From: Mailhella massiliensis
GTDB taxonomy: Bacteria > Desulfobacterota > Desulfovibrionia > Desulfovibrionales > Desulfovibrionaceae
Direction: 5' to 3'
DNA: 64,000 nt
Assembly (NCBI RefSeq): GCF_900155525.1
Contig: NZ_LT706942.1
Location: forward strand, 112,553 to 176,552
Under the pieces are notes generated by a model, which saw only the letters and a list, made by a program, of their open reading frames with translations, did no database searches and had not been told where the DNA came from. This document shows positions 1 to 64,000 of this stretch, one piece after another (within the stretch, counting starts at the first letter, position 1; each line of letters starts with the position of its first letter). The translations under genes were made by a program, and so were the position numbers.

Positions 1-53
1 GGGCTTGAACTGTTGAAAAAAAGGCAGGGCGCCGACCAGAGAAGTTCAAGCCG

Positions 54-121
54 GCGCCCTTAAGGCGCGAGTAAGTAACAAGCCCTTACAGGGCTGGTCA
101 AGCCACCCGTTTTACGGGTGG
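54..121. repeat. Cluster of three short perfect hairpins left of an IS200 remnant
   Basis: Three inverted repeats follow one another: GCGCC-CTTAA-GGCGC (54-68), AGCCC-TTACA-GGGCT (81-95) and CCACCCG-TTTTA-CGGGTGG (103-121). All have perfect stems and T-rich loops of five bases. Subterminal hairpins of this kind are what TnpA recognises at the ends of IS200/IS605 elements, and a TnpA remnant lies just to the right. I infer that this is the left end of a decayed element, or palindromic units derived from one. Exact element ends cannot be placed. Confidence 0.55.
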
Positions 122-222
122 TCCTGACTAAAAGCCCCCGGCCAGGCTGGGGCCAGAAAACTTATAGCCATGAGGAGGTGATAAGCCCTTCTTTTGACTT
201 GTCAGGAAAAGGGGGCTGCGCC

Positions 223-455
223 CTGAAGCACATCACAAGGATGTCTCAAGCCCGGATGAGCGTATCGGCGTTCGCTGGGTATGGGAAAGGGAAGAGCCGC
301 CTTTGGATATACGAACAGTTCAGGGAGTTGAAGTTTAATATCGCAATCGGGAATTTTTGCGCCGCGGGTACTATGTCGATACCGCAGGCAAGCATAAGGC
401 AAAGAGAACCGAGTACATCAGGAATCCACCGAACGAGGACAGGCACGGCGAACAA
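223..455 (+). pseudogene. IS200-family transposase TnpA, truncated and frameshifted remnant
   Basis: Two adjoining frames match the C-terminal half of the Y1 transposase of IS200. From 256 frame 1 reads MSVSAFAGYGKGKSRLWIYE and continues EQFRELKF. After one missing base near 338-342 the match moves to another frame: YRNREFLRRGYYVDTAGKHK, then AKRTEYIRN and EDRHGEQAS. Intact IS200 TnpA is about 150 residues and has the HUH metal site N-terminal to this part. Here only a blurred K-H-I-T-R trace remains, so the N-terminal half is deleted or decayed. The catalytic tyrosine motif YxxxQ reads YIRNP, so the tyrosine is kept and the glutamine is lost. The gene cannot encode an active enzyme. Recognition is from memory of the IS200 protein, not a search. 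Confidence 0.8.
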
Positions 456-473
456 GCATCCCGTACGCCGGAA

Positions 474-563
474 GCCCGTTTACGGGCCGCCGGTAACAGA
501 AATGCCGATGTCAACCGCACATGCGCCTTCGGGGGCGGCTGGTAAAGAGCGCCTTACAGGCGC
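474..563. repeat. Two short hairpins right of the IS200 remnant
   Basis: GCCCG-TTTA-CGGGC lies at 474-487 and GCGCC-TTACA-GGCGC at 549-563. The second has the same TTACA loop as the hairpin at 81-95 on the other side of the transposase remnant. They could be right-end structures of the decayed element or members of a small palindrome family. No target-site duplication can be defined. Confidence 0.45.
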
Positions 564-1743
564 ACAGGGGGAATCTCCGGCTCCGCCTGACGCTCTTTTT
601 TGGGGGAAACGCTCCTCGGCACGACTGGGGAAAAACGTATGCTGCCTGCACCAGTACCCATACGTTCCGGCCGGGAGGGAAGGGGAGGCCGGTTTCCCCG
701 GACAGACGGCAAGAGAGGACGCTGTCGCATACGCAAGAGAACTCGGACCCGCGCCTTGCCCGGAGCCATGCAGACGTTTTTTCGGAGGGAGGAAAAGGCC
801 TTCGGGCACGGCTTGCGCCGTATCTGCCTCGCCCGGGTATTCGCTCTGACGGATGACGGGTCCGGTGATGCGACCTTTCCGTACGGTACAGGAACACGGT
901 TTCGTTGAAGGAAACGTGCCGGAAAGCTTGCCGGAGCTTTGTCGGCCTGCGTACCGGCTGCATGATGTTTTCGGAAGAGACACGGCTTCCGTTATTGAGA
1001 TGCCGGACGGCATCCGGGGAGGATGAAGTCCGCCGGGAGCCGCGGGCTTTTCCGAAGTCAGCGTATGCCGTAACATGAATATGGAATGATTCTTTTCATA
1101 TCTCGGGCATAAAGTAACATGTTTTTCTGTATCGCTATACATATGAAAAATGAACAAATGATAAAATGCGTTTTGTGATTTGACATAAGTTGTAAACGAA
1201 TATGTATTTTTTTGTGGGTTTGATATTGTGTTTGATGTATATAATAATATGGATGGCATGTGCAATAAATATATATTTTGTTGTGTGTTGTCATGAATGA
1301 TGTACATGTTGTTTGAATATGTTTTTCCGATGTAAATAACTTTGCAAAAGAGACAGGTCGGAAATCTTGACAGCGGTGTATTTTCAAGGCAGTTTGGAGA
1401 AAATATGGATGAAAGTACCGAAAGCTGAAAAATCCTTTTGAAACGGGAGGCCCGGACTGCCCCTGCGGAAAATACAGTTGTCGGAGACGGAATGTTCTTT
1501 CCGGTATGAAGGATTCAACAGAAGTGCACTTCGTGTGATAAAGAGAACTGCAAAGAAATTTTTGTGGCTTACAGCCCTATGATATTTGCCGTTTTTTCAG
1601 GAGGTGAAGGCCGGTATTTCCCGATGGTGGAACCCTTCGCCTCTTTATGATGGGCATACATGCCTGCCGTCCGAGCCTTCCGCGGCGCAATTTTTAATAA
1701 GCCTGTCGTCAGAAGCGGTCCGTCTTCTGCCGGATATCGTTTC
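564..1743. other. Gene-poor region with a strongly AT-rich tract
   Basis: I see no supportable gene here. From about 564 to 1070 the DNA is GC-rich with long frames open on both strands, but their protein content is Arg/Pro/Ser-rich noise. From about 1075 to 1370 composition changes abruptly to long A/T runs unlike anything else in the window, and the frames there are low-complexity and unsupported. At 1600-1607 an AGGAGGTG sits upstream of an ATG (1624) that runs only eight codons. The AT-rich part could be a regulatory region, an unrecognised RNA, or foreign DNA that arrived with the mobile element. Confidence 0.5.
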
Positions 1744-2727
1744 ATGGTGAATATGATGAGAGATACCGACGCTGAAACCATAGAGATGTTATACCGCAAG
1801 GTGCGCTTTCTTGAAACCGTACTGGATGAACTGCCGACGCCCGTGTTCGCCAAGTCGGCCGATGCGCGTTTCTGCTTTTTCAACAAGGCGTACGAAGAGT
1901 TCTATCATGTCGACCGTCATGGTCTGCTGGGCAGGACGGTGCTGGAACTCGACCATCTTTCCAGGGAATCGCGGGAAAGGTGTCAGCGTGAGGACATGGC
2001 GGCCATCAGGACGGGGAGTGTCGTTCACTATGAATCCGTGTGCAATACTCATGCGGGACCCAGGCATATTCTGTACTGGAGCAAGGGCTTTTGCGTCCCT
2101 CATACGGGAGAAAAGGGACTTGTGGGGAATCTTGTGGATGTTTTCGACATGAAGCTCATGGAACAGACGCTTGCCGACAAGATTACGGAGCTGGAAATCG
2201 CCCAGGCGGAACTGCGCAGAATGAGCTATACCGATCCGCTGACCGGGCTGTTCAACCGCCGCGCCTTCGAAAAGCGGGCCGGAGAATGGATGAAACTGAG
2301 CGTCCGGCACGGGCAGGCTGTTTCCATGATCATGATGGACGTGGACTTCTTCAAGAAAATCAATGACGCCTTCGGCCATGACATAGGGGATGCCGTGTTG
2401 AAGTTCCTTGCGGAAGCGCTTCAGGAACATTGCCGCGCAGAAGATATCGTCGCACGTATCGGGGGAGAGGAGTTCGTGATTCTGCTTCCCATGGTAGGCT
2501 GGGAAGGCGCTCTGGTGCTTGCCGAGCGTATTCGCGATACCGTGCGGGACTGCCGTACCTTTCCTCATGGCGGAATACTGACGTGCAGCTTCGGCGTGAC
2601 GCAGTTTTCCGCGCCGGAAACTCTGGGAGTCTTTTTCAAGCGGGCGGACGATGCCCTGTATCAGGCCAAGCGGAAAGGCCGCAACGGCATATGCATACGC
2701 CTTGCGGAGGAGGACGACAGGCCCTGA
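1744..2727 (+). CDS. PAS-GGDEF diguanylate cyclase
   Basis: A predicted cytosolic enzyme making the second messenger c-di-GMP from two GTP. A PAS-like sensor region covers about residues 20-140 and a GGDEF domain about 160-320. The active-site signature reads GGEEF (240-244), an accepted active variant. RAED at 231-234 matches the RxxD inhibitory I-site five residues before it, so product feedback inhibition is likely. There is no membrane segment. The start is uncertain: 1744 is chosen because the PAS region begins soon after it, but no strong Shine-Dalgarno precedes it. In-frame ATGs also occur at 1660 and 1753. The signal sensed by the PAS domain is unknown. It is a single gene, convergent with RNase J. 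Confidence 0.88.
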   Translation: MVNMMRDTDAETIEMLYRKVRFLETVLDELPTPVFAKSADARFCFFNKAYEEFYHVDRHGLLGRTVLELDHLSRESRERCQREDMAAIRTGSVVHYESVCNTHAGPRHILYWSKGFCVPHTGEKGLVGNLVDVFDMKLMEQTLADKITELEIAQAELRRMSYTDPLTGLFNRRAFEKRAGEWMKLSVRHGQAVSMIMMDVDFFKKINDAFGHDIGDAVLKFLAEALQEHCRAEDIVARIGGEEFVILLPMVGWEGALVLAERIRDTVRDCRTFPHGGILTCSFGVTQFSAPETLGVFFKRADDALYQAKRKGRNGICIRLAEEDDRP

Positions 2728-2917
2728 TGCGGGTCGTTTCCGCGGAAGGGAAAACCGTGATCCGTGCCGGCCCGTGTGTGCCCCCGGAGCGCGGCGGATA
2801 AGCGGCGGCAGCGCGGTGAATGCGATGTACGGGAAGTGCTGCGGACGGAGAAGCATCCTTTTCGTGTTCCGCCGGAAAGGAGAAGACCGGCCGGATATCG
2901 TCCCGGGCCCTACGGAA

Positions 2918-2950
2918 ATGGCCCGAAAGCACGGAGCGTTTCGGGCCATG
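2918..2950. terminator. Perfect 11-bp inverted repeat between convergent genes
   Basis: ATGGCCCGAAA and TTTCGGGCCAT form a perfect stem around an 11-base loop, between the stop codons of the GGDEF gene and RNase J. Neither side has a long T-run, so it is a weaker or bidirectional terminator candidate, inferred from position. Confidence 0.5.
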
Positions 2951-2970
2951 AAAAGCAAGGGAAGCGGCGG

Positions 2971-4650
2971 TCAGACCTGTGAGACGATGGGGACCACGAT
3001 GGGGTCTCTGCCCAGAACGTCGCGGAAGAAGCGGCGCAGGCTGGAACGGATGCGGTCGGAAAGGCGGGAAATGTCGTTGGGGTTGGTGGATTCGAGCTGA
3101 TCGAGCACCAGACATTTGGCGTCTTCCAGAAGGTGGCTGTACTGCTGTTCGAACACGAATCCGCGGGAGATCATTTCCGGCCCGTGCAGCACTTCGCCCG
3201 TTTCGGCGGCGATGACGAGCACCACGGCCACCAGACCTTCGCCGCCCAGAATGCGGCGTTCCTTGAGCACCATGCGGCCCACGTCGCCCACGCCCTTGCC
3301 GTCCACCATGACGGATTCCACGGAAACGGGTTCCTCCATGCGTATGGCGTCGCTCGTGAAGGTGACGGGCTGCCCGTCTTCAATGATCTTGATGTGGTCG
3401 TGGGCCACGCCGCATTCTTCGGCAAGGCGGGCATGAAGGGCCAAGTGCCGGTATTCCCCGTGAACGGGAATGAAATATTCGGGCCGGGTATGTTCGATGA
3501 TGTCCCTGAGCTCGCCCCGGCAGGCGTGACCTGTGGCATGCACGGTTCTTTCGGGGTTGTGGTAGACTTCCGCTCCCAGACGGTAGATCTGATTGAGCAC
3601 CCGCGATACGGCCCGGGCGTTGCCGGGAATCACGCGGGAGGACATGATGATGGTGTCGCCCTCATGCAGGGAAATCTGCCGGTGTTCTCCGCGGGCGATG
3701 CGGGCGAGGGCGGAAAGAGGTTCTCCCTGCGTGCCCGTGGCAAGCACCACGGTCTGCCCAGGGTCGAGTTCCGGGAAGCCCGCGGCTTCGCTGTAGACGT
3801 TTTCCGGCCGTTCCAGAAGGCCCAGTTCCACGGCCTTGTCGATGTTGGTGGAAAGGCTGCGTCCGCTCACCAGCACGGAGCGGCGGTATTTTTTTGCAAG
3901 TTCCAGCACGGTGCGGATGCGGCGGATATGGCTGGAGAAGAGGGCGATGATGATGCGCCCCTTCACTTCGGAGAAAATGGCGTCCAGGTCGTCCCTTACC
4001 TGCCTTTCCGGCAGGGAACGGCCCGGGTTTTCCACGTTGGTGGAATCGGCCAGCAGCAGGCGTATGCCCTTGCTTTCTCCTTCTTCGGCAAAGCGGGAAA
4101 AATCGGAAAGAGGGTCGCAGGCCTCGTTGTCCAGCGGTGCGGGATCGAGCTTGATGTCGCCGGTATGGAGCACCTTGCCCACGGGAGTTTCCACCCCCAG
4201 GGCGTAGCACTGGGGTATGGAATGATGCACGGGAAGAAAATGGAAGGTGAGATTGCCCAGCGTCACCGTGCCGTAGGCGGGCATGGGCACAAGTTCCACC
4301 CTGTCGAGCAGCGCCTGTTCTTCCAGCTTGTGCTCCACAAGGGCAAGGGTGAAGGGGGAACCGTAAATACGTATGCCGCGCAGGCTCTTGTACTGGAGCA
4401 GCAGCCAGGGCAGAGCGCCTATGTGGTCTTCGTGGCCGTGGGTGAGTACGATGCCGAGCACCTTTTCCCCTTCGGTGAAGACGGATTCCAGCCTGGGAAT
4501 GACGACGTCCACGCCGAGCAGCGCGTCGTCGGGAAACATCAGGCCGCAGTCCACCAGCACCACCCCCTGGTCGGTTTGCCACTTCTGGCAGTTCATGCCG
4601 ATTTCGCCGTGTCCTCCCAGCGGGGTTATGGTCAGGTAAGGTTCAGACAT
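2971..4650 (-). CDS. rnj: Ribonuclease J
   Basis: An mRNA and rRNA-processing nuclease of the metallo-beta-lactamase/beta-CASP family with endo- and 5'-exonuclease activity. The zinc motif HGHEDH is at residues 71-76 and the protein begins with the family's typical TITPLGGHGEIGMN block. The beta-CASP region and a C-terminal domain follow, for 559 residues in all, the usual RNase J length. The start at 4650 is chosen because the homology begins there and AAAGGA lies upstream; the open frame continues to 4764 without support. It is divergent from mntP across about 125 bp. Confidence 0.95.
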   Translation of the reverse strand: MSEPYLTITPLGGHGEIGMNCQKWQTDQGVVLVDCGLMFPDDALLGVDVVIPRLESVFTEGEKVLGIVLTHGHEDHIGALPWLLLQYKSLRGIRIYGSPFTLALVEHKLEEQALLDRVELVPMPAYGTVTLGNLTFHFLPVHHSIPQCYALGVETPVGKVLHTGDIKLDPAPLDNEACDPLSDFSRFAEEGESKGIRLLLADSTNVENPGRSLPERQVRDDLDAIFSEVKGRIIIALFSSHIRRIRTVLELAKKYRRSVLVSGRSLSTNIDKAVELGLLERPENVYSEAAGFPELDPGQTVVLATGTQGEPLSALARIARGEHRQISLHEGDTIIMSSRVIPGNARAVSRVLNQIYRLGAEVYHNPERTVHATGHACRGELRDIIEHTRPEYFIPVHGEYRHLALHARLAEECGVAHDHIKIIEDGQPVTFTSDAIRMEEPVSVESVMVDGKGVGDVGRMVLKERRILGGEGLVAVVLVIAAETGEVLHGPEMISRGFVFEQQYSHLLEDAKCLVLDQLESTNPNDISRLSDRIRSSLRRFFRDVLGRDPIVVPIVSQV

Positions 4651-4719
4651 GTTCGGAAAATCCTTTGATTCTTTAAGGTACAGGTCATCGTATCCCAGTC
4701 CGCTTTTCTGCACAAGCTC

Positions 4720-4747
4720 TTGTGGCGGGGGGGCATATCGGTATAAT
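4720..4747 (+). promoter_or_regulatory. Predicted sigma70 promoter of mntP
   Basis: TTGTGG (4720-4725), a 16-bp spacer and a perfect TATAAT (4742-4747) lie 29 bases before the mntP start. The implied leader is only about 20 nt, too short for the manganese riboswitch that precedes mntP in some bacteria. Confidence 0.6.
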
Positions 4748-4775
4748 GCGCCAAAACCCCGCATTCGGAGCAGAT

Positions 4776-5345
4776 ATGTCTTTTTTCGCCATTCTTGCCA
4801 TTGCTCTCGCTCTGGCCGTGGACGCGTTCGCCGTGTCCGTTTCCGCCTCGGCGACGCTGCCTGCCGTCACCTGGAGGCACTATTTCCGCCTTTCCTTCCA
4901 TTTCGGCCTGTTTCAGTTTCTCATGCCCGTGATAGGCTGGTTTCTGGGGGTATCCGTCCATACCTATATTGAGGCGTGGGATCACTGGATAGCCTTCGGT
5001 CTGCTTTCCCTTGTGGGCGTCAACATGCTTCGCGAGGCGTGGTCCGGCGAAGAGGAGGAGAGCACGGGCGGCGATCCTTCCCGCGGTTTTCAGCTCGTCA
5101 TGCTGGCTGTGGCCACCAGTGTGGACGCTCTGGCCGTGGGGCTTTCCTTTGCCATGATCAATCTTTCGGTATGGTGGCCCGCCGCGGTCATTGGCGTGGT
5201 GTGCGCCGTCCTTACCGCCGTCGGCGTGAAGCTCGGCCGCATTCTCGGTTCCTCCAGCCTTATGGGCAACAAGGCTTCCATCCTCGGGGGGCTGGTGCTC
5301 ATAGGCATCGGCGTGAAAATCCTGCATGAACACGGTGTGTTGTGA
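4776..5345 (+). CDS. mntP: Manganese efflux pump MntP
   Basis: An inner-membrane exporter protecting the cell from excess Mn(II). The 189-residue product has six hydrophobic segments arranged as two related halves. Each half opens with the family's membrane aspartate motif: AVDAFAVS near the N-terminus and TSVDALAVG in the middle. An acidic loop (GEEEEST) separates them. The ATG at 4776 has GGAG upstream and is preferred over the earlier in-frame ATG at 4722, which would lie ahead of the likely transcription start. Length and motifs agree with the MntP (YebN) family. Confidence 0.93.
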   Translation: MSFFAILAIALALAVDAFAVSVSASATLPAVTWRHYFRLSFHFGLFQFLMPVIGWFLGVSVHTYIEAWDHWIAFGLLSLVGVNMLREAWSGEEEESTGGDPSRGFQLVMLAVATSVDALAVGLSFAMINLSVWWPAAVIGVVCAVLTAVGVKLGRILGSSSLMGNKASILGGLVLIGIGVKILHEHGVL

Positions 5346-5380
5346 GCGACAGAAAAAAAGACAAGGTCGTCACAACGCCC

Positions 5381-5411
5381 TTGACCGGGAGTGGGATCGG
5401 ATACATATAAA
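5381..5411 (+). promoter_or_regulatory. Possible promoter of pyrK-pyrD
   Basis: TTGACC (5381-5386) is followed after 17-19 bp by CATATAAA (5404-5411), about 25 bases before the pyrK start. The -35 is good; the -10 is either CATATA at 17 bp or TATAAA at a long 19-bp spacing. Confidence 0.35.
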
Positions 5412-5436
5412 AGGAAAACACTTTGCGGAGGCCCTC

Positions 5437-6288
5437 ATGATTTCCCCTGTTCGCTCGGAACTGACGGTAACGGACAATGTCCCCTTCGGCCAGCCCGTGG
5501 CCGGCCCTGCGGGCGTCTACCGTTTCTATGCGCTCACGCTGGAGCGTCCTGCCTGGAAGAGCTGGCGTCCCGGCCAGTTCATCATGCTGCGCCCCATGCA
5601 GGACGGCGAGGGTTCCACCTGGGCGCGTCCGCTTTCCATCTGCAGAGTGACTTCGCAGAGTCTCGTGCTGTTTTTCCGCGTGCTCGGGCCCGGCACCGAC
5701 CGACTTTCCCGCCTGAAGAGCGGCGACAAGGTGGTGGTGTGGGGGCCCCTCGGCACCAGTTTCGAAATGCGGCCCGACACTCCCACGCTGCTTCTGGCCC
5801 GGGGCGTGGGCATCGCTCCCTTTGCGGGATACGCCGACGTGCATCCCGCTCCGGCGAGCCTGTTCATGCTTTTCGGGCACGGCCTGCCCAGCAACAACTA
5901 TCCCACCGACGCCATGGCCGCCCGCATGGAAATGGAAAACATGCGCGACCGCACCCCCGGGGAGCTGGAGCAGTTCCATAAGGTGGTGCGTGAAAAGATG
6001 GTGGAATACAAGGAACATGGCGGTATATGCCTGGCCTGCGGCCCCATGCCCTTTCTGAAGCGCGTATGGGAACGCGCCCTAGAACTGGACCTGCCCACGC
6101 AGCTTTCTCTGGAAGAACGCATGGCCTGCGGCACCGGGGCCTGCCTCGGCTGCACCACCATCACCTCGAAGCACTGGCCCGACCCCGTCAGGGCCGGACT
6201 TCCCGTACAGACCTGCACCAGCGGCCCGGTTTTCTGGGCTTCCGATATTGATCTTCATGCCGTCATGCCTGGAGAAAGGAGCGTATGA
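5437..6288 (+). CDS. pyrK: Dihydroorotate dehydrogenase electron-transfer subunit PyrK
   Basis: The FAD and [2Fe-2S] subunit that passes electrons from PyrD (type 1B dihydroorotate dehydrogenase) to NAD+ in pyrimidine synthesis. An FAD-binding barrel with RPLSIC is followed by an NAD-binding fold (LLLARGVGIAPFAGY). The C-terminal cysteine cluster CGTGACLGC plus a later TC is the [2Fe-2S] site. The product is 283 residues. The start at 5437 has GGAGG five bases upstream; the open frame runs further up to 5326 without homology. It overlaps pyrD by four bases, so translation is probably coupled. Confidence 0.93.
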   Translation: MISPVRSELTVTDNVPFGQPVAGPAGVYRFYALTLERPAWKSWRPGQFIMLRPMQDGEGSTWARPLSICRVTSQSLVLFFRVLGPGTDRLSRLKSGDKVVVWGPLGTSFEMRPDTPTLLLARGVGIAPFAGYADVHPAPASLFMLFGHGLPSNNYPTDAMAARMEMENMRDRTPGELEQFHKVVREKMVEYKEHGGICLACGPMPFLKRVWERALELDLPTQLSLEERMACGTGACLGCTTITSKHWPDPVRAGLPVQTCTSGPVFWASDIDLHAVMPGERSV

Positions 6289-7205
6289 TGGACTTTCGCG
6301 TATCTCTTGCCGACGGCCGTCTTGAGCTGAAAAATCCCGTGCTGAGTGCTTCCGGCACCTTCGGAAGCGGGCTGGAATACCGCCCCTACGGCGACATCAC
6401 GCAGCTTGGGGGCATCATTACCAACGGGCTTACGCTCAACCCCTGCGCGGGCGCGCCCATGCCCCGCGTGGCGGAAACCCCTTCGGGCATGTTGAACGCC
6501 GTAGGCACGCAGAACGACGGCGCGGCTCACTTCGTAAGCGCCGTACTGCCGGAACTGCCCTGGCAGGATGTGCCGATCATTCCCAACCTGAACGCCTCCA
6601 ACGTGGATGAATTTTCTGCGCTGGCTTCCGTTCTGGCCGGGGAAAGGGGCGTGGCCGCCTTGGAAGTGAATCTTTCCTGCCGCAACGATCATCGCGGCGG
6701 GCAGCGCTTCTGCCAGAATCCGGTGACGGCCGCCCGCGCCGTGAACGCCGTGAAGCGTGCGGCGGGCAACAAGCCCGTCATCGCCAAGCTTTCTCCCCAG
6801 ATCATGGATATCGTGGAGGTGGCACGAGCCGTGGAGGCCGCCGGGGCCGACATCATTTCCTGCATCGGCACCATTCAGGGCATGGCCGTGGACATTGCGA
6901 CGCGCCGCCCCATGCTCGGCAGCGTCATCGGCGGGCTCTCCGGGCCTGCGGTGAAGCCCATGGCTCTGCGCTGCGTATGGCAGATTGCCAAGGTGGTTCA
7001 GGTTCCCATCATCGGCGTAGGCGGGGTGCGTTCTGCGCGCGACGTGCTGGAATTTCTCCTTGTGGGCGCCCATGCCGTGGCCGTGGGCACGGCCAACTTC
7101 AGCGATCCGGGAACCATCTTTCGCATCATCCGCGATCTTCCCGTACTGTGCGAGGAACTGGGCATCGACGATCTTGCCTCGTTCCGCGGTTCGCTTGAAG
7201 CCTAG
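6285..7205 (+). CDS. pyrD: Dihydroorotate dehydrogenase, catalytic subunit (type 1B)
   Basis: The FMN enzyme oxidising dihydroorotate to orotate, the fourth step of pyrimidine synthesis; it works as a PyrD2-PyrK2 complex. The 306-residue TIM barrel shows the N-terminal NPVLSASGTFGSG block, IPNLNASN, and the catalytic-cysteine loop NLSCRN. Most type 1B enzymes have a proline (CPN) where this one has arginine. FMN-phosphate elements GGLSGPAVKPMA and IGVGGV follow. Start 6285 (or the adjacent ATG at 6288) overlaps the pyrK stop in an ATGA junction. Confidence 0.95.
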   Translation: MMDFRVSLADGRLELKNPVLSASGTFGSGLEYRPYGDITQLGGIITNGLTLNPCAGAPMPRVAETPSGMLNAVGTQNDGAAHFVSAVLPELPWQDVPIIPNLNASNVDEFSALASVLAGERGVAALEVNLSCRNDHRGGQRFCQNPVTAARAVNAVKRAAGNKPVIAKLSPQIMDIVEVARAVEAAGADIISCIGTIQGMAVDIATRRPMLGSVIGGLSGPAVKPMALRCVWQIAKVVQVPIIGVGGVRSARDVLEFLLVGAHAVAVGTANFSDPGTIFRIIRDLPVLCEELGIDDLASFRGSLEA

Positions 7206-7218
7206 TTTTTTCTTGTCC

Positions 7219-7265
7219 AAAAGCCCTCTCTTTCCGTCATGCGGCGGAAAAAGAGGGCTTTTGTT
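7219..7265 (+). terminator. Intrinsic terminator after pyrD
   Basis: AAAAGCCCTCT pairs with AGAGGGCTTTT and the inner CTTTCCG/CGG extends the stem; TTTTGTTTT follows. A clear rho-independent terminator 14 bases past the pyrD stop. Confidence 0.85.
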
Positions 7266-7510
7266 TTAAGCCCGCCGGGACATCGGAAACTTCCGAAACG
7301 GTTTCTCCGGCGCGGGCGGCGACGTGCGGCAGGGCGGCGGGAAAGAACGCCCTGAGGCTCAGCGGCAGGCTGAAGCGGGCCGGAATCGTTGCCGCAGCGT
7401 GAAGCGCTGTCTGAGCTTCAGGCCGGAAGACGGGCGCGGAAGGCTCTTTTTCCAGAAACGGAGTTGTTCCGGGAGTTTTTGCGCCGATCTCCAGAACGGA
7501 GCTGCCCGGC

Positions 7511-8620
7511 CTATTCCGTTCTATTCCTGCCGAACAGGCAGGTCACTTCATAGGGAATGGTACCCCACCATCCGGCGATATCCTGCGCGGAAACGGCGTT
7601 TCCCGGGCCTCCCAGAATATAGACGGTATCGCCGGGGGCGGGAATGCGGGGCAGATCGGTAAGATCCACACAGGTCATCTGCATGGCCACCCGGCCGATG
7701 ACGGGTACGCGCGCGCCGCCTATGCACATGCACGTTCCGGGGGCGGGATTGCGTCGATAGCCGTCGGCGTAGCCTATGGCCACCCAGCCCACGATCCGTT
7801 CCGATTCCGCCCTGTAGGTACGGCCGTATCCCAGGCTTTCTCCCTTGTGCAGAGGGTGTACGCTGATGAGCGGGGCGGATACTTCCATCACGGGCAGAAG
7901 CCCTTCGCAATCGCTTTGTTTCGTGGTGCCGTACAGAGGATTGTAGCCGTAGAGGGCCAGACCGGGGCGGCAGATGTCGTCTTTCTGCGTGATTTGTGAA
8001 GCCAGCCCGGCGGTGTTGCCGAGAGAGCAGCGCATGGAGGGAAATCTCCTGTGCATGATCTCCGCCGCCCGGTAGAAGATGTCGCACTGCATGGCGGTAT
8101 AGGCGGCCTCGTCCGGTTCGTCGGCCACGGAGAAGTGGGATACCTGAACAATGGGGCGGATGCCGGGGTTTTCGGCAAGAAAGGCGGCGACGTTTTCCAT
8201 TTCGCTCAGGGGGAAGCCAAGGCGGCCCATGCCGGTATCGACCTTGACGGCGATATCGAGCGTATCGGTGTCCGCAAGGGCCTTTTTCACCGCAAGCAGG
8301 CCCTCCCGGTTATGGATGAGCGGCACGAGGCGTTTTTCTCTGGCGAGGCGCACGTCCTCCTCGTCGGGAACGCGGCAGAGCAGGGAGACGATGTGCCCGG
8401 AAAAGCCGCAGTCCCGTACAAGCGCGGCTTCCCGGAGCGTGCCTGCGGCGGCCCAGCCTATGCCCAGCCCTTCGAGTTCCCGGGCGGCCCGCTCTACGCC
8501 GTGGCCGTAGGCATCGGCCTTGATGACGGGCATGAGTTCATGGCCCTTTTTCATCAATACCCCGATATTATGGCGAAAATGCTCCCAGTTGACGTATACG
8601 CGGCATGAAGGCTCTGTCAT
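7511..8620 (-). CDS. alr: Alanine racemase
   Basis: A PLP enzyme converting L- to D-alanine for peptidoglycan. The product is 369 residues. The PLP lysine is K34 in VIKADAYGHG, and the second catalytic residue is the tyrosine in LGYGRTY. The start at 8620 has GGGAG just upstream on the minus strand; upstream frame to 8707 is unsupported. The usual RVSMD loop reads RVAMQM, a small departure near the active site. The gene is divergent from lptD. Confidence 0.95.
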   Translation of the reverse strand: MTEPSCRVYVNWEHFRHNIGVLMKKGHELMPVIKADAYGHGVERAARELEGLGIGWAAAGTLREAALVRDCGFSGHIVSLLCRVPDEEDVRLAREKRLVPLIHNREGLLAVKKALADTDTLDIAVKVDTGMGRLGFPLSEMENVAAFLAENPGIRPIVQVSHFSVADEPDEAAYTAMQCDIFYRAAEIMHRRFPSMRCSLGNTAGLASQITQKDDICRPGLALYGYNPLYGTTKQSDCEGLLPVMEVSAPLISVHPLHKGESLGYGRTYRAESERIVGWVAIGYADGYRRNPAPGTCMCIGGARVPVIGRVAMQMTCVDLTDLPRIPAPGDTVYILGGPGNAVSAQDIAGWWGTIPYEVTCLFGRNRTE

Positions 8621-8811
8621 GGTGAAGCTCCCGTTCCTTATGGATGCGCTCGGCGTTAAGCCCTGTCCGGGGGCTTTTTTTCGCACGATTTGTATGTTAT
8701 GGAACATCAGGTTCCGGCCGGTGTCTCCGGCCTTTTTGTGTGGCTGGCGTCTTTTATTGCGCCCTTTTGCCTCTACCGCCTCTTCTTCTGTCTTGCAACC
8801 CGGAAAATGCC

Positions 8812-11157
8812 GTGTTCCTTCCTTTTTCCTTCTTCTTTTCCCCGGTACGCCTTTTTCTGGCCGTTCTGGCGGCGTTATGGTGCCTTTCCTCCCCCGCTTT
8901 TGCGGCGGAAGGGCAGAAGTCTCTGACCACGCGCGGCGATACTCCCTGGACGCTCAACGCCGACAAGCTCGTCAGTCTGGACGACGGCGTGATCGTGGAA
9001 GCTTCGGGCGGCGTGCTGCTTCAGCGGGGCGAAGACTACATGAAGGCCGACTTCGCCAGATACTACACCACCACCAACTGGATTTTCGTTCAGGGGAATG
9101 TGGAAGCCCGCATGGGCCGGGACATGCTGAATGCCGCCGAAGCGGAGTTCGACCTCACCTCCCGTACCGGCTGGCTCAAGGAAGGTTCCATCTTCATCGC
9201 AGGCCCCCACATGTATGTGACGGGCGAAAAGGTGGACAAGCTTTTCGGCGACCGTTACCGCTTCAAGGACGCGCGGGTCACGGCCTGCGACGGCGATGTG
9301 CCGGCATGGTCTCTGGATACGAGTCTCGCGGAAATCGAGATCGACGGCTATGCCAGGCTTACCCACACCACGCTGAACATTCTCGACATGCCCGTGATGG
9401 AAGCTCCCTTTCTGGTGCTTCCGGCCAAAACCACCCGGCAGTCGGGCCTGCTCATGCCCGATTTCGGCTACAGCAGTCTGAACGGCGCCTTTGCCTCCGT
9501 TCCGTACTTTCAGGTCATCGACGAAAGTCGTGACATGACCTTCTATTCCACCTACATGAGCAGGGCCGGGTTCATGCCCGGTCTGGAATATCGTTCCCAT
9601 ACGCGCGATCAGGACAAGACCTGGCTTGCGCTCGACCTTCTTTACGACAGGCATACCTTCAGCACCGAAGCGGGCGACCGCATCAACGATACCGACGGCA
9701 AGATCAACACCAACGAGGAAAGGTTCTGGCTGCGCGGCATGGGCGACGGATTCGTCGGCGATTCGGGCTGGCGTTACCGTTACAATCTGGATTATGTGTC
9801 CGACCAGAACTTCCTGCGTCAGTTCCGCGACATGCGCACCGGCTTCAACCGTACCCGCGATTCGCTGTACGACATGTTCGGCCGCGATATTCAGGAAGTG
9901 GACCAGAACCGCGTAAGCGAAGGCTTCATCTACCGCGACTGGGATCGTTTCATGGTGTCTGCGGGCTTCCGCTACGAGCAGGATCCCTCGCTGGGGCACG
10001 GCAATCTTTCCCACAGTGAGGATACGCTGGTACAGCGCATTCCCGTGAACCTTTATCTCTTCAAGGGCCGCATGCTGGAAGACCTCCCCCTGGAACTTCA
10101 GGGCGAAGTGTCGAGCACCTATGAATACCGGGCCAAAGGCATACGCGGGCTCCGCACGGAAATTCACCCCGAGCTCAGCCTTCCCGTCAATCTCCCCGGC
10201 GCCTCCATGCTGCTGACGGGCGGCATACGCCAGACATACTACAACAGCAACCATACCGACCTGGTGGACAGCCAGCAGTGGACGCGCGGCGGGGGAACGA
10301 AGGACCGCTTCATTCCCGATGTGAGCGCGGAACTCTTCACCCAGGTTTCCCGCGTGTGGGACATGCCGGAAAACAGCCTGGAAGCCACGGCCGACAACGT
10401 GGGCAAAAGCAGCTGGACGGGGCTCCGGCATAAGGTGCAGCCCCGCCTGACCTATGCCTGGACGCCGGACAAGGATCAGTCCGAGAATCCCGTTTTTGAA
10501 GAGATGGACCGCATCAAGCCTTCGCAGCGGCTGCGGCTTTCCTTCACCAACCTCTTCACCGCCAGAAAGGAAACGGTGTCGGGAGCTCAGGGCAGCTACA
10601 AGGTTTCCGAATCCTATTTCGACCCCGTCCGCTGGGAAATCGCCACCGGCTACGATATCGACGAGGCCGGTCGTACCAGATACCGCGACTTGTACGGCCG
10701 TCGTCCCTGGATGGATACCTATTCCTACCTTGAGTTCAATCCCCTGAACTGGCTGAGCCTGTGGAACCGTCTGTACGTTTCCATGTACGGCGAAGGCGTG
10801 ACCCGCAGCGATACCGGCGCGACGCTGTCCAACAGCCGCTGGGGGTCGTGGAGCGTCTCGTACAGCACGCGCGACGAGAACTATAATTATCTTGATGAAA
10901 TGAAGCGCGACAATCTGAGCGACATCCGTTTCACTTCTCCGCAGCGCCTGCTGGTGAATACCATCACCTTCCGTCCCTGGAGCAATATCACCCTCTATTA
11001 CCGCACGGAAGACAACATTGAAACCGGCAGAAACTACGAACGCCGCTTCGTCATCGGCTATTACCATCAGTGCTTCCATATTCTCGGTTCCATACAGAGC
11101 AAGGCCAGGGATAATTCCTACCGCCTCATCCTTGAGCTTCCCGGTCTGAACTTCTGA
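8812..11157 (+). CDS. lptD: LPS-assembly outer-membrane protein LptD
   Basis: The outer-membrane beta-barrel that, with LptE, inserts LPS into the outer leaflet. From the chosen GTG start (8812, with GGAAA upstream) there is a signal peptide ending SSPAFA|AEG, then an OstA/LptA-like periplasmic domain (about residues 35-200: LNADKLVSL, GGVLLQRG, YMKADFARYY). A long barrel domain rich in alternating aromatic strands follows, ending in LPGLNF. Length about 781 residues matches the family. An ATG at 8644 would add 56 residues of non-signal-like sequence, so the internal GTG is preferred but not proven. comM follows within eight bases. Confidence 0.9.
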   Translation: MFLPFSFFFSPVRLFLAVLAALWCLSSPAFAAEGQKSLTTRGDTPWTLNADKLVSLDDGVIVEASGGVLLQRGEDYMKADFARYYTTTNWIFVQGNVEARMGRDMLNAAEAEFDLTSRTGWLKEGSIFIAGPHMYVTGEKVDKLFGDRYRFKDARVTACDGDVPAWSLDTSLAEIEIDGYARLTHTTLNILDMPVMEAPFLVLPAKTTRQSGLLMPDFGYSSLNGAFASVPYFQVIDESRDMTFYSTYMSRAGFMPGLEYRSHTRDQDKTWLALDLLYDRHTFSTEAGDRINDTDGKINTNEERFWLRGMGDGFVGDSGWRYRYNLDYVSDQNFLRQFRDMRTGFNRTRDSLYDMFGRDIQEVDQNRVSEGFIYRDWDRFMVSAGFRYEQDPSLGHGNLSHSEDTLVQRIPVNLYLFKGRMLEDLPLELQGEVSSTYEYRAKGIRGLRTEIHPELSLPVNLPGASMLLTGGIRQTYYNSNHTDLVDSQQWTRGGGTKDRFIPDVSAELFTQVSRVWDMPENSLEATADNVGKSSWTGLRHKVQPRLTYAWTPDKDQSENPVFEEMDRIKPSQRLRLSFTNLFTARKETVSGAQGSYKVSESYFDPVRWEIATGYDIDEAGRTRYRDLYGRRPWMDTYSYLEFNPLNWLSLWNRLYVSMYGEGVTRSDTGATLSNSRWGSWSVSYSTRDENYNYLDEMKRDNLSDIRFTSPQRLLVNTITFRPWSNITLYYRTEDNIETGRNYERRFVIGYYHQCFHILGSIQSKARDNSYRLILELPGLNF

Positions 11158-11164
11158 GGTCGCC

Positions 11165-12685
11165 ATGGTGGTACAGCTCGCCTGCGGCGCGATTCAGGGA
11201 GTGGACGCGTTCCGCGTTGATCTGGAGGTGGACTTCAGCCGTCAGGGCATGCCCTCCTTCGTGATGGTGGGGCTTGCCGAAGGCGCGGTGCGGGAATCGC
11301 GCGAGCGTGTGATGAAGGCGTTGCAGAATTCCAACTTCCGCCTGCCTCCCGGCCGCATCACGGTGAATCTCGCCCCGGCGGACAGGCGAAAGGAAGGGTC
11401 TGCCTACGATCTGCCTCTGGCGCTCGGGCTTCTGGCTGCGGCGGGCATACTCCCGGCCGAGATGCTGCGGGGCTGGTTTTTTGCCGCGGAACTTTCCCTG
11501 GACGGAAGACTCAAGCCCGTTCCCGGGGTGCTTCCCCTTGCCATACGGGCAAGGGAGGAAAAGGCGCGCGGCGTCATGGTTTCTCCCGACAACGGCGCGG
11601 AGGCGGCCATAGCCGAGGGGATCGACGTTTTCGCACCGCGCACGCTGGGGGAGGCCGTCGATTTTCTGACGGGCAGGCTTTCCCTTTCTCCCGTGGAACC
11701 TGCGCCCATGGCGGAGGGAACGGAACGATTTTTCGATCTGGCCGAGGTGAAGGGGCAGGAAAGGGCCAAGCGTGCCATGGAAGTGGCCGCCGCCGGCGCG
11801 CACAATCTTCTGTTCATCGGGCCTCCGGGCAGCGGGAAGACCATGCTTGCCCGGCGCATGAGCGGCATATTGCCCCCGCTTTCGCTGGAAGAAGCTCTGG
11901 AAGTGACCAAGATCTACAGCGTGGCCCGTATGCTGGAGGGGCGCGGTCTTGTCACCACCCGCCCGTTCCGTACGCCGCATCACAGCGATTCCAGCGTGTC
12001 CATCATCGGCGGAGGCATGCCTCCCCATCCCGGTGAGGTGAGCCTTGCCCACAGGGGCGTGCTTTTTCTGGACGAACTGCCCGAATTCCAGCGCCAGGCG
12101 CTGGAGGTGCTCCGGCAGCCTCTGGAACAGGGAACGGTATTCATTTCCCGTGCCGCCTACGCCGTATCCTATCCCGCCGACTTCATGCTGCTTGCGGCCA
12201 TGAATCCCTGTCCCTGCGGCTACAGTACCGATCCGCGCCATGAATGTACCTGTACGGCGCAGGCCATAGCCCGCTACCGGGCGAAACTTTCCGGCCCGCT
12301 TCTGGACCGCATTGATCTGCATGTGGAGGTTCCTGCCGTATCCTATGCGGAAATCCGCGCGGAGCGATCCGGGCCTTCCTCGGCAGAAGTGCGGGAACGG
12401 GTCATACGCGCAAGAGAGGTGCAGACGGCCCGCTACAGGGGCACGAACTGCCGTACCAACGCCGATCTGTCGGGCGGTATGCTTGAGGAGCATTGCCGCC
12501 TCGGCAATGCGGAGCAGGAATTTCTCGGCCGGGCCGTGGAGACTCTGGCGCTTTCGGCCCGGGCCTATACCCGTATCCTGCGGGTGGCAAGAACCATCGC
12601 CGATCTTGACGGCGCGAAGGACATCGCGCTTGCGCACCTTGCCGAGGCCATCAGCTGCCGGGTGCTGGACAGAGGGCAGATATGA
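11165..12685 (+). CDS. comM: ComM/YifB family AAA+ ATPase (Mg-chelatase-like)
   Basis: A hexameric AAA+ helicase that promotes branch migration during natural transformation in species where it has been studied. The 506-residue product has the ComM N-terminal domain (VDAFRVDLEVDFS, FVMVGLAEGAVRES). The Walker A motif GPPGSGKTMLARRM, a Walker B (GVLFLDELPEF) and the C-terminal Mg-chelatase extension (CPCGY...C) follow. The start has GAGG upstream, seven bases past the lptD stop. It overlaps lnt by four bases. With comEC further on, the window holds two natural-competence-type genes, which does not prove transformability. Confidence 0.93.
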   Translation: MVVQLACGAIQGVDAFRVDLEVDFSRQGMPSFVMVGLAEGAVRESRERVMKALQNSNFRLPPGRITVNLAPADRRKEGSAYDLPLALGLLAAAGILPAEMLRGWFFAAELSLDGRLKPVPGVLPLAIRAREEKARGVMVSPDNGAEAAIAEGIDVFAPRTLGEAVDFLTGRLSLSPVEPAPMAEGTERFFDLAEVKGQERAKRAMEVAAAGAHNLLFIGPPGSGKTMLARRMSGILPPLSLEEALEVTKIYSVARMLEGRGLVTTRPFRTPHHSDSSVSIIGGGMPPHPGEVSLAHRGVLFLDELPEFQRQALEVLRQPLEQGTVFISRAAYAVSYPADFMLLAAMNPCPCGYSTDPRHECTCTAQAIARYRAKLSGPLLDRIDLHVEVPAVSYAEIRAERSGPSSAEVRERVIRAREVQTARYRGTNCRTNADLSGGMLEEHCRLGNAEQEFLGRAVETLALSARAYTRILRVARTIADLDGAKDIALAHLAEAISCRVLDRGQI

Positions 12686-14370
12686 TTTTTTCCCGGTTTT
12701 TCTGCGCAGCCCTGGTGGTCTGCGGTTCTCTCGGGCTTTTTCTGGGCACGGCCAATCCCTTTTTCCATGTGCCCGGCGCCGTACTCGTGTACCCTGCGTG
12801 CCTTCTTCTGGCCTCGCGGGGGCGGCATCCCTTCCGGCTGGGCTGGTGCGTCGGCATTCCCGGAGCGGCGGGGGCCCTGTACTGGATAGCCGTGGCCGCG
12901 CATATGTACGGCGGCTTTCCGTGGCTTCTGGCTGCCCCCTGTTCCATACTTCTCGGCATGTATGTGGCCTTGTGGGGAGGACTGTTCTGCTTCTGTGCGT
13001 CAAGGCTCCTCGGCCTGCCTGCGTGGAAGCGGAGCCTGGCGCTGGGGCTTTTGTGGTTTCTGCTGGAATGGACGCGCGGCTGGTTCTGCACCGGATTTTC
13101 CTGGCTGACGCTCTCTTCGGGCCTTGCGGCCTGGCCCGTGCTTATGCAGCCTTTGAGCGTTCTTGGCGAATACGGGTATTCCGGTCTGCTGGCGGCGGTG
13201 ACATTCCTTTTGTGCGAAGGGGTGCTTTGCCGCAGGGAAAACAGGCGTGACGGCGTGCGGCTTCTGGCTTCAGGCGCGTGCATTGCCGCAGCCGTGGCCG
13301 TTTTCGGAGCGTGGCGGATGCAGGTTCTGCCGGAGAAGCTGGCCGCGGAAGGCGTGCCCGTTGCCTGCACCATGGTACAGGGAAGCGTGCGGCAGGATGT
13401 GAAGTGGTCGCCCGAATATCAGCGGCAGACCCTGGAGCATTACATCCGTCTCAGCGTGGATGGCGTGCGCGCCGCGATGAACGGACTTGCCGGAACGGGC
13501 AGAGGCCCGGGCCGGGAGGAGATTGCCTCATCCCTGGGCCAGCCGCTGGGGAGCAGGCCCGACGCGGCGCTTGCGCCCGCACTGCCCGATTTCATTCTCT
13601 GGCCGGAAACGGCCATGCCCTTCGCCTATCCCGCCTCTCCTCTTTCCCGGGAACTGAACGCCTTTGCCGACGGGCTCGGCATTCCCCTTTTGTTCGGCGC
13701 GCCGGGCGTGGAACGGCGCATCGGAGGCGCAACGGCGCTGTTCAACCGTGCGTTCATGCTTTCGCCGGAGGGCAATGCCGTGCATTACGACAAGGAGCAT
13801 CTTGTTCCCTTCGGGGAATATCTGCCTCCCGTTCTCGACTGGAAGATATTCGAGTCCCTGCTGCAGGGGCTCGGGGGCTTCACGGCGGGCGGGGGAGACA
13901 GGCTCTTTCCTCTGGAGCTGAAGGGGCGGGGCAGGGTGGACATGGGGATGCTCATCTGCTATGAGGCGATCTTTCCCGAACTTTCCCGCAAGCGCGTGGC
14001 CGGCGGCGCGCAGCTTCTGCTGAACATCAGCAACGACGCCTGGTACGACTATACCTCCGCGCCCATGCAGCACCTCCAGCTTTCCCTCATGAGGGCTGTG
14101 GAGCAGGGACGTTATGTGCTGCGAGCCACCAACAGCGGCATCACGGCCGTGCTCGATCCTCTGGGAGGAGTGCATGCCATGGGCTCGGCATCGGACGGCT
14201 ACGCGCTTTTTCTTTCCGGGAGCCTTACGGGCACGGCGCTTGCCTTGCAGGGACATACGCCGTATTTTTATCTTCATCCGTGGCTGCCCGCTCTTGCTCT
14301 CGCGCTTCTTGCCGGCCTTTCTCTGCCCGTGCTTTGCGCAGGAAGAGGGAAAAAGAGCCGCGGACGTTGA
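12682..14370 (+). CDS. lnt: Apolipoprotein N-acyltransferase
   Basis: An inner-membrane enzyme adding the third acyl chain to lipoproteins. About eight hydrophobic segments surround a periplasmic nitrilase-fold (CN-hydrolase) domain at roughly residues 225-500. The catalytic triad is visible: Glu in LWPETAMPF, Lys in HYDKEHLVPFGEY and Cys in MLICYEAIFPE. At 562 residues it is slightly longer than the Escherichia coli enzyme, partly through an insertion before the glutamate. Its start overlaps comM in an ATGA junction. lgt, an earlier enzyme of the same pathway, lies elsewhere in this window. Confidence 0.94.
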   Translation: MIFSRFFCAALVVCGSLGLFLGTANPFFHVPGAVLVYPACLLLASRGRHPFRLGWCVGIPGAAGALYWIAVAAHMYGGFPWLLAAPCSILLGMYVALWGGLFCFCASRLLGLPAWKRSLALGLLWFLLEWTRGWFCTGFSWLTLSSGLAAWPVLMQPLSVLGEYGYSGLLAAVTFLLCEGVLCRRENRRDGVRLLASGACIAAAVAVFGAWRMQVLPEKLAAEGVPVACTMVQGSVRQDVKWSPEYQRQTLEHYIRLSVDGVRAAMNGLAGTGRGPGREEIASSLGQPLGSRPDAALAPALPDFILWPETAMPFAYPASPLSRELNAFADGLGIPLLFGAPGVERRIGGATALFNRAFMLSPEGNAVHYDKEHLVPFGEYLPPVLDWKIFESLLQGLGGFTAGGGDRLFPLELKGRGRVDMGMLICYEAIFPELSRKRVAGGAQLLLNISNDAWYDYTSAPMQHLQLSLMRAVEQGRYVLRATNSGITAVLDPLGGVHAMGSASDGYALFLSGSLTGTALALQGHTPYFYLHPWLPALALALLAGLSLPVLCAGRGKKSRGR

Positions 14371-14414
14371 TGAGAGCTCATCGATTAAAACATACCATAC
14401 AAAAGGATACCGTT

Positions 14415-15528
14415 ATGCTTCAGTTGGCCGAACTGCGTTCCCGCTGTCATGCCCTTGCCGAACAGTTCAATTCCCTCTGGGGGCGTCTTTGACCTGCCCA
14501 CGCGGGAGGCGCGCCTTCAGGAAATAGAACAGATCATTTCCCGGCCCGATGCCTGGGCCGATCAGGAAAAAATGACCCCCATACTCAGGGAAAAGAGCCG
14601 TGTGGAAGCGGAAGTCGCCCGTTTCCGTGAACTTCGCTCCAGCTATGAGGAAATGGAGGAGTGGCTCGGCTTTGTTTCCGAGGGCGAGGAAGAAGCCCTG
14701 GAAACCTTGAACGAACAGGCCGACATTCTGGAAAAGCTGCTGACGGAAACGGAAATGACCGTGCTGCTCAGCGGCGAGGCCGATCACATGGACGCTCTTT
14801 TGGATATTCATCCCGGAGCGGGCGGTACCGAGGCTCAGGACTGGGCGGAAATGCTGGAACGCATGTATCTGCGCTGGGCCGAAAGCCATCAGATCAAGGC
14901 CGAAATCGTGGATTTTCTGCCCGGGGAAGAAGCGGGCATCAAGGCGGTTACCATACGGATGCAGGGCGAGAACGCCTACGGCCTGCTCAAGGGAGAGAAG
15001 GGCATTCACCGGCTCATCCGCATTTCCCCCTACGATGCTTCCGGCAGGCGGCATACGTCCTTTGCTTCCGTGGACCTCATTCCCGATGCCGGGGAGATTT
15101 CCAACATCGAAATCAGGGAATGCGATCTGCGCATCGACGTGTACCGTGCTTCCGGCGCGGGCGGCCAGCATGTGAACAAAACGGAATCGGCCGTGCGCAT
15201 CACGCATATTCCCACGGGCATCGTGGCGCAGTGCCAGAACGAGCGTTCCCAGCAGAGCAACCGCGAAAGCGCCATGCGCGTGCTCAAGGCGCGACTCTAC
15301 GCCTATGAACAGAGCAAGCGCGACGCCGCGCGTCAGGCCGACTATGCAGGCAAGGACGCCATAGCCTTCGGCAGCCAGATACGCACCTATACCCTTCAGC
15401 CCTACAGGCTGGTGAAGGATCACCGTACGGGCTGCGAATGCGGCGATGTGGATGCCGTGCTGAACGGACGCATCGATACATTCCTGCGCGATTACCTTCT
15501 CTACCAGCACGAACACAGCCGTCAATAG
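14415..15528 (+). CDS. prfB: Peptide chain release factor 2, programmed +1 frameshift
   Basis: Recognises UGA and UAA stop codons and releases the peptide. It is encoded as join(14415-14489, 14491-15528). The first frame stops at TGA (14490-14492) within CTT-TGA-C, preceded by a GGGGG Shine-Dalgarno-like run, the classic RF2 autoregulatory slip site. When RF2 is scarce the ribosome shifts +1 and reads on. The GGQ motif is present (GAGGQHVNKTES). The stop-recognition tripeptide reads SPY (ISPYDASGRRHTSF) rather than the usual SPF. The start has AAAGGA upstream. Confidence 0.96.
14487..14492 (+). promoter_or_regulatory. RF2 programmed frameshift site
   Basis: CTT TGA with a following C, preceded by a G-run that can pair with the 16S rRNA tail three bases upstream. 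The tRNA on CUU slips to UUU and decoding continues at GAC (14491). This matches the known prfB element, here as TGGGGGCGTCTTTGAC. Confidence 0.95.
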
Positions 15529-15538
15529 GCGTTTTTCC

Positions 15539-15566
15539 TTGCAAGGCAACGGATTTAGGGTTATAG
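15539..15566 (+). promoter_or_regulatory. Possible promoter of the HU-type gene
   Basis: TTGCAA (15539-15544), a 16-bp spacer and TTATAG (15561-15566) lie about 105 bases before the start codon. A small hairpin CTGCCG...CGGCAG sits in the leader at about 15628-15647. The call is weak. Confidence 0.35.
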
Positions 15567-15671
15567 AAAACTGGCTTGCCATAATGGAGTTCACCGGGGG
15601 CATCCCCAGCATCATAATCCTTCTCCCTGCCGGCACGCCTCGGCAGGTTAATACCGTATGACGGAGATGTC

Positions 15672-15950
15672 ATGAATAAAAGCGAACTGATCAAGAATCT
15701 CGCCGAACAGTCCAATGTGTCGCTGGATGAAGCTACCCTTGTGGTCAATACCTTTGTTGACTGCATGAAGGAGGCTCTCCTGGCCGGCGATCGCGTGGAG
15801 ATCCGCGGTTTCGGCAGCTTCAAGGTTAAAGAATACGGTTCCTATGCTGGGCGCAACCCCCGTACGGGCGACCGTGTGGAAGTGAGCCCCAAGCGTCTTC
15901 CCTTCTTCCGTGCCGGTAAGGAACTCAAGGAATACCTCAATAACGACTAG
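15672..15950 (+). CDS. HU/IHF-family DNA-binding protein
   Basis: A small basic nucleoid protein that bends DNA as a dimer. The 92-residue product has the full HU/IHF layout: helical N-terminus (MNKSELIKNLAEQ), the GFGSFKV motif, and the DNA-binding arm with GRNPRTGDRVEV and the intercalating proline. The C-terminal PKRLPFFRAGKELKE helix completes it. The arm sequence is shared by HU and IHF-beta, so I do not choose between them. Its start has GGAG five bases upstream. A monocistronic gene with its own leader and a strong terminator. Confidence 0.94.
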   Translation: MNKSELIKNLAEQSNVSLDEATLVVNTFVDCMKEALLAGDRVEIRGFGSFKVKEYGSYAGRNPRTGDRVEVSPKRLPFFRAGKELKEYLNND

Positions 15951-16101
15951 GCGTTTCGTCGGCCTCGGGGCCGCTTGGAGAGTCTGGGCGGCTCGTTTTC
16001 GCAGCAGGCGCGTGCGGCTTCAAGGGCCGGAAAAAACGCGTGAAGGGCGTTTGTCGCCTGCGCGGAGGCATGGCGGGATATTTCCCCGCGCGTGATGCGC
16101 G

Positions 16102-16134
16102 AAAAAAGGCAGGTTTTGCAACCTGCCTTTTTTT
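16102..16134 (+). terminator. Intrinsic terminator after the HU-type gene
   Basis: AAAAAAGGCAGGTT-TTGC-AACCTGCCTTTTTTT is a perfect stem with a seven-base T-run. It is symmetric enough to work in both directions. Confidence 0.9.
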
Positions 16135-16218
16135 CATGGATTCTGCCAGAGGAGCTTTTTTCTTGAGCTTGCGGGCATTGTCGCGTAAGTTCAGCCGAAC
16201 GGAAAAAAGGAAGGAATT

Positions 16219-17010
16219 ATGTCACTCATGCGTTTTGTGTCGTGGAACGTCAACGGGTTCCGCGCCGTCAGCAAAAAGCCCGACTGGGAATGGTTTTCCC
16301 GCACGAAGGCCGATGTGGTCTCCCTGCAGGAAACCAAGGCCTCCCCGGAACAGATTCCCGCATCTCAGCGCGAGCCGGAGGGCTGGAGCTCGTGGTGGTC
16401 GGCCTCCACGGTGAAGAAGGGATATTCCGGCGTGGCCGTGTTCAGCCGCAGGGAGCCCATGCGTGTGGAACATGAGCTGCCCGACCCGGATTATCACGGG
16501 GAAGGGCGAGTGCTGCATCTGGAGTTTCCCGAACTGCACTTTTTCAATATCTACTTTCCCAACGGCGGGGAGGAGCTGGAAAAGGGCGTGTTCAGGCGCG
16601 TGCCGTACAAGATGGGCTTTTTCAACGCCTTTCTGGACTATGCGGAGGAACTGCGTGAGGACAAGCCCATCGTGGTATGCGGCGACTTCAATATCTCCCA
16701 CCGGGAAATAGACCTGGCCCGTCCGAAGGAAAACGTGTTCAACACCGGCTTTCTGCCGGAAGAGCGCGCCTGGATGGACCGTTTTGTGGAAGCCGGTTAT
16801 GTGGACACCTTCCGCCATGTGCATGGCGACGAGGAGGGGGCCTACAGCTGGTGGTCGTACAAGACGCGGGCGCGCGAGCGCAATATAGGGTGGCGGCTGG
16901 ACTACTTTTTTGTTTCGTCCGAATTGCGGAATCATATCCGCGATGCATGGATAGAAAACGATGTGTACGGTTCCGATCACTGCCCCGTGGGGCTGGCGCT
17001 GGAACTGTGA
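16219..17010 (+). CDS. xth: Exodeoxyribonuclease III
   Basis: A base-excision repair enzyme with AP endonuclease and 3'-5' exonuclease activity. The 263-residue product carries the exonuclease-endonuclease-phosphatase fold: WNVNGFRA at the N-terminus, the metal glutamate in LQETKA, the catalytic GDFNISHREIDL, and GSDHCPV at the end. The ATG at 16219 follows AAGGAAGG. It stands alone between two terminators. Confidence 0.94.
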   Translation: MSLMRFVSWNVNGFRAVSKKPDWEWFSRTKADVVSLQETKASPEQIPASQREPEGWSSWWSASTVKKGYSGVAVFSRREPMRVEHELPDPDYHGEGRVLHLEFPELHFFNIYFPNGGEELEKGVFRRVPYKMGFFNAFLDYAEELREDKPIVVCGDFNISHREIDLARPKENVFNTGFLPEERAWMDRFVEAGYVDTFRHVHGDEEGAYSWWSYKTRARERNIGWRLDYFFVSSELRNHIRDAWIENDVYGSDHCPVGLALEL

Positions 17011-17052
17011 TGCCGGGGCGGCAATGCCGCCCTGCAGGGAAAAGAGCGGCGG

Positions 17053-17099
17053 GCATCCCCCGCCTTTTTTACGCGAAGGCGCGGGGGATGCGCGTTTTC
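17053..17099 (+). terminator. Probable terminator after xth
   Basis: GCATCCCCCGCC pairs imperfectly with GGCGCGGGGGATGC around an inner TTTTTT-ACGCGAA loop; CGCGTTTTCC follows. The tail is short. Confidence 0.5.
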
Positions 17100-17287
17100 C
17101 GCAGACCATGCGGAAAGCCTGCGTACGGATGCGGGAAATGTTCCCGCTGATGGACGGCTTTTTCCGAAAGATACGCCGGAGAGGAAAGAATACTCCGGTG
17201 TACGTTGCCGCAGGTAAGAAAAACGCCCTTCAGAGAAGGGCGACGTTGAGGAAGGAATATGAACGCTGAGCGCAGAACGCAGGGTAT

Positions 17288-17313
17288 AAAAAAAGCCCCG
17301 ATGGAATCGGGGC
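17288..17313 (-). terminator. Intrinsic terminator after tRNA-His
   Basis: On the minus strand GCCCCGAT-TCC-ATCGGGGC is followed by seven T residues, seven bases past the tRNA 3' end. Confidence 0.9.
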
Positions 17314-17319
17314 GAAATA

Positions 17320-17396
17320 TGGGGCGAATAACAGGGTTTGAACCTGCGACCCCCTGGGCCACAACCAGGTGCTCTGCCAACTGAGCTATATTCGCC
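17320..17396 (-). tRNA. tRNA-His (GTG anticodon)
   Basis: Read on the minus strand, the cloverleaf starts GGCGAATATAGCTCAG and ends TTATTCGCCCCA. The anticodon arm CCTGG-TTGTGGC-CCAGG gives GTG, histidine. The extra 5' G (G-1) opposite C73, the identity mark of tRNA-His, is present in the DNA. The T-arm GGTTCGAACC is standard and CCA is encoded. It is divergent from murA. Confidence 0.95.
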
Positions 17397-17471
17397 GTGC
17401 AGAAAGAGTAATTATTCGATTGCCGGAAAATAGTCAAGCGTTTTTTTTGCAATCTTTTCGGAGGATGAAAT

Positions 17472-18776
<1,305 letters not shown>

Positions 18777-18781
18777 TATCC

Positions 18782-18820
18782 GGCCTTTCCGGTGCGCCCG
18801 CGTATCGGAAAGGCCTTCTT
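18782..18820 (+). terminator. Hairpin between murA and comEC
   Basis: GGCCTTTCCG (18782-18791) pairs with CGGAAAGGCC (18806-18815), then TTCTT. It lies in the 50-bp gap between the genes and may attenuate rather than stop transcription. Confidence 0.55.
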
Positions 18821-18826
18821 CGCCGT

Positions 18827-21496
18827 ATGAGAACACCGCCAGTTCTGCCGCCGCTGCTTTTCCGCCAGAAGCTTCTTCTCGCCGTTCTGGCCGGATCGGT
18901 TTTTCTGCGTGATGCGGCCCTGGGCGGCACGTTCTTCCTGCTGCTTCTTTTCGTGATGAAGAAAGGAGAAAGGCCGTCGCGTTTCGTGCTGCTCGCGGCG
19001 GCTTTTCTTATGGGGCTCGGCACGACCTTTCTGGCCGGTCCCGCGGCACCCCCCTGCCCGTCCTGGGCTTCCTTTCCCGGGAGAAGCATTCTGGCGGAAG
19101 GTCGTGTCGTTTCCGTCACGGGACTTCCCGGAGAAAGAGTACGCGTGCTTCTGGAAGGGCTTCGCCCTTTAGATGTTTTTCCTTTCATGACGGAGAAAAC
19201 GGCCGAAGCTGTGAATATTGCTCTGGCGAAGAGGGAAGATGCGCCTTATGCCGGGCGCAGGAATTACCCCGGCCCGGTGGTGGAAGATGCCGCTTCTCCC
19301 CTGCGTGATCTTGTAAGCATGACGCTGGACAAGGGCGCGCTTGCCTGTGCGGGCCGTCCGGTTCAGGGCCAGACGCTGCGTGCGCTCATGCGCCTGTACC
19401 CTGTAAGCGGCAGCATCAATCCCGGCACAAGCGATATTGCCGCATACTGGGCGGACAGGGGAATATGGCACGGAGCCCGCCTGAACAGGAGCGGGGATTT
19501 TCCTGTTTTTCTGGAATTTGTGGAAGGAGAGGGATGGGCATACCGGGCCGTCCTTTTGCGGGAACGCTGGCGGACGATGATGATACGCGCGCTTGCCGGT
19601 ACGCAGGAGGGGGCTTTACATCAGGACGCTCCTGCGGAAGAGCGGATACCGGAAATGACGCAGGGGCAGGCCATGCTGACGGCGCTGCTTTTCGGGGATC
19701 GTTCTTATCTTGACCCGGAAACCGTGGATTTGTTCACCCGTGCCGGACTGGTACATTCCCTGGCGCTGTCCGGTCAGCATCTTGCTCTGGCGGCCATGGC
19801 GGGCGCGGCCTTCATGTTTCTGCTTTCCCGGGCGTGGCCGGAGCTTTTTCTGGTCAGGCCGAGGCGTATTCTGGTGGTTTCTGCCGGGATTCCCTTTGCC
19901 CTGGCGTATCTTTTTCTCGGCGGAGCGCCGTTTTCTCTCATCCGTGCCGCGTTCATGATGCTGGCTGCCGCCTTCTTTTTATGTCTGCGACGCTCCGTCG
20001 CTCCCATGGATGTGCTTTTCGCCGCCGCGTTTCTGCTTTTTCTCTGCCATCCGCTGGTGGCGTTTGATCTCTCCGCACAGCTTTCCGTACTGGCCGTGGC
20101 GGGCATACTGCTTGTCATGCCGCTTGTTTCCGCCCTGCTCAGGCGCTTTCCTGCAAAGCCTCGGGGCAGAGGAAAAGCTCCTTTTTCTCTGATGCGCCGT
20201 GCGGTGCACGCTTCCATCCGCTGGTCGGGGAGCATGCTGCTGGTTTCCGTTGCGGCGCAGCTTGCCGTATTGCCCGTCGTCGTTTCCGTTTTCGGGGTGA
20301 TCAGCCTCAACCTTTGGGCGAATCTTCTCTGGCTGCCGCTGCTGACCTTCATCACGTTGCCGTGTGCGGCGCTGGGATTGACGCTGCTTGTCGTTTTCGG
20401 CCCGCAGCCCGTTTCCTCTCTGCTTTTCTCCGCAGCAGCCCTTCCGGCGGATGCGATGCTCCATCTTCTGGCATTTCTGGAACATGCCGGGCAGCTTTCC
20501 TTTATCCAGTGCCTGAGGCCGTCATCTGTAAGCGGGCTCGGTTATGGAGCCGTGCTGGTGGGGCTGGCCCTGGCGGCGCAGGCCGCGCTTTGCGGCAGGA
20601 AAGTGGAAAGCGTGGGAAAGAAGCTCCTCGCAGCAGGACTTCTGCTTCTGCCCGCCGGGCAGATTCCCGTATGGGCGGATGATATGCTCGCCCGGTATGA
20701 AGAGCGGGTCACCCTTACGGTTCTTGATGTGGGGCAGGGGCAGGCCGTGCTGCTGTCTTATCCGGGCGGCCGGGTGCTGGTGGATGGAGGTGGGGGCGGC
20801 TCTCCGTTTTTCGATGTGGGGCGCAGCATTGTTGCTCCCGTGCTTACGGCAGGAAGAATGCCGAGACTCGATGCCGTGTTCGTCAGCCATACGGACGCGG
20901 ATCATGCCCGGGGGCTGCGCTGGATACTGGAGCATTTTCAGGTGGGCTGCCTTTACTGGTCGTTTTTTTCCGCCGCAGCCGACGATGAGGAAGGGGCGGC
21001 GCTGCGGGAAATCATACGCAGAAGAGGTATTCCCGAACGGGTGCTTTTCCGGGGAGATGCGCTGACGCTTTACGGCGATGTCCGCCTTGAAGTGGTCTGG
21101 CCGGATGAGGAGGCCCTGTATACGCTGCACCGGACGAAGGATCCGGACAACAACGAGGCATCTCTTGCGCTGCGCCTTGCAAGAGGCGGGGAGGGGCTGG
21201 CCATGCTTTGCGGCGACATGCCCTCCGACGCCCTGAGCCGCCTGGTGGAAACGGGGCAGAATCTTCAGGCTCAGGTGCTGGTGCTTCCCCATCACGGCGC
21301 GGCTTCCAGCCTGCAGACGGATTTTTACGATGCCGTAAGTCCGGATATGGCGCTGGCTTCGGCAGCGGCCTTTCACCGTTTCGCCTTTCCCGGATGCAAG
21401 GTACGGGAAGAGATGGCGCTGCGGAATATCCCCCTGTACAGTACGTCGGAACTCGGCGCATTCAGCCTGACGTGGCGTGAGAGAAAACTGTTTTAG
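18827..21496 (+). CDS. comEC: ComEC/Rec2-type DNA uptake channel protein
   Basis: An inner-membrane protein that carries single-stranded DNA into the cytoplasm during transformation. The 889-residue product has N-terminal hydrophobic segments and an OB-like soluble region. The multi-spanning competence domain follows (QAMLTALLFGDRSYLDPE, LVHSLALSGQHLALAA). A C-terminal metallo-beta-lactamase domain starts near TVLDVGQGQAVLL, with its metal motif as SHTDADH and a later LPHHGA. All three modules are present. The start at 18827 has only a weak ribosome site. It could also act in ways unrelated to uptake, since many bacteria keep comEC without known competence. Confidence 0.92.
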   Translation: MRTPPVLPPLLFRQKLLLAVLAGSVFLRDAALGGTFFLLLLFVMKKGERPSRFVLLAAAFLMGLGTTFLAGPAAPPCPSWASFPGRSILAEGRVVSVTGLPGERVRVLLEGLRPLDVFPFMTEKTAEAVNIALAKREDAPYAGRRNYPGPVVEDAASPLRDLVSMTLDKGALACAGRPVQGQTLRALMRLYPVSGSINPGTSDIAAYWADRGIWHGARLNRSGDFPVFLEFVEGEGWAYRAVLLRERWRTMMIRALAGTQEGALHQDAPAEERIPEMTQGQAMLTALLFGDRSYLDPETVDLFTRAGLVHSLALSGQHLALAAMAGAAFMFLLSRAWPELFLVRPRRILVVSAGIPFALAYLFLGGAPFSLIRAAFMMLAAAFFLCLRRSVAPMDVLFAAAFLLFLCHPLVAFDLSAQLSVLAVAGILLVMPLVSALLRRFPAKPRGRGKAPFSLMRRAVHASIRWSGSMLLVSVAAQLAVLPVVVSVFGVISLNLWANLLWLPLLTFITLPCAALGLTLLVVFGPQPVSSLLFSAAALPADAMLHLLAFLEHAGQLSFIQCLRPSSVSGLGYGAVLVGLALAAQAALCGRKVESVGKKLLAAGLLLLPAGQIPVWADDMLARYEERVTLTVLDVGQGQAVLLSYPGGRVLVDGGGGGSPFFDVGRSIVAPVLTAGRMPRLDAVFVSHTDADHARGLRWILEHFQVGCLYWSFFSAAADDEEGAALREIIRRRGIPERVLFRGDALTLYGDVRLEVVWPDEEALYTLHRTKDPDNNEASLALRLARGGEGLAMLCGDMPSDALSRLVETGQNLQAQVLVLPHHGAASSLQTDFYDAVSPDMALASAAAFHRFAFPGCKVREEMALRNIPLYSTSELGAFSLTWRERKLF

Positions 21497-21787
21497 GCGC
21501 TGCTTTTGTGCCGGAAGTTCTGGGGCAGGGCAGAAGCAGGGATGAAGCGGGGGGGGGAGGATACGCCCTCGGAAAAGCTGGCGATACGGAACCGCAGGAA
21601 GGCGATTTCGGGCATGTTGCGGATACAGTCGCCCTCCGGGGCTTGCCGTCGTGAAAAACGGGGCTGTACGGCTTTTACAGAAGGTAAGGCGGTGCTTGGA
21701 AGCTGCGGGCCCGGGCAGGTTTTCCGTGCGGATACCCGATGCACTCCGCACGGAAAAAGACTTTTCCGCCTTTTTGGGAAAACGGCG

Positions 21788-22270
21788 TTACTGCTTTTTA
21801 CGGATCTCCACACCGAGACCGCGCAGCTCTTCCAGCAGGCGTTCCGCCAGCGTGGAGACTGCCTGCTCGCATACGGGGGAAAGCCCCACGGCCATGGCAT
21901 GGTAGTCATAAGGTTCCATGCCGTAGACGACGCCTTCCGGTCTGTGGCCCAGCATGTCGCAGTAAATGAGCGTATCCACGAGGTCGGTCTGATGCAGGGA
22001 ATCGCGGAAGCTCATGCTTTTGCGCAGGTCGTTGTCCGTGAGGCGGTACACGGTGCCGGGCCTGTCGCCTCCGAGCACAGCGTCGAGCACATAGACGCGG
22101 TCGCACTGCAGAAGCGCATCCATGAGTCCTATGCCCAGCGTGCCGCCGTCGAGAAGCGTGACATGCCCGGGAAAGTCGAAGCGCTCGCGCAGCCATTCCA
22201 GAGCACGCACGCCAATGCCTTCATCGGTGAATAAAATATTGCCTACGCCGAGAATGAGAATGCGTTCCAT
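21788..22270 (-). CDS. [NiFe] hydrogenase maturation endopeptidase
   Basis: Cleaves the short C-terminal peptide from the nickel-loaded large subunit HynB, closing the active site. At 160 residues it matches the HyaD/HybD/HynC protease family. N-terminal LILGVGNILFTDEGIG holds the first nickel-binding glutamate, LDAVLGGD the aspartate, and SLHQTDLVD the histidine. The start at 22270 has AGGAAGC upstream. It lies 278 bp downstream of hynB on the same strand, beyond a strong hairpin terminator, so its expression may be lower than the structural genes'. Confidence 0.92.
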   Translation of the reverse strand: MERILILGVGNILFTDEGIGVRALEWLRERFDFPGHVTLLDGGTLGIGLMDALLQCDRVYVLDAVLGGDRPGTVYRLTDNDLRKSMSFRDSLHQTDLVDTLIYCDMLGHRPEGVVYGMEPYDYHAMAVGLSPVCEQAVSTLAERLLEELRGLGVEIRKKQ

Positions 22271-22465
22271 AGCGCTTCCTGAGAAGGACGGTATCGGGTG
22301 TGGAAAGGGCGGAAGAAGGCCGCACGGGGCGGAATGTCGCGCTTTATGAGCGAGAGGGCATCGCGGCTTTTTCATGCCGGAGAGAAAAACTTCCGGGAAG
22401 CGCCGGGACAGCCTTTCGTCTTCTTCCTTGGGAGGAGGCCGGTAGTTCGTAAGGGGCCGCCTTTC

Positions 22466-22505
22466 AAAAAAAGACCGAAGAAGCGGAAGAGCCGTTTCTT
22501 CGGTC
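22466..22505 (-). terminator. Intrinsic terminator after hynB
   Basis: On the minus strand GACCGAAGAA pairs with TTCTTCGGTC around a 13-base loop, followed by seven T residues. It sits between hynB and the protease gene and probably sets their expression ratio. Confidence 0.85.
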
Positions 22506-22519
22506 GCATAAAGGGGAAG

Positions 22520-22541
22520 CCGGGGAGCCGCAGCTCCCCGG
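22520..22541. repeat. Perfect inverted repeat just after hynB
   Basis: CCGGGGAGC and GCTCCCCGG form a 9-bp stem with a four-base loop, a few bases past the hynB stop. It lacks a T-run and may protect the hynAB mRNA 3' end or add to the terminator beyond it. Confidence 0.5.
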
Positions 22542-22548
22542 AACATGG

Positions 22549-24228
22549 TTACAGAACCCTGAAGTCGTAGCCCTGATTGGTGCGGCCGTCGATGACGTGC
22601 ACGCCGCAGGCGATGCACGGGTCGAAGGAGTGCACGGTACGCAGGATTTCCACCGGGCGCTTGGGATCGGCCACAGGAGTGCCCACGAGAGCGGCTTCCA
22701 CGGCGGAGAGCTTGCCTTCGGCGCAGCGTGGGCCGAGGTTCCAGGTAGAGGGCACCACAAGCTGGAAGTTGGCGATCTTGCCCTTTTCGATGACCAGCCA
22801 GTGCGACAGACCGCCGCGCGGCGCATGGACGAAGCCCACGCCTTCGGCATTCTGAGGAATCTGCGTGTTGATGCAGATCTTTTCGTCGCCCTTGGCGATG
22901 TTGTCTTCGAGTTCTTGGAGCCAGTTGCCGATGCCGTTGGCCACCACCACGGCTTCCACACCGCGTGCGGCGGTGCGGCCCAGGGTGGAGAAGAGCGCTT
23001 CAGGGCCGACGTTCAGGGCCTTGAGCACGGTATCCACGGTGGAGGTGACGAGCTTGTCGCCCTGGGCGTAGGAAATGAGCATCTGGGCCAGAGGGCCGGT
23101 TTCCACGGCATGGCCGTCGTAGCGCGGAGCCTTCATCCAGGAATAGCGGTCCGTATCGCCGAGCTTGGTGAACTTGGGGTCGGTCACGCCCTTGTAGGGG
23201 GTGCGGGCCTCTTCGCCTTCATACCAGCTGTGGCGGACGTGCTCGGAAATCTTCGAGGGATCGAGGGGCAGCACGTTGGAGAGATCGCGGTTGTAGATGA
23301 CACCGGGCTTGAGCATGCGCGTGGTGAGGTCGCGTTCCTTGCCCGGGAATTCGCCGAAGTCCATGTAGTCGGAAACGCCTCCGCCGATGGAAGCCCAGTC
23401 CTTGTAGGCTCCGGCCACCAGCAGAAGATCGGGAATGTAGACCTGTTCCACAAAGGTGCGGGCCTTCTGGTACAGGCTCTTGAACAGCGCGATGGTGTCG
23501 GGCCTCAGGGCATTGTAGCAGGTGACGCCGCCGGCGATGAGGAACTGCGGATGCGGGTTTTTCGCTCCGAATACGGCCGTGGCACGGGCGATTTCCACCT
23601 GAACGCGCAGCGCTTCCAGGTAATGGGCCGTGGCCACGAGGTTGGCTTCGGGTTCCAGATAGTAGGAGGGGTGTCCGCCCAGGAAGTAGGCGTTGGTGAA
23701 GGGGCCGAGCTGGCCGCTTTCCACCAGAGCCTTCACCTTGGCCTGCACGGCGCGCAGTTCTTCCTCACTGGTGGGACGCGGGGAAATGGAGGCGTTCAGC
23801 TTGGCGGCCTTGGCCGGATCGGCCTGAAGGGCGGAAGCCACGTCCACGAAGTCCAGCGCGTGCAGGTGATAGAAGTGCACCACATGGTCGTGCAGATTCT
23901 GCATGCCCAGCACCAGGTTGCGGATCAGCGAGGCGTTGCGGGGAATTTCGATCTGCATGGCGTCTTCCAGCGCGCGGGTGGACGCCAGGGCGTGGGTGTA
24001 GGTGCATACGCCGCAGGTACGGGCGGTGAAGAACTGGGCGTCGCGCGGATCGCGGCCCTTGAGGATGGTTTCCAGCCCGCGGAACAGGGTGGAGCAGCTT
24101 CTCGCGTCTTTGACGCGTCCGTTTTCCACTTCCACTTCAATGCGGAGATGGCCCTCGATACGGGTCAGCGGGTCCACCACGATGGGACCGGTATAGGAAC
24201 TCTGAGGAGTGGTTTTTGCTTCGCTCAT
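22549..24228 (-). CDS. hynB: Periplasmic [NiFe] hydrogenase, large subunit
   Basis: Carries the NiFe active site for H2 oxidation. The N-terminal cysteine motif is ARTCGVCTYTHA and the C-terminal one DPCIACGVH, giving the four cysteine ligands. Fifteen residues (VIDGRTNQGYDFRVL) follow that histidine and are the peptide removed by the maturation protease. At 559 residues it is the usual size of Desulfovibrio HynB. No selenocysteine codon is present. The start at 24228 is 14 bases past hynA, with a weak ribosome site. It has no signal peptide and is exported with the small subunit. Confidence 0.96.
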   Translation of the reverse strand: MSEAKTTPQSSYTGPIVVDPLTRIEGHLRIEVEVENGRVKDARSCSTLFRGLETILKGRDPRDAQFFTARTCGVCTYTHALASTRALEDAMQIEIPRNASLIRNLVLGMQNLHDHVVHFYHLHALDFVDVASALQADPAKAAKLNASISPRPTSEEELRAVQAKVKALVESGQLGPFTNAYFLGGHPSYYLEPEANLVATAHYLEALRVQVEIARATAVFGAKNPHPQFLIAGGVTCYNALRPDTIALFKSLYQKARTFVEQVYIPDLLLVAGAYKDWASIGGGVSDYMDFGEFPGKERDLTTRMLKPGVIYNRDLSNVLPLDPSKISEHVRHSWYEGEEARTPYKGVTDPKFTKLGDTDRYSWMKAPRYDGHAVETGPLAQMLISYAQGDKLVTSTVDTVLKALNVGPEALFSTLGRTAARGVEAVVVANGIGNWLQELEDNIAKGDEKICINTQIPQNAEGVGFVHAPRGGLSHWLVIEKGKIANFQLVVPSTWNLGPRCAEGKLSAVEAALVGTPVADPKRPVEILRTVHSFDPCIACGVHVIDGRTNQGYDFRVL

Positions 24229-24242
24229 GGTGGCATTACTCG

Positions 24243-25193
24243 CTAGTTTTCAAAGAAGGGGGTCATCTTGTCCCAGAAGTTCGGTTCGGAACAGCCGATG
24301 CAGGGGTGTCCGGCGGCCACGGGCCAGTTCACGTCGTTGAACAGGGCCTTGGGGCAGTTGTTGTACGTCACCGGGCCCTTGCAGCCGAGCTTGTAGAGGC
24401 ACCAGCCCTTGCTGGCTTCCTCGGAATCGAAGGAGGGGGCGAATTCCCCGGCTTCGAAGTGAGGCAGGCGTTCGCACAGTTCGTGCACGGTGTGGCCGAA
24501 GAAGATCTTCGGGCGGTTCAGAGCGTCAAGTTCCAGCTTCATGCCGGCAAGCACGGCGGCAATGGTACCCACGAGGTTGAGGGGGTTGGGCGGGCAGCCG
24601 GGAACATTGATGGCCTTGATGCCGAGATCGGCGAAGCAGTCGTTCACGCCCTTGCAGCCGGAAGGGTTGGGCGCGGCCGAGGGAATGCCGCCGAAGCAGG
24701 CGCAGGTGCCGTAGGAGATGACGGCCTTGGCCCCGGGCAGCACTTCCTTGTTGATGGCGTACATGGTCTTGCCGCCGATGGTGCCGTAGAGCCCGTCCAT
24801 GGCGGTGGGGATGGCGCCTTCCACGATGCAGACATAACCGTTGGGATTCTTCATGGCCTGATGCAGGGCATCTTCCGCAGCTTCACCGGCGGCGGCCATG
24901 ATGGTTTCCTGGTAGTCGAGGGAAATGGTGTCGAGAATGAGCTCGTCGATATAGGGCTTGCTGGAGCGCAGGAGCGCTTCCGTGCAGCCCGTGCATTCCG
25001 CGTCGTGCAGGTAGATGACGGCGGGGCGTGCGGCGGACGTGAGAGCCTTGGCCAGGCGGGGCGCAAACGCGGGCCCCATGCCCATGGCGACAGCCACAGT
25101 GGAACAGAATTTCAGAAAGTCGCGGCGCGATACGCCCCGTTTTTCAAGGCGTTCTTCCGCGCCTTCTTTCCCCAGACCGATGGAGATTTGCAT
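24243..25193 (-). CDS. hynA: Periplasmic [NiFe] hydrogenase, small subunit
   Basis: The iron-sulfur subunit that passes electrons from the NiFe site to a periplasmic cytochrome c3-type acceptor. A Tat signal ([12 protein letters not shown], about residues 17-28) and its hydrophobic stretch are followed by [11 protein letters not shown] for the proximal cluster, then [15 protein letters not shown] and the C-terminal medial/distal cluster cysteines (C...CPKA...HPCIGC). The product is 316 residues. The start at 25193 has GGAGGG four bases upstream, the strongest of the candidates. Confidence 0.96.
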
Positions 25194-25289
25194 AAGGCCC
25201 TCCTGGCGCTGACATACAGGATTTGTCCGCGAAAGCTTCCATGGCGGCGGGAAGGTCGCGGCTTTTGCCGACATCATAACACAGAAAGT

Positions 25290-25305
25290 CATGCGCGGGC
25301 GCATG
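25290..25305. repeat. Palindrome in the hyn leader
   Basis: CATGCGC-GG-GCGCATG is a perfect 7-2-7 inverted repeat between the predicted hyn promoter and the hynA start. It may be an operator or an RNA hairpin; I cannot name a regulator. Confidence 0.4.
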
Positions 25306-25331
25306 AGCTTCTTCTGGTATCAGTTTATGAA

Positions 25332-25360
25332 AGTCTACCATCACAGTTGGGGCAGGTCAA
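25332..25360 (-). promoter_or_regulatory. Predicted promoter of hynA-hynB
   Basis: Minus-strand TTGACC (25355-25360), 17-bp spacer, TAGACT (25332-25337). The implied leader is about 130 nt. No sigma54-type GG/GC pair was seen. Confidence 0.5.
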
Positions 25361-25682
25361 CCGAAGAGAACTTTTTTTCTCAAGAAATGATAGAAAAATC
25401 ACATGGTTCCATACATCATGCAAGGTGCGTGCAAGTGTGGGAGATGACAGCCTTTTTCCTTCTCTCCGAAGCAGGGGGGAAGGGAAGAACTTCTTTGCGG
25501 CGAAGATTTTTTTGCACGGATTCTCTTGGGCGGGAACAAAAGTACGCGGATGCCCTCCCTCTGCCGGAAGGCGCCTGCGAAAAAGCGCAGCGCACGGCGA
25601 GAGGCGGAGCGTCTCCGGGGCAGCGCCTCCCGGGGCGCCGTGCTTTTTTCCGAAGAGAACCGGAGGTGCTCTTCGGAAGAGG
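25361..25682. other. Intergenic stretch, no gene seen
   Basis: Between the hyn promoter and the glycosyltransferase gene I see no coding or RNA gene. A hairpin CCGAAGAG...CTCTTCGG lies at 25650-25676 near the glycosyltransferase stop. It is followed by A residues on the minus strand, so it is not a standard terminator for that gene. Confidence 0.5.
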
Positions 25683-26732
25683 TCAGTCTTGCGCGGCGGC
25701 CTTGCCTGCGAGCATGTTTTTCAGCTCATCCAGCATACGCTGCGGCGCAATGCCCGTGATGCAGGCGTTCGCCTTCGGGCAGGATCCTGCGCCGTGTAGG
25801 GAACAGGGGCGGCAGGGCATGTCGAGCTGCACCACGCGATCCTTTTCTCCCGAGGGGAAGAAGCCCCATTCCCGGCAGGTGGGGCCGAACATGGCAAGTA
25901 CGGGCGTTCCCACGGCCGTGGCGATGTGCATGGGACCGGAATCACCGGTGACGAGGGCGTCGGCGGCTCCCGTAAGCGCGCACAGTTCCCGCAGGTTCGT
26001 CTTTCCGATGAAGCTGCGCTTTTGCTCCTCCTCGGGCAGTCCGTCGCCGATGCCCACCCAGAAAAAGGCGATATTCGCTTCCTCCAGCAGTCGGGCGAAC
26101 GCCAGCCATGTCCCCATGGGCCAGCTTTTGGCGGCATGGGTGGCAAAGGGGTGCAGCGCCACCAGCGGAGCGCCGTCCCGCCGAAGAGGCGCAAGCCGAT
26201 CTTCGGCCCGGGCCTGTTCCTCTTCCGAGAGAAAGATGCACGGCCTCAGCTCTTCGGCCGGGGGAACGTCCTTCTTGTCGTACAGGCCGATGGCGTAACG
26301 CTGGGGAACATTGTAGCGGCGCAGCTCTTCTCCGAAAAATTTTCCCTTGCTCCATAAGAAGATGCGCCTTGCCAGCGACATCTTGTTGTAGCAGATGATG
26401 GCGTCGCGCCAGATGCGCGCCAGCATGGCGGAACGAAGATTGCGGTGCAGATCGAGCAGGGGGCTGTCGCGGTATTTTTCCATGATGCCCCGGAAGGTCA
26501 TGGCCTGCGCCTGACCGTGCAGATCGTCTTCATCGAAGCCGATGACGTTGTGCACCGCCGGGTGATGGTCGAAAAGGGGCTCGAACGCTTCTTTGGTAAT
26601 GACCGTGAACTTCGTGCCGTGCTTTTTGTACCAGTCGAGAAGAACACCCGTGGTGAGCACCACGTCGCCCATGGAGCTGAACCGTACCGCCACCATGTGC
26701 CTGTTGCTGATCCGGGAAGAGTAGCGTGCCAT
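25683..26732 (-). CDS. Glycosyltransferase family 9 (heptosyltransferase-like)
   Basis: Probably adds a heptose from ADP-heptose to the LPS core on the cytoplasmic side. The 349-residue product shows the GT9 layout: VAVRFSSMGDVVLTTGVL at the N-terminus, a mid region LVALHPFATHAAKSWP, and the donor-site motif TGDSGPMHIATAVGTPVLAMFGPT. A late cysteine group (CRPCSLHGAGSC) is common in LPS heptosyltransferases. The start at 26732 has GGCAGG upstream; the frame continues to 26909 without support. Which heptose it adds cannot be read from the sequence. Confidence 0.88.
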   Translation of the reverse strand: MARYSSRISNRHMVAVRFSSMGDVVLTTGVLLDWYKKHGTKFTVITKEAFEPLFDHHPAVHNVIGFDEDDLHGQAQAMTFRGIMEKYRDSPLLDLHRNLRSAMLARIWRDAIICYNKMSLARRIFLWSKGKFFGEELRRYNVPQRYAIGLYDKKDVPPAEELRPCIFLSEEEQARAEDRLAPLRRDGAPLVALHPFATHAAKSWPMGTWLAFARLLEEANIAFFWVGIGDGLPEEEQKRSFIGKTNLRELCALTGAADALVTGDSGPMHIATAVGTPVLAMFGPTCREWGFFPSGEKDRVVQLDMPCRPCSLHGAGSCPKANACITGIAPQRMLDELKNMLAGKAAAQD

Positions 26733-27371
26733 GATACCTGCCTGTGGAAAAAGTGCCTTGCGTATCGCGGGAATGTCCGGGCCTGCCGTATTGTTGCAGG
26801 GATTCGGAGAGGACCGGGCATGTTTTTTTGTATGTTCCCCGCAAGGGCGCGTCAACCGCTTCTTGCGGGCCTGTCGACGTGCCGGGGGGCTGCGCAGCCT
26901 CTGCGGCATGGCCGTGCCTGTCGGAAAGGGGAAAGGCTGCCGGCGCGGGGCGGCTGCGCGGCATCGGTTGCCGGATTTCGGCCGAGGCTCCCGTCTTTTT
27001 CGGGACCCGTCAGAGAAGGCACGAGTCTGTGTTTTCCTTCTCGCAGACCGTTTTTTCTCCGGGACTTCTCAGGGTCATGCTCGGCGGCCCGGTTCACGGG
27101 AATAAAGCAGGCCCGGTGTCGTCATGAGGAGAACCGGTGCAGAAAGCTGGAGCCTTTTTCCGTGGTGCTGCACCGCCCGAGGCATTTTTCTGTGCCGGAG
27201 AGCATGGTTTTTGTCGCCGGAGGGGCATCCCTTTCCTCCATGCCCGAGGGAAGGGACTCCAGTCTTTTCTTGAGGAGCGACGCGGGGATGCGCTCTGGAC
27301 GGAGCATCCCTTCCGGGACAGGTTGCCGGGGAGCGGGGAACGTTTTTTGCCGGTTCCGGTTCGGATGTGAA
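26733..27371. other. Intergenic stretch, no gene seen
   Basis: About 640 bp between upp and the glycosyltransferase gene. Long frames open in several phases, but they are Arg/Pro/Cys-rich, without recognisable motifs, and lack good ribosome sites. The glycosyltransferase promoter presumably lies in the part nearest 26733; I cannot pick it out. Confidence 0.5.
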
Positions 27372-27411
27372 GAAAAGGCAGGCCCGGGCGCATCGGCGTC
27401 CGGGCCTGTTC
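27372..27411 (-). terminator. Intrinsic terminator after upp
   Basis: On the minus strand ACAGGCCCGGACGC pairs with GCGCCCGGGCCTG (one mismatch), followed by CCTTTTCTT, 26 bases past the upp stop. Confidence 0.75.
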
Positions 27412-27436
27412 GGAAAAGTTCTGCCGGAGGGAGGGC

Positions 27437-28063
27437 CTACTTCGTGCCGAAGATGCGGTCGCCGGCATCGCCGAGACCGGGGAGAATATAGCCCTTTTCA
27501 TTGAGACAGGTGTCGAGGGCTGCGGCGTAGATTTCCACATCGGGGTGTTTGTCGAGCACGGCCTTCACCCCTTCGGGGGCGGCCACGAGGTTCAGGGAGC
27601 TTATCTGCGTGCAGCCGCTGGCCTTGAGCACGTCGATGGCGGCGATGAGGGAACCGCCCGTGGCGAGCATGGGGTCAAGAATGAAGGCCACGCGCTGATC
27701 GATGCGGCGGGCCAGCTTCTTGTAGTATTCCACAGGTTCCAGCGTTTCTTCATTGCGGTACAGGCCGAGCACGCTGATCTTCGCGCCGGGCACCATGTCG
27801 AGCACGCCTTCCATCAGCCCCAGGCCTGCGCGGAGAATGGGCACGATGGTGATCATTTTTCCGGCGAGATAGTCCACTTCCACCTGACCGGCCCAGCCTT
27901 TGACCACCTTTTTTTCCGTAGGAAGATTCTTCGTGGCTTCGTAGGTGAGCAGACGGGCCACTTCCTTGGCCAGCATACGGAATTCGCTGGTGGAGGTGCT
28001 TTCCTTGCGGAGCAGACCGAGCTTGTGCCGGATGAGGGGATGGTCGACGATATGAAGAGCCAT
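27437..28063 (-). CDS. upp: Uracil phosphoribosyltransferase
   Basis: A pyrimidine salvage enzyme making UMP from uracil and PRPP in the cytoplasm. The 208-residue product has the Upp N-terminus ([14 protein letters not shown]), the central [12 protein letters not shown], and the PRPP-binding motif [12 protein letters not shown]. The C-terminus [13 protein letters not shown] is the uracil-binding end. The start at 28063 has AAGGA upstream. It has its own promoter and terminator. It complements the de novo genes pyrK-pyrD found elsewhere in the window. Confidence 0.96.
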
Positions 28064-28122
28064 GGCGAAAATCCTTGTTTGAGAGAAACGCGGGATGCGC
28101 AGAGTACACAGACTATGCTGCC

Positions 28123-28151
28123 GTTATATCCGTGGCTTCCTGTTGCGTCAA
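28123..28151 (-). promoter_or_regulatory. Predicted sigma70 promoter of upp
   Basis: Minus-strand TTGACG (28146-28151), exactly 17-bp spacer, TATAAC (28123-28128), about 60 bases before the upp start. One of the best promoter matches in the window. Confidence 0.7.
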
Positions 28152-28670
28152 GGCGCGGAATTCTGCAGGTATGCCGTCATGATGCCGGAAAAGCGGGATT
28201 TTTCACCGGAGGGAGGAGCAGAGGGGGCGGGTGCGACCCCGTTTCGTGAGTTTTTTCATGCTTCCTGAAGGGAGCTCCGACGGAGGGATGGCCCGGCAGA
28301 AAACGGGGGGCGTATCCGCCGTGTCTGACGGATGGTTTCAGAAGGGAGAGGGGATTTCCCGGCGGGAGACGGACGTTTTTTCCGTTGCCGCGGCGGAAGA
28401 GGGGGGCTTTGCGCGGTACGCTCTTTCCTTTTTTCCGTGCGGTGCGGGCGCACGGAAAAAAGAGGCAGCCAATCAAACACCTGATGTCCGTACTGCCGTG
28501 CGGTACAGGCGCGTTGCCCGGCAGGAGCGCTGCTCTTTTTTACGGCAGGGGCTGGAGTTTCGGGCCGATGCGGAAGAAGCCGTCTTGAGGAGGGGAGATG
28601 TTCCGCCTTGCGGAACGGCGTCGTCTGCCGGGCGACGCGCGAAGACCCCATGCTTTTGCCGGGGGAAAAG
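28152..28670. other. Intergenic stretch, no gene seen
   Basis: About 520 bp between the upp promoter and the dsrP terminator. The open frames on both strands have no recognisable domain and read as noise. Nothing else is identified. Confidence 0.5.
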
Positions 28671-28705
28671 AAAAAGTCCGGGTGCATTTGCAGCCCGGAC
28701 TTTTT
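28671..28705 (-). terminator. Intrinsic terminator of the dsr operon
   Basis: AAAAAGTCCGGG-(11 bases)-CCCGGACTTTTT: a 12-bp perfect stem ending in five T on either strand, about 34 bases past the dsrP stop. Confidence 0.9.
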
Positions 28706-28738
28706 GATCAGCTCATGCCGGATATTCCGGCGTAAGGC

Positions 28739-29917
28739 TTATTCGGCGAGTTCGAAGGGTTCCCCGCCTTCACGCTTCATTTCAAGCGCGATCTTCCACA
28801 GCAGGGTGACGACCAGCGCACCCACGGCGAAGATGCCGAGACCGATGGAGATTTCCCAGAAGGTGGGAGTATAGACTTCATAGGTTTCGTAGGGAGTGGG
28901 AGAGAAACCGCCGATGAGAAGGCCGAGGCCCTTGTCGATCCAGGAGGCGATGATGAGCATGACCAGCGCCCAGGGCAGGATCTTCATGTTGTTGCGGAAC
29001 TTGGGAATGGCCAGGAGGAAGATGCTGGCGAAGGCCAGCACCACGGCGAACCACATCCAGCCGTTCAGCCACACATTGAGGCCTTCATGTCCGTTGAAGA
29101 TGAACACGATGGGGTGGGCATGGCCGGGAACGCCGCTGTAGAAGGCGGTGAACAGTTCCAGCACGTAGAAGAACATGTTCAGGCCCATGGCGTAGGCGAT
29201 GGTGATGGAGAGGGACTTCACCACGGACTTGCCGGGATCGAAACCGCTGAGGCGCTTCAGCAGAAGCAGGGCCAGCAGCAGGATGGAAGGACCGGCACAG
29301 AAGGCGGAAGCCAGGAAGCGGGCGGCCATGATGGCGGAGAGCCAGTAATGGCGGCCGGGCAGACCGGCGTACAGGAAGGCCGTGACGGTGTGGATGGAGA
29401 AGGCCCAGAAGATGGACACGACCACGAGCACCTTCACCCAGCGGGGTACGGGCACATGGCGGCTTTCATGTTCCAGCGACGTCCAGCCGATGACCGCGTT
29501 CAGCAGGAGGTAGCCGCAGAGCACGGTGGCGTCCCAGAACATGACGGAGTTCGGCGTGGGGTGCAGGATGATGTTCAGCACGCGCTGAGGCTGGCCCATA
29601 TCCACCACGATGAAGAGCATGCACATGATGACCGCGCCGATGGCGAGAAATTCCGCAAAGACGATGACGCGGTGATACGGATGATAGTGGTGGAAGGTGG
29701 CGGGCAGCACCAGCATCACGGCCGCGGCGGCAACGCCCACCAGATAGGTGAACTGGGCGATGTAGAAGCCCCAGGACGTGTTGCGGGTAAGACCGGTCAT
29801 CTGGAGACCGTAGATGAGCTGGAACACATAGACGATGAAGGCATAGCCTATGATGGCCAGCAGAAAGAGCAGCCAGATGTAGTACTTGGGAGAACCCTTG
29901 AGAACTTTTTCAACCAT
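28739..29917 (-). CDS. dsrP: DsrP, NrfD-type membrane subunit of the Dsr complex
   Basis: An integral membrane protein exchanging electrons with the quinone pool within DsrMKJOP. The 392-residue product has about ten hydrophobic segments, the NrfD/PsrC pattern, with no heme or iron-sulfur motif. HPTPNSVMFWDATVLCGYLL and MNMFFYVLELFT are characteristic stretches. The start has AGGAGGGA upstream and lies nine bases past dsrO. It is last in the operon and followed by a strong terminator. DsrMKJOP delivers electrons toward DsrC-bound sulfur in sulfate reducers. Confidence 0.94.
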   Translation of the reverse strand: MVEKVLKGSPKYYIWLLFLLAIIGYAFIVYVFQLIYGLQMTGLTRNTSWGFYIAQFTYLVGVAAAAVMLVLPATFHHYHPYHRVIVFAEFLAIGAVIMCMLFIVVDMGQPQRVLNIILHPTPNSVMFWDATVLCGYLLLNAVIGWTSLEHESRHVPVPRWVKVLVVVSIFWAFSIHTVTAFLYAGLPGRHYWLSAIMAARFLASAFCAGPSILLLALLLLKRLSGFDPGKSVVKSLSITIAYAMGLNMFFYVLELFTAFYSGVPGHAHPIVFIFNGHEGLNVWLNGWMWFAVVLAFASIFLLAIPKFRNNMKILPWALVMLIIASWIDKGLGLLIGGFSPTPYETYEVYTPTFWEISIGLGIFAVGALVVTLLWKIALEMKREGGEPFELAE

Positions 29918-29926
29918 GGTTCCCTC

Positions 29927-30685
29927 CTAGATGATGTAGTAGACGCCGGGATCGGTGCCCAGTTCGGGCCTGCGGCGAATGCTGAAGTTCTTGGAAAGGA
30001 CACGGCGGACGATGGAGTTCGGGTCGTTGAGATCGCCGAACATGATGGCCCCGTTGGAGGCCTCCACGCAGGCGGGCATGAGGCCCTTTTCCAGGCGTTC
30101 GGCACAGAAGGTGCACTTTTCCACCACGCCGCGCATACGGGTGGGGTAGGCGGGGTTCAGGTCCTTGATGAAGGGGCGCGGATCCTGGAAGTTGAAGCTT
30201 CTGGAGCCGTAGGGGCAGGCGGCCATGCAGAAACGGCAGCCCACGCAGCGGTGATAGTCGATGGCGACCAGGCCGCCTTCCGTCTTGTAGGTGGCGCCGG
30301 CGGGGCAGACGCGCACGCAGGAAGGATTGGTGCAGTGGTTGCACAGCAGGAAGAAGCGGCGGTTTTCGATGTTTTCAGGAAGCATCGGGTCGGGGTCGTT
30401 GGCGAAGGCGTGTTCGAACGTGTCGTCCCAGAGCCACTTGATTTCGCGGGGAGCGGGGATGTCGGGCACGTTGTGCACCTTGTGGCAGGCTTCCACGATG
30501 GGGCGCATGTCTTCGGGCGTCTGGATGCGGCGGGTATCGATGACCATGGCCCAGCGATGGGCCTTCAGGCCTTCGGGATAGGCTTCATAGGAGGCCTCGG
30601 CCGCTTCCGCGCGGGCCGCTCCTGCGGCCAGGGCGAAGGTGGACAGGCCTGCGACCTTGAGAAAATAACGTCTACTCGAATTCAT
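29927..30685 (-). CDS. dsrO: DsrO, periplasmic iron-sulfur subunit
   Basis: A periplasmic ferredoxin-like subunit expected to shuttle electrons between the cytochrome DsrJ and the membrane subunit DsrP. A Tat signal (SRRYFLKVAG) starts the 252-residue protein. Cysteine groups follow as in the NrfC/DmsB family: CNHCTNPSCVRVCP, CVGCRFCMAACP and CTFCAERL with a later C. The start overlaps the end of dsrJ by 14 bases. Confidence 0.95.
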   Translation of the reverse strand: MNSSRRYFLKVAGLSTFALAAGAARAEAAEASYEAYPEGLKAHRWAMVIDTRRIQTPEDMRPIVEACHKVHNVPDIPAPREIKWLWDDTFEHAFANDPDPMLPENIENRRFFLLCNHCTNPSCVRVCPAGATYKTEGGLVAIDYHRCVGCRFCMAACPYGSRSFNFQDPRPFIKDLNPAYPTRMRGVVEKCTFCAERLEKGLMPACVEASNGAIMFGDLNDPNSIVRRVLSKNFSIRRRPELGTDPGVYYII

Positions 30686-31088
30686 GATTGTTCCCCTGGG
30701 GGATGACGTGGCAGTCCCAGCAGTACGGGTTCACGCTGTTGGCGTTGTGGCACTTGTCGCAGAAGTCGGCCTTGTTGCTGTGGCAGGCCATGCAGGTGTT
30801 CTGCAGACTGGTTTCCCATTTCTTGCCGTCGGAAGCGACGTAGATGCGCTTTCCTTCACGCAGGGCCTGATCGCGCCATTCAATGAGAAGTTCCATGTGG
30901 TTGGCGGCCATCCATTCCCTGGGCTCGATGCACTCGGTGCGCTCTTCGCCGAAGAAGGTGACGGGTTCCGTGGGGAGCACCACTTTGACCTCTTCATGGC
31001 TGGAAGAAAGCATATTGATCCAGAAGGGCGCGGTGAACAGCCCGGCAAAGACAATGATGCCGGGGATGACGAATTTTGCGTTATACAT
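30672..31088 (-). CDS. dsrJ: DsrJ, triheme cytochrome c
   Basis: A membrane-anchored periplasmic cytochrome of 138 residues. One N-terminal hydrophobic helix (about 7-26) is an uncleaved anchor or signal. Three heme motifs are present: CMACH (99-103), CDKCH (110-114) and CWDCH (123-127). Cys53, in TECIEPREWM, corresponds to the cysteine reported as an unusual heme ligand in other DsrJ proteins. The start codon abuts the dsrK stop (TAAATG), so the two are coupled. Confidence 0.95.
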   Translation of the reverse strand: MYNAKFVIPGIIVFAGLFTAPFWINMLSSSHEEVKVVLPTEPVTFFGEERTECIEPREWMAANHMELLIEWRDQALREGKRIYVASDGKKWETSLQNTCMACHSNKADFCDKCHNANSVNPYCWDCHVIPQGNNHEFE

Positions 31089-32723
31089 TTATGCTTCCTC
31101 CGAGGCGGCGGGATCTTCATCGGGGAAGGGCAGATCTTCCTGACGCAGATCCATGGTGCGGGGAATTTCGCCCTTCATCACCAGAGCGTTGGCCACGAGT
31201 TCATGCAGGCCGCTGACCGTGACGCCGGGAACCCAGTAATCGACGAGCGGAGGCAGGGCGGCGCGGTCGAGGGCGCACACGCAGCCCATCCAGTTCACGC
31301 CCTTGGTGTCGTGCACATAGCGCAGGGCGTTGGCGCGGGGGAAGCCGCCGCGCAGGCGCTGATCCATGATTTCCTCGGCGTTCAGGCCGGAACCGGAACC
31401 GCAGCAGAAGGTTTCCTCGCGGATGGTGTGCTCGGGCATTTCCACGAAGTTGTTGCAGACATGCCGGAGAATGTAGCGGGGTTCTTCCAGAAGACCCATG
31501 GCGCGGGCAGGGTTGCAGGAGTCGTGCCAGGTGGTGATGATGTGGTTGTTGCGCTCGGGGCGCAGGTTGAGCTTGTTGTGCTTGATGAGGTCGGCCGTGA
31601 ATTCGGCGATGTGCACCATCTTGGTGGCGGCGGCATTCTTGAACACCGTGCCGGTGATGGGGGAAACGGGCGTTTCCATCTTGGGCGGAGTGGGGCCGTT
31701 GTAGGTGGCCATGTACTGGTTCACCACGCGCCACATGTGGCCGCATTCGCCGCCGAGAATCCACTTGCTGCCCAGGCGTTCGGCTTCGGCGTACATCTTC
31801 GCGTTGAGGCGCTTGGCCACGTCGAAGGACACGAAGGAACCGAAGTTGCCGCCTTCGGAAGCGTAGGTGGACAGGGTGTAGTCCAGGCCGATTTCATGGA
31901 ACAGCATGAGGTAGCCCATGAAGGTGTAGATGCCCGGATCGGCGAAATAGTCGCCGGAAGGAGTGATGAAGATGACTTCATGACCCTTTTCGTTCCACGG
32001 CGGATCGACGCGGATGCCGGTGATGGTCTCGATGTCGTCGCAGAGGAATTCCACGATTTCACGCATGGAATGGGGCTGGACGCCGAGGTGGTTGCCGGTA
32101 CGGTTGCAGTCGTTGACCGAGTTCATGATCCAGTGGATGCCGAGACCGAGGTCGAGCAGCATCTGGCGCACGATGACCGTGATTTCCGCAGTGTCGATGC
32201 CGTAGGGGCAGAACAGGGAGCATCGGCGGCATTCCGTGCACTGGTAGAAGTAGATGAACCACTCCTTGATGACGTCCTTGTCGAGCTTGCGCGCACCGGC
32301 GTATTTGCCGAGCAGACGGCCGGCGGTGGTGAAGTCCTTGCGGTACACGGAACGCAGAAGTTCGGCGCGCAGCACGGGCATGTTCTTGGGATCGTTGGTG
32401 CCGATGAAGAAGTGGCACTTGTCCGCGCAGGCGCCGCAGCGCACGCAGCAGTCCATGAACACCTTGAGGGAACGGTGCTTGTTCAGGGCGTCCTGCAGGG
32501 AATTGTGGAGGATTTCCTCCCAGTTCTCGGGCAGTTCCCAGTCTTCGCTGTCGGGAGCCCAGTCATGGGCGTTCTCGAAGCCGAGCCCCTTCAGTATTTC
32601 CGTCTTGGCGGGATAGCAGAAGCTGCCGGGATGGAAATCCGGCTTGGTGTCCATCCATCCCTCTTTGGGGAAGGAAGCAGGCGTTGCCGCCAGCAATTCT
32701 TCGGGTGTGGGCATTTTTGCCAT
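31089..32723 (-). CDS. dsrK: DsrK, HdrD-like catalytic iron-sulfur subunit
   Basis: The cytoplasmic subunit thought to reduce the DsrC trisulfide or disulfide. The 544-residue product has two [4Fe-4S] motifs (CCVRCGACADKCH and CTECRRCSLFCPYG). A C-terminal CCG-type region (WHDSCNPAR, ETFCCGSGSGLNAEE) is the signature for a noncubane cluster as in heterodisulfide reductase. The start at 32723 follows dsrM by 13 bases, with a modest ribosome site (GGAG). Confidence 0.95.
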   Translation of the reverse strand: MAKMPTPEELLAATPASFPKEGWMDTKPDFHPGSFCYPAKTEILKGLGFENAHDWAPDSEDWELPENWEEILHNSLQDALNKHRSLKVFMDCCVRCGACADKCHFFIGTNDPKNMPVLRAELLRSVYRKDFTTAGRLLGKYAGARKLDKDVIKEWFIYFYQCTECRRCSLFCPYGIDTAEITVIVRQMLLDLGLGIHWIMNSVNDCNRTGNHLGVQPHSMREIVEFLCDDIETITGIRVDPPWNEKGHEVIFITPSGDYFADPGIYTFMGYLMLFHEIGLDYTLSTYASEGGNFGSFVSFDVAKRLNAKMYAEAERLGSKWILGGECGHMWRVVNQYMATYNGPTPPKMETPVSPITGTVFKNAAATKMVHIAEFTADLIKHNKLNLRPERNNHIITTWHDSCNPARAMGLLEEPRYILRHVCNNFVEMPEHTIREETFCCGSGSGLNAEEIMDQRLRGGFPRANALRYVHDTKGVNWMGCVCALDRAALPPLVDYWVPGVTVSGLHELVANALVMKGEIPRTMDLRQEDLPFPDEDPAASEEA

Positions 32724-32736
32724 GACCAGTAACTCC

Positions 32737-33750
32737 TTAGGCTTCCGTCTTGGGTTCAGGCTGCTTTTCTACAGGGATGCCGGCCTCAACCATGGCTTCA
32801 CGGAAATCATCTTCATATTCTTCGTAAGTGTGGTAATGCTTGGGCGGATTCCAGGGGTTCACATGCCGTTCTTCGCGGGTGTTGCACTTCATGTTGCGGG
32901 TGGGGCTCATGAAGACGCCGCCCATGTGCATCAGCTTGGAGAAGGGGAAGTAGATGAGAAGCGCGCTCACCAGCGTGACATGGATGAAGAAGATGGAACC
33001 GAGACCGGAGGGATCGACGGGCTGCAGCGTGGCGAGGCCCATGATCACTTCCTTGGCCTGGTTGATGTCCACCTTGGAGATGTAGCGCATGCAGATGCCG
33101 GAACCGGCGATGGCGATGAGCAGAAACAGCGCGAAGTAGTCGGCGGGCAGGGAGATGTAGCGGAGCTTCTCCGTGCACACGCGGCGCAGCAGCAGGAAGG
33201 CGAGGCCGGCGAGAATGAAGGCGTCGGTCAGGTAGAAGCGGGGAGCGCCCACCTGGAACACGCCGTCCACGAATTCGATGACGGCGATGCACACCGGCAC
33301 CGGATCAAGGAAGAAGCGGGCGTGGCGGATGATGATCACCAGCATGCTGTAATGGAACAGCAGGGCGAACACCCACAGCCACTTGTTGGAAAAATAGGTG
33401 ACGCGAGGCGCGCCGTCGATGGTGGTGCGTTCCGCTCTCGTGTTGCGGAACAGGGACCGGAAGGCGAACACCTCAAGGATCATGCGGCCGACGACGGCGG
33501 GCGTGGTCCAGGGGCACTCCAGGCGGTTGGGCTTGATCCAGTCCAGGGAGCGCTGCTGGCCCGCCACCGTGGGAATGGCGAACGGGACAGGCGATTTGGC
33601 CCAGCGGATGATTTTCCAGATGAAGCCGATGATGAACACAGCACCCGCTGTCAGCGGTAAGATCACGCCGAGCAGATACTGCAGGCCAAGTGCTGACCCC
33701 GCCCATCCTATGAACAGGATAAGCAGAGTTGCCGCAAATGCGATGGTCAT
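32737..33750 (-). CDS. dsrM: DsrM, cytochrome b membrane subunit
   Basis: A NarI/HdrE-like heme b subunit that takes electrons from menaquinol for DsrK. The 337-residue product has about six hydrophobic segments, several with histidines suited to heme binding (FALLFHYSMLV, FFIHVTLVSALL). The C-terminal cytoplasmic tail ends in an acidic stretch. Its start overlaps the preceding RsbRD_N-type gene by four bases. Confidence 0.94.
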   Translation of the reverse strand: MTIAFAATLLILFIGWAGSALGLQYLLGVILPLTAGAVFIIGFIWKIIRWAKSPVPFAIPTVAGQQRSLDWIKPNRLECPWTTPAVVGRMILEVFAFRSLFRNTRAERTTIDGAPRVTYFSNKWLWVFALLFHYSMLVIIIRHARFFLDPVPVCIAVIEFVDGVFQVGAPRFYLTDAFILAGLAFLLLRRVCTEKLRYISLPADYFALFLLIAIAGSGICMRYISKVDINQAKEVIMGLATLQPVDPSGLGSIFFIHVTLVSALLIYFPFSKLMHMGGVFMSPTRNMKCNTREERHVNPWNPPKHYHTYEEYEDDFREAMVEAGIPVEKQPEPKTEA

Positions 33751-34313
33751 TCCTCTACCCCTCGATTTTCAGTTTCAGAAGCAGGTTCCGCCTGCTCCCT
33801 CCGAAGCTTGGCCAGCCGTATCACCTGCGACTGGCTTCGCTTTACTTCCTCCACTCTGATCCTGAACACGCGCTCCCGCGCATCCGAATACATGTCGAGC
33901 GCCATGAGCCCCAGGGTGTCTATTCTGGACTCCATGGCGAGGTACTCCGTGAGTGCCCCGGCGTCGGCATGTTCCGTCTTCAGGCATTCGGGCAGCACTT
34001 CGGCGCGCAGCAGTTCTTTGAGCAGGTACAGCGTCCCCACGGCTTTGGATGGGGGCATGTCCTGCACGGCGCGTATCCAGATAAGATCGTGAAGGGCTCC
34101 CTTCACGGTTTCAGGGTCGGCGTCCATGCCGATGACGGCGTCGAAAAGCACGCCCGCAGCGATGCGCGTCGTTTCCCCCACGGGGTTGGCGAAGCGGTCG
34201 CGGCTGGTTCGCATGAAACCCTTGCTGTCGAGAGGATAGCTGGCAAAGAACCGGTTTACCCAGCGGTCTACCAGCACATCTCTCCGGCTGCTGCACAGTT
34301 CTGTGATGTCCAT
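33747..34313 (-). CDS. RsbRD_N-domain protein at the head of the dsr operon
   Basis: A 188-residue soluble helical protein without cofactor motifs. The layout (helix with an early DVLVDRWV, then ANPVGETTRIAAGVLFDAVI, then a KELLRAEVLP stretch) resembles the RsbRD N-terminal domain family, a non-heme globin-like sensor fold. I recall proteins of this type beside dsrMKJOP in Desulfovibrio. The four-base overlap with dsrM shows it is the first gene of the operon. It may sense a ligand or aid assembly, but its function is not established. The start at 34313 has AAGG upstream. Confidence 0.75.
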   Translation of the reverse strand: MDITELCSSRRDVLVDRWVNRFFASYPLDSKGFMRTSRDRFANPVGETTRIAAGVLFDAVIGMDADPETVKGALHDLIWIRAVQDMPPSKAVGTLYLLKELLRAEVLPECLKTEHADAGALTEYLAMESRIDTLGLMALDMYSDARERVFRIRVEEVKRSQSQVIRLAKLRREQAEPASETENRGVEE

Positions 34314-34404
34314 GTATGCCTTGCGTGAGTAATGGTGAAAAGGACCGGCCCAAAGATGGCCGATAATTTGGCCGAGGTTAGCTTAACTTTTGCGCGTAGA
34401 CAAG

Positions 34405-34420
34405 TCGGCATTATTGCCGA
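34405..34420. promoter_or_regulatory. Palindrome upstream of the dsr operon
   Basis: TCGGCA-TTAT-TGCCGA is a perfect 6-4-6 palindrome about 92 bases before the first dsr-operon gene. A direct repeat GGCCGA-TAATTT-GGCCGA lies closer to the gene (about 34361-34378). Either could be a regulator site. No named operator consensus matches. Confidence 0.4.
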
Positions 34421-34478
34421 TTGCCGCGTTTTCTCCTGCTATGTCGCATGATTGAAAAAATTTGGAAGATTGTGAAGG

Positions 34479-35510
34479 TCAGGGCAGCATGCCGCTTGTG
34501 TCGATGAGGCCGCCCGGAGAACCTTCGGATGCGTCGTTTTCGCAGGGGGAATCGGCCGTGCCGTCGCAGAATCCGGCCACGCCGATTTCAGGAAGAAAAG
34601 CGGGGGAGGAGCGTTCAGGCTCCGGAGCGGCGGGGCTGCTTGAGGAAGCGCGGGGTTCTGTCAGGAAGGAGGGCAGACCCTGAAATTCCAGAAAGGGCAG
34701 GCGGTTGCTTCCCGCGCCGAGCACATGGGCGTGGTTGCGCCACAGCCGCAGCTGCAGAAGCAGCATGTCCGGCCGGAGCAGGCCGAAGCGGAGGGACTTG
34801 TCCTCTTCGAAGGCAGGCTCTGCGGGTACGGCCTTCTGCGCTTCTTCCACGGCCTTCATGAGGGGCAGGCCTTTTTCCAGCTGTTCCTGCATGGCGGAAA
34901 TGACCCAGATGTCGCGCGTATCTTCGGGTACGGGATACCAGGCCGTATCCTTCATTTCTTCCGCCTGGGAAAGGAGCGTACGGCATGCGCTGCAGCTCGG
35001 GGAGAAGTAGATATGAACGGAAGTGTCCTCCCGTGCAGGCATGGGTGACCAGGGCCCGGCGAGGTCGCGCAGGACGCCGCCCGCGTTCACGATGAGCAGA
35101 ATAAGCCAGGCGGCGATCAGCGCAGAGCGTTCTCTTTTGGGGGGCAGAGCCTCGTTTCGGAAAGCAAGGAAGGAAAGGGCGATGGCGGAACCGACGATGA
35201 GGCAGTTCACGCACGGCGCGGTGAAGATCATGACGCAGAGCAGAACGGTATCGACGGCAAGGGCCAGAGAGGCGCAGAGAAAGGCCTCCCTTGTACGGCG
35301 CAGCAGGGAAAGGATGAGCAGAACCGCAAAAAGAAAGGCCCCTGCCTGCCAGAGGGATATGCCTGCCAGCCGGAAATCCTGAAAGAGCGTGCATCCGTCG
35401 GTAAGGCAGAGGGCTTCGCCTCCGGTGAAGAAGACCCAGAGGCAGAAGAGAAGGCCCGCAAGAGAGACTGCGGCCGCAACGAGAGGGAAGGGACGAGTGC
35501 TTTTGAGCAT
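34479..35510 (-). CDS. VKOR-like membrane protein with a thioredoxin-like extension
   Basis: Predicted to reoxidise a DsbA-type partner and so make disulfides in the periplasm. Five hydrophobic segments lie in the first 150 residues. Two loop cysteines (C35, C40) and the quinone-site pair CVNC (C100, C103) match the vitamin K epoxide reductase family. After the membrane part, residues 165-200 read HIYFSPSCSAC (C173, C176), a thioredoxin-like CxxC. The last 90 or so residues are Ser/Pro/Glu-rich and unrecognised. The start at 35510 has GGAG. It may combine the DsbB and DsbA roles in one chain, which is inference. Confidence 0.8.
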   Translation of the reverse strand: MLKSTRPFPLVAAAVSLAGLLFCLWVFFTGGEALCLTDGCTLFQDFRLAGISLWQAGAFLFAVLLILSLLRRTREAFLCASLALAVDTVLLCVMIFTAPCVNCLIVGSAIALSFLAFRNEALPPKRERSALIAAWLILLIVNAGGVLRDLAGPWSPMPAREDTSVHIYFSPSCSACRTLLSQAEEMKDTAWYPVPEDTRDIWVISAMQEQLEKGLPLMKAVEEAQKAVPAEPAFEEDKSLRFGLLRPDMLLLQLRLWRNHAHVLGAGSNRLPFLEFQGLPSFLTEPRASSSSPAAPEPERSSPAFLPEIGVAGFCDGTADSPCENDASEGSPGGLIDTSGMLP

Positions 35511-35790
35511 GGCGGCTCCGTAATGATCGTTTCTTCGGAAGTAGCGTAGTCGCCCTGCCGCGTAAAGCGTTTTTTGTTTGTGCCCGGGCGGCGGAACATG
35601 ATTTTCATTCCCTGTCGGAACGTGTTTTCTTTCCGTGGGAACACGGGAACTGCCGTGTATTTTCCGGGCAGGGCAGGGCGCGACGGGCTTTTGCGGAACT
35701 TCGGCAGAACGGGCGGCGCGGATGCGGCAGGGGGCTCTCTGGCCTGTCCTTTCCTTTTATGGTAAGGAGCGCGGGAACAAGGAGAACTCG

Positions 35791-36576
35791 ATGCAATATC
35801 CTTCCATAGATCCTGTGGCCCTCTCTCTCGGGCCGCTGCAGCTTCACTGGTACGGGCTCATGTATGTTTTCGCCTTTCTTGCCGGATGGCTTCTTGGGCG
35901 CTTCCGGGCGTCACGTTCCTGGAGTTCCTGGACGGCGACGCAGGTGGACGACTTCATCACCTGGGCCATGCTCGGCGTCATTCTCGGTGCGAGACTCGGC
36001 TATGTGGTGTTCTACGATTTTTCCGCATACATGGCGGACCCCATGGAAATCGTGCGCGTATGGAACGGCGGCATGTCCTTCCACGGAGGGCTGCTCGGCG
36101 TGGTTACGGCAAGCTGGCTGTGGGGCCGTAGAAACGGGAAGAATCTGGTGGAGATTCTCGATTTCGTGGCGCCCCTTGTGCCCACGGGGCTGTTTTTCGG
36201 GCGTATCGGCAACTTCATCAACGCCGAGCTGTGGGGCAAGGTGACGCAAAGCCCCCTCGGCATGGTGTTCCCCGGCGCCGGGCCTCTGCCGAGGCATCCT
36301 TCCCAGCTGTATGAGGCCGGTCTTGAAGGCATTCTGACCTTCATCATTCTGTGGGCCTATTCCTCGAAGCCCCGGCCGCACGGCGCGGTGGCGGGGCTTT
36401 TCGCCGTGCTCTATGCCGTAAGCCGCATCACCGTGGAATTCTTCCGCGTGCCCGACGCGCAGCTCGGCTATCTTTTCGGCGGCTGGGTGACCATGGGGCA
36501 GATACTCTGCCTGCCGCTCCTTGCGGCGGGGCTGTGGCTCCTGTTCCGTGCTCCCGGGAGGAATAAGGCCGCATGA
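35791..36576 (+). CDS. lgt: Prolipoprotein diacylglyceryl transferase
   Basis: The inner-membrane enzyme that moves diacylglycerol from phosphatidylglycerol to the lipobox cysteine, the first step of lipoprotein maturation. The 261-residue product has about seven hydrophobic segments. It carries the Lgt signature GRIGNFINAELWGKVT with the essential arginine, and the HGG histidine in NGGMSFHGGLLG. AAGGAG lies seven bases before the ATG at 35791; the frame upstream to 35635 is unsupported. It overlaps the next gene by four bases. Confidence 0.95.
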   Translation: MQYPSIDPVALSLGPLQLHWYGLMYVFAFLAGWLLGRFRASRSWSSWTATQVDDFITWAMLGVILGARLGYVVFYDFSAYMADPMEIVRVWNGGMSFHGGLLGVVTASWLWGRRNGKNLVEILDFVAPLVPTGLFFGRIGNFINAELWGKVTQSPLGMVFPGAGPLPRHPSQLYEAGLEGILTFIILWAYSSKPRPHGAVAGLFAVLYAVSRITVEFFRVPDAQLGYLFGGWVTMGQILCLPLLAAGLWLLFRAPGRNKAA

Positions 36577-37937
36577 GAACGCTTTTTCGAGACGGTCTTG
36601 CCGTCACCATGGATGCGGAACGCCGTGTGCTGCGCGCCGATATTCTGGTGGAGGACGACCGCATCGCATCCGTTGCACCCCATGAGGAAAGTTTCCGGCC
36701 GGAAGAAGGGGTGGAGGTTGTGGAACTTGGCGGCATGGCGGTGATTCCGGGCCTTGTGCAGGCGCACATGCATGTGACGCAGGCGTTTTTCCGTGGCCTT
36801 TGCGACGATCTCGCCCTCATGGACTGGCTGCGCGAGCGCACCTGGCCGCTGGAGGCGGCGCATACGGCAAGGAGCAACGCCGCCTCTGCACGCTTTGCCG
36901 CCATGGAGCTTATCCGGAGCGGAACGACCTCGCTCATCGACATGGGCACCACCCTGCACCAGGACGCCATTTTCGAGGTCATGGCCGAAACGGGCCTGCG
37001 CGGGCTTTTCGGCAAATGCATGATGGATGAAGGGGAGGGCGTGCCTTCAGGGATGAAGGAGGATGCCGGGGCCTGCCTGAAGGAGACGGAGCGGCTCATA
37101 CGCCGCTGGCACATGGCGGAAAACGGCCGCCTGCGCTATGCCGTGGCTCCGCGTTTCGTGCCTTCCTGTTCACAGCGCCTTCTTGCCTCCGCACGGGACA
37201 TGGCGCGGCAGAACGGCCTTCGTCTGCATACCCATGCTTCGGAGAATCTCGGAGAAATTGCGCTGGTGGAATCTGTGTGCCATGAGCGCAACGTGCTTTT
37301 CCTGCACCGCATGGGCTATACCGGCGAAGACGTGGTACTTGCCCACTGCATCTGGCTTGATGACGATGAAAAGCGCCTTCTTGCCGAAACGGGAACCCAT
37401 GTGGCCCACTGCCCCTCCTCCAACCTCAAGCTTGCCTCCGGCATCGCGCCCGTGGCGGAGCTTGCCGCTCTCGGTGTGAGCGTGGGCATAGGGCTCGACG
37501 GCGCGCACAATCATATGGACGGACTGGAGGAACTGCGCCGGGCCTCGATCCTTCAGAAGGCGCTTACCCATGATCCGAAGGCTCTTCCCGCCATGCAGGC
37601 GCTGGAAATGGCCACGCTGGGCGGCGCTGCGGCCATGGGCCGGGAGAAGGATCTCGGCAGCCTGGAACCGGGCAAAAAGGCCGACCTCGTGGTGCTTAAC
37701 ATGGACAAGCCCCATTCGCTTCCTTCCTTCGGCCGCGACATCGTGCAGCGCATAGCCTATCAGGCCACGCACGAAAACGTGGTGCACACCATGGTGGACG
37801 GAACCTTTCTCTACCGCGACGGCGTCTTTCTCACGCTGGATGAGGGAAGAACGCTGAAGGAAGCGGAAGAGGAGTGCGCGCTCCTCATGTACAGGGCCGG
37901 TCTGCCTCCGCTCGTCTCAGCTTCCGCGCGGTCGTGA
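36573..37937 (+). CDS. Amidohydrolase, 5'-deoxyadenosine/SAH deaminase type
   Basis: A cytosolic metal-dependent hydrolase of the MtaD/DadD/TrzA branch, which deaminates adenosine-type by-products such as S-adenosylhomocysteine, methylthioadenosine or 5'-deoxyadenosine. The metal motif HMH is in GLVQAHMHVTQ. Later metal and active-site residues appear in HTHASE, LAHC and GIGLDGAHNHMDGLEE. The product is 454 residues. The substrate cannot be fixed from sequence. Translation is coupled to lgt by an ATGA overlap; the two functions have no obvious link. Confidence 0.85.
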   Translation: MRTLFRDGLAVTMDAERRVLRADILVEDDRIASVAPHEESFRPEEGVEVVELGGMAVIPGLVQAHMHVTQAFFRGLCDDLALMDWLRERTWPLEAAHTARSNAASARFAAMELIRSGTTSLIDMGTTLHQDAIFEVMAETGLRGLFGKCMMDEGEGVPSGMKEDAGACLKETERLIRRWHMAENGRLRYAVAPRFVPSCSQRLLASARDMARQNGLRLHTHASENLGEIALVESVCHERNVLFLHRMGYTGEDVVLAHCIWLDDDEKRLLAETGTHVAHCPSSNLKLASGIAPVAELAALGVSVGIGLDGAHNHMDGLEELRRASILQKALTHDPKALPAMQALEMATLGGAAAMGREKDLGSLEPGKKADLVVLNMDKPHSLPSFGRDIVQRIAYQATHENVVHTMVDGTFLYRDGVFLTLDEGRTLKEAEEECALLMYRAGLPPLVSASARS

Positions 37938-38216
37938 AGGGAGAAAAGGCGAAGCCGTCTCCGCCCCCGCGGAGGGAGCGTTTTTCCCGTTGCCGCAAGG
38001 CAAGGAGTACGGCCGGAAGGGGCGGAAAAACGGGACATTCTTTCAAAACGCATTCCACGGCGGCTCTGGACTTGACGTCGGAAGTGTGTTCTACTGCATG
38101 TTGTTAAAAGGGATACTGCTGTCCTTTTTTTGTCAGACACTGAAAGGCTTTTTCTGTGCCGGGCAGAAAGCATCGTGAGTTTCGACCGGTTTGAGAAGTC
38201 TTCAAGGGGAGTCTCT

Positions 38217-38774
38217 ATGAACATCACTAGGCTTGATAAAGCCAGGGACCTGAAGTTCAAGCGTCAGGTCGAAGAAGAGAGCGGTCAGAACCTGTCGGCC
38301 TGCTACCAATGCGGCAAGTGCACGGCGGGCTGCCCCGGCGCCCAGTTCTATGACCGTCAGGTCAGCCAGATCATGCGCGCCGTGCAGATGGGCCTCAAGG
38401 AAGAGGCCCTGAAGAACCGTTCGCTGTGGCTGTGTCTGTCGTGTTCGACCTGCAGCGCCCGCTGCCCCAATAATATCGACGTCGCCGCGGTGATGGAAAC
38501 GCTCCGCATGATGGCCCGTCGCGAGGGGTGGGTGCAGGATCGGCCCATCGAATCCTTCTGGAAGGCGTTTCTGGATACCGTGCACGCTACGGGCCGCTCC
38601 TATGAACTCGGCGTCATGGCCGACTACATGGGGCGCACGCTGCGCGGCTGGGGCAACCTGGAAATAGCCCCCACGGCGCTTCTGAAGAACAAGATGCCCT
38701 TCATTCCCTCCGTCATCCACGGCCGCGAGGAAGTGGCGCGCATATTCAAGCGCTACGCGGAAAAGAGGAGCTGA
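38217..38774 (+). CDS. hdrC: Heterodisulfide reductase-like subunit C
   Basis: The iron-sulfur subunit passing electrons between HdrA and HdrB. The 185-residue product has two [4Fe-4S] motifs, CYQCGKCTAGCP and CLSCSTCSARCP, and the usual HdrC helical C-terminus. GGGGAG precedes the ATG at 38217. It is the first gene of a six-gene operon with hdrB, hdrA, a FlxD-FlxC fusion, flxB and flxA, and ends three bases before hdrB. The roughly 280-bp upstream gap has a TTGACG that may be a -35 but no good -10. Confidence 0.93.
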   Translation: MNITRLDKARDLKFKRQVEEESGQNLSACYQCGKCTAGCPGAQFYDRQVSQIMRAVQMGLKEEALKNRSLWLCLSCSTCSARCPNNIDVAAVMETLRMMARREGWVQDRPIESFWKAFLDTVHATGRSYELGVMADYMGRTLRGWGNLEIAPTALLKNKMPFIPSVIHGREEVARIFKRYAEKRS

Positions 38775-38777
38775 GCC

Positions 38778-39728
38778 ATGAAATACGCCTACTATCCCGG
38801 CTGTTCGGGCCACGGCACCTCGGTGGAGTACGAAGCCTCCACCCGCGCGGTGTGCAACGCGCTGAACATGGATCTTGTGGAAATCGAAGACTGGAACTGC
38901 TGCGGCTCCACGCCCGCCCACTCCGTAAGTCACGAGCTTTCCGGCGCCCTTGCGGCGCGCAACCTGATGCAGGCCGCGAAAACCGGCGCCGACTGCGTGA
39001 TTTCTCCGTGCCCGAGCTGCTCTTCCAACCTGAAGATGGCCCGCTACCGTATGCAGAATCCCGCCTTCAAGGCCGGTGTGGACGAACTGCTCGACGCCCC
39101 CACCCCTGCCAATGCCGAAGGCGGGGCCGACCTCATGGAAACCTACTCCGTGCTTCAGGCCATCGTGGAGCATGTGGGGGTTGAGAACGTGGCTTCCCGC
39201 GTGACCTATCCTCTGGAAGGCGTGAAGGTCGTCACCTATTACGGCTGTCTCCTGAGCCGTCCCGCCCATGTGGCGAAGTTCGACGACCCGGAGAACCCCG
39301 TTTCCCTCGACAACATCATGAAGGCTCTCGGCGCGGAAGTTCTGCCCTTCGCGCTGAAGACGGAGTGCTGCGGCGCGGCCATGGGCATCCCGGACGTGAA
39401 TGTTCCCGGATCCCTGAGCGGCCGCATTCTCGACACGGCCAAGGCCGTGGGCGCGGAAGCCGTGGTTACCGCCTGCCCCCTGTGCCACATGAATCTCGAC
39501 CTGCGCCAGCGTCAGGCCGCCAGGATTTCGAAGAAGAGCTTTTTCGGTCTGCCGGTGTTCTACTACACCCAGCTGATCGCGCTCGCCTTCGGCCTGCCCA
39601 GAAACGCCATGCGTCTGGACAAGCTGGCCGTCAATCCCTATCCCCTTCTGGACAAGATCGCCGAGCGCCGCAAGGCGCGCGTTTCCGCCGAGCTTGAAGC
39701 CATGAAGGCCGCAGGAGCCGCATCATGA
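38778..39728 (+). CDS. hdrB: Heterodisulfide reductase-like subunit B
   Basis: The catalytic subunit with two CCG domains that hold the noncubane clusters acting on a disulfide; in sulfate reducers the partner is believed to be DsrC. The 316-residue product shows YYPGCSGHGTS, WNCCGSTP and ISPCPSC in the first half. YYGCLLSRP, ECCGAAMG and TACPLCHMNLDLRQ make up the second. It overlaps hdrA by four bases. Confidence 0.94.
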   Translation: MKYAYYPGCSGHGTSVEYEASTRAVCNALNMDLVEIEDWNCCGSTPAHSVSHELSGALAARNLMQAAKTGADCVISPCPSCSSNLKMARYRMQNPAFKAGVDELLDAPTPANAEGGADLMETYSVLQAIVEHVGVENVASRVTYPLEGVKVVTYYGCLLSRPAHVAKFDDPENPVSLDNIMKALGAEVLPFALKTECCGAAMGIPDVNVPGSLSGRILDTAKAVGAEAVVTACPLCHMNLDLRQRQAARISKKSFFGLPVFYYTQLIALAFGLPRNAMRLDKLAVNPYPLLDKIAERRKARVSAELEAMKAAGAAS

Positions 39729-41698
39729 AAATCGGCGTATTCGTCTGTCACTGCGGCAGCAACATCGAAGCGACGGTGGATACCGCCACGGTTGCCAAGA
39801 TCGCGCTGACCTACCCCGATGTCGTGTTCTCCGAAGACACCATGTACACCTGTTCCGAACCCGGGCAGGAAAACATCGTCCAGGCCATCAAGAAGCACGG
39901 CCTCGACGGCGTGGTGGTGGCTTCCTGCTCTCCGCGTATGCACGAACCCACGTTCCGCCGCACCGTGGAACGCGCTGGTCTCAACCGCTACATGTTTGAA
40001 ATGGCCAACATCCGCGAACACGTTTCGTGGATCGGCCGCGACCGCGAAGCCAATACCAACAAGGCCGCCGAGCTGGTGCGTCTTGCCGTGGAAAAGCTGC
40101 GCCGCAACACGCCCCTTTACGCCAAGCAGTTCGACGTGACCAAGCGCGTTCTCGTCATCGGCGGCGGCGTGGCGGGCATCCAGGCCGCTCTCGACGCTGC
40201 CGAATCCGGCATAGGCGTGGTCATGGTGGAACGCGAAAGCACCATCGGCGGCAAGATGGCCAAACTCGACAAGACCTTCCCCACCATCGACTGCTCGAGC
40301 TGCGTGCTCGCCCCCAAGATGGTGGACGTGGCCCAGAACCCCAACATCACGCTGTACGCCCATTCCGAGGTGGAGAGCATTTCCGGCTTCGTCGGCAACT
40401 TTACCGTGAAGATCAGAAAGCGCGCCACCTATGTGGACTGGGACAAGTGCACCGGCTGCGGAACCTGCACCGAGAAGTGCCCCAGCAAGAACGTGCCCGA
40501 CGCCTTCAACGAAGGCATCAGCAACTGCCGCGCCATCAACATTCCCTTCCCCCAGGCCATTCCCAAGAAGGCCACCATCAACCCCGACTACTGCCGCAAG
40601 ATCAAGGAAGGCAAGTGCGGCGTGTGTTCCAAGGTGTGCCCCACCGGAGCCATCGTGTACGATATGGTGGATGAGATCGTGGAAGAAAAGGTGGGCGCCA
40701 TCATCGCGGCCACCGGTTACGACCTGGTGGACTGGACCGTGTACAAGGAATACGGTGCTGGCGCCTATCCCGACGTCATCACCAGCCTCCAGTACGAACG
40801 CATGATGTCCGCTTCCGGCCCCACCGGCGGCCATATCCACCGTCCCTCCGACGGTATGGAACCGAAGAACATCGTGTTCATCCAGTGCGTGGGGTCCCGC
40901 GACTGCTCCATCGGCCGCCCCTACTGCTCGGGCTTCTGCTGCATGTACACGGCCAAGCAGGCCATCATGACCAAGGACCATCTGCCGGATGCGGAAGCCT
41001 TCGTGTTCTATATGGACATCCGCGCCCCGGGCAAGATGTATGACGAATTCACCCGCCGCGCTCAGGAAGAGTACGGCGTGCAGTACATCCGCGGCCGTGT
41101 TTCGGCCATACAGCCCACGGTGCGTCCCGACGGCAAGGTCGGCTACATCGTGCGCGGCGCGGATACGCTGCTCGGCGAATCCGTGGAGGTCGATGCGGAC
41201 ATGGTGGTTCTCGCCGTGGGCGTGGAAGGCTCCAGGGGCGCGGGCAATCTTGCGGAAAAGCTCCGCATTTCCTACGACCATTTCGGCTTCTTCATGGAAA
41301 GCCATGTGAAGCTGCGCCCCGTGGAAACCAATACCGCAGGCGTGTACCTCGCCGGCGTGTGCCAGGGCCCCAAGGATATTCCCGCCTCCGTCGCACAGGG
41401 CAGCGCCGCGGCCGCCAAGGTCATGGCTCTGTTCTCCAAGCCCAAGCTTGAGAACGACCCCCAGGTCTCCGTGGTGGACATCAAGCGCTGCGTGGCCTGC
41501 GGCAAGTGCATCAAGGTCTGCCCCTATCAGGCCATCGAGGAAGTGGAGATCCGCGGTCAGAAGAAGGCCCATGTGATCGAAACGGTCTGCCAGGGCTGCG
41601 GCGTCTGCACGGCCACCTGCCCGCAGGGCGCCATTCAGGTCGCCCATTTCACTGACAATCAGCTTCTCGCGGAGGTGAACGCCCTATGTCTGTCTTAG
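39725..41698 (+). CDS. hdrA: Heterodisulfide reductase-like subunit A
   Basis: The FAD and iron-sulfur hub thought to bifurcate electrons. The 657-residue product has the HdrA N-terminal domain (VFVCHCGSNIE), an FAD Rossmann motif VIGGGVAGIQAALDAAE and the conserved DCSSCVLAPKM. Four ferredoxin motifs are visible: CTGCGTCTEKCP, CGVCSKVCP, CVACGKCIKVCP and CQGCGVCTATCP. No selenocysteine is seen. It overlaps the next gene by 13 bases. In Desulfovibrio the related complex accepts electrons from the FlxABCD module encoded next. Confidence 0.95.
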   Translation: MKIGVFVCHCGSNIEATVDTATVAKIALTYPDVVFSEDTMYTCSEPGQENIVQAIKKHGLDGVVVASCSPRMHEPTFRRTVERAGLNRYMFEMANIREHVSWIGRDREANTNKAAELVRLAVEKLRRNTPLYAKQFDVTKRVLVIGGGVAGIQAALDAAESGIGVVMVERESTIGGKMAKLDKTFPTIDCSSCVLAPKMVDVAQNPNITLYAHSEVESISGFVGNFTVKIRKRATYVDWDKCTGCGTCTEKCPSKNVPDAFNEGISNCRAINIPFPQAIPKKATINPDYCRKIKEGKCGVCSKVCPTGAIVYDMVDEIVEEKVGAIIAATGYDLVDWTVYKEYGAGAYPDVITSLQYERMMSASGPTGGHIHRPSDGMEPKNIVFIQCVGSRDCSIGRPYCSGFCCMYTAKQAIMTKDHLPDAEAFVFYMDIRAPGKMYDEFTRRAQEEYGVQYIRGRVSAIQPTVRPDGKVGYIVRGADTLLGESVEVDADMVVLAVGVEGSRGAGNLAEKLRISYDHFGFFMESHVKLRPVETNTAGVYLAGVCQGPKDIPASVAQGSAAAAKVMALFSKPKLENDPQVSVVDIKRCVACGKCIKVCPYQAIEEVEIRGQKKAHVIETVCQGCGVCTATCPQGAIQVAHFTDNQLLAEVNALCLS

Positions 41699-43140
41699 CC
41701 GGCAAGGAGCTCCGTATCGTAGGTTTTCTGTGTAACTGGTGCTCTTACGGCGGCGCCGACACGGCCGGTACCGCCCGTGCCGTTCAGCCTACCGACCTTC
41801 GCATCATCCGCGTTCCCTGCTCGGGCCGCGTGAATCCTCTCTTCGTGCTCAAGGCCCTCATCAACGGGGCCGACGGCGTTCTGGTGTCGGGCTGCCATCC
41901 GCGCGACTGCCATTACTCCGCGGGCAACTACTACGCCCGTCGCCGTCTGGAAATGCTCAAGCAGTTTCTGCCCGTCATCGGCATCAACCCCGACCGCTTC
42001 GAGTACACCTGGGTTTCCGCCTCCGAAGGTCAGCGCTGGAAGGACGTGGTGACCAACTTCACGAACCGCATCCATGCCCTCGGCCCGGCCCCCCGCTGGG
42101 AAGACGTGCCCGCCCGGTACGACAGACCCGAGGAACTCGTGGAGTCCATCCGTCCTCTGGGCTGCGGCGAACATCCCTCCCTGCCCGAACTCAAACAGGC
42201 CATCAAGGACGCCCTGGCGGGCGGCCTGGAAGGCGTGCTCGGCTGGAAGCAGGGCTTCGACGCCGTACATGCGGAACCTGTGTTCATGACCACGCCCGAA
42301 GAAGTGGATTCCCTCATCTGGGGCCCCTTCAACGTGCACAACCTCGCCGTATATCTGCCCCAGTACAAGGGCCGCAAGATAGGCGTGGTGGTCAAGGGCT
42401 GCGACAGCAAGGGCGTTGTGGAACTTCTGGCCGAAGAGCTCATTTCCCGCGAGGATGTGAAGATCTTCGGCATGGGCTGCAACGGCACGGTGAACGTGTC
42501 CCGCGTGCTGGCGAAGCTCCCCGAAGGAGCGAAGGTGGAATCCTTCACGGGCAAGGGCAACAGGCTCATCGTCACCGCCGATGGTCAGGAATACGAAATG
42601 ACCATGGCTGAAGTGGCGCAGGACAAGTGCCGCACCTGCACCAGGCCCAACGCCGTGCTTTCCGACGTGTTTGTGGGCAGACCCACCATCGAGCCCGAGG
42701 AACCTGCCGACGGCCGCAGCCCCGCGCTGCGCTTCCTCGACTCCCTGAGCCTTGAGGAACGCATGGGCTACTGGAAGGGCCAGATGGAACGCTGCATCGC
42801 CTGCCATGCCTGCCGCGGCGCCTGCCCCATGTGCGTATGCCGCGACCACTGCGTGTCCGATTCGCGCGATCCCGCGTGGGTCACGCAGGAAGACACCGTG
42901 CAGCAGAAGCTGTTCTTCCAGCTCATCCACGCCCAGCATCTCGCCGGGCGCTGCACGGGCTGCACCGAATGCGAACGCGCCTGCCCCATGGACATTCCCG
43001 TGTTCGCGCTCAAGCAGCAGTTTGGCCGCATGATTAAGAAGATCTTCAGCTACGGCGCGGGCCTTGATGTGAACGCCACGCCTCCGCTGCTCACCTATCA
43101 GGTGGAAGAACCGACTATCAAGGAGCGTGATCTGGCATGA
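41686..43140 (+). CDS. FlxD (MvhD-type) and FlxC-like iron-sulfur fusion
   Basis: A 484-residue cytosolic protein with two parts. Residues 8-135 are an MvhD/FlpD domain (FLCNWCSYGGADTAG, VPCSGRVNP, SGCHPRDCHY), the link between the electron-input module and HdrA. Residues about 195-460 resemble the F420-hydrogenase-beta-like subunit with a ferredoxin end (VVVKGCDSKGV, MGCNGTVN, CIACHACRGACPMCVC, CTGCTECERACP), i.e. a FlxC-type protein. In the FlxABCD-HdrABC systems I recall these are separate genes, so this appears to be a FlxD-FlxC fusion. It overlaps both neighbours. Confidence 0.85.
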   Translation: MSVLAGKELRIVGFLCNWCSYGGADTAGTARAVQPTDLRIIRVPCSGRVNPLFVLKALINGADGVLVSGCHPRDCHYSAGNYYARRRLEMLKQFLPVIGINPDRFEYTWVSASEGQRWKDVVTNFTNRIHALGPAPRWEDVPARYDRPEELVESIRPLGCGEHPSLPELKQAIKDALAGGLEGVLGWKQGFDAVHAEPVFMTTPEEVDSLIWGPFNVHNLAVYLPQYKGRKIGVVVKGCDSKGVVELLAEELISREDVKIFGMGCNGTVNVSRVLAKLPEGAKVESFTGKGNRLIVTADGQEYEMTMAEVAQDKCRTCTRPNAVLSDVFVGRPTIEPEEPADGRSPALRFLDSLSLEERMGYWKGQMERCIACHACRGACPMCVCRDHCVSDSRDPAWVTQEDTVQQKLFFQLIHAQHLAGRCTGCTECERACPMDIPVFALKQQFGRMIKKIFSYGAGLDVNATPPLLTYQVEEPTIKERDLA

Positions 43141-44501
43141 GCAGTCTCCTTTTCGCAACACCGAAAGAGCTGACGGGCTGGCTTTCCCACCTGGCCTCAG
43201 GCTATCGCGTGCTGGCTCCCCGCAAGGAAGGCCCCAGCGTGGTCTATCGCCCGCATACGGCGGAAGAACTCGCCTCCGCCGATGTGGATGCGCTGCTTCG
43301 CCGCGCCACGGCTTCTCCCAAGCAGGCCATGCTGCCCCAGTGTGAAACGCTGGTGACCTTCAAGTCCGTGAAGAACGAGGAAGACCCCTCGAAGCTGACC
43401 ACCACGCTGGAAAATCCCTGTCAGGCCGAACCCACGGTACTTTTCGGCTGCCGCCCCTGCGACGCGCGCGGCTTCGTGGTGCTCGACCGCCCCTACCTGG
43501 AAGGAAAGTTCAAGGACCCGTACTACGGCGCCCGCCGCAAGGCCACCGTCATCGTGACGCAGGCCTGTCCCACGGCCTTCTCTTCCTGTTTCTGCAACTG
43601 GGTGGGGAGCCATCCTTCCGATAAGGAAGGTTCCGACGTCTTCTTCACCGCCGTGGAAGGCGGCTTCGTGCTGGAAGCGGTGACGGAAAAGGGCGCCTCC
43701 CTGCTGGAAGGCGCGGGCTTTGCCGACGCTGCCGACAGGGTCGCCGATGTGGAAGCTGCTCATGTCGCCGCAGCAGCCTCCCTGCCTGCGCCCTCCACGC
43801 TGACCCATGTGGCCGAAAAGGTGGCTTCCCGCTTCACCGATACGGCCTTCTGGGAAAAGGAAACGGTCAAGTGCCTTTCCTGCGGCGCGTGCACCTACCT
43901 GTGCCCCACCTGCCAGTGCTTCACCATTACCGATGAAGGCTCGCAGCTGGACGGCCGCCGCCTGCGCAGCTGGGATTCCTGCATGTCTCCGCTCTTTACG
44001 CTGGAGACGAGCGGGCACAATCCCCGTCCGAGCAAGGCCGACCGTATGCGCAACCGCGTCAGCCACAAGTTCAGCTTCTACCCTGAACGCTACGACGGCT
44101 TCTTCTCCTGCGTGGGCTGCGGCCGCTGCGTGGTGAGCTGCCCCGTGTCGCTGGATATCCGGCACATGGTGAAGGCCGCCGTGGAAGGCGCGACCATCGA
44201 AATCAAGGAAGAAGCGGCTCCCGCTCCTGCGGAAGCCCCTGCGCCCGAAGCTGCCGCGGTGGAAGTCCCCGTGGAAGCTGCGGCTGCGGAAAAGGCCGCT
44301 GCGCCCACCCCGGTGGAAGCTCCCGCCCCTGCGGAAGCCGCTCCCGAAGCTGCGGCGGAAGAAGTCGCCGTGGCGGAAGCGCCTGCCGAAGCTCCGGCTG
44401 CGGAAGTCGTCGAAGCCCCCAAGGCTCAGGTCAAGGCATCCGCGCCGAAAGCCGCGCCGAAGACTTCCCGTTCTTCCAAAAGCAAGGCCAAGAAGAGGTA
44501 A
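43137..44501 (+). CDS. flxB: FlxB-like iron-sulfur protein with an Ala/Pro/Glu tail
   Basis: A 4Fe-4S dicluster subunit like that of anaerobic sulfite reductase A, passing electrons from FlxA. The conserved part (residues 1-355) has FGCRPCDARGF, CPTAFSSCFC, CLSCGACTYLCPTC and CVGCGRCVVSCP. Residues 358-454 (44208-44498) are a low-complexity run of Ala, Pro, Glu and Val that ends Lys/Ser-rich. That tail is not part of the family as I know it and resembles a flexible linker. The start overlaps the fusion gene by four bases. Confidence 0.88.
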   Translation: MSSLLFATPKELTGWLSHLASGYRVLAPRKEGPSVVYRPHTAEELASADVDALLRRATASPKQAMLPQCETLVTFKSVKNEEDPSKLTTTLENPCQAEPTVLFGCRPCDARGFVVLDRPYLEGKFKDPYYGARRKATVIVTQACPTAFSSCFCNWVGSHPSDKEGSDVFFTAVEGGFVLEAVTEKGASLLEGAGFADAADRVADVEAAHVAAAASLPAPSTLTHVAEKVASRFTDTAFWEKETVKCLSCGACTYLCPTCQCFTITDEGSQLDGRRLRSWDSCMSPLFTLETSGHNPRPSKADRMRNRVSHKFSFYPERYDGFFSCVGCGRCVVSCPVSLDIRHMVKAAVEGATIEIKEEAAPAPAEAPAPEAAAVEVPVEAAAAEKAAAPTPVEAPAPAEAAPEAAAEEVAVAEAPAEAPAAEVVEAPKAQVKASAPKAAPKTSRSSKSKAKKR

Positions 44502-44510
44502 GGAGAGACT

Positions 44511-45362
44511 ATGAGCGAACATAACTGCGGCTGCAGCAAGAATCCTTACCTGCCTGAAGTCGCCACGGTTCTGGAAGTCATCACGGAATCGCCCACCATC
44601 AAGTCGTTCCGCGTGCGCTTCGACAATGAGGAAGCCTGGAACAGCTTCACCTACCAGCCCGGTCAGGTGGGGCAGCTTTCCGTGTTCGGCGTGGGCGAAT
44701 CCACGTTCGTCATCAACACTCCGCCTTCATGCAGGGATTACCTTCAGTTTTCCGTCATGCGCGCAGGCGAGGTGACCACCGCCATCCACAAGCTGCAGCC
44801 CGGCGACAAGGTGGGCGTGCGTGCTCCTCTGGGGAACTATTTCCCCTATGAGCAGTGGAAGGGCAAGAACATCGTGTTCGTGGGCGGCGGCATCGGCATG
44901 GCGCCCATCCGCACCATCATGCTGCACGTCATGGAGCACGCTTCCGAGTACGGCAAGCTCAGCCTGCTGTACGGCGCGCGTTCTCCCGAAGACATGGCCT
45001 TCAAGGGCGACCTGCCCGGTTGGCTGGAGAGCGACGTTCTGCACACCACGCTCACCATCGACCGCGAAGCGCCCAACTGGCCTCACCGCGTGGGCATGAT
45101 TCCCAACGTGCTCAAGGAACTCGCCCCCAGCCCGGACAACACCATCGCCGTGCTCTGCGGCCCGCCCATCATGATCAAGTTCACGCTGGCGGCGTTCCGC
45201 GAACTGGGCTTCAAGGATGAGAACATCATCACCACCCTTGAGCGCCGCATGAAGTGCGGTATCGGCATCTGCGGGCGCTGCAATCTGGGCGGCAAGTTCG
45301 TCTGCCTGGACGGTCCCGTGTTCTCGCAGGCTCAGCTCAACGAGCTGCCCCCGGAAATGTAG
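44511..45362 (+). CDS. flxA: FlxA-like NAD(P)H/FAD oxidoreductase
   Basis: The electron-entry subunit, expected to oxidise NAD(P)H and feed FlxB, the FlxD-FlxC fusion and Hdr. The 283-residue product is a ferredoxin-reductase-type flavoprotein: an FAD barrel (QPGQVGQLSVFG), an NAD-binding fold (VFVGGGIGMAPIRTIM, VLCGPPIMIKFT) and a C-terminal [2Fe-2S] site CGIGICGRCNLGGKFVC. It resembles anaerobic sulfite reductase B and PyrK. An AAGGAGAG lies before the start. It is last in the operon, followed by a terminator. Confidence 0.92.
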   Translation: MSEHNCGCSKNPYLPEVATVLEVITESPTIKSFRVRFDNEEAWNSFTYQPGQVGQLSVFGVGESTFVINTPPSCRDYLQFSVMRAGEVTTAIHKLQPGDKVGVRAPLGNYFPYEQWKGKNIVFVGGGIGMAPIRTIMLHVMEHASEYGKLSLLYGARSPEDMAFKGDLPGWLESDVLHTTLTIDREAPNWPHRVGMIPNVLKELAPSPDNTIAVLCGPPIMIKFTLAAFRELGFKDENIITTLERRMKCGIGICGRCNLGGKFVCLDGPVFSQAQLNELPPEM

Positions 45363-45380
45363 TCTGACATCCTTTTGAAA

Positions 45381-45410
45381 AAAGGCCCCTTCCCAGGAAG
45401 GGGCCTTTTC
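45381..45410 (+). terminator. Intrinsic terminator of the hdr-flx operon
   Basis: AAAGGCCCCTTCC-CA-GGAAGGGGCCTTTTC: a perfect 11-bp GC-rich stem with a T-run, 19 bases past the flxA stop. Confidence 0.9.
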
Positions 45411-45806
45411 GCGTCTTCGGCCGGGGAACGCCTTTCCTCCGGCCGGGGGCCGGCTCCGCCCGCCATGTTCCGGCAAAAGCGGGGAGACCGGAAGAGGAAA
45501 GACTCCGGTCCGGCATATTGCCTGCGGGAAACGCGGAAGCTCCGGGAAGAGCGGAACATGAACGGACGGAACGGAGAAACGCGGCGCGACCGGTGACGCC
45601 CCGTTGGGGGGATAGGCTCGGGGCGCGTTATGCCGCATGTCCGCCTTCCATGAAGTGCCGGAAGGCGGAGCTCATGTTTTTTCAGGACCGGGGCGTTTTC
45701 CCGGAAGGGCGGATTTTTGAAACAAGAGGCGGCGTTCTCGAGAACGGGAAGGACTCGCAGAGCGTTCTTCCGCGCGGGGCGGCGGTCGCAAAAGCGGCGG
45801 TAGAGA
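45411..45806. other. Intergenic stretch, no gene seen
   Basis: About 400 bp between two convergent terminators. Frames open on the plus strand but have no recognisable content. Nothing is supported here. Confidence 0.5.
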
Positions 45807-45836
45807 AGAAAAAAGCCACGGCAGAACCGTGGCTTG
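45807..45836 (-). terminator. Intrinsic terminator of the NlpC/P60 gene
   Basis: Minus strand: AAGCCACGG-TTCTG-CCGTGGCTTTTTTC, 24 bases past the stop. Confidence 0.9.
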
Positions 45837-45859
45837 AAGGAAGGCGGTTCCGCCCTCCG

Positions 45860-46513
45860 TCAGGAGGGCATGTCCGCGATGACGGCGTCGGCGACATCGG
45901 GAATGAGGGAAAGGTCGAGGTCGCAGGGCGGGGCTTCAAGCACGCGGCGGGCCGTAAGATAGTGACGGTTCCAGTAGGAGGCGTTCAGCTTTTCGATGCG
46001 GACGGAGGAACCGGCGGAAGGACTGTGGATGAAGCGCCCGTCGCCGAGGTAGATGGCGGAATGCCTGCCGTTGGGCGTATTGGCGATGCGGAAGATGATG
46101 ATGTCGCCGGGCAGAAGGTCCTCTCTGTCTACCGCATGCCCGGCACGGGACTGCCGCACCGAATCGCGCGGCACAGTAACACCGTATTTGGAGAACACCC
46201 AGTACACGAAGCCGGAACAGTCGAAACCGGACTTGGGGGAGGCTCCGCCGGACCGGTAGCGAATGCCGATATGTTGCCGGGCAATGTCGGCCACGTCTTC
46301 CCCGAGACTCATGACGGTAGGGCAGAGATTGGTACGGTACACGACCGGGGAATGGGGGCCGGGCAGTATTCCTTCCGTGGAAGCGGAGGATGCGGGCTGT
46401 GTCTGAGGAGCGGGAAGAATTTCTCCGCCCTTTTTGGGCTGGCAGGCGCACAGACAAAGAGACGCCGCTCCGGCGCAGAGAAAGAGAGAGAAAGTGCGGG
46501 AACGTGGGAACAT
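45860..46513 (-). CDS. NlpC/P60 family lipoprotein endopeptidase
   Basis: A probable peptidoglycan hydrolase cutting the stem peptide in the periplasm. The 217-residue product starts with a signal peptide whose lipobox-like LCAC points to Cys24 as the lipid-modified residue. A catalytic NlpC/P60 domain follows (about residues 73-190): cysteine in FDCSGFVYW, histidine in GRHSAIYLGDG, and the third polar residue in FIHSPSAG. The ATG at 46513 has AAAGGAG upstream. It is a single gene with its own terminator. Confidence 0.9.
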   Translation of the reverse strand: MFPRSRTFSLFLCAGAASLCLCACQPKKGGEILPAPQTQPASSASTEGILPGPHSPVVYRTNLCPTVMSLGEDVADIARQHIGIRYRSGGASPKSGFDCSGFVYWVFSKYGVTVPRDSVRQSRAGHAVDREDLLPGDIIIFRIANTPNGRHSAIYLGDGRFIHSPSAGSSVRIEKLNASYWNRHYLTARRVLEAPPCDLDLSLIPDVADAVIADMPS

Positions 46514-46641
46514 GAGGGCTCCTTTGCGTGCCGCAGAAAACGGAACGTCTGAGAAAGAGGGGCAGGGCGGCGGCGAAAAAAAGCCCCGTCAGGGGAATTT
46601 TTTTCAGGATGCTTCGGAAGCGTCCCTCTGTCAAGCACGCG

Positions 46642-46672
46642 AAAAAAAGCCATGATGCGGCGGAACCATGGC
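46642..46672 (-). terminator. Probable terminator downstream of corA
   Basis: Minus strand: GCCATG-(12 bases)-CATGGC followed by seven T. It lies about 125 bases past the corA stop, so the transcript would have a long 3' tail. Confidence 0.7.
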
Positions 46673-46797
46673 GGAAGGCAATGATTTTCCGTTATGCAGC
46701 AAAGGGAAAGGGCCGTGCCGTGCGTTCGGCCGGAACCGGGGCGGGAATCTTTCAGCCCCGCTTTTCCGGCTGAGGCGGAAAGCCTGCTTTTTACCGG

Positions 46798-47757
46798 CTA
46801 CTTGAACCAGCCTTTTTTGAAGAAGAACAGCAGCAGCGACACGGTGATGAAAAACATGATTCCGAGCACTGCAAAGTAGCCGTATTCCCAGTCCAGTTCC
46901 GGCATGAAGTGAAAATTCATGCCGTAAATGCCCGCAATGACGCTGAGCGGCATGCAGAGCGAGGTGAGCACCGTGAGTACGCGCAGCCTGTAATCCGTTT
47001 TTCTCTGAGCGTGGAGCAGGCAGTCGTTGTGCAGATCGCGCAGCCGTATTTCCAGCTGATCCTGGCTGCGTACCACATGATTCTGGCTTTCCATGATGTC
47101 GCGCAGTTCCGTCTTCAGGTGCTGGAGGGGAAGATTCTGCGCCTGTATGCTCTGCAGGGCAGCCATGCAGTAATGCTGATCTTCGAACTGCGAATACAGG
47201 CGCGCCACACGGCGGCGGAGGGCGATGAGTTCCTCCTGTCGTATGTTGTCCGGCTCGTCGTCGATACGGTCGGCCAGATTTTCCACTGCCGAACGGGCGG
47301 CCATGTACTGGAGGGTGCTGATGTCCGTGCAGACGTCCAGAATGAACAGCAGAAGAGCCTGACTGGAAAACTCCGCAGGCTGGTTGCCGTTTTCCAGCCT
47401 CTGGCGCGCCCTGTCGAACAGCGGGGACTGATCGGGCCCGATGCTGAACACGGCGTTCTTCACGCACAGAAGCATGACGTAGAAGGCCTCTTCGCCGTTC
47501 CAGCGGGAACGTTGGGGAAAGCGGAGAAAAAGGCAGCTGCGGCTGACATCCACGGAAGGAAAGCGGACGGGAATGGTGCAGGCGGTAACGGCTTCCTCCT
47601 CCACTCCCATGCCGCGAAGGACGTCGGCGAGGGCCTCGCGTTCCTGTTCCGATTCCTCCTTCAGGCGGATATCATGCCAGGCAACGGCCGTCTCCTCCGT
47701 TTTGTGGTCAAGCCATACGCCGTCGGATATGTTCAGATAGGAGTGTCGTATGTCCAT
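46798..47757 (-). CDS. corA: CorA-family divalent metal transporter
   Basis: A pentameric inner-membrane channel for Mg(II), Co(II) or related ions. The 319-residue product has a long cytoplasmic helical domain and two C-terminal hydrophobic segments. The GMN signature (YGMNFHFMPEL) lies between them. The protein ends in a basic KKGWFK. The ATG at 47757 lacks a good ribosome site, so the start is less sure than the identity. Ion preference cannot be read from the sequence. Confidence 0.9.
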   Translation of the reverse strand: MDIRHSYLNISDGVWLDHKTEETAVAWHDIRLKEESEQEREALADVLRGMGVEEEAVTACTIPVRFPSVDVSRSCLFLRFPQRSRWNGEEAFYVMLLCVKNAVFSIGPDQSPLFDRARQRLENGNQPAEFSSQALLLFILDVCTDISTLQYMAARSAVENLADRIDDEPDNIRQEELIALRRRVARLYSQFEDQHYCMAALQSIQAQNLPLQHLKTELRDIMESQNHVVRSQDQLEIRLRDLHNDCLLHAQRKTDYRLRVLTVLTSLCMPLSVIAGIYGMNFHFMPELDWEYGYFAVLGIMFFITVSLLLFFFKKGWFK

Positions 47758-47874
47758 GGGGCAAGGCTAGCACGAAAGTCGCACAGGGAAAAGAAGCTGA
47801 GGGTGAGAAAGGAGCGGAGCAGGCTTTTTCGGGCCTTGCCTTCCCGCTCCGCCGAAGGCGGAAGCGCGTCGGAT

Positions 47875-48243
47875 CTACAACAGAAACCTTTTTATCCTGA
47901 CGAGGGTTGAGGCATATTTTTCCGGTATGGGAATGCGCCTTCCCTGTACGAATTCGGCAAGGGCGTTGTCGATACCGGGCACGGAAGAGCCCGCCTTCCT
48001 CAGGCATATCCGGCTTCCGTCGTCGGTGATGGAGTCATCGCGCACGGTCACCGTAATGTCCTGCTTCATGCCGTTGATGGAAAAATTGACCATGAGGCTC
48101 ATATCCTCACGGCAGACGATGCTGTGGATATGGAGAAAATCCGAAAGTCGACGATTAAGGAGTGACATGACTTTTCCGTTGTCCAGAATGAACTGCAGGA
48201 TGTTGCGTTTGATGTTCATGGCCGGACTGTCCTGAAGTTCCAT
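47875..48243 (-). CDS. Hypothetical protein, 122 residues
   Basis: I do not recognise this gene. The product has a basic N-terminal part (MNIKRNILQFILDN) and then an alternating pattern suggesting strands (MSLMVNFSINGMKQDITVTV), ending with a basic SRICLR...KRFLL. There is no signal, membrane segment or cofactor motif. Two starts are possible, 48243 and 48219, both with weak AGG-type ribosome sites. Its amino-acid make-up is balanced, unlike the shadow frames around it, which is why I keep it. It lies between corA and trmFO on the same strand. Confidence 0.55.
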   Translation of the reverse strand: MELQDSPAMNIKRNILQFILDNGKVMSLLNRRLSDFLHIHSIVCREDMSLMVNFSINGMKQDITVTVRDDSITDDGSRICLRKAGSSVPGIDNALAEFVQGRRIPIPEKYASTLVRIKRFLL

Positions 48244-48304
48244 GACGGGGGCCTGTTTTCAGACAGGGCTTTTGCCGGAAGGCAAGGGACGTGCAGGGAA
48301 AGTC

Positions 48305-48331
48305 GCCGGGCAGAAATGGCTTCTGCCCGGC
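48305..48331. terminator. Strong hairpin downstream of trmFO
   Basis: GCCGGGCAGAA-ATGGC-TTCTGCCCGGC is a perfect 11-bp stem about 75 bases past the trmFO stop. No T-run follows on either strand, so the terminator role is inferred. Confidence 0.5.
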
Positions 48332-48405
48332 CAGGATTGCTTTAGCTGTCGGCACGGGGCCTGCCGCCGTGCCGACGGCGCTTCGAAGGGGCGGAGCGGG
48401 AAGCC

Positions 48406-49827
48406 TCAGATGCCTTCGCGTTCACGCCATGCCGCAAAGTCGATACGGGCACGGTCGGCCATTTCCGCCTTGCGGGCCTTCTTCTTCGTGCGTTCGGCCA
48501 GCTCCGGCATGAGGCCGAAATGAATGTTGGAAGGGGTGAACTGCCGGGAGGGCGTACGAAGGTGATTCATGAGCGCGCCGAGGGCCGTGGTCTGCGGGGG
48601 AAGGGCGAGTTCCCTGCCCGTGGCCCGGGCGGCAAGCAGCATGCCCAGCCACAGGCCGCAGGCTGCGGATTCCACATAGCCTTCCACCCCGGTTATCTGC
48701 CCGGCAAGGTGCACATGGGGACGCGCCTTCAGCGAAAGGTCGTCGTTCAGGCATTCGGGGGCGTTGACGTAGGTGTTGCGGTGCACGCTGCCGAAACGCA
48801 GAAATTCCGCATGAGCAAGGCCGGGGACGAGGCGGAACACCCTGTCCTGCGCGCCGTAGGTCATTTTCGTCTGACAGCCCACAAGGTTGAAGGACGTACG
48901 TTCGGCGTTTTCGGCCCTGAGCTGGAGCAGGGCATAGGGGCGGCGGCCCGTGCGCGGGTCCGTGAAGCCCACGGGCTTGAGCGGCCCGAAGGTAAGGGTG
49001 CGGTCGCCGCGGTCGGCCAGCGCCTCGATGGGCATGCAGCCTTCGAAGTGTATTTCCTTTTCAAAGTCGTGGGCGGGCACGCGCTCGGCCTCGCGCAGGG
49101 CTTCGTAGAAGGCCGTATATTCGCTGCGCGTCATGGGGCAGTTCAGGTAGTCGCCGTTTTCCTCGGCCTGGGGATCGACCATGGTTTCCATGGGCTTTTC
49201 CAGAAAGGGCGCGTCGTCGGAGTAGGGGGGCGGGGCGTCGTTGCCGTAGCGGGAGCCGCGGAACGCTATGCTCATATCCACGGAGTCGGCCCGTACGATG
49301 GGGGCGATGGCGTCGTAGAAGTACAGACGGCCCGGGCCGTCTTCGGGAGAGATGACGGCAGAGAGCGAAGCGGCGAGATTTTCCGAAATGAGCGGCCCTG
49401 CGGCCACGATGACGGTTTTCCCTTCCAGTTCCGGCGCGTCGAGGTCCGGTATCTGCCGCCGCACGAGGGTGATGAGGGGTTCTTCCTCCACGCGGCGGGT
49501 GAGTTCCCGGCTGAACAGCTCCCTGTCCACGGCAAGAGCCTTGCCCGCAGGAACGGAACAGGTTTTCGCGATATCCATGGTCACGCTGGACAGATCGCGC
49601 ATTTCCTCCTTGAGCAGGCCCACGCCGGACCCCTGAGCGTCGTTGGAGCGGAAGGAATTGGAACAGACGAGTTCTCCGAGCAGCGGGCTGGTGTGGGCGG
49701 GGGAGAAGGCTTCCGGCTTCTGTTCATAGAGCGTGCAGGGGAGATGGGCGCGGGCAAGAGCGAAGGCGCATTCGCACCCCGCGAGGCCGCCGCCTATGAT
49801 GACGAAAGCGGGCGTTGACATATCCAT
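48406..49827 (-). CDS. trmFO: tRNA m5U54 methyltransferase (folate/FAD-dependent)
   Basis: Methylates uridine 54 of tRNA using methylenetetrahydrofolate and FADH2. The 473-residue product has an N-terminal FAD-binding motif VIIGGGLAGCECAFAL. Family blocks follow: ELVCSNSFRSND, a central GCMPIEALADRGDRTLTFGPLKPVG, and the late LAGQITGVEGYVESAACGLW. GGAG lies five bases before the ATG at 49827, which is preferred over the second ATG six bases inside. It is divergent from the EF-G-like gene. Confidence 0.95.
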   Translation of the reverse strand: MDMSTPAFVIIGGGLAGCECAFALARAHLPCTLYEQKPEAFSPAHTSPLLGELVCSNSFRSNDAQGSGVGLLKEEMRDLSSVTMDIAKTCSVPAGKALAVDRELFSRELTRRVEEEPLITLVRRQIPDLDAPELEGKTVIVAAGPLISENLAASLSAVISPEDGPGRLYFYDAIAPIVRADSVDMSIAFRGSRYGNDAPPPYSDDAPFLEKPMETMVDPQAEENGDYLNCPMTRSEYTAFYEALREAERVPAHDFEKEIHFEGCMPIEALADRGDRTLTFGPLKPVGFTDPRTGRRPYALLQLRAENAERTSFNLVGCQTKMTYGAQDRVFRLVPGLAHAEFLRFGSVHRNTYVNAPECLNDDLSLKARPHVHLAGQITGVEGYVESAACGLWLGMLLAARATGRELALPPQTTALGALMNHLRTPSRQFTPSNIHFGLMPELAERTKKKARKAEMADRARIDFAAWREREGI

Positions 49828-49973
49828 GGTGACTCCGTGAAGGCAAGGGCGATATCGCCGTTGAATGGTGCGCTTCGGCGCGGCACAACCTTACTGGAAG
49901 ACGCGCGGGAAGTCACTCTTTTATGCGTACGCCGGAAAAGTCCGCTTTTTACCAGAAAAATAGCGGTATGCGC

Positions 49974-50003
49974 TTGACAGGGCATAGCGGCACTTTTTAT
50001 GAC
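49974..50003 (+). promoter_or_regulatory. Predicted promoter of the EF-G-like gene
   Basis: TTGACA (49974-49979), 18-bp spacer, TATGAC (49998-50003); TTATGA at 17 bp is also possible. It implies a leader of about 215 nt with a small hairpin (CCCTC...GGGAGGG). Confidence 0.55.
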
Positions 50004-50227
50004 CTTATAGAAAGAATTCATCGAAACACCCTCCCGGTAGGAAAAGGCCTGCCGTTGAGCGGACGCGATGGATCTTTTTTTGTAATTCCCTCTCTCCGGG
50101 GAGGGAGTGCGGCACCCGTCCGCCGGCGGAAAAATCCGGGACGGGGCCTCTGTGGATTGAAACATTGAGCCGATGCGGGAGTATGCTTCCGTATCCATGA
50201 GAAATTCAAACCCCAGTGGAGATTCGT

Positions 50228-52294
50228 ATGTCCATAGCTTTGGAGAACCAACGCACCTATGCTCTTGTCGGCACGGGCGGCAGCGGTAAGACTTCGCTTG
50301 CAGAAATGCTTCTTTTTCAGGCCGGTATCATCAATCGTCTTGGCGCCATAGAAGAGGGTACCACGGCTCTGGACTACGAACCGGAAGAAATCAAGCGCCG
50401 CGGCTCCATTCAGCCCGGTTTCGCCACCTTCGACTGGAAGGGATTCCGTCATAACCTTGTGGATATTCCCGGCGATTCCAACTTCTCCGCCGACATGGAA
50501 TGGCTGCTTTCCGCCGTGGACAGCGCCGTCATCGTGGTGGACGCCGTGGACGGCGTGCGCCCGCAGATGCGCCGTATGTGGAAGAGCGTGAAGGCCGCCG
50601 GTCTTCCCACCATCGCCGTGGTCACCAAGATGGACCGCGAACGCGCCGATTTCGACGCTGCCCTGAACAGCCTGACCACGCATCTGGGCGTGCGTCCCGT
50701 GGTGTTCTATATTCCGATTCTGGAAAAGGGCGAATTCGTGGGGCTCGTGGACGTGTTCGCCAGCAAGGCGTACCGCTTCCTTGAAAACGGCGAAACGGAA
50801 GAAATCGCCATTCCTGCGGAACTGGAAGACGAAGCCATTCTGCTGCGCGACACCTCCGTGGAGAATATCGCCTCTTCCGATGAAGACCTCATGAACCGCT
50901 ATCTGGAAGAAGGCTCCCTTTCCGACGAAGACATCACCCTCGGCCTGCGCAAGGGTGTGCTTTCCGGCGAAATCGTGGCCGTGCTTCCCTCTTCCGCCAT
51001 GCAGAACAGAGGCGGCCGCCGTCTGCTCAACCAGATCAACAACCTGCTGGCTTCTCCGCTGGACCGTCCCGCCGTGCTCGGTACCGACGCCTCCGAGCGC
51101 GCCGCCGATCCCGAAGGCCCGGCGACCTGCCTGGTCTTCCGCTCTCTGAACGACGCCTTCTCCGGCCAGGTGAACATGATCCGCGTCCTTTCCGGCACCA
51201 TTTCTTCCGATTCCACGCTGAAGAACATGCGCACCGGCGAAATGGAACGCCTGGGTTCCCTGTTCTACGTCAACGGCAAGACGCAGACCGCCTGCAAGGA
51301 CACCCTCGGCCCCGGCTCCATCGTGGGCGTGACCAAGCTCAAGGGCACCCGCACCGGCGACACCCTGTGCGACGAAAAGGCTCCCTTTGAAGTGGAACTT
51401 CCCAAGCTGCCGCCCCAGCTCATCACCTTCGCCCTCGCTCCCAAGCAGAAGGGTGATGAAGACAAGGTCTTCGCCGCCGTGCAGAAGCTCCTCGACGAAG
51501 ATGTGACCCTGAAGCTCAGCCGCGACGAGGAAAGCTCCGACATCCTGCTCGCCGGTATGGGCCAGCTGCATATCGAAATTTCCGTGGAAAAGGCCCGCCG
51601 CCGTTCCAAGGTCGACATCGAACTCAAGACGCCCCGCGTGCCTTATCGCGAAACCGTGCGCGGCAAGGTGCAGGTGCAGGGCCGTCACAAGAAGCAGTCC
51701 GGCGGCCGCGGCCAGTTCGGCGACTGCTGGATTGAAATGGAAGGCGCGCCCCGGGGTTCCGGCTACAGCTTTGAAGACGGCATCGTGGGCGGCGTGATTC
51801 CCCGCCAGTACATTCCCGCCATCGACAAGGGCATTCAGGAAAGCGCGGCCCGCGGCTACCTCGCCGGCTGCCCGGTGGTGGACTTCCGCGTGCGCGTGTA
51901 CGACGGTTCCTACCATACCGTGGACTCCTCCGAAATGGCCTTCAAGATGGCCGGTTCCATCGCCTTCAAGGCCGCCATGGCCCAGCTCAAGGTGGTGCTG
52001 CTCGAACCCATCGTGCAGATGACCGTGACCATTCCCGATGAATACATGGGCGACGTCATCGGCGATCTGTCTTCCCGCCGCGGCAAGGTGCTCGGTTCCG
52101 ACTCCCAGGGCGGCATTACGGAACTCAAGGTCAACGTGCCCATGAGCGAAGTGCTCCGCTACGCCCCCGATCTGCGCAGCATGACCGGCGGCCAGGGCGT
52201 GTTCACCATGGAATTCGACCACTATGAGGAAGCTCCCCAGCCCGTGGTCGACAAGGTCGTGGCTGCTCATCAGGCCGCCAAGGGCAACGAATAG
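50228..52294 (+). CDS. EF-G-like translational GTPase paralogue
   Basis: A 688-residue relative of elongation factor G (FusA2 type) with all EF-G domains in order. The GTPase motifs depart from the canonical ones. G1 is GTGGSGKT (15-22). G3 is DIPGD (79-83), with Asp where the catalytic His of DTPGH normally stands. G4 is TKMD (133-136) instead of NKMD. Domains III-V are well kept (LLAGMGQLHIEI, SSRRGKVLG, ALKV-type ending). It may bind nucleotide but translocate poorly; its role is unknown. The ATG at 50228 has GGAG seven bases upstream; an in-frame GTG at 50216 overlaps that site and is rejected. Confidence 0.88.
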   Translation: MSIALENQRTYALVGTGGSGKTSLAEMLLFQAGIINRLGAIEEGTTALDYEPEEIKRRGSIQPGFATFDWKGFRHNLVDIPGDSNFSADMEWLLSAVDSAVIVVDAVDGVRPQMRRMWKSVKAAGLPTIAVVTKMDRERADFDAALNSLTTHLGVRPVVFYIPILEKGEFVGLVDVFASKAYRFLENGETEEIAIPAELEDEAILLRDTSVENIASSDEDLMNRYLEEGSLSDEDITLGLRKGVLSGEIVAVLPSSAMQNRGGRRLLNQINNLLASPLDRPAVLGTDASERAADPEGPATCLVFRSLNDAFSGQVNMIRVLSGTISSDSTLKNMRTGEMERLGSLFYVNGKTQTACKDTLGPGSIVGVTKLKGTRTGDTLCDEKAPFEVELPKLPPQLITFALAPKQKGDEDKVFAAVQKLLDEDVTLKLSRDEESSDILLAGMGQLHIEISVEKARRRSKVDIELKTPRVPYRETVRGKVQVQGRHKKQSGGRGQFGDCWIEMEGAPRGSGYSFEDGIVGGVIPRQYIPAIDKGIQESAARGYLAGCPVVDFRVRVYDGSYHTVDSSEMAFKMAGSIAFKAAMAQLKVVLLEPIVQMTVTIPDEYMGDVIGDLSSRRGKVLGSDSQGGITELKVNVPMSEVLRYAPDLRSMTGGQGVFTMEFDHYEEAPQPVVDKVVAAHQAAKGNE

Positions 52295-52315
52295 GCTCCA
52301 GACCGTCTGAAGATG

Positions 52316-52355
52316 AAACGCGGCGTTTCCCGGCAGGGGAAGCGCCGCGTTTTTC
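52316..52355 (+). terminator. Intrinsic terminator after the EF-G-like gene
   Basis: AAACGCGGCG-(17 bases)-CGCCGCGTTTTTC, 21 bases past the stop. Confidence 0.85.
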
Positions 52356-52535
52356 GTCATGTCCCGGGCGGGGAGTCATGCTTTTCTCTCCGGCCTGCCC
52401 GGCAGGCACGCCGCGGGAATAATCCTGCTTCTTCCGGCAGGGGGCCCCGCCCGTCCCGTCCGCAGGCAAGGGAACATGCTCCGGCTTCATGGTGTTCTGT
52501 CGTGAGCCGCCCGGAAAAGGGGATACGGCGTACGG

Positions 52536-52580
52536 AAAAAGCCCGGCCGTCTGCCGGGCAGGCCGGGGCGGCGGGCTTTG
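52536..52580 (-). terminator. Probable terminator after the EVE-domain gene
   Basis: Minus strand: an AAAGCCCG...CGGGCTTTTT stem with a GC-rich inner part, about 65 bases past the stop. Confidence 0.6.
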
Positions 52581-52644
52581 TCATACGGTTTCCGGGATGA
52601 TGCCGGGCCTGCCTCATGCAGGCAGGGGAGGGCGGAAGGAGGGG

Positions 52645-53112
52645 TCAGTTGAGGCTTTCTCCCGCCATGTCGAGAATATGCCTGAAGTGCCTCTCTTCCA
52701 CGGGCTGCACCGAGAGACGGCTGCCGCGCCGCAGAAGTTCCATGCCTTCCAGCGCATCCTCGCGCCGCAGCTCTTCAAGGGGAAGCGGTTTTTTCAGGCG
52801 GCGGACCAGCTTGACGTCCACCATGTACCAGCGGGGGTCTTCGGGCGTGGCCTTTTCATCAAAGTGACGGTTCTTCGGGTCCTGCGCGGTATGGTCGGGG
52901 TAGGCTTCACGCACCACTTCCACCACGGCCACGATTTCCGGCTTCTTGCCGCTGTGATAGAAGAAGCCGAGATCGCCCTTTTTCATGGAACGCATGAGAT
53001 TGCGGGCCTGATAGTTGCGCACGCCGTCCCACGAGGTGACGGCATCCTGCGAGAAGATGAGATCATCCAGGGAAAAACAGCCGGGTTCTGTTTTAAAAAG
53101 CCAGTATTGCAT
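52645..53112 (-). CDS. EVE-domain protein
   Basis: A 155-residue single-domain protein of the EVE/thymocyte nuclear protein family, with a PUA-like fold thought to bind modified bases in RNA or DNA. The hallmark blocks are present: WLFKTEPGCFSLDDL, TSWDGVRNYQARNLMRSMKKGD, FFYHSGKKPEIVAVVEV, and DPRWYMVDVKLVRRL. No catalytic residues are known for the family. The start at 53112 has AAGGA upstream. It is convergent with the EF-G-like gene. Confidence 0.92.
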   Translation of the reverse strand: MQYWLFKTEPGCFSLDDLIFSQDAVTSWDGVRNYQARNLMRSMKKGDLGFFYHSGKKPEIVAVVEVVREAYPDHTAQDPKNRHFDEKATPEDPRWYMVDVKLVRRLKKPLPLEELRREDALEGMELLRRGSRLSVQPVEERHFRHILDMAGESLN

Positions 53113-53295
53113 GGGAAATCCTTGCCTTGAGGTGAGGGAACGTGGTTTTTATATACGGTTGCGCCCGGACTAAGGCAAGAAGGCGCAGCCTGGGAACGCT
53201 TTTTTCTCTGACGGCGAAAAAAGGCGCCTTTGGGGGCAATATGCGCGTACATAAAATTAAACATAATATATTTCCATAAGTTACCAATATCAACA

Positions 53296-53325
53296 TTGAC
53301 ACTTTCCGGCAGGCAATGCTATGGA
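53296..53325 (+). promoter_or_regulatory. Predicted promoter with extended -10
   Basis: TTGACA (53296-53301), 18-bp spacer, TATGGA (53320-53325) preceded by TGC, an extended -10. An AT-rich stretch just upstream (about 53240-53300) could act as an UP element. It excludes the ATG at 53321 as a start. Confidence 0.55.
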
Positions 53326-53374
53326 GGACAAAAAGGGCCTCTGCCCGTTTTATGTTGTCGGAAATGGAGATGTC

Positions 53375-53749
53375 ATGGTCGCCGCAATGAATGAACTGGA
53401 AAAAGTCACCCTGCATCTGGAGAATGGGGCCAGCCTCATGTTTCATGGCCGTCTGTTTTCCGAGGCCGTGTGGTACGATGAATACAGCGGCGAGCTGACC
53501 CATCAGAAGCTTTACGTCACGGATCAGAACGAACAGGTCTACGTCATCCAGAAGGGCGGCGGGGACCGGAATCTCTGCAGGGCCTACCGCATGGCGGTGC
53601 ATGGCGAGCGCTGCGTGATCTATAACGGGCGCTACTCCATGGAACTGCCTCTCGATCTTCTGCTTCTTGCCGTGCGTACGCTCTGCGGAACGGAAGACGG
53701 CCCGGCTCTGGAACAGGCGGAAGAAATTCTTCGCGCCGCCAACTGCTGA
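53375..53749 (+). CDS. Hypothetical small protein, 124 residues
   Basis: I do not recognise a named family. The protein appears to be strand-rich and acidic: LEKVTLHLENGASLMFHG, LTHQKLYVTDQNEQVYVIQ, RCVIYNGRYSMELP, then a C-terminal helix with EQAEEILRAAN. There is no signal, membrane helix or cofactor motif. The start at 53375 has GGAG five bases upstream and lies past the predicted promoter; the in-frame ATG at 53321 would sit inside that promoter. It lies about 95 bp ahead of the metalloprotease gene and may share its transcript. Confidence 0.7.
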   Translation: MVAAMNELEKVTLHLENGASLMFHGRLFSEAVWYDEYSGELTHQKLYVTDQNEQVYVIQKGGGDRNLCRAYRMAVHGERCVIYNGRYSMELPLDLLLLAVRTLCGTEDGPALEQAEEILRAANC

Positions 53750-53845
53750 CGGATGTCTGCGTCTGCCCGCAGGGGCCTTGCGGCGACCTTGCGACGGGCC
53801 GCCGTTTTCATTTTGAACTTGAGAAAAGATATATAAGGAAACAAC

Positions 53846-56749
53846 ATGAACAGCCATGGATTCCTCCTTGTCAGAGAAGAGAAGATGCACGAAGTGGGCG
53901 GCGTCGTCCGCCTCTGGAAGCACGAGGTCACCGGGGCCGAGCTGCTTTCCGTCTGCAACGACGACGAAAACAAGTCCTTCGGCGTAAGCTTCCGCACGCC
54001 CCCCAGGGATTCCACGGGCGTAGCCCACATCCTTGAGCATTCCGTGCTCTGCGGCTCCGACAGGTATCCGGTGAAGGAACCCTTTGTGGAACTGCTGAAA
54101 AGCTCCCTTCAGACCTTCCTGAACGCGCTTACCTTCCCCGACAAGACCTGCTACCCCGTGGCGAGCTGCAACCTTCAGGATTTCTACAACCTGATCGACG
54201 TGTATCTCGACGCCGTCTTTCATCCCCGCATCGATGAAAACGTGCTCCGCCAGGAAGGCTGGCACATCGAGACCGATTCTCCCGACGGTGTCTGGCAGTT
54301 CAAGGGCGTGGTGTTCAATGAAATGAAGGGCGTGTATTCCTCGCCCGATTCCGTGCTCATGGAAGAATGCCAGCACGCCGTTTTCCCCGACATGCTCTAC
54401 AGTCTGGATTCCGGCGGCGATCCTGCCGTGATTCCCACCCTCACCTTCGAGGCCTTCCGGGAATTTCACGCCGCCTACTACCATCCTTCCAACGCGCGCT
54501 TCTTCTTCTGGGGGGACGATGCGGAAGAGGAACGCCTTGCCCGCATCGCCGGTGTGCTCGCTCCCTATGAACGGCGCGAGGTGTCTTCCGAAGTGCCGCT
54601 GCAGGCGCGTCTTTCCACGCCGCGCCTGCTGGAGATTCCCTATGCCGCTTCGGAAGGAGAGGAGGCCGACAGGGCTCATGTGGCCGTGAACTGGCTGCTG
54701 TGCGAATCGAAGGACACCGAGGAAATGTTCGTGCTGAACATGCTGGAGCACATCATTTCCGCGCTTCCCGGTTCCCCCCTGCGCAAGGCGCTCATGGATT
54801 CCGGCCTCGGCGAGGACATTTCCGGCTGCGGCCTTGAGGGCGACCTGCGTCAGGCCTACTTCTCCATGGGGCTGCGCTCCATTGATGCGAAGGACGCCCC
54901 CGAGGTGGAACGCATCATGATGGAAACTCTGGCGGACCTTGCGGAGAACGGCGTCCCCGCTCCGGCTGTGGAAGCGGCCCTCAATTCTCTGGAATTCATG
55001 CTGCGTGAAAACAATACCGGTTCCTTCCCCCGCGGACTTGCGGCCATGTTCCGCAGTCTGTCCGACTGGCTGTACGACGGCGACGCCTTTGCGCCCCTTG
55101 CCTGGGAAAAGCCTCTTGCCTCCATCAAGAAGCGTCTTGCCGGGAGCGAGCCCGTGTTTGAGAACGCCATACGCCGCTGGTTCCTCGACAATACGCACCG
55201 CGTCACCGTGCTGCTCACCCCGGACGTTTCCCTTGCCGCAGCCCGTCAGGCTGCGGAAGACGCGAAGCTGGAAGAGCTGCGCAGGGGCATGAGCGAAGAG
55301 GAACGTGCGAAGGTGGCGGATATTGCGCAGGCGCTTCGCGCCGCGCAGCAGACGCCCGATTCCGAGGAGGCGCTGAACACGGTGCCGAGCCTCGGCAAGG
55401 AGGATCTGCCGAAGAACAACGCCGTCATTCCCTGCGAGGTGGAGAGCTGCGGCACGCTTGACGTGGTGACCCATGCGCTCCACACCACGGGCATTCTTTA
55501 TGCGCGGCTCGCCTTCGATCTTGCCGCCGTGCCCTCGCGCCTTCTGCCTCTGGTGCCGCTGTACGCCCGCGCGCTGACGGAACTCGGCACGAAGCGCCGC
55601 GACTATGTGGATCTCGGCTTTGAAATTTCCGCCCATACCGGCAGTCTGGGGGCCGGAGCCGTGGTGCTTCCGCGCGCCGCCGACGCCTCCGTGGTCTCCT
55701 TCCTTTCCGTATCCGGCAAATGCACGGCGGACAAGGTGGAGCGCATGGCCGCTCTCATGGAGGAAATTCTTTCCGAGCCTGATTTCGACAACCGCGAACG
55801 CTTCACGCAGATGGCCCTTGAGGAAAAGGCCCGCATGGAGCAGGCCGCCGTGCCCTCCGGGCATGTTCTGGTGAACACCCGTCTGAACGGCCGCCTTTCG
55901 ACCGTGGGCCGCATTTCCGAGGAAATGAACGGCGTGAACGCGTTCTTTTATGTGCGCGACCTCATCCGCAGGCTGGAAGAAGACTGGGAGAGCGTGCGTG
56001 CCGATCTTGCGGAGCTGCACGGGCGCATCGTGCGCCGTGAGGGCGTGAAGCTCGACATGACGGCGGACGGGGCGCTGCTTGCCGGTGCGCGCGGCGTGCT
56101 GGAGAAGCTGGCGCGGAATCTGCCTTCCCGCCCCGCGGAGCGCTGCGCGGTGGAGCTTGCGGAACTTCCCGGAGCCGAACTTCTGAGCATCCCGGCGCAG
56201 GTGAACTATGTGGGCCTCGGCCTTTCCCTGAAGGGGACGGGGTACCGTTACAGCGGTTCGCAGGCGGTGATTCTGCGTCATCTGCGCATGGGGTATTTGT
56301 GGGACCGCGTGCGTGTGCAGGGCGGGGCCTACGGGTGCTTTGCCCGGTACGGCCGCTCCACCGGGGCCTTCACCTTCGCTTCCTACCGTGACCCCAATGT
56401 GGCGAATACCCTCAGGGTGTACCGGGAAACGGCGGACTACCTCGGCAACCTTTCCCTTTCCGAGGCGGACATCACCCGTGCGGTGGTGGGCGCCATAGGC
56501 GATGTGGATTCCTACATGCTTCCCGGCGCGAAGGGTTCCGCGGCGTTTTCCCGCTGGATGGCGGGAGAATCCGAAGAGGAACGTCAGCGCATCCGCGAGG
56601 AAATTCTCGCCACGCGTCTTGCCGATTTCCATGATTTCGCGCCCTATCTTGCTTCCGCGCTGGAAAAGGCCGTGCCCTGCGTGCTGGGCGGCAGTGATGC
56701 CGAGGCCGTGGCGGACGCCGAGGGCTGGACGAAAACGCGGATTCTGTAG
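53846..56749 (+). CDS. M16C-family zinc metalloprotease (presequence-protease type)
   Basis: A 967-residue peptidase of the insulinase/PreP branch, which degrades unstructured peptides inside a closed chamber. The inverted zinc motif HILEH is at 61-65, and the downstream glutamate probably lies in FNEMKGVYSSPDS. The M16 domain pairs and the M16C-associated region are all present at the usual length. There is no signal peptide, so it is probably cytosolic. GGAAACAAC precedes the ATG at 53846. The TPR gene follows 20 bp after it. Confidence 0.93.
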   Translation: MNSHGFLLVREEKMHEVGGVVRLWKHEVTGAELLSVCNDDENKSFGVSFRTPPRDSTGVAHILEHSVLCGSDRYPVKEPFVELLKSSLQTFLNALTFPDKTCYPVASCNLQDFYNLIDVYLDAVFHPRIDENVLRQEGWHIETDSPDGVWQFKGVVFNEMKGVYSSPDSVLMEECQHAVFPDMLYSLDSGGDPAVIPTLTFEAFREFHAAYYHPSNARFFFWGDDAEEERLARIAGVLAPYERREVSSEVPLQARLSTPRLLEIPYAASEGEEADRAHVAVNWLLCESKDTEEMFVLNMLEHIISALPGSPLRKALMDSGLGEDISGCGLEGDLRQAYFSMGLRSIDAKDAPEVERIMMETLADLAENGVPAPAVEAALNSLEFMLRENNTGSFPRGLAAMFRSLSDWLYDGDAFAPLAWEKPLASIKKRLAGSEPVFENAIRRWFLDNTHRVTVLLTPDVSLAAARQAAEDAKLEELRRGMSEEERAKVADIAQALRAAQQTPDSEEALNTVPSLGKEDLPKNNAVIPCEVESCGTLDVVTHALHTTGILYARLAFDLAAVPSRLLPLVPLYARALTELGTKRRDYVDLGFEISAHTGSLGAGAVVLPRAADASVVSFLSVSGKCTADKVERMAALMEEILSEPDFDNRERFTQMALEEKARMEQAAVPSGHVLVNTRLNGRLSTVGRISEEMNGVNAFFYVRDLIRRLEEDWESVRADLAELHGRIVRREGVKLDMTADGALLAGARGVLEKLARNLPSRPAERCAVELAELPGAELLSIPAQVNYVGLGLSLKGTGYRYSGSQAVILRHLRMGYLWDRVRVQGGAYGCFARYGRSTGAFTFASYRDPNVANTLRVYRETADYLGNLSLSEADITRAVVGAIGDVDSYMLPGAKGSAAFSRWMAGESEEERQRIREEILATRLADFHDFAPYLASALEKAVPCVLGGSDAEAVADAEGWTKTRIL

Positions 56750-56769
56750 ACCGGTGCCGGGAGTACGTC

Positions 56770-57597
56770 ATGAAGAATGAAAAGACCCGCGGCGTCATGC
56801 TGACCAGTTCCGCCGTGATACTGGGCCTTGCCGCCTTTGCCGCCGGTTTCGTATGCGGAAATCTGACGGCGGAATACAAGGATGCGGGGCGGGGCGTGCA
56901 GGTTCCCGTCGTCGCTTCTCCCGCAGTCGCTCCGGCAGCCGACGCGGCGGGGGACGAACATATACGGCACCTTCGGGAAGAGGCCATGGCGGAACCCGGC
57001 GATGCCGGACGCTGGACGAAGCTCGGCAACGCCTGCTTTGATGCGGGCGATGCCGAAGGCGCCATAGAAGCCTATCAGGCCTCCCTGCGGCTGGAACCCG
57101 GCAATGCCGACGTGCGCACGGATATGGGTTCCATGTACCGCTTGAAGGGCGAACCTCTGCGCGCCGTGGAAAGCTACGAACAGGCTCTGCGCGACATGCC
57201 CGGGCATAAGAACGCCGTGTTCAACAAGGGCGTGACGCTGCTGCTCGACCTGGAAAAGCCGGAAGAGGCCGTGGCCTTCTGGAATGCCGTACTTGCGGAA
57301 AATCCCGACTTCACCCTGTCCAGCGGCGAACCTCTGAAAAAGGTCATGCCCGCGCTTGCGGTGGATGCCGGGCTTCAGCTTGAAGCGCATGACCGGAAGG
57401 AAACGGCGCTGCGCGCCTATGCCGAGGCTCTGAAACTCGACGCCTCCTTCGCTCCCGCGCTCGTACACCGCGCGTGGCTGCTGGAGAACATGGGCCGCGC
57501 TTCCGAGGCCCTGCCTCTGTGGAAGCGCGTACTGGAGCTTCATCCCGACGCCACCGACCCTGCGGGCAGGCCTGTCCGCGACCGCATCAAGAAGTAA
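56770..57597 (+). CDS. Membrane-anchored TPR protein
   Basis: A 275-residue protein with one N-terminal hydrophobic helix (about residues 11-31), an Ala/Pro-rich linker, and tandem tetratricopeptide repeats from about residue 65 onward. The repeats are clear in WTKLGNACFDAGDAEGAIEA and VRTDMGSMYRLKGEPLRAVE. The TPR part most likely faces the periplasm and binds protein partners. GGGAG precedes the start. Only 15 bases separate it from the kinase-like gene, so the two are very likely co-expressed. No specific function can be named. Confidence 0.87.
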   Translation: MKNEKTRGVMLTSSAVILGLAAFAAGFVCGNLTAEYKDAGRGVQVPVVASPAVAPAADAAGDEHIRHLREEAMAEPGDAGRWTKLGNACFDAGDAEGAIEAYQASLRLEPGNADVRTDMGSMYRLKGEPLRAVESYEQALRDMPGHKNAVFNKGVTLLLDLEKPEEAVAFWNAVLAENPDFTLSSGEPLKKVMPALAVDAGLQLEAHDRKETALRAYAEALKLDASFAPALVHRAWLLENMGRASEALPLWKRVLELHPDATDPAGRPVRDRIKK

Positions 57598-57612
57598 TCA
57601 TACGGGATTGTC

Positions 57613-60600
57613 ATGTTTCCGTTTTCTTTTTCCCTGTTTCGCATGACGGCGGTGCTTCTGGCGCTTCTCTGGATGCCTGCGCCCCTTCATGCCGGGCCGG
57701 AAGAGGCGGCGGTGCTTGTGGCCGAGCCCGCTCCCGCCGTGGCCCTTCCCGAAGAAGTGCTCATCCGGGCGGATGTACAGCCTGCGCCGCCTCCCCCGCA
57801 GGAGAAGCGCTCCACGGCCTCGCGTCTGCCCGTGCTTTCCCTCCTTTCCATGCTGCCGGACGGAAAGGGTGCTCTGAGCGTGGAGGAGGCTTCCGACAGA
57901 ATCCAGGAATTCACGCCTTATCATGTCGGTCCTCTGTCGCGCGAAACGGGTACGCTCTGGCTGCATCTCGATCTTGCCGACGTGCGGGACGAAGCGCCGC
58001 ATACGCTGTGGCTGGATCTCGGTACGCAGGCGCCTTCCGGCGTATCGGTATGGCTTTCCTCCGACGGCAGAAACTGGAACGGCGCCCGGGCAGAAACGAC
58101 GGGTGTGTATGAACTGACTTCTGCCGGAAGGCGGGGGCAGGTGCTCATACGCATGGACGGTCTGCCGGGCCTGTGGTTCCGCCCCGCGCTCTGTTCGCTG
58201 CCGGTGGTCATGCACTCTCCCGAAAGGCTGGCGCATGTCGTTTCCCTGGCATCGCTGGGACTTCTCGGCGCGCTCTGCCTGCTGCTCAGCCTCACCGAGC
58301 GCGGAGAAGGCAGATTCTGGACGGCGGTTCTCGCCTTTGCGGCTCTGGTACAGGGCCTCTGGGGCATTCCTTCCGCTTCTGCGGGAACCATGGGCGCAAC
58401 TTCCTTTGCGGGCATGTTCGCAGCGGGAGTGGCGCTCTTCATGATGCCCCATGCGGGCAGAGTGCTCATGCGCACGCGCCTTGCCTCGCCTTTCGTGGAT
58501 GTACTGTATCTTGTCTTCGCCCTGCCCGGAGCCTGCGCCGCCATCGTGCCGCTTCTGCCCGGCATGGCATGGACGGCAAGGCTGCTTTCCCTGTGGCCGC
58601 TGGCCGCGCTTCTTTACTTCGTGCCTGCGCTGCTGCTTGCTCTGCGCGGCGTGCAGGGAGGCGTGCCCTTCCTTTTCTCCTGCCTCTTCATGGGCGGCGG
58701 AGCCGCCGTTTCCCTGTGGGGCGTGGCGCACGGGCTGGAAAGTCCGTGGTGGGGCGTGAGCGTGCTGGCCGGGCAGGTCATCGGACTGCTCTTTCTTTCG
58801 TCCGCCGCGCCGCATAAGGAAGCCCTTGCCGGCGCGTCGTCTTCGGAACTCGACATTGCGGAACGTCGACTGCCGGAAGTCAGGGCCAATACCTATAGGG
58901 ACAACAGCCTTGCGGCGCTGCGTCGTGCCTTCCGCGGAACGGTGGAGGAGCTCTTCGACGAGGCCTGCCGTCTGGATCAGGCGCTTACCAGGGCCGGAGT
59001 GGACAGAGAGAAGGTGGACATCATGACCCATGCCGACGGCATGGTGGCCGCCGCGCGCAGACTTTCCGAAAGTGCGCTCGACCTGCCCGCCGCAGCCATG
59101 CTGCCCGAAGCCTCCATGCAGGTGTTCGAGCTGCGTCAGGTCATACGGAAGGCCTTTGCTTCGGTGGCGGACGAGGCGGAAAAGAAGGGGCTCGGCCTTG
59201 CCTGGTATGTGGCTCCCCAGCTGGGGCAGAAGTTCCGGGGCGATGCCGCCCGCCTCACCGCGCTGCTTTCCCTGCTGCTCGCCGATTCCGTGCGTGCCGC
59301 CTTCAGGGGAGCGGTGAGTCTGCATGTGCGCCGCTCCGGCGCGAGTACCCATCCGGGGCATCTGCAGTTCACGGTGTCCGACAACGGAGAGGGACTTCCT
59401 CCGCGGGGCAGGCAGAGTATGCTTATTTCCCGCGCATGGGAACTTGCCGCCGCCCACGGGGGAGATCTGTTCATCGACAGCACTCCGCAGGGCATGGAGC
59501 TTACCTTCAGCATGGAATGCGCGGCCATGGAGGCCGACGGAGTGACGGAAAAATCCGTACCTTCCGCGGAAGGCGCGGAAGCGCCCCGGCCGGAGGCTCC
59601 GCTCGTCATTCTTGCTTCTCCCGACGGGCTGAGCCGTCAGATGTATGCCCATTATCTGGAGGACATGGGCTTCTGCCTGTGGGAAGCGCGCGATGCGGAG
59701 GAGGCGGCGTCGCTGTACGCCTCGGCTCCCGCCGCGCTGGTGGTGTTCGACGGCAATCTCGGCGAAGAGGACATGGTGCAGGCTCTTGCGGCCATACGCA
59801 TGTTCGAGGGAGAGCAGGCCCTCTCCGCCGCGCCCTTCCTGCTTCTTGCCCGCGATGACATGCAGGCGGAACGCATCGCCAAGGCCGGCTGCGACGAGGC
59901 CCTTATTCTGCCCGTGGTGCGCAGGGATCTGCGCGCCATGGCGAGATGGCTCATTTCCCCGACGCCGGAGAGACCCGTACTGAGCGCGGACCGCATTACT
60001 CTGGCAGCCGTTCTGGCCGGAGCCCATTCCGGCAATGCGCGTATGCAGCGCAAAGCCGTGCGCAAGGCGGAACCTGCGCCGAAGCCCGCTTCCTCTCCCG
60101 AAATGGCGGCGGAGCCGCAGAACGCCGCAGCAAAGCCGGAGGAAGCCGCCGCTGCTGCCGCGGCGGAGCAGGGCGCGCTTTCGCTGCAGGGAGAGGGGTC
60201 CCGGGAAAGAAAGGGCGGAACGTGGCTTTCCTCGCTGTTCCATTCCCATACCCGCCCTGCGGAGACGCAGGAGCGCGCAAAAGACGCTGCGGACGGCGCG
60301 GAGCCGGAAGAGAACGCCGTGGCCGTCCCTGCGGCGGACACAGCGCGCGGGACGCCGGAAGAGGAAGTGGTGGATCTTCTCGCCGAAGAGGTGCTGGTGG
60401 AGGAGAGCGGCGTACAGGAACTGACCAGCGACGATCTTGCTCCGGCCGTGGAGAAGAGCGTTTCCTCCCCGGAGGACGGAGAGGAGGAGCTCATAGAACT
60501 GGATGTTTCCCTCATCCATGAGGAAGGAACGCCCGTATCTTCCTCACCGGAGGAGCCTGCCGCTCCCGGGCGGGAGGCGGAAGAGGTTCTGGAGGAGATG

Positions 60601-60846
60601 GAATCGCCTTCGGGACGGATCGTGGAAGGACTGAACCGTATTTCCGAGGCGCTCATTCACGGCGACGTGCAGGCCATACGGGCCGGTTCGCGCGAGCTTT
60701 CCGCCACGGCGGACAGGTACGGGATGCATACGCTGGCCGACATGGCCCGCTGTTTCCGGGCCGCATGGGAGGAGGGCGATGTGGAGGCCGCCGCGCAGAT
60801 CGTGGAGGAAATGCGCGCCGAAGCCGCGCGTCTGCAACGGCCGTAA
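57613..60846 (+). CDS. Degenerate hybrid-histidine-kinase-like membrane protein
   Basis: A 1077-residue protein: signal peptide (1-27), a periplasmic domain (about 85-200) and a seven-helix membrane region (205-395) like 7TMR-DISM sensors. A kinase-like ATPase region (430-635), a receiver-like domain (662-780), a low-complexity linker (about 810-1000) and an HPt-like helical end follow. Signaling residues look lost. There is no HE[LI]RTPL-type H-box. The N-box Asn position reads Asp (LLLADSV). The G1 DNGEG (590-594) remains but the G2 glycines are gone. The receiver keeps an Asp (LVVFDGN) but has Leu at the switch Lys (LILPV). The HPt His is absent (SRELSATADRYG). It may be a pseudokinase scaffold; this is inferred from motifs by eye. 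Confidence 0.8.
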   Translation: MFPFSFSLFRMTAVLLALLWMPAPLHAGPEEAAVLVAEPAPAVALPEEVLIRADVQPAPPPPQEKRSTASRLPVLSLLSMLPDGKGALSVEEASDRIQEFTPYHVGPLSRETGTLWLHLDLADVRDEAPHTLWLDLGTQAPSGVSVWLSSDGRNWNGARAETTGVYELTSAGRRGQVLIRMDGLPGLWFRPALCSLPVVMHSPERLAHVVSLASLGLLGALCLLLSLTERGEGRFWTAVLAFAALVQGLWGIPSASAGTMGATSFAGMFAAGVALFMMPHAGRVLMRTRLASPFVDVLYLVFALPGACAAIVPLLPGMAWTARLLSLWPLAALLYFVPALLLALRGVQGGVPFLFSCLFMGGGAAVSLWGVAHGLESPWWGVSVLAGQVIGLLFLSSAAPHKEALAGASSSELDIAERRLPEVRANTYRDNSLAALRRAFRGTVEELFDEACRLDQALTRAGVDREKVDIMTHADGMVAAARRLSESALDLPAAAMLPEASMQVFELRQVIRKAFASVADEAEKKGLGLAWYVAPQLGQKFRGDAARLTALLSLLLADSVRAAFRGAVSLHVRRSGASTHPGHLQFTVSDNGEGLPPRGRQSMLISRAWELAAAHGGDLFIDSTPQGMELTFSMECAAMEADGVTEKSVPSAEGAEAPRPEAPLVILASPDGLSRQMYAHYLEDMGFCLWEARDAEEAASLYASAPAALVVFDGNLGEEDMVQALAAIRMFEGEQALSAAPFLLLARDDMQAERIAKAGCDEALILPVVRRDLRAMARWLISPTPERPVLSADRITLAAVLAGAHSGNARMQRKAVRKAEPAPKPASSPEMAAEPQNAAAKPEEAAAAAAAEQGALSLQGEGSRERKGGTWLSSLFHSHTRPAETQERAKDAADGAEPEENAVAVPAADTARGTPEEEVVDLLAEEVLVEESGVQELTSDDLAPAVEKSVSSPEDGEEELIELDVSLIHEEGTPVSSSPEEPAAPGREAEEVLEEMESPSGRIVEGLNRISEALIHGDVQAIRAGSRELSATADRYGMHTLADMARCFRAAWEEGDVEAAAQIVEEMRAEAARLQRP

Positions 60847-60899
60847 CGGCATACGGACAGCGCAGAACATGCGTTGATGTCCGCGAAAAGGAACATTGC

Positions 60900-60946
60900 G
60901 CCCGGGCCGGGGAAGAAACGTGTTTTTTCTCCGTGTCCGGGCTTTT
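60900..60946 (+). terminator. Probable terminator after the kinase-like gene
   Basis: GCCCGG (60900-60905) pairs with CCGGGC (60937-60942), extended by an inner imperfect GGGGAAGAAA/TTTTTTCTCC match, then TTTT. It is 53 bases past the stop. Confidence 0.55.
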
Positions 60947-61009
60947 CATATGTCTTCGTTTAAAAGTTTCCTCTTCTGCGTGAAGAGAGTTTTTTGCGTA
61001 AGGGAATAC

Positions 61010-61038
61010 TTGCAACTTTGCTGGAAAGTTTTTATGAT
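61010..61038 (+). promoter_or_regulatory. Predicted sigma70 promoter of the UspA gene
   Basis: TTGCAA (61010-61015), exactly 17-bp spacer, TATGAT (61033-61038), with about 45 nt of leader before the start. Confidence 0.7.
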
Positions 61039-61091
61039 AAAGCCATGTTTAGGAGGCATCCTGCCCCGAACAAAGAAACAGAGGAGGCATT

Positions 61092-61565
61092 ATGCCCAAG
61101 CTGCAGAAGATCATATGCGCGTTGGACCTTTCCGAGCACAGCAAGACGGTTGCGGAATATGCATGTATGCTGGCCAAGGCCATGAATGCCAGCATCGTGG
61201 CCGTATACGCGGCCCCTACGCTGACTCAGTACACGGGCTTCCACGTCCCGCCGAATACCATTGACAGCTTTGTGGGTGAAATTGTCTCCGGCGCGGAAAA
61301 GGCCATGGCCCAGTTCGTGTCCGAAAACTTCGAAGGCGTGGAAACCAAGGCCGAAGTGGTCGTCGGTTATGCCGCCGAGGAAATTCTTGAAATCGCGGCC
61401 AAGGAAGAGGCCGACCTCATCGTCATGGGCACCCATGGCCGCAAGGGCATCGACCGCATCCTGTTCGGCTCCGTGGCGGAACGGGTCGTCAAGAATTCCC
61501 ATCTCCCCGTCCTGACCATTCGTCCTTCCGACAATTATACGGGCGGCGCGATCTATAAGGATTAA
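61092..61565 (+). CDS. Universal stress protein, UspA family
   Basis: A 157-residue cytosolic stress protein. The fold is typical: IICALDLSEHSKTVAEYA at the N-terminus and VVVGYAAEEILEIAAKEEADLIVMG in the second half. The ATP-binding pattern G-x2-G-x9-G(S) is complete (GTHGRKGIDRILFGSVAERV), so it should belong to the ATP-binding branch. GAGGAGG lies five to eleven bases before the ATG. It stands alone with its own promoter and terminator. Confidence 0.94.
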   Translation: MPKLQKIICALDLSEHSKTVAEYACMLAKAMNASIVAVYAAPTLTQYTGFHVPPNTIDSFVGEIVSGAEKAMAQFVSENFEGVETKAEVVVGYAAEEILEIAAKEEADLIVMGTHGRKGIDRILFGSVAERVVKNSHLPVLTIRPSDNYTGGAIYKD

Positions 61566-61585
61566 CGCTTCATCAGATCGGGAAC

Positions 61586-61632
61586 AGGGCTTTCCTTTTG
61601 CGGCTTCGTCCGGGGGAGGAAAGCCCTTTTTA
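61586..61632 (+). terminator. Intrinsic terminator after the UspA gene
   Basis: AGGGCTTTCC (61586-61595) pairs with GGAAAGCCCT (61618-61627), followed by TTTTATT. Confidence 0.85.
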
Positions 61633-61661
61633 TTATCTTTTCCTTTTTTCAAGGTGTACCC

Positions 61662-62780
61662 ATGAATCTCCCCTTTACCTCGTTCAACGACGTCCGCCCC
61701 GAGGTGGCGTCCTTCGAATCCTACGAACCCGGCCTCAGCATTGCCGAAATAGCCGGGCGTTACGGGCTTTCCCGAGTCATCAAAATGGCCAGCAACGAGA
61801 ATCCGCTGGGCGTTTCTCCCCGGGTGCGGGAGGTTCTGGAAAAGAACATAGGGCAGGCCTTCCGTTATCCGCAGTCGGGCAATCCGCGTCTGGTGAAGGC
61901 GCTCGCCGCCTTTTACGGGGTGGATGCGGGGCGCGTGTTCGTGGGCAACGGTTCCGATGAGATCATCGATCTTCTTTTCCGGGTGCGCGCCATACCGGGC
62001 GTACACAACGCCGTCGCCTTCCGTCCCTGCTTCGGTCTGTACCCCACTCAGGCGAAGATGGCGGGCGTGGAACTGCGCCAGGCTCCCTTGAAGCCCGATT
62101 TCTCCTTCGATTTCCCCGGCCTTCTGAAGCTGGTGGACGAAAACACCACCCTTGTCATCGTCACATCGCCGGACAATCCTTCCGGCCGGGCCGCCTCGGC
62201 TGACGAGCTGGCCGCTCTGGCGAAGGCGCTTCCGCCCGCCTGCCTTCTGGTGGTGGACGAGGCCTATATCGAATTCGCCGGGCCGGAACATTCCCTGCTG
62301 CCGCGCCTCGGCGAACTGCCCAACGTGGCGCTCATGCGTACCTTTTCCAAGGTGTACGGCCTTGCGGGTATGCGCATAGGCTACGCCATCCTTCCTCCGG
62401 CCATAGCCGACTACATGTGGCGCGTACGCCTGCCGTTTTCGCTCAATATTCTGGCCGAGGAAGCGGCGCTGGCCGCTCTTGAGGATGCCGGGTTCCGGGA
62501 AGACACCATCGCTCTTGTGCAGCGCGGCCGCAGGGCGCTCACCGACGGGCTGCGCTCCATGGGCTGCGAAGTGTTGCCCAGCATGTCGAACTTCCTCATG
62601 TTCCGTACGCCGGAAGGCACGGCGGACGTGAAGACCCTGCACGGCGAACTGCTGCGCCGGGGCATCATCATCCGCGCGCTGGGCGGCTATCATCTGCCGG
62701 ACTGGCTGCGCGTGAGCGTGGGCACCGATGAGGAAAACGAACTCTTCCTGCGCCATGTGCGTGAAATTCTGGGGGCCTGA
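61662..62780 (+). CDS. hisC: Histidinol-phosphate aminotransferase
   Basis: A PLP enzyme of histidine synthesis converting imidazole-acetol phosphate and glutamate to histidinol phosphate. The 372-residue product has MASNENPLG, VGNGSDEIIDLL, SPDNPSGR, VVDEAYIEFAG and the PLP lysine in RTFSKVYGLAGMRIGY. AAGGTG lies upstream of the ATG at 61662. cmk begins one base after its stop. The same family includes tyrosine/phenylalanine aminotransferases, but the motifs fit HisC best. Confidence 0.92.
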   Translation: MNLPFTSFNDVRPEVASFESYEPGLSIAEIAGRYGLSRVIKMASNENPLGVSPRVREVLEKNIGQAFRYPQSGNPRLVKALAAFYGVDAGRVFVGNGSDEIIDLLFRVRAIPGVHNAVAFRPCFGLYPTQAKMAGVELRQAPLKPDFSFDFPGLLKLVDENTTLVIVTSPDNPSGRAASADELAALAKALPPACLLVVDEAYIEFAGPEHSLLPRLGELPNVALMRTFSKVYGLAGMRIGYAILPPAIADYMWRVRLPFSLNILAEEAALAALEDAGFREDTIALVQRGRRALTDGLRSMGCEVLPSMSNFLMFRTPEGTADVKTLHGELLRRGIIIRALGGYHLPDWLRVSVGTDEENELFLRHVREILGA

Positions 62781-62781
62781 T

Positions 62782-63822
62782 ATGACAGACGATGTTTACG
62801 GCGTCATTACCATGGACGGCCCCGCAGGCGTGGGCAAGAGCACGCTGGCCCGCCGCCTTGCTGCGGAACTGGGCATAGCCTACCTCGATACGGGCGCCAT
62901 GTACCGCACCCTCGGGCTGCGCCTCGGCGCGGCTTCCGCCGATATGGAGGAAGCGGTCCTGCGCGCCCGCTGCCGGGAATACCGTTTCAGTCTGGAAACG
63001 CCGGAAGGGGGGGGCGCTCCGCAGCTCTGCTGCAACGGCGTGCCCGTAGGCGCGGAGATCCGCACGGAAAAGGCCGGGCGTCTGGCTTCTCTCGTGGCGC
63101 GGCTGCCGGTGCTCCGGGAAGAGCTTCAGCGCGCGCAGCGCGAGATGGGGGAGGACAGCTCCCTTGTGGCCGAAGGCCGCGACATGGGCACCAAGGTTTT
63201 TCCTGCGGCAAGGCACAAGTTCTTTCTCGACGCGAGACCGGAAGTGCGTGCCCGCCGCCGCTATCTGGAGCTCGAGGCCCGCGGCGCGCTGAACGGCGAA
63301 ACGCTGGAAGGCATACAGCGGGGCATTGAGGAGCGCGACGCGCAGGACAGGGGCAGGGCCGTGGACCCGCTGCGTCCTGCGGAGGACGCCGTCATCGTGG
63401 ATACGTCCGATCTGGATCTGGAAGGCGTGCTTCGCGTGCTTCTCGACGCCGTGAACACGAAGCAGGCGCAGTCTCCCTCCGGGAAGGGCGCGCATGTCCA
63501 TGCCTGCGTGCGCATGGTGCTTTCCCCCGAGGCCTGCCTTATGCTGCGGGACGAGGCGAAACGGGCGGAACTTTTCACCCTTGCCCGTGAAGCAGGGTTC
63601 AAAGCCGCAGCGGCCGTTTCCGCTTCCCCCCGAGGCGCGGAGCTTTCCTGCTTCGTGAATGAGGAAGGGATGTTCGTGGCCGTGGCCGAGGCGGAAGAAG
63701 GGCCTCATGCTAGGCTGTACGCCCTTGCCGCTGCGCAGGCCGCAGCGGCGGCTCTTGCCGGAGAACTGCCGGAAGAGTCCGTGGCCATCGAGGCCTGTCT
63801 CGAGCACCGGAAGGAAGGCTGA
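62782..63822 (+). CDS. cmk: Cytidylate kinase with an extra C-terminal domain
   Basis: Phosphorylates CMP and dCMP using ATP. Residues 1-228 are a full Cmk: P-loop GPAGVGKST (13-21), YLDTGAMYRT, the RLASLVARLPVLREEL segment, VAEGRDMGTKVFP and the late RDAQDRGRAVDPLRPAEDA. Residues 229-346 (63466-63819) are an added region: a basic linker, a predicted alpha/beta part (HVHACVRMVLSPEACLMLRD...ELSCFVNEEGMFVAVAEAEEG) and an Ala-rich helix. I recognise no family there. The start at 62782 comes one base after hisC. Confidence 0.88.
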   Translation: MTDDVYGVITMDGPAGVGKSTLARRLAAELGIAYLDTGAMYRTLGLRLGAASADMEEAVLRARCREYRFSLETPEGGGAPQLCCNGVPVGAEIRTEKAGRLASLVARLPVLREELQRAQREMGEDSSLVAEGRDMGTKVFPAARHKFFLDARPEVRARRRYLELEARGALNGETLEGIQRGIEERDAQDRGRAVDPLRPAEDAVIVDTSDLDLEGVLRVLLDAVNTKQAQSPSGKGAHVHACVRMVLSPEACLMLRDEAKRAELFTLAREAGFKAAAAVSASPRGAELSCFVNEEGMFVAVAEAEEGPHARLYALAAAQAAAAALAGELPEESVAIEACLEHRKEG

Positions 63823-63829
63823 GTCGGCC

Positions 63830-63856
63830 GGGCCTCCCCGTCGCAGGGGAAGGCCC
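63830..63856. terminator. Hairpin after cmk
   Basis: GGGCCTCCCC-GTCGCA-GGGGAAGGCCC forms a stem with one mismatch just past the cmk stop. The nearest T-run (CTTTT) is over ten bases away, so it may attenuate rather than terminate. Confidence 0.4.
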
Positions 63857-63921
63857 CTGAAAGGGAATCTTTTACGCCGGGCCGCGGAAAGCGCCGTGGC
63901 CGGAAGCCTCCGGGAGACGCC

Positions 63922-64000
63922 ATGGGGAAGGAAAGCTTTTTCGCGGGTGAGGAAACGGTTCGCGCCACGGGCAAAATCAACCTTTTTCTGTTCATCACGG
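63922..64000 (+). CDS. ispE: Start of 4-diphosphocytidyl-2-C-methyl-D-erythritol kinase (partial)
   Basis: Only the first 26 codons lie in the window. After MGKESFFAGEETV they read RATGKINLFLFIT, matching the N-terminal substrate motif of IspE (PAKVNLFL-type), a GHMP kinase of the non-mevalonate isoprenoid pathway. GGGAG lies five bases before the ATG at 63922. The assignment rests on this short motif and on position. Confidence 0.7.
   Translation, partial: MGKESFFAGEETVRATGKINLFLFIT

Follow-up and report, generated by a model that had tools for sequence, protein, structure and literature searches.

Among described systems, FlxB of D. vulgaris Hildenborough (DVU_2400), a component of FlxABCD-HdrABC, is of the same subunit type and belongs to the same kind of operon as the protein considered here. 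According to PMC10920352, the complex probably transfers electrons of NADH to ferredoxin and DsrC; D. vulgaris, like the organism studied here, has FlxC and FlxD in one fused protein, and DVU_2400 is listed at 39.4 kDa, a mass that by itself would leave little room for a long tail. According to two further papers, hdrABC-flxABCD is among the genes essential for gut colonisation of mice by Bilophila wadsworthia (PMC12125255), and Mailhella, from the same group as Bilophila, is a proposed sulfonate respirer (PMC13219744). The best solved match to a model of the present FlxB is the beta subunit of P. furiosus SHI sulfhydrogenase 1 (9nez_B; Foldseek E 1.3e-16, sequence search E 1.2e-34), which has in common with FlxB the fold and the two-cluster C-terminal region; the sequence match stops at position 327 of 367, the query being FlxB without most of its tail.

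Linkers rich in Ala, Pro and Glu, similar in composition to the tail described below, are found in lipoyl and biotinyl carrier proteins. There, however, the linker bears a carrier domain, whereas the FlxB tail ends in a basic tip. Low-complexity charged tails or linkers are also familiar from the Lys/Ala-rich C-termini of gamma-proteobacterial RnfC/RsxC, from histone-H1-like proteins and from TonB/TolA, and RnfC is itself an iron-sulfur electron-transfer subunit. What they have in common with FlxB is a low-complexity charged extension; in FlxB the spacer and the tip are charge-sorted. A literature search on FlxB tails and on disordered or bifurcating-enzyme tails found no such tail among the papers listed; it covered the Flx-Hdr papers in part, and the tail may be reported among them.

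The Flx-Hdr operon and its FlxB subunit

The window, a 64,000-nucleotide stretch of Mailhella massiliensis DNA, contains the gene order hdrC-hdrB-hdrA-flxCD-flxB-flxA, which is the Flx-Hdr arrangement. Lying between flxC/D and flxA and adjoining hdrABC, flxB occupies the position of the FlxB gene of FlxABCD-HdrABC. Its product is an AsrA/HydB-like protein with a C-terminal 4Fe-4S dicluster: the Pfam search matches it to PF17179 (E 8.5e-32, 110 bits), and its best NCBIfam matches are AsrA, ShyB and HydB. Identity with anaerobic sulfite reductase AsrA itself was rejected on a score of 139.3 bits, under the NCBIfam equivalog cut-off of 323.15. HdrA scores 819 bits against HdrA2, below the cut-off of 1100, and is therefore treated as a homologue and not as an equivalog. 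The Pfam, locus-comparison and charge analyses of HdrC ran from 38220, one codon short of the start given in the table.

Features of the Flx-Hdr operon and of its FlxB subunit, in window positions
Feature	Position	Strand	Remarks
HdrC	38217..38774	+	PF13534; ATG at 38217 is the chosen start, TTG at 38130 in the ORF list
HdrB	38778..39728	+	two CCG domains, PF02754
HdrA	39725..41698	+	best NCBIfam match HdrA2
FlxCD fusion	41686..43140	+	MvhD/FlpD, FrhB C-terminal and 4Fe-4S domains; PF02662, PF04432, PF13187
FlxB ORF	43137..44501	+	454 aa
FlxB folded part, residues 1-351	43137..44189	+	AsrA/sulfhydrogenase-beta-like; Fer4_22 dicluster domain at residues 245-338
FlxB tail spacer, residues 352-432	44190..44432	+	A/P/E/V-rich, net acidic; length hypervariable across the genus
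FlxB tail tip, residues 433-454	44433..44498	+	KASAPKAAPKTSRSSKSKAKKR; 9 K/R, 0 E/D
Stop codon and Shine-Dalgarno-like GGAG ahead of flxA	44499..44510	+
FlxA-like FAD/NAD-binding subunit	44511..45362	+	PF00175, PF10418; 9-base gap to flxB

A frameshift past 44501, raised as a possibility in a preliminary sequence-only reading, is absent: flxB stops at TAA, followed by GGAG and then by the flxA ATG at 44511. The same reading had suggested that the tail might tether a domain since lost. As flxA starts nine bases past the flxB stop, the gap is too small for a domain to have been lost there, and the flxB-flxA junction is the same in relatives of the genus.

Two observations concern neighbouring genes. 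FlxC and FlxD make up a single 484-residue protein in the window and are separate genes in some relatives (L187-L190, L197, L199 and L200). The one dsrC found in the genome (L201, C18:181738-182040) shares a contig with the Flx-Hdr operon and lies about 5 kb past the window end.

The C-terminal tail of FlxB

Directly after a helix ending ...SLDIRHMVKAAVEG, at residue 352 (44190), FlxB continues into a 103-residue Ala/Pro/Glu tail (residues 352-454, 44190-44498), with the start set by comparison with relatives. The 97-residue tail first recognized at 44208-44498, which corresponds to residues 358-454, is thus borne out, with the start placed six residues earlier. Ala, Pro and Glu account for 69% of the tail, compared with at most 33% of any 98-residue stretch within residues 1-346, and Trp, Tyr, Phe, Cys, His, Met and Leu do not occur in it. 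The tail has a net charge of -5, and its charges are sorted along its length: residues 352-432 contain 3 Lys/Arg versus 17 Glu/Asp, and the last 22 residues 9 versus 0. Shuffling the same residues reached this degree of sorting in 0 of 5000 trials. The initial description of a flexible, linker-like extension ending in a basic patch agrees with the sequence, and such a patch could anchor or tether the protein.

The AlphaFold2 model of FlxB (mean pLDDT 66.9) gives the tail neither helix nor strand, and pLDDT falls below 50 at residues 357-391, 399-426 and 429-454, that is, over most of 357-454. Together with the low complexity of the region, this prediction fits a disordered tail, its weight limited by the shallow alignment of 15 sequences. 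At an E value of 0.001 the tail matches no Pfam domain. The proposed analogy to swinging arms consequently fails: no lipoyl or biotinyl carrier domain is present, and the next gene lies nine bases on.

Nor is the tail a habit of the genome at large. In a search against the whole genome it matched only itself at E values up to 10, in a comparison where composition correction may hide other matches. We also ran a simple custom ORF caller over a 379-kb sample of this genome that takes in the window; of the 240 ORFs sampled, FlxB alone (1 of 240) combined an A/P/E fraction of at least 0.55 at residues -62 to -23 with a net charge of at least +6 in the last 22 residues. Two other proteins were noted. 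A D-alanyl-D-alanine carboxypeptidase of the same genome (PF00768; L157:14543-15709) also ends in a Lys/Ser-rich tail, ...KKSKSPSRKSAAADKRQSTRKKSKQ, and a 313-residue ORF without a Pfam match (L136:14209-15150, minus strand) is rich in A/P/E/Q near its C-terminus.

Distribution of the tail in Mailhella and beyond

The tail is found in all 16 Mailhella genomes with an flxB match among the 19 searched; the three genomes without a match are incomplete assemblies (69-84% complete). Across these 16 genomes it ranges from 29 to 174 residues, with a median of 80.5. Absence from all relatives was to have counted against the tail; its presence in these genomes means that the finding stands. Elsewhere in the operon, the C-termini of FlxA, FlxCD and HdrA do not vary in length in any locus that covers the gene (three Mailhella 20-kb loci and the 12 related loci L039-L050), and in the same comparison that of HdrB differs by roughly 12 residues at most. 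In what was compared, the tail is restricted to FlxB.

Between Mailhella species the spacer sequence is scrambled, whereas the end stays Lys-rich, and it remains basic down to 70% identity between FlxB cores and that of the window. The seven C-terminal residues of L001-L009 read KSKAKKR or near variants, with charged positions differing by K/R swaps only. Looser ends elsewhere in the genus are KSKSKKR, KGKPKKR, KGKSKKK and SGKKSR; L013 ends in GKEKI and L016 in SSGKE, with a Shine-Dalgarno-like AAGGAG inside those last codons. The most frequent tip, K-S-K-[AS]-[KR]-K-R-stop, expressed as a codon pattern that is degenerate and admits some neighbouring sequences, has seven matches in the 19 Mailhella genomes, all seven at flxB ends. 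These come from only 7 of the 16 tailed genomes, and the exact tip is thus not invariant.

The strongest rival to a functional reading is neutral or nearly neutral growth, in which an exposed C-terminus drifted past an old stop and lengthened by repeat slippage, favoured by the GCN, CCN and GAR codons of a GC-rich genome, so that the tail does nothing specific and its basic end is an ancestral leftover. The length range of 29 to 174 residues inside one genus is what such growth would produce. Moreover, the two long tails inspected (L041 and L039) contain tandem repeats at the DNA level, which suggests that spacers may grow by slippage; in the window tail such repeats are weak only. That most FlxB family sequences read are tailless points the same way. 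Against neutral growth, the charge of the end is kept where the spacer is scrambled and FlxB cores are down to 70% identity, and over the last eight residues of L001-L009 charged positions change by K/R swaps alone. Basic-ended tails also recur in three other lineages, one of which (L073 and L084) has loci of 45% GC. On balance, we consider neutral growth a serious but somewhat unlikely account.

To place the tail in the wider family, we read 137 FlxB C-termini, 16 from Mailhella and 121 from elsewhere, the latter with cases in which a genome contributes a second copy. They include 110 of 130 listed flxB places, the 20 left out being second copies, fragments and mostly low scorers, and, from a further listing, 20 of at least 22 additional places whose open frames run to 377 or more. 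Fewer than 20 residues follow the last helix in 117 of the sequences, 20-29 in none and at least 30 in 20, by a count that runs one residue per tail above that used for the 29-174 range. The tail is therefore as unexpected for this subunit as originally supposed, and it appears dispensable in most of the family, as judged from the sequences read.

The 20 tailed proteins are the 16 of Mailhella plus L073, L084, L087 and L129. The last four represent three lineages, L073 and L084 being sisters in the tree, and their tails are Ala/Pro/Lys-rich with a net basic end. A tree of the FlxB folded parts requires five changes of the trait, at least four of them forced by strongly supported branches, in a quick maximum-likelihood reconstruction that has no bootstrap and contains several long branches; the tail thus arose, or was lost, several times. 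A tailless, long-branched FlxB (L017, from G102) is nested in the Mailhella clade of this tree, and its placement may reflect a loss of the tail. No link between the tail and the FlxC-FlxD fusion was seen: the two genes are separate in tailed L187-L190, and the fused form occurs with a tail in Mailhella and with no tail in L194, L195, L196 and L198. ORF counts around the non-Mailhella tails are poor controls: a GC-based caller gave six and four ORFs in L187 and L188 (45% GC), and a length-based caller missed FlxB in L189 and left it unflagged in L190.

Taken together, these results indicate that a known enzyme subunit carries a real extension, predicted to be disordered, which is kept within the lineage and dispensable in the wider family. 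Because it occurs throughout the genus, keeps its charged end and has been gained or lost repeatedly among relatives, the tail would offer a simple, deletable handle on whether such complexes are tethered. What lends it some interest is its reappearance in other lineages and the difference between a spacer that varies freely and a basic end that does not.

Charge sorting and possible roles of the tail

The charge sorting seen in the window extends to most other tails. In 15 of the 20, at most 61 of 5000 same-residue shuffles match the observed contrast between the basic last 22 residues and the rest; in the other five (L011, L012, L013, L016 and L129) the contrast is non-significant, with 295 to 2995 of 5000 shuffles matching. 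Pooled over the 20 tails, the last 22 residues contain 165 Lys/Arg versus 11 Asp/Glu in 440 positions, and the spacers 67 versus 223 in 1145. The tail of L129 is basic throughout and has no acidic spacer, and the spacer of L073 is neutral (9 versus 9).

These data bear on whether translation initiation accounts for the basic tip as a side effect, with purine-rich DNA for flxA yielding Lys/Arg codons around a Shine-Dalgarno sequence at the end of flxB. The nine-base distance to flxA is compatible with this idea, as is a purine content of 60% in tip DNA compared with 53% in spacers. In addition, a run of the AAGGAG/AAGGGAG type lies inside the last flxB codons of L013, L016, L073, L087 and L129, so that their last few residues (such as GKE and KKGA) are partly set by it. 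Selection for purines would, however, permit GAA and GAG, yet the tips contain 156 AAA/AAG/AGA/AGG codons versus 8 GAA/GAG. The excess persists over residues -22 to -9, which precede any Shine-Dalgarno sequence (77 Lys/Arg versus 8 Glu/Asp over the 20 tails), and the contrast is thus not due to the last codons alone. Tailless relatives, for their part, average a net charge of -0.3 after the helix (117 sequences). The prevalence of Lys/Arg over Glu codons and the upstream excess together indicate that the tip does not simply reflect purine-rich DNA ahead of flxA. We therefore disfavour this explanation as very unlikely, although in certain relatives ribosome binding may influence the final few residues.

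Still less probable is an encapsulation peptide that, carried on a linker, directs Flx-Hdr to a sulfonate microcompartment. In its favour, Flx-Hdr is co-expressed with the isethionate microcompartment in the relative Bilophila (PMC12125255), and encapsulation peptides are borne on disordered linkers (PMC12339742). An amphipathic helix is not in evidence here, the pooled tips having 2 ILMFVWY residues in 440 and no predicted helix. Shell genes (PF00936) do not follow the tail either: of 15 genomes tested in each group, 8 with the tail and 6 without it have them, and they were not found in tailed G012, G015, G016, G025, G090, G033 and G125. We regard this candidate as rejected. Within Mailhella, PF00936 is present in 8 of 11 genomes (G000, G001, G003, G007, G009 and G012-G017, the exceptions being G012, G015 and G016).

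A further possibility is a non-specific solubility or spacing tail, an entropic bristle that prevents aggregation of the Flx-Hdr assembly and has no partner. The predicted disorder, hydrophilic character and net charge of -5 of the tail would suit such a role, as would the apparent unimportance of its length. A bristle leaves unexplained, though, why a cationic tip of charge opposite to that of the spacer is kept, and we think it improbable.

Our preferred interpretation, which we hold tentatively and at somewhat less than even confidence, is that the tail acts as a disordered electrostatic tether, its acidic spacer carrying a cationic tip that would bind an anionic partner. The Pro-rich acidic spacer would stay extended and provide reach, and the cationic, non-amphipathic tip would bind a nearby anionic surface. 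Candidate surfaces are an acidic protein with which the complex exchanges electrons (ferredoxin or DsrC, for example), the head groups of anionic lipids, and nucleic acid or ribosomes; among these we weakly prefer an acidic protein partner. The DsrC of this genome is mildly acidic only (net -4, pI 5.15). A 2023 article by Ferreira, cited in PMC10920352, states a direct DsrC interaction in its title. By holding on to such a surface, the tether would make the NADH-linked bifurcating Flx-Hdr complex locally more concentrated next to its partner. The length of the spacer would be nearly free and drift by repeat slippage, with selection keeping the tip.

A broader form of the tether proposal, which we consider unlikely, is that a disordered arm evolved repeatedly at the same exit point of FlxB and docks the bifurcating NADH:heterodisulfide-reductase-type complex to an anionic scaffold or redox partner. 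If true, it would amount to an evolvable tether for electron channelling, free in length and under selection at its charged tip.
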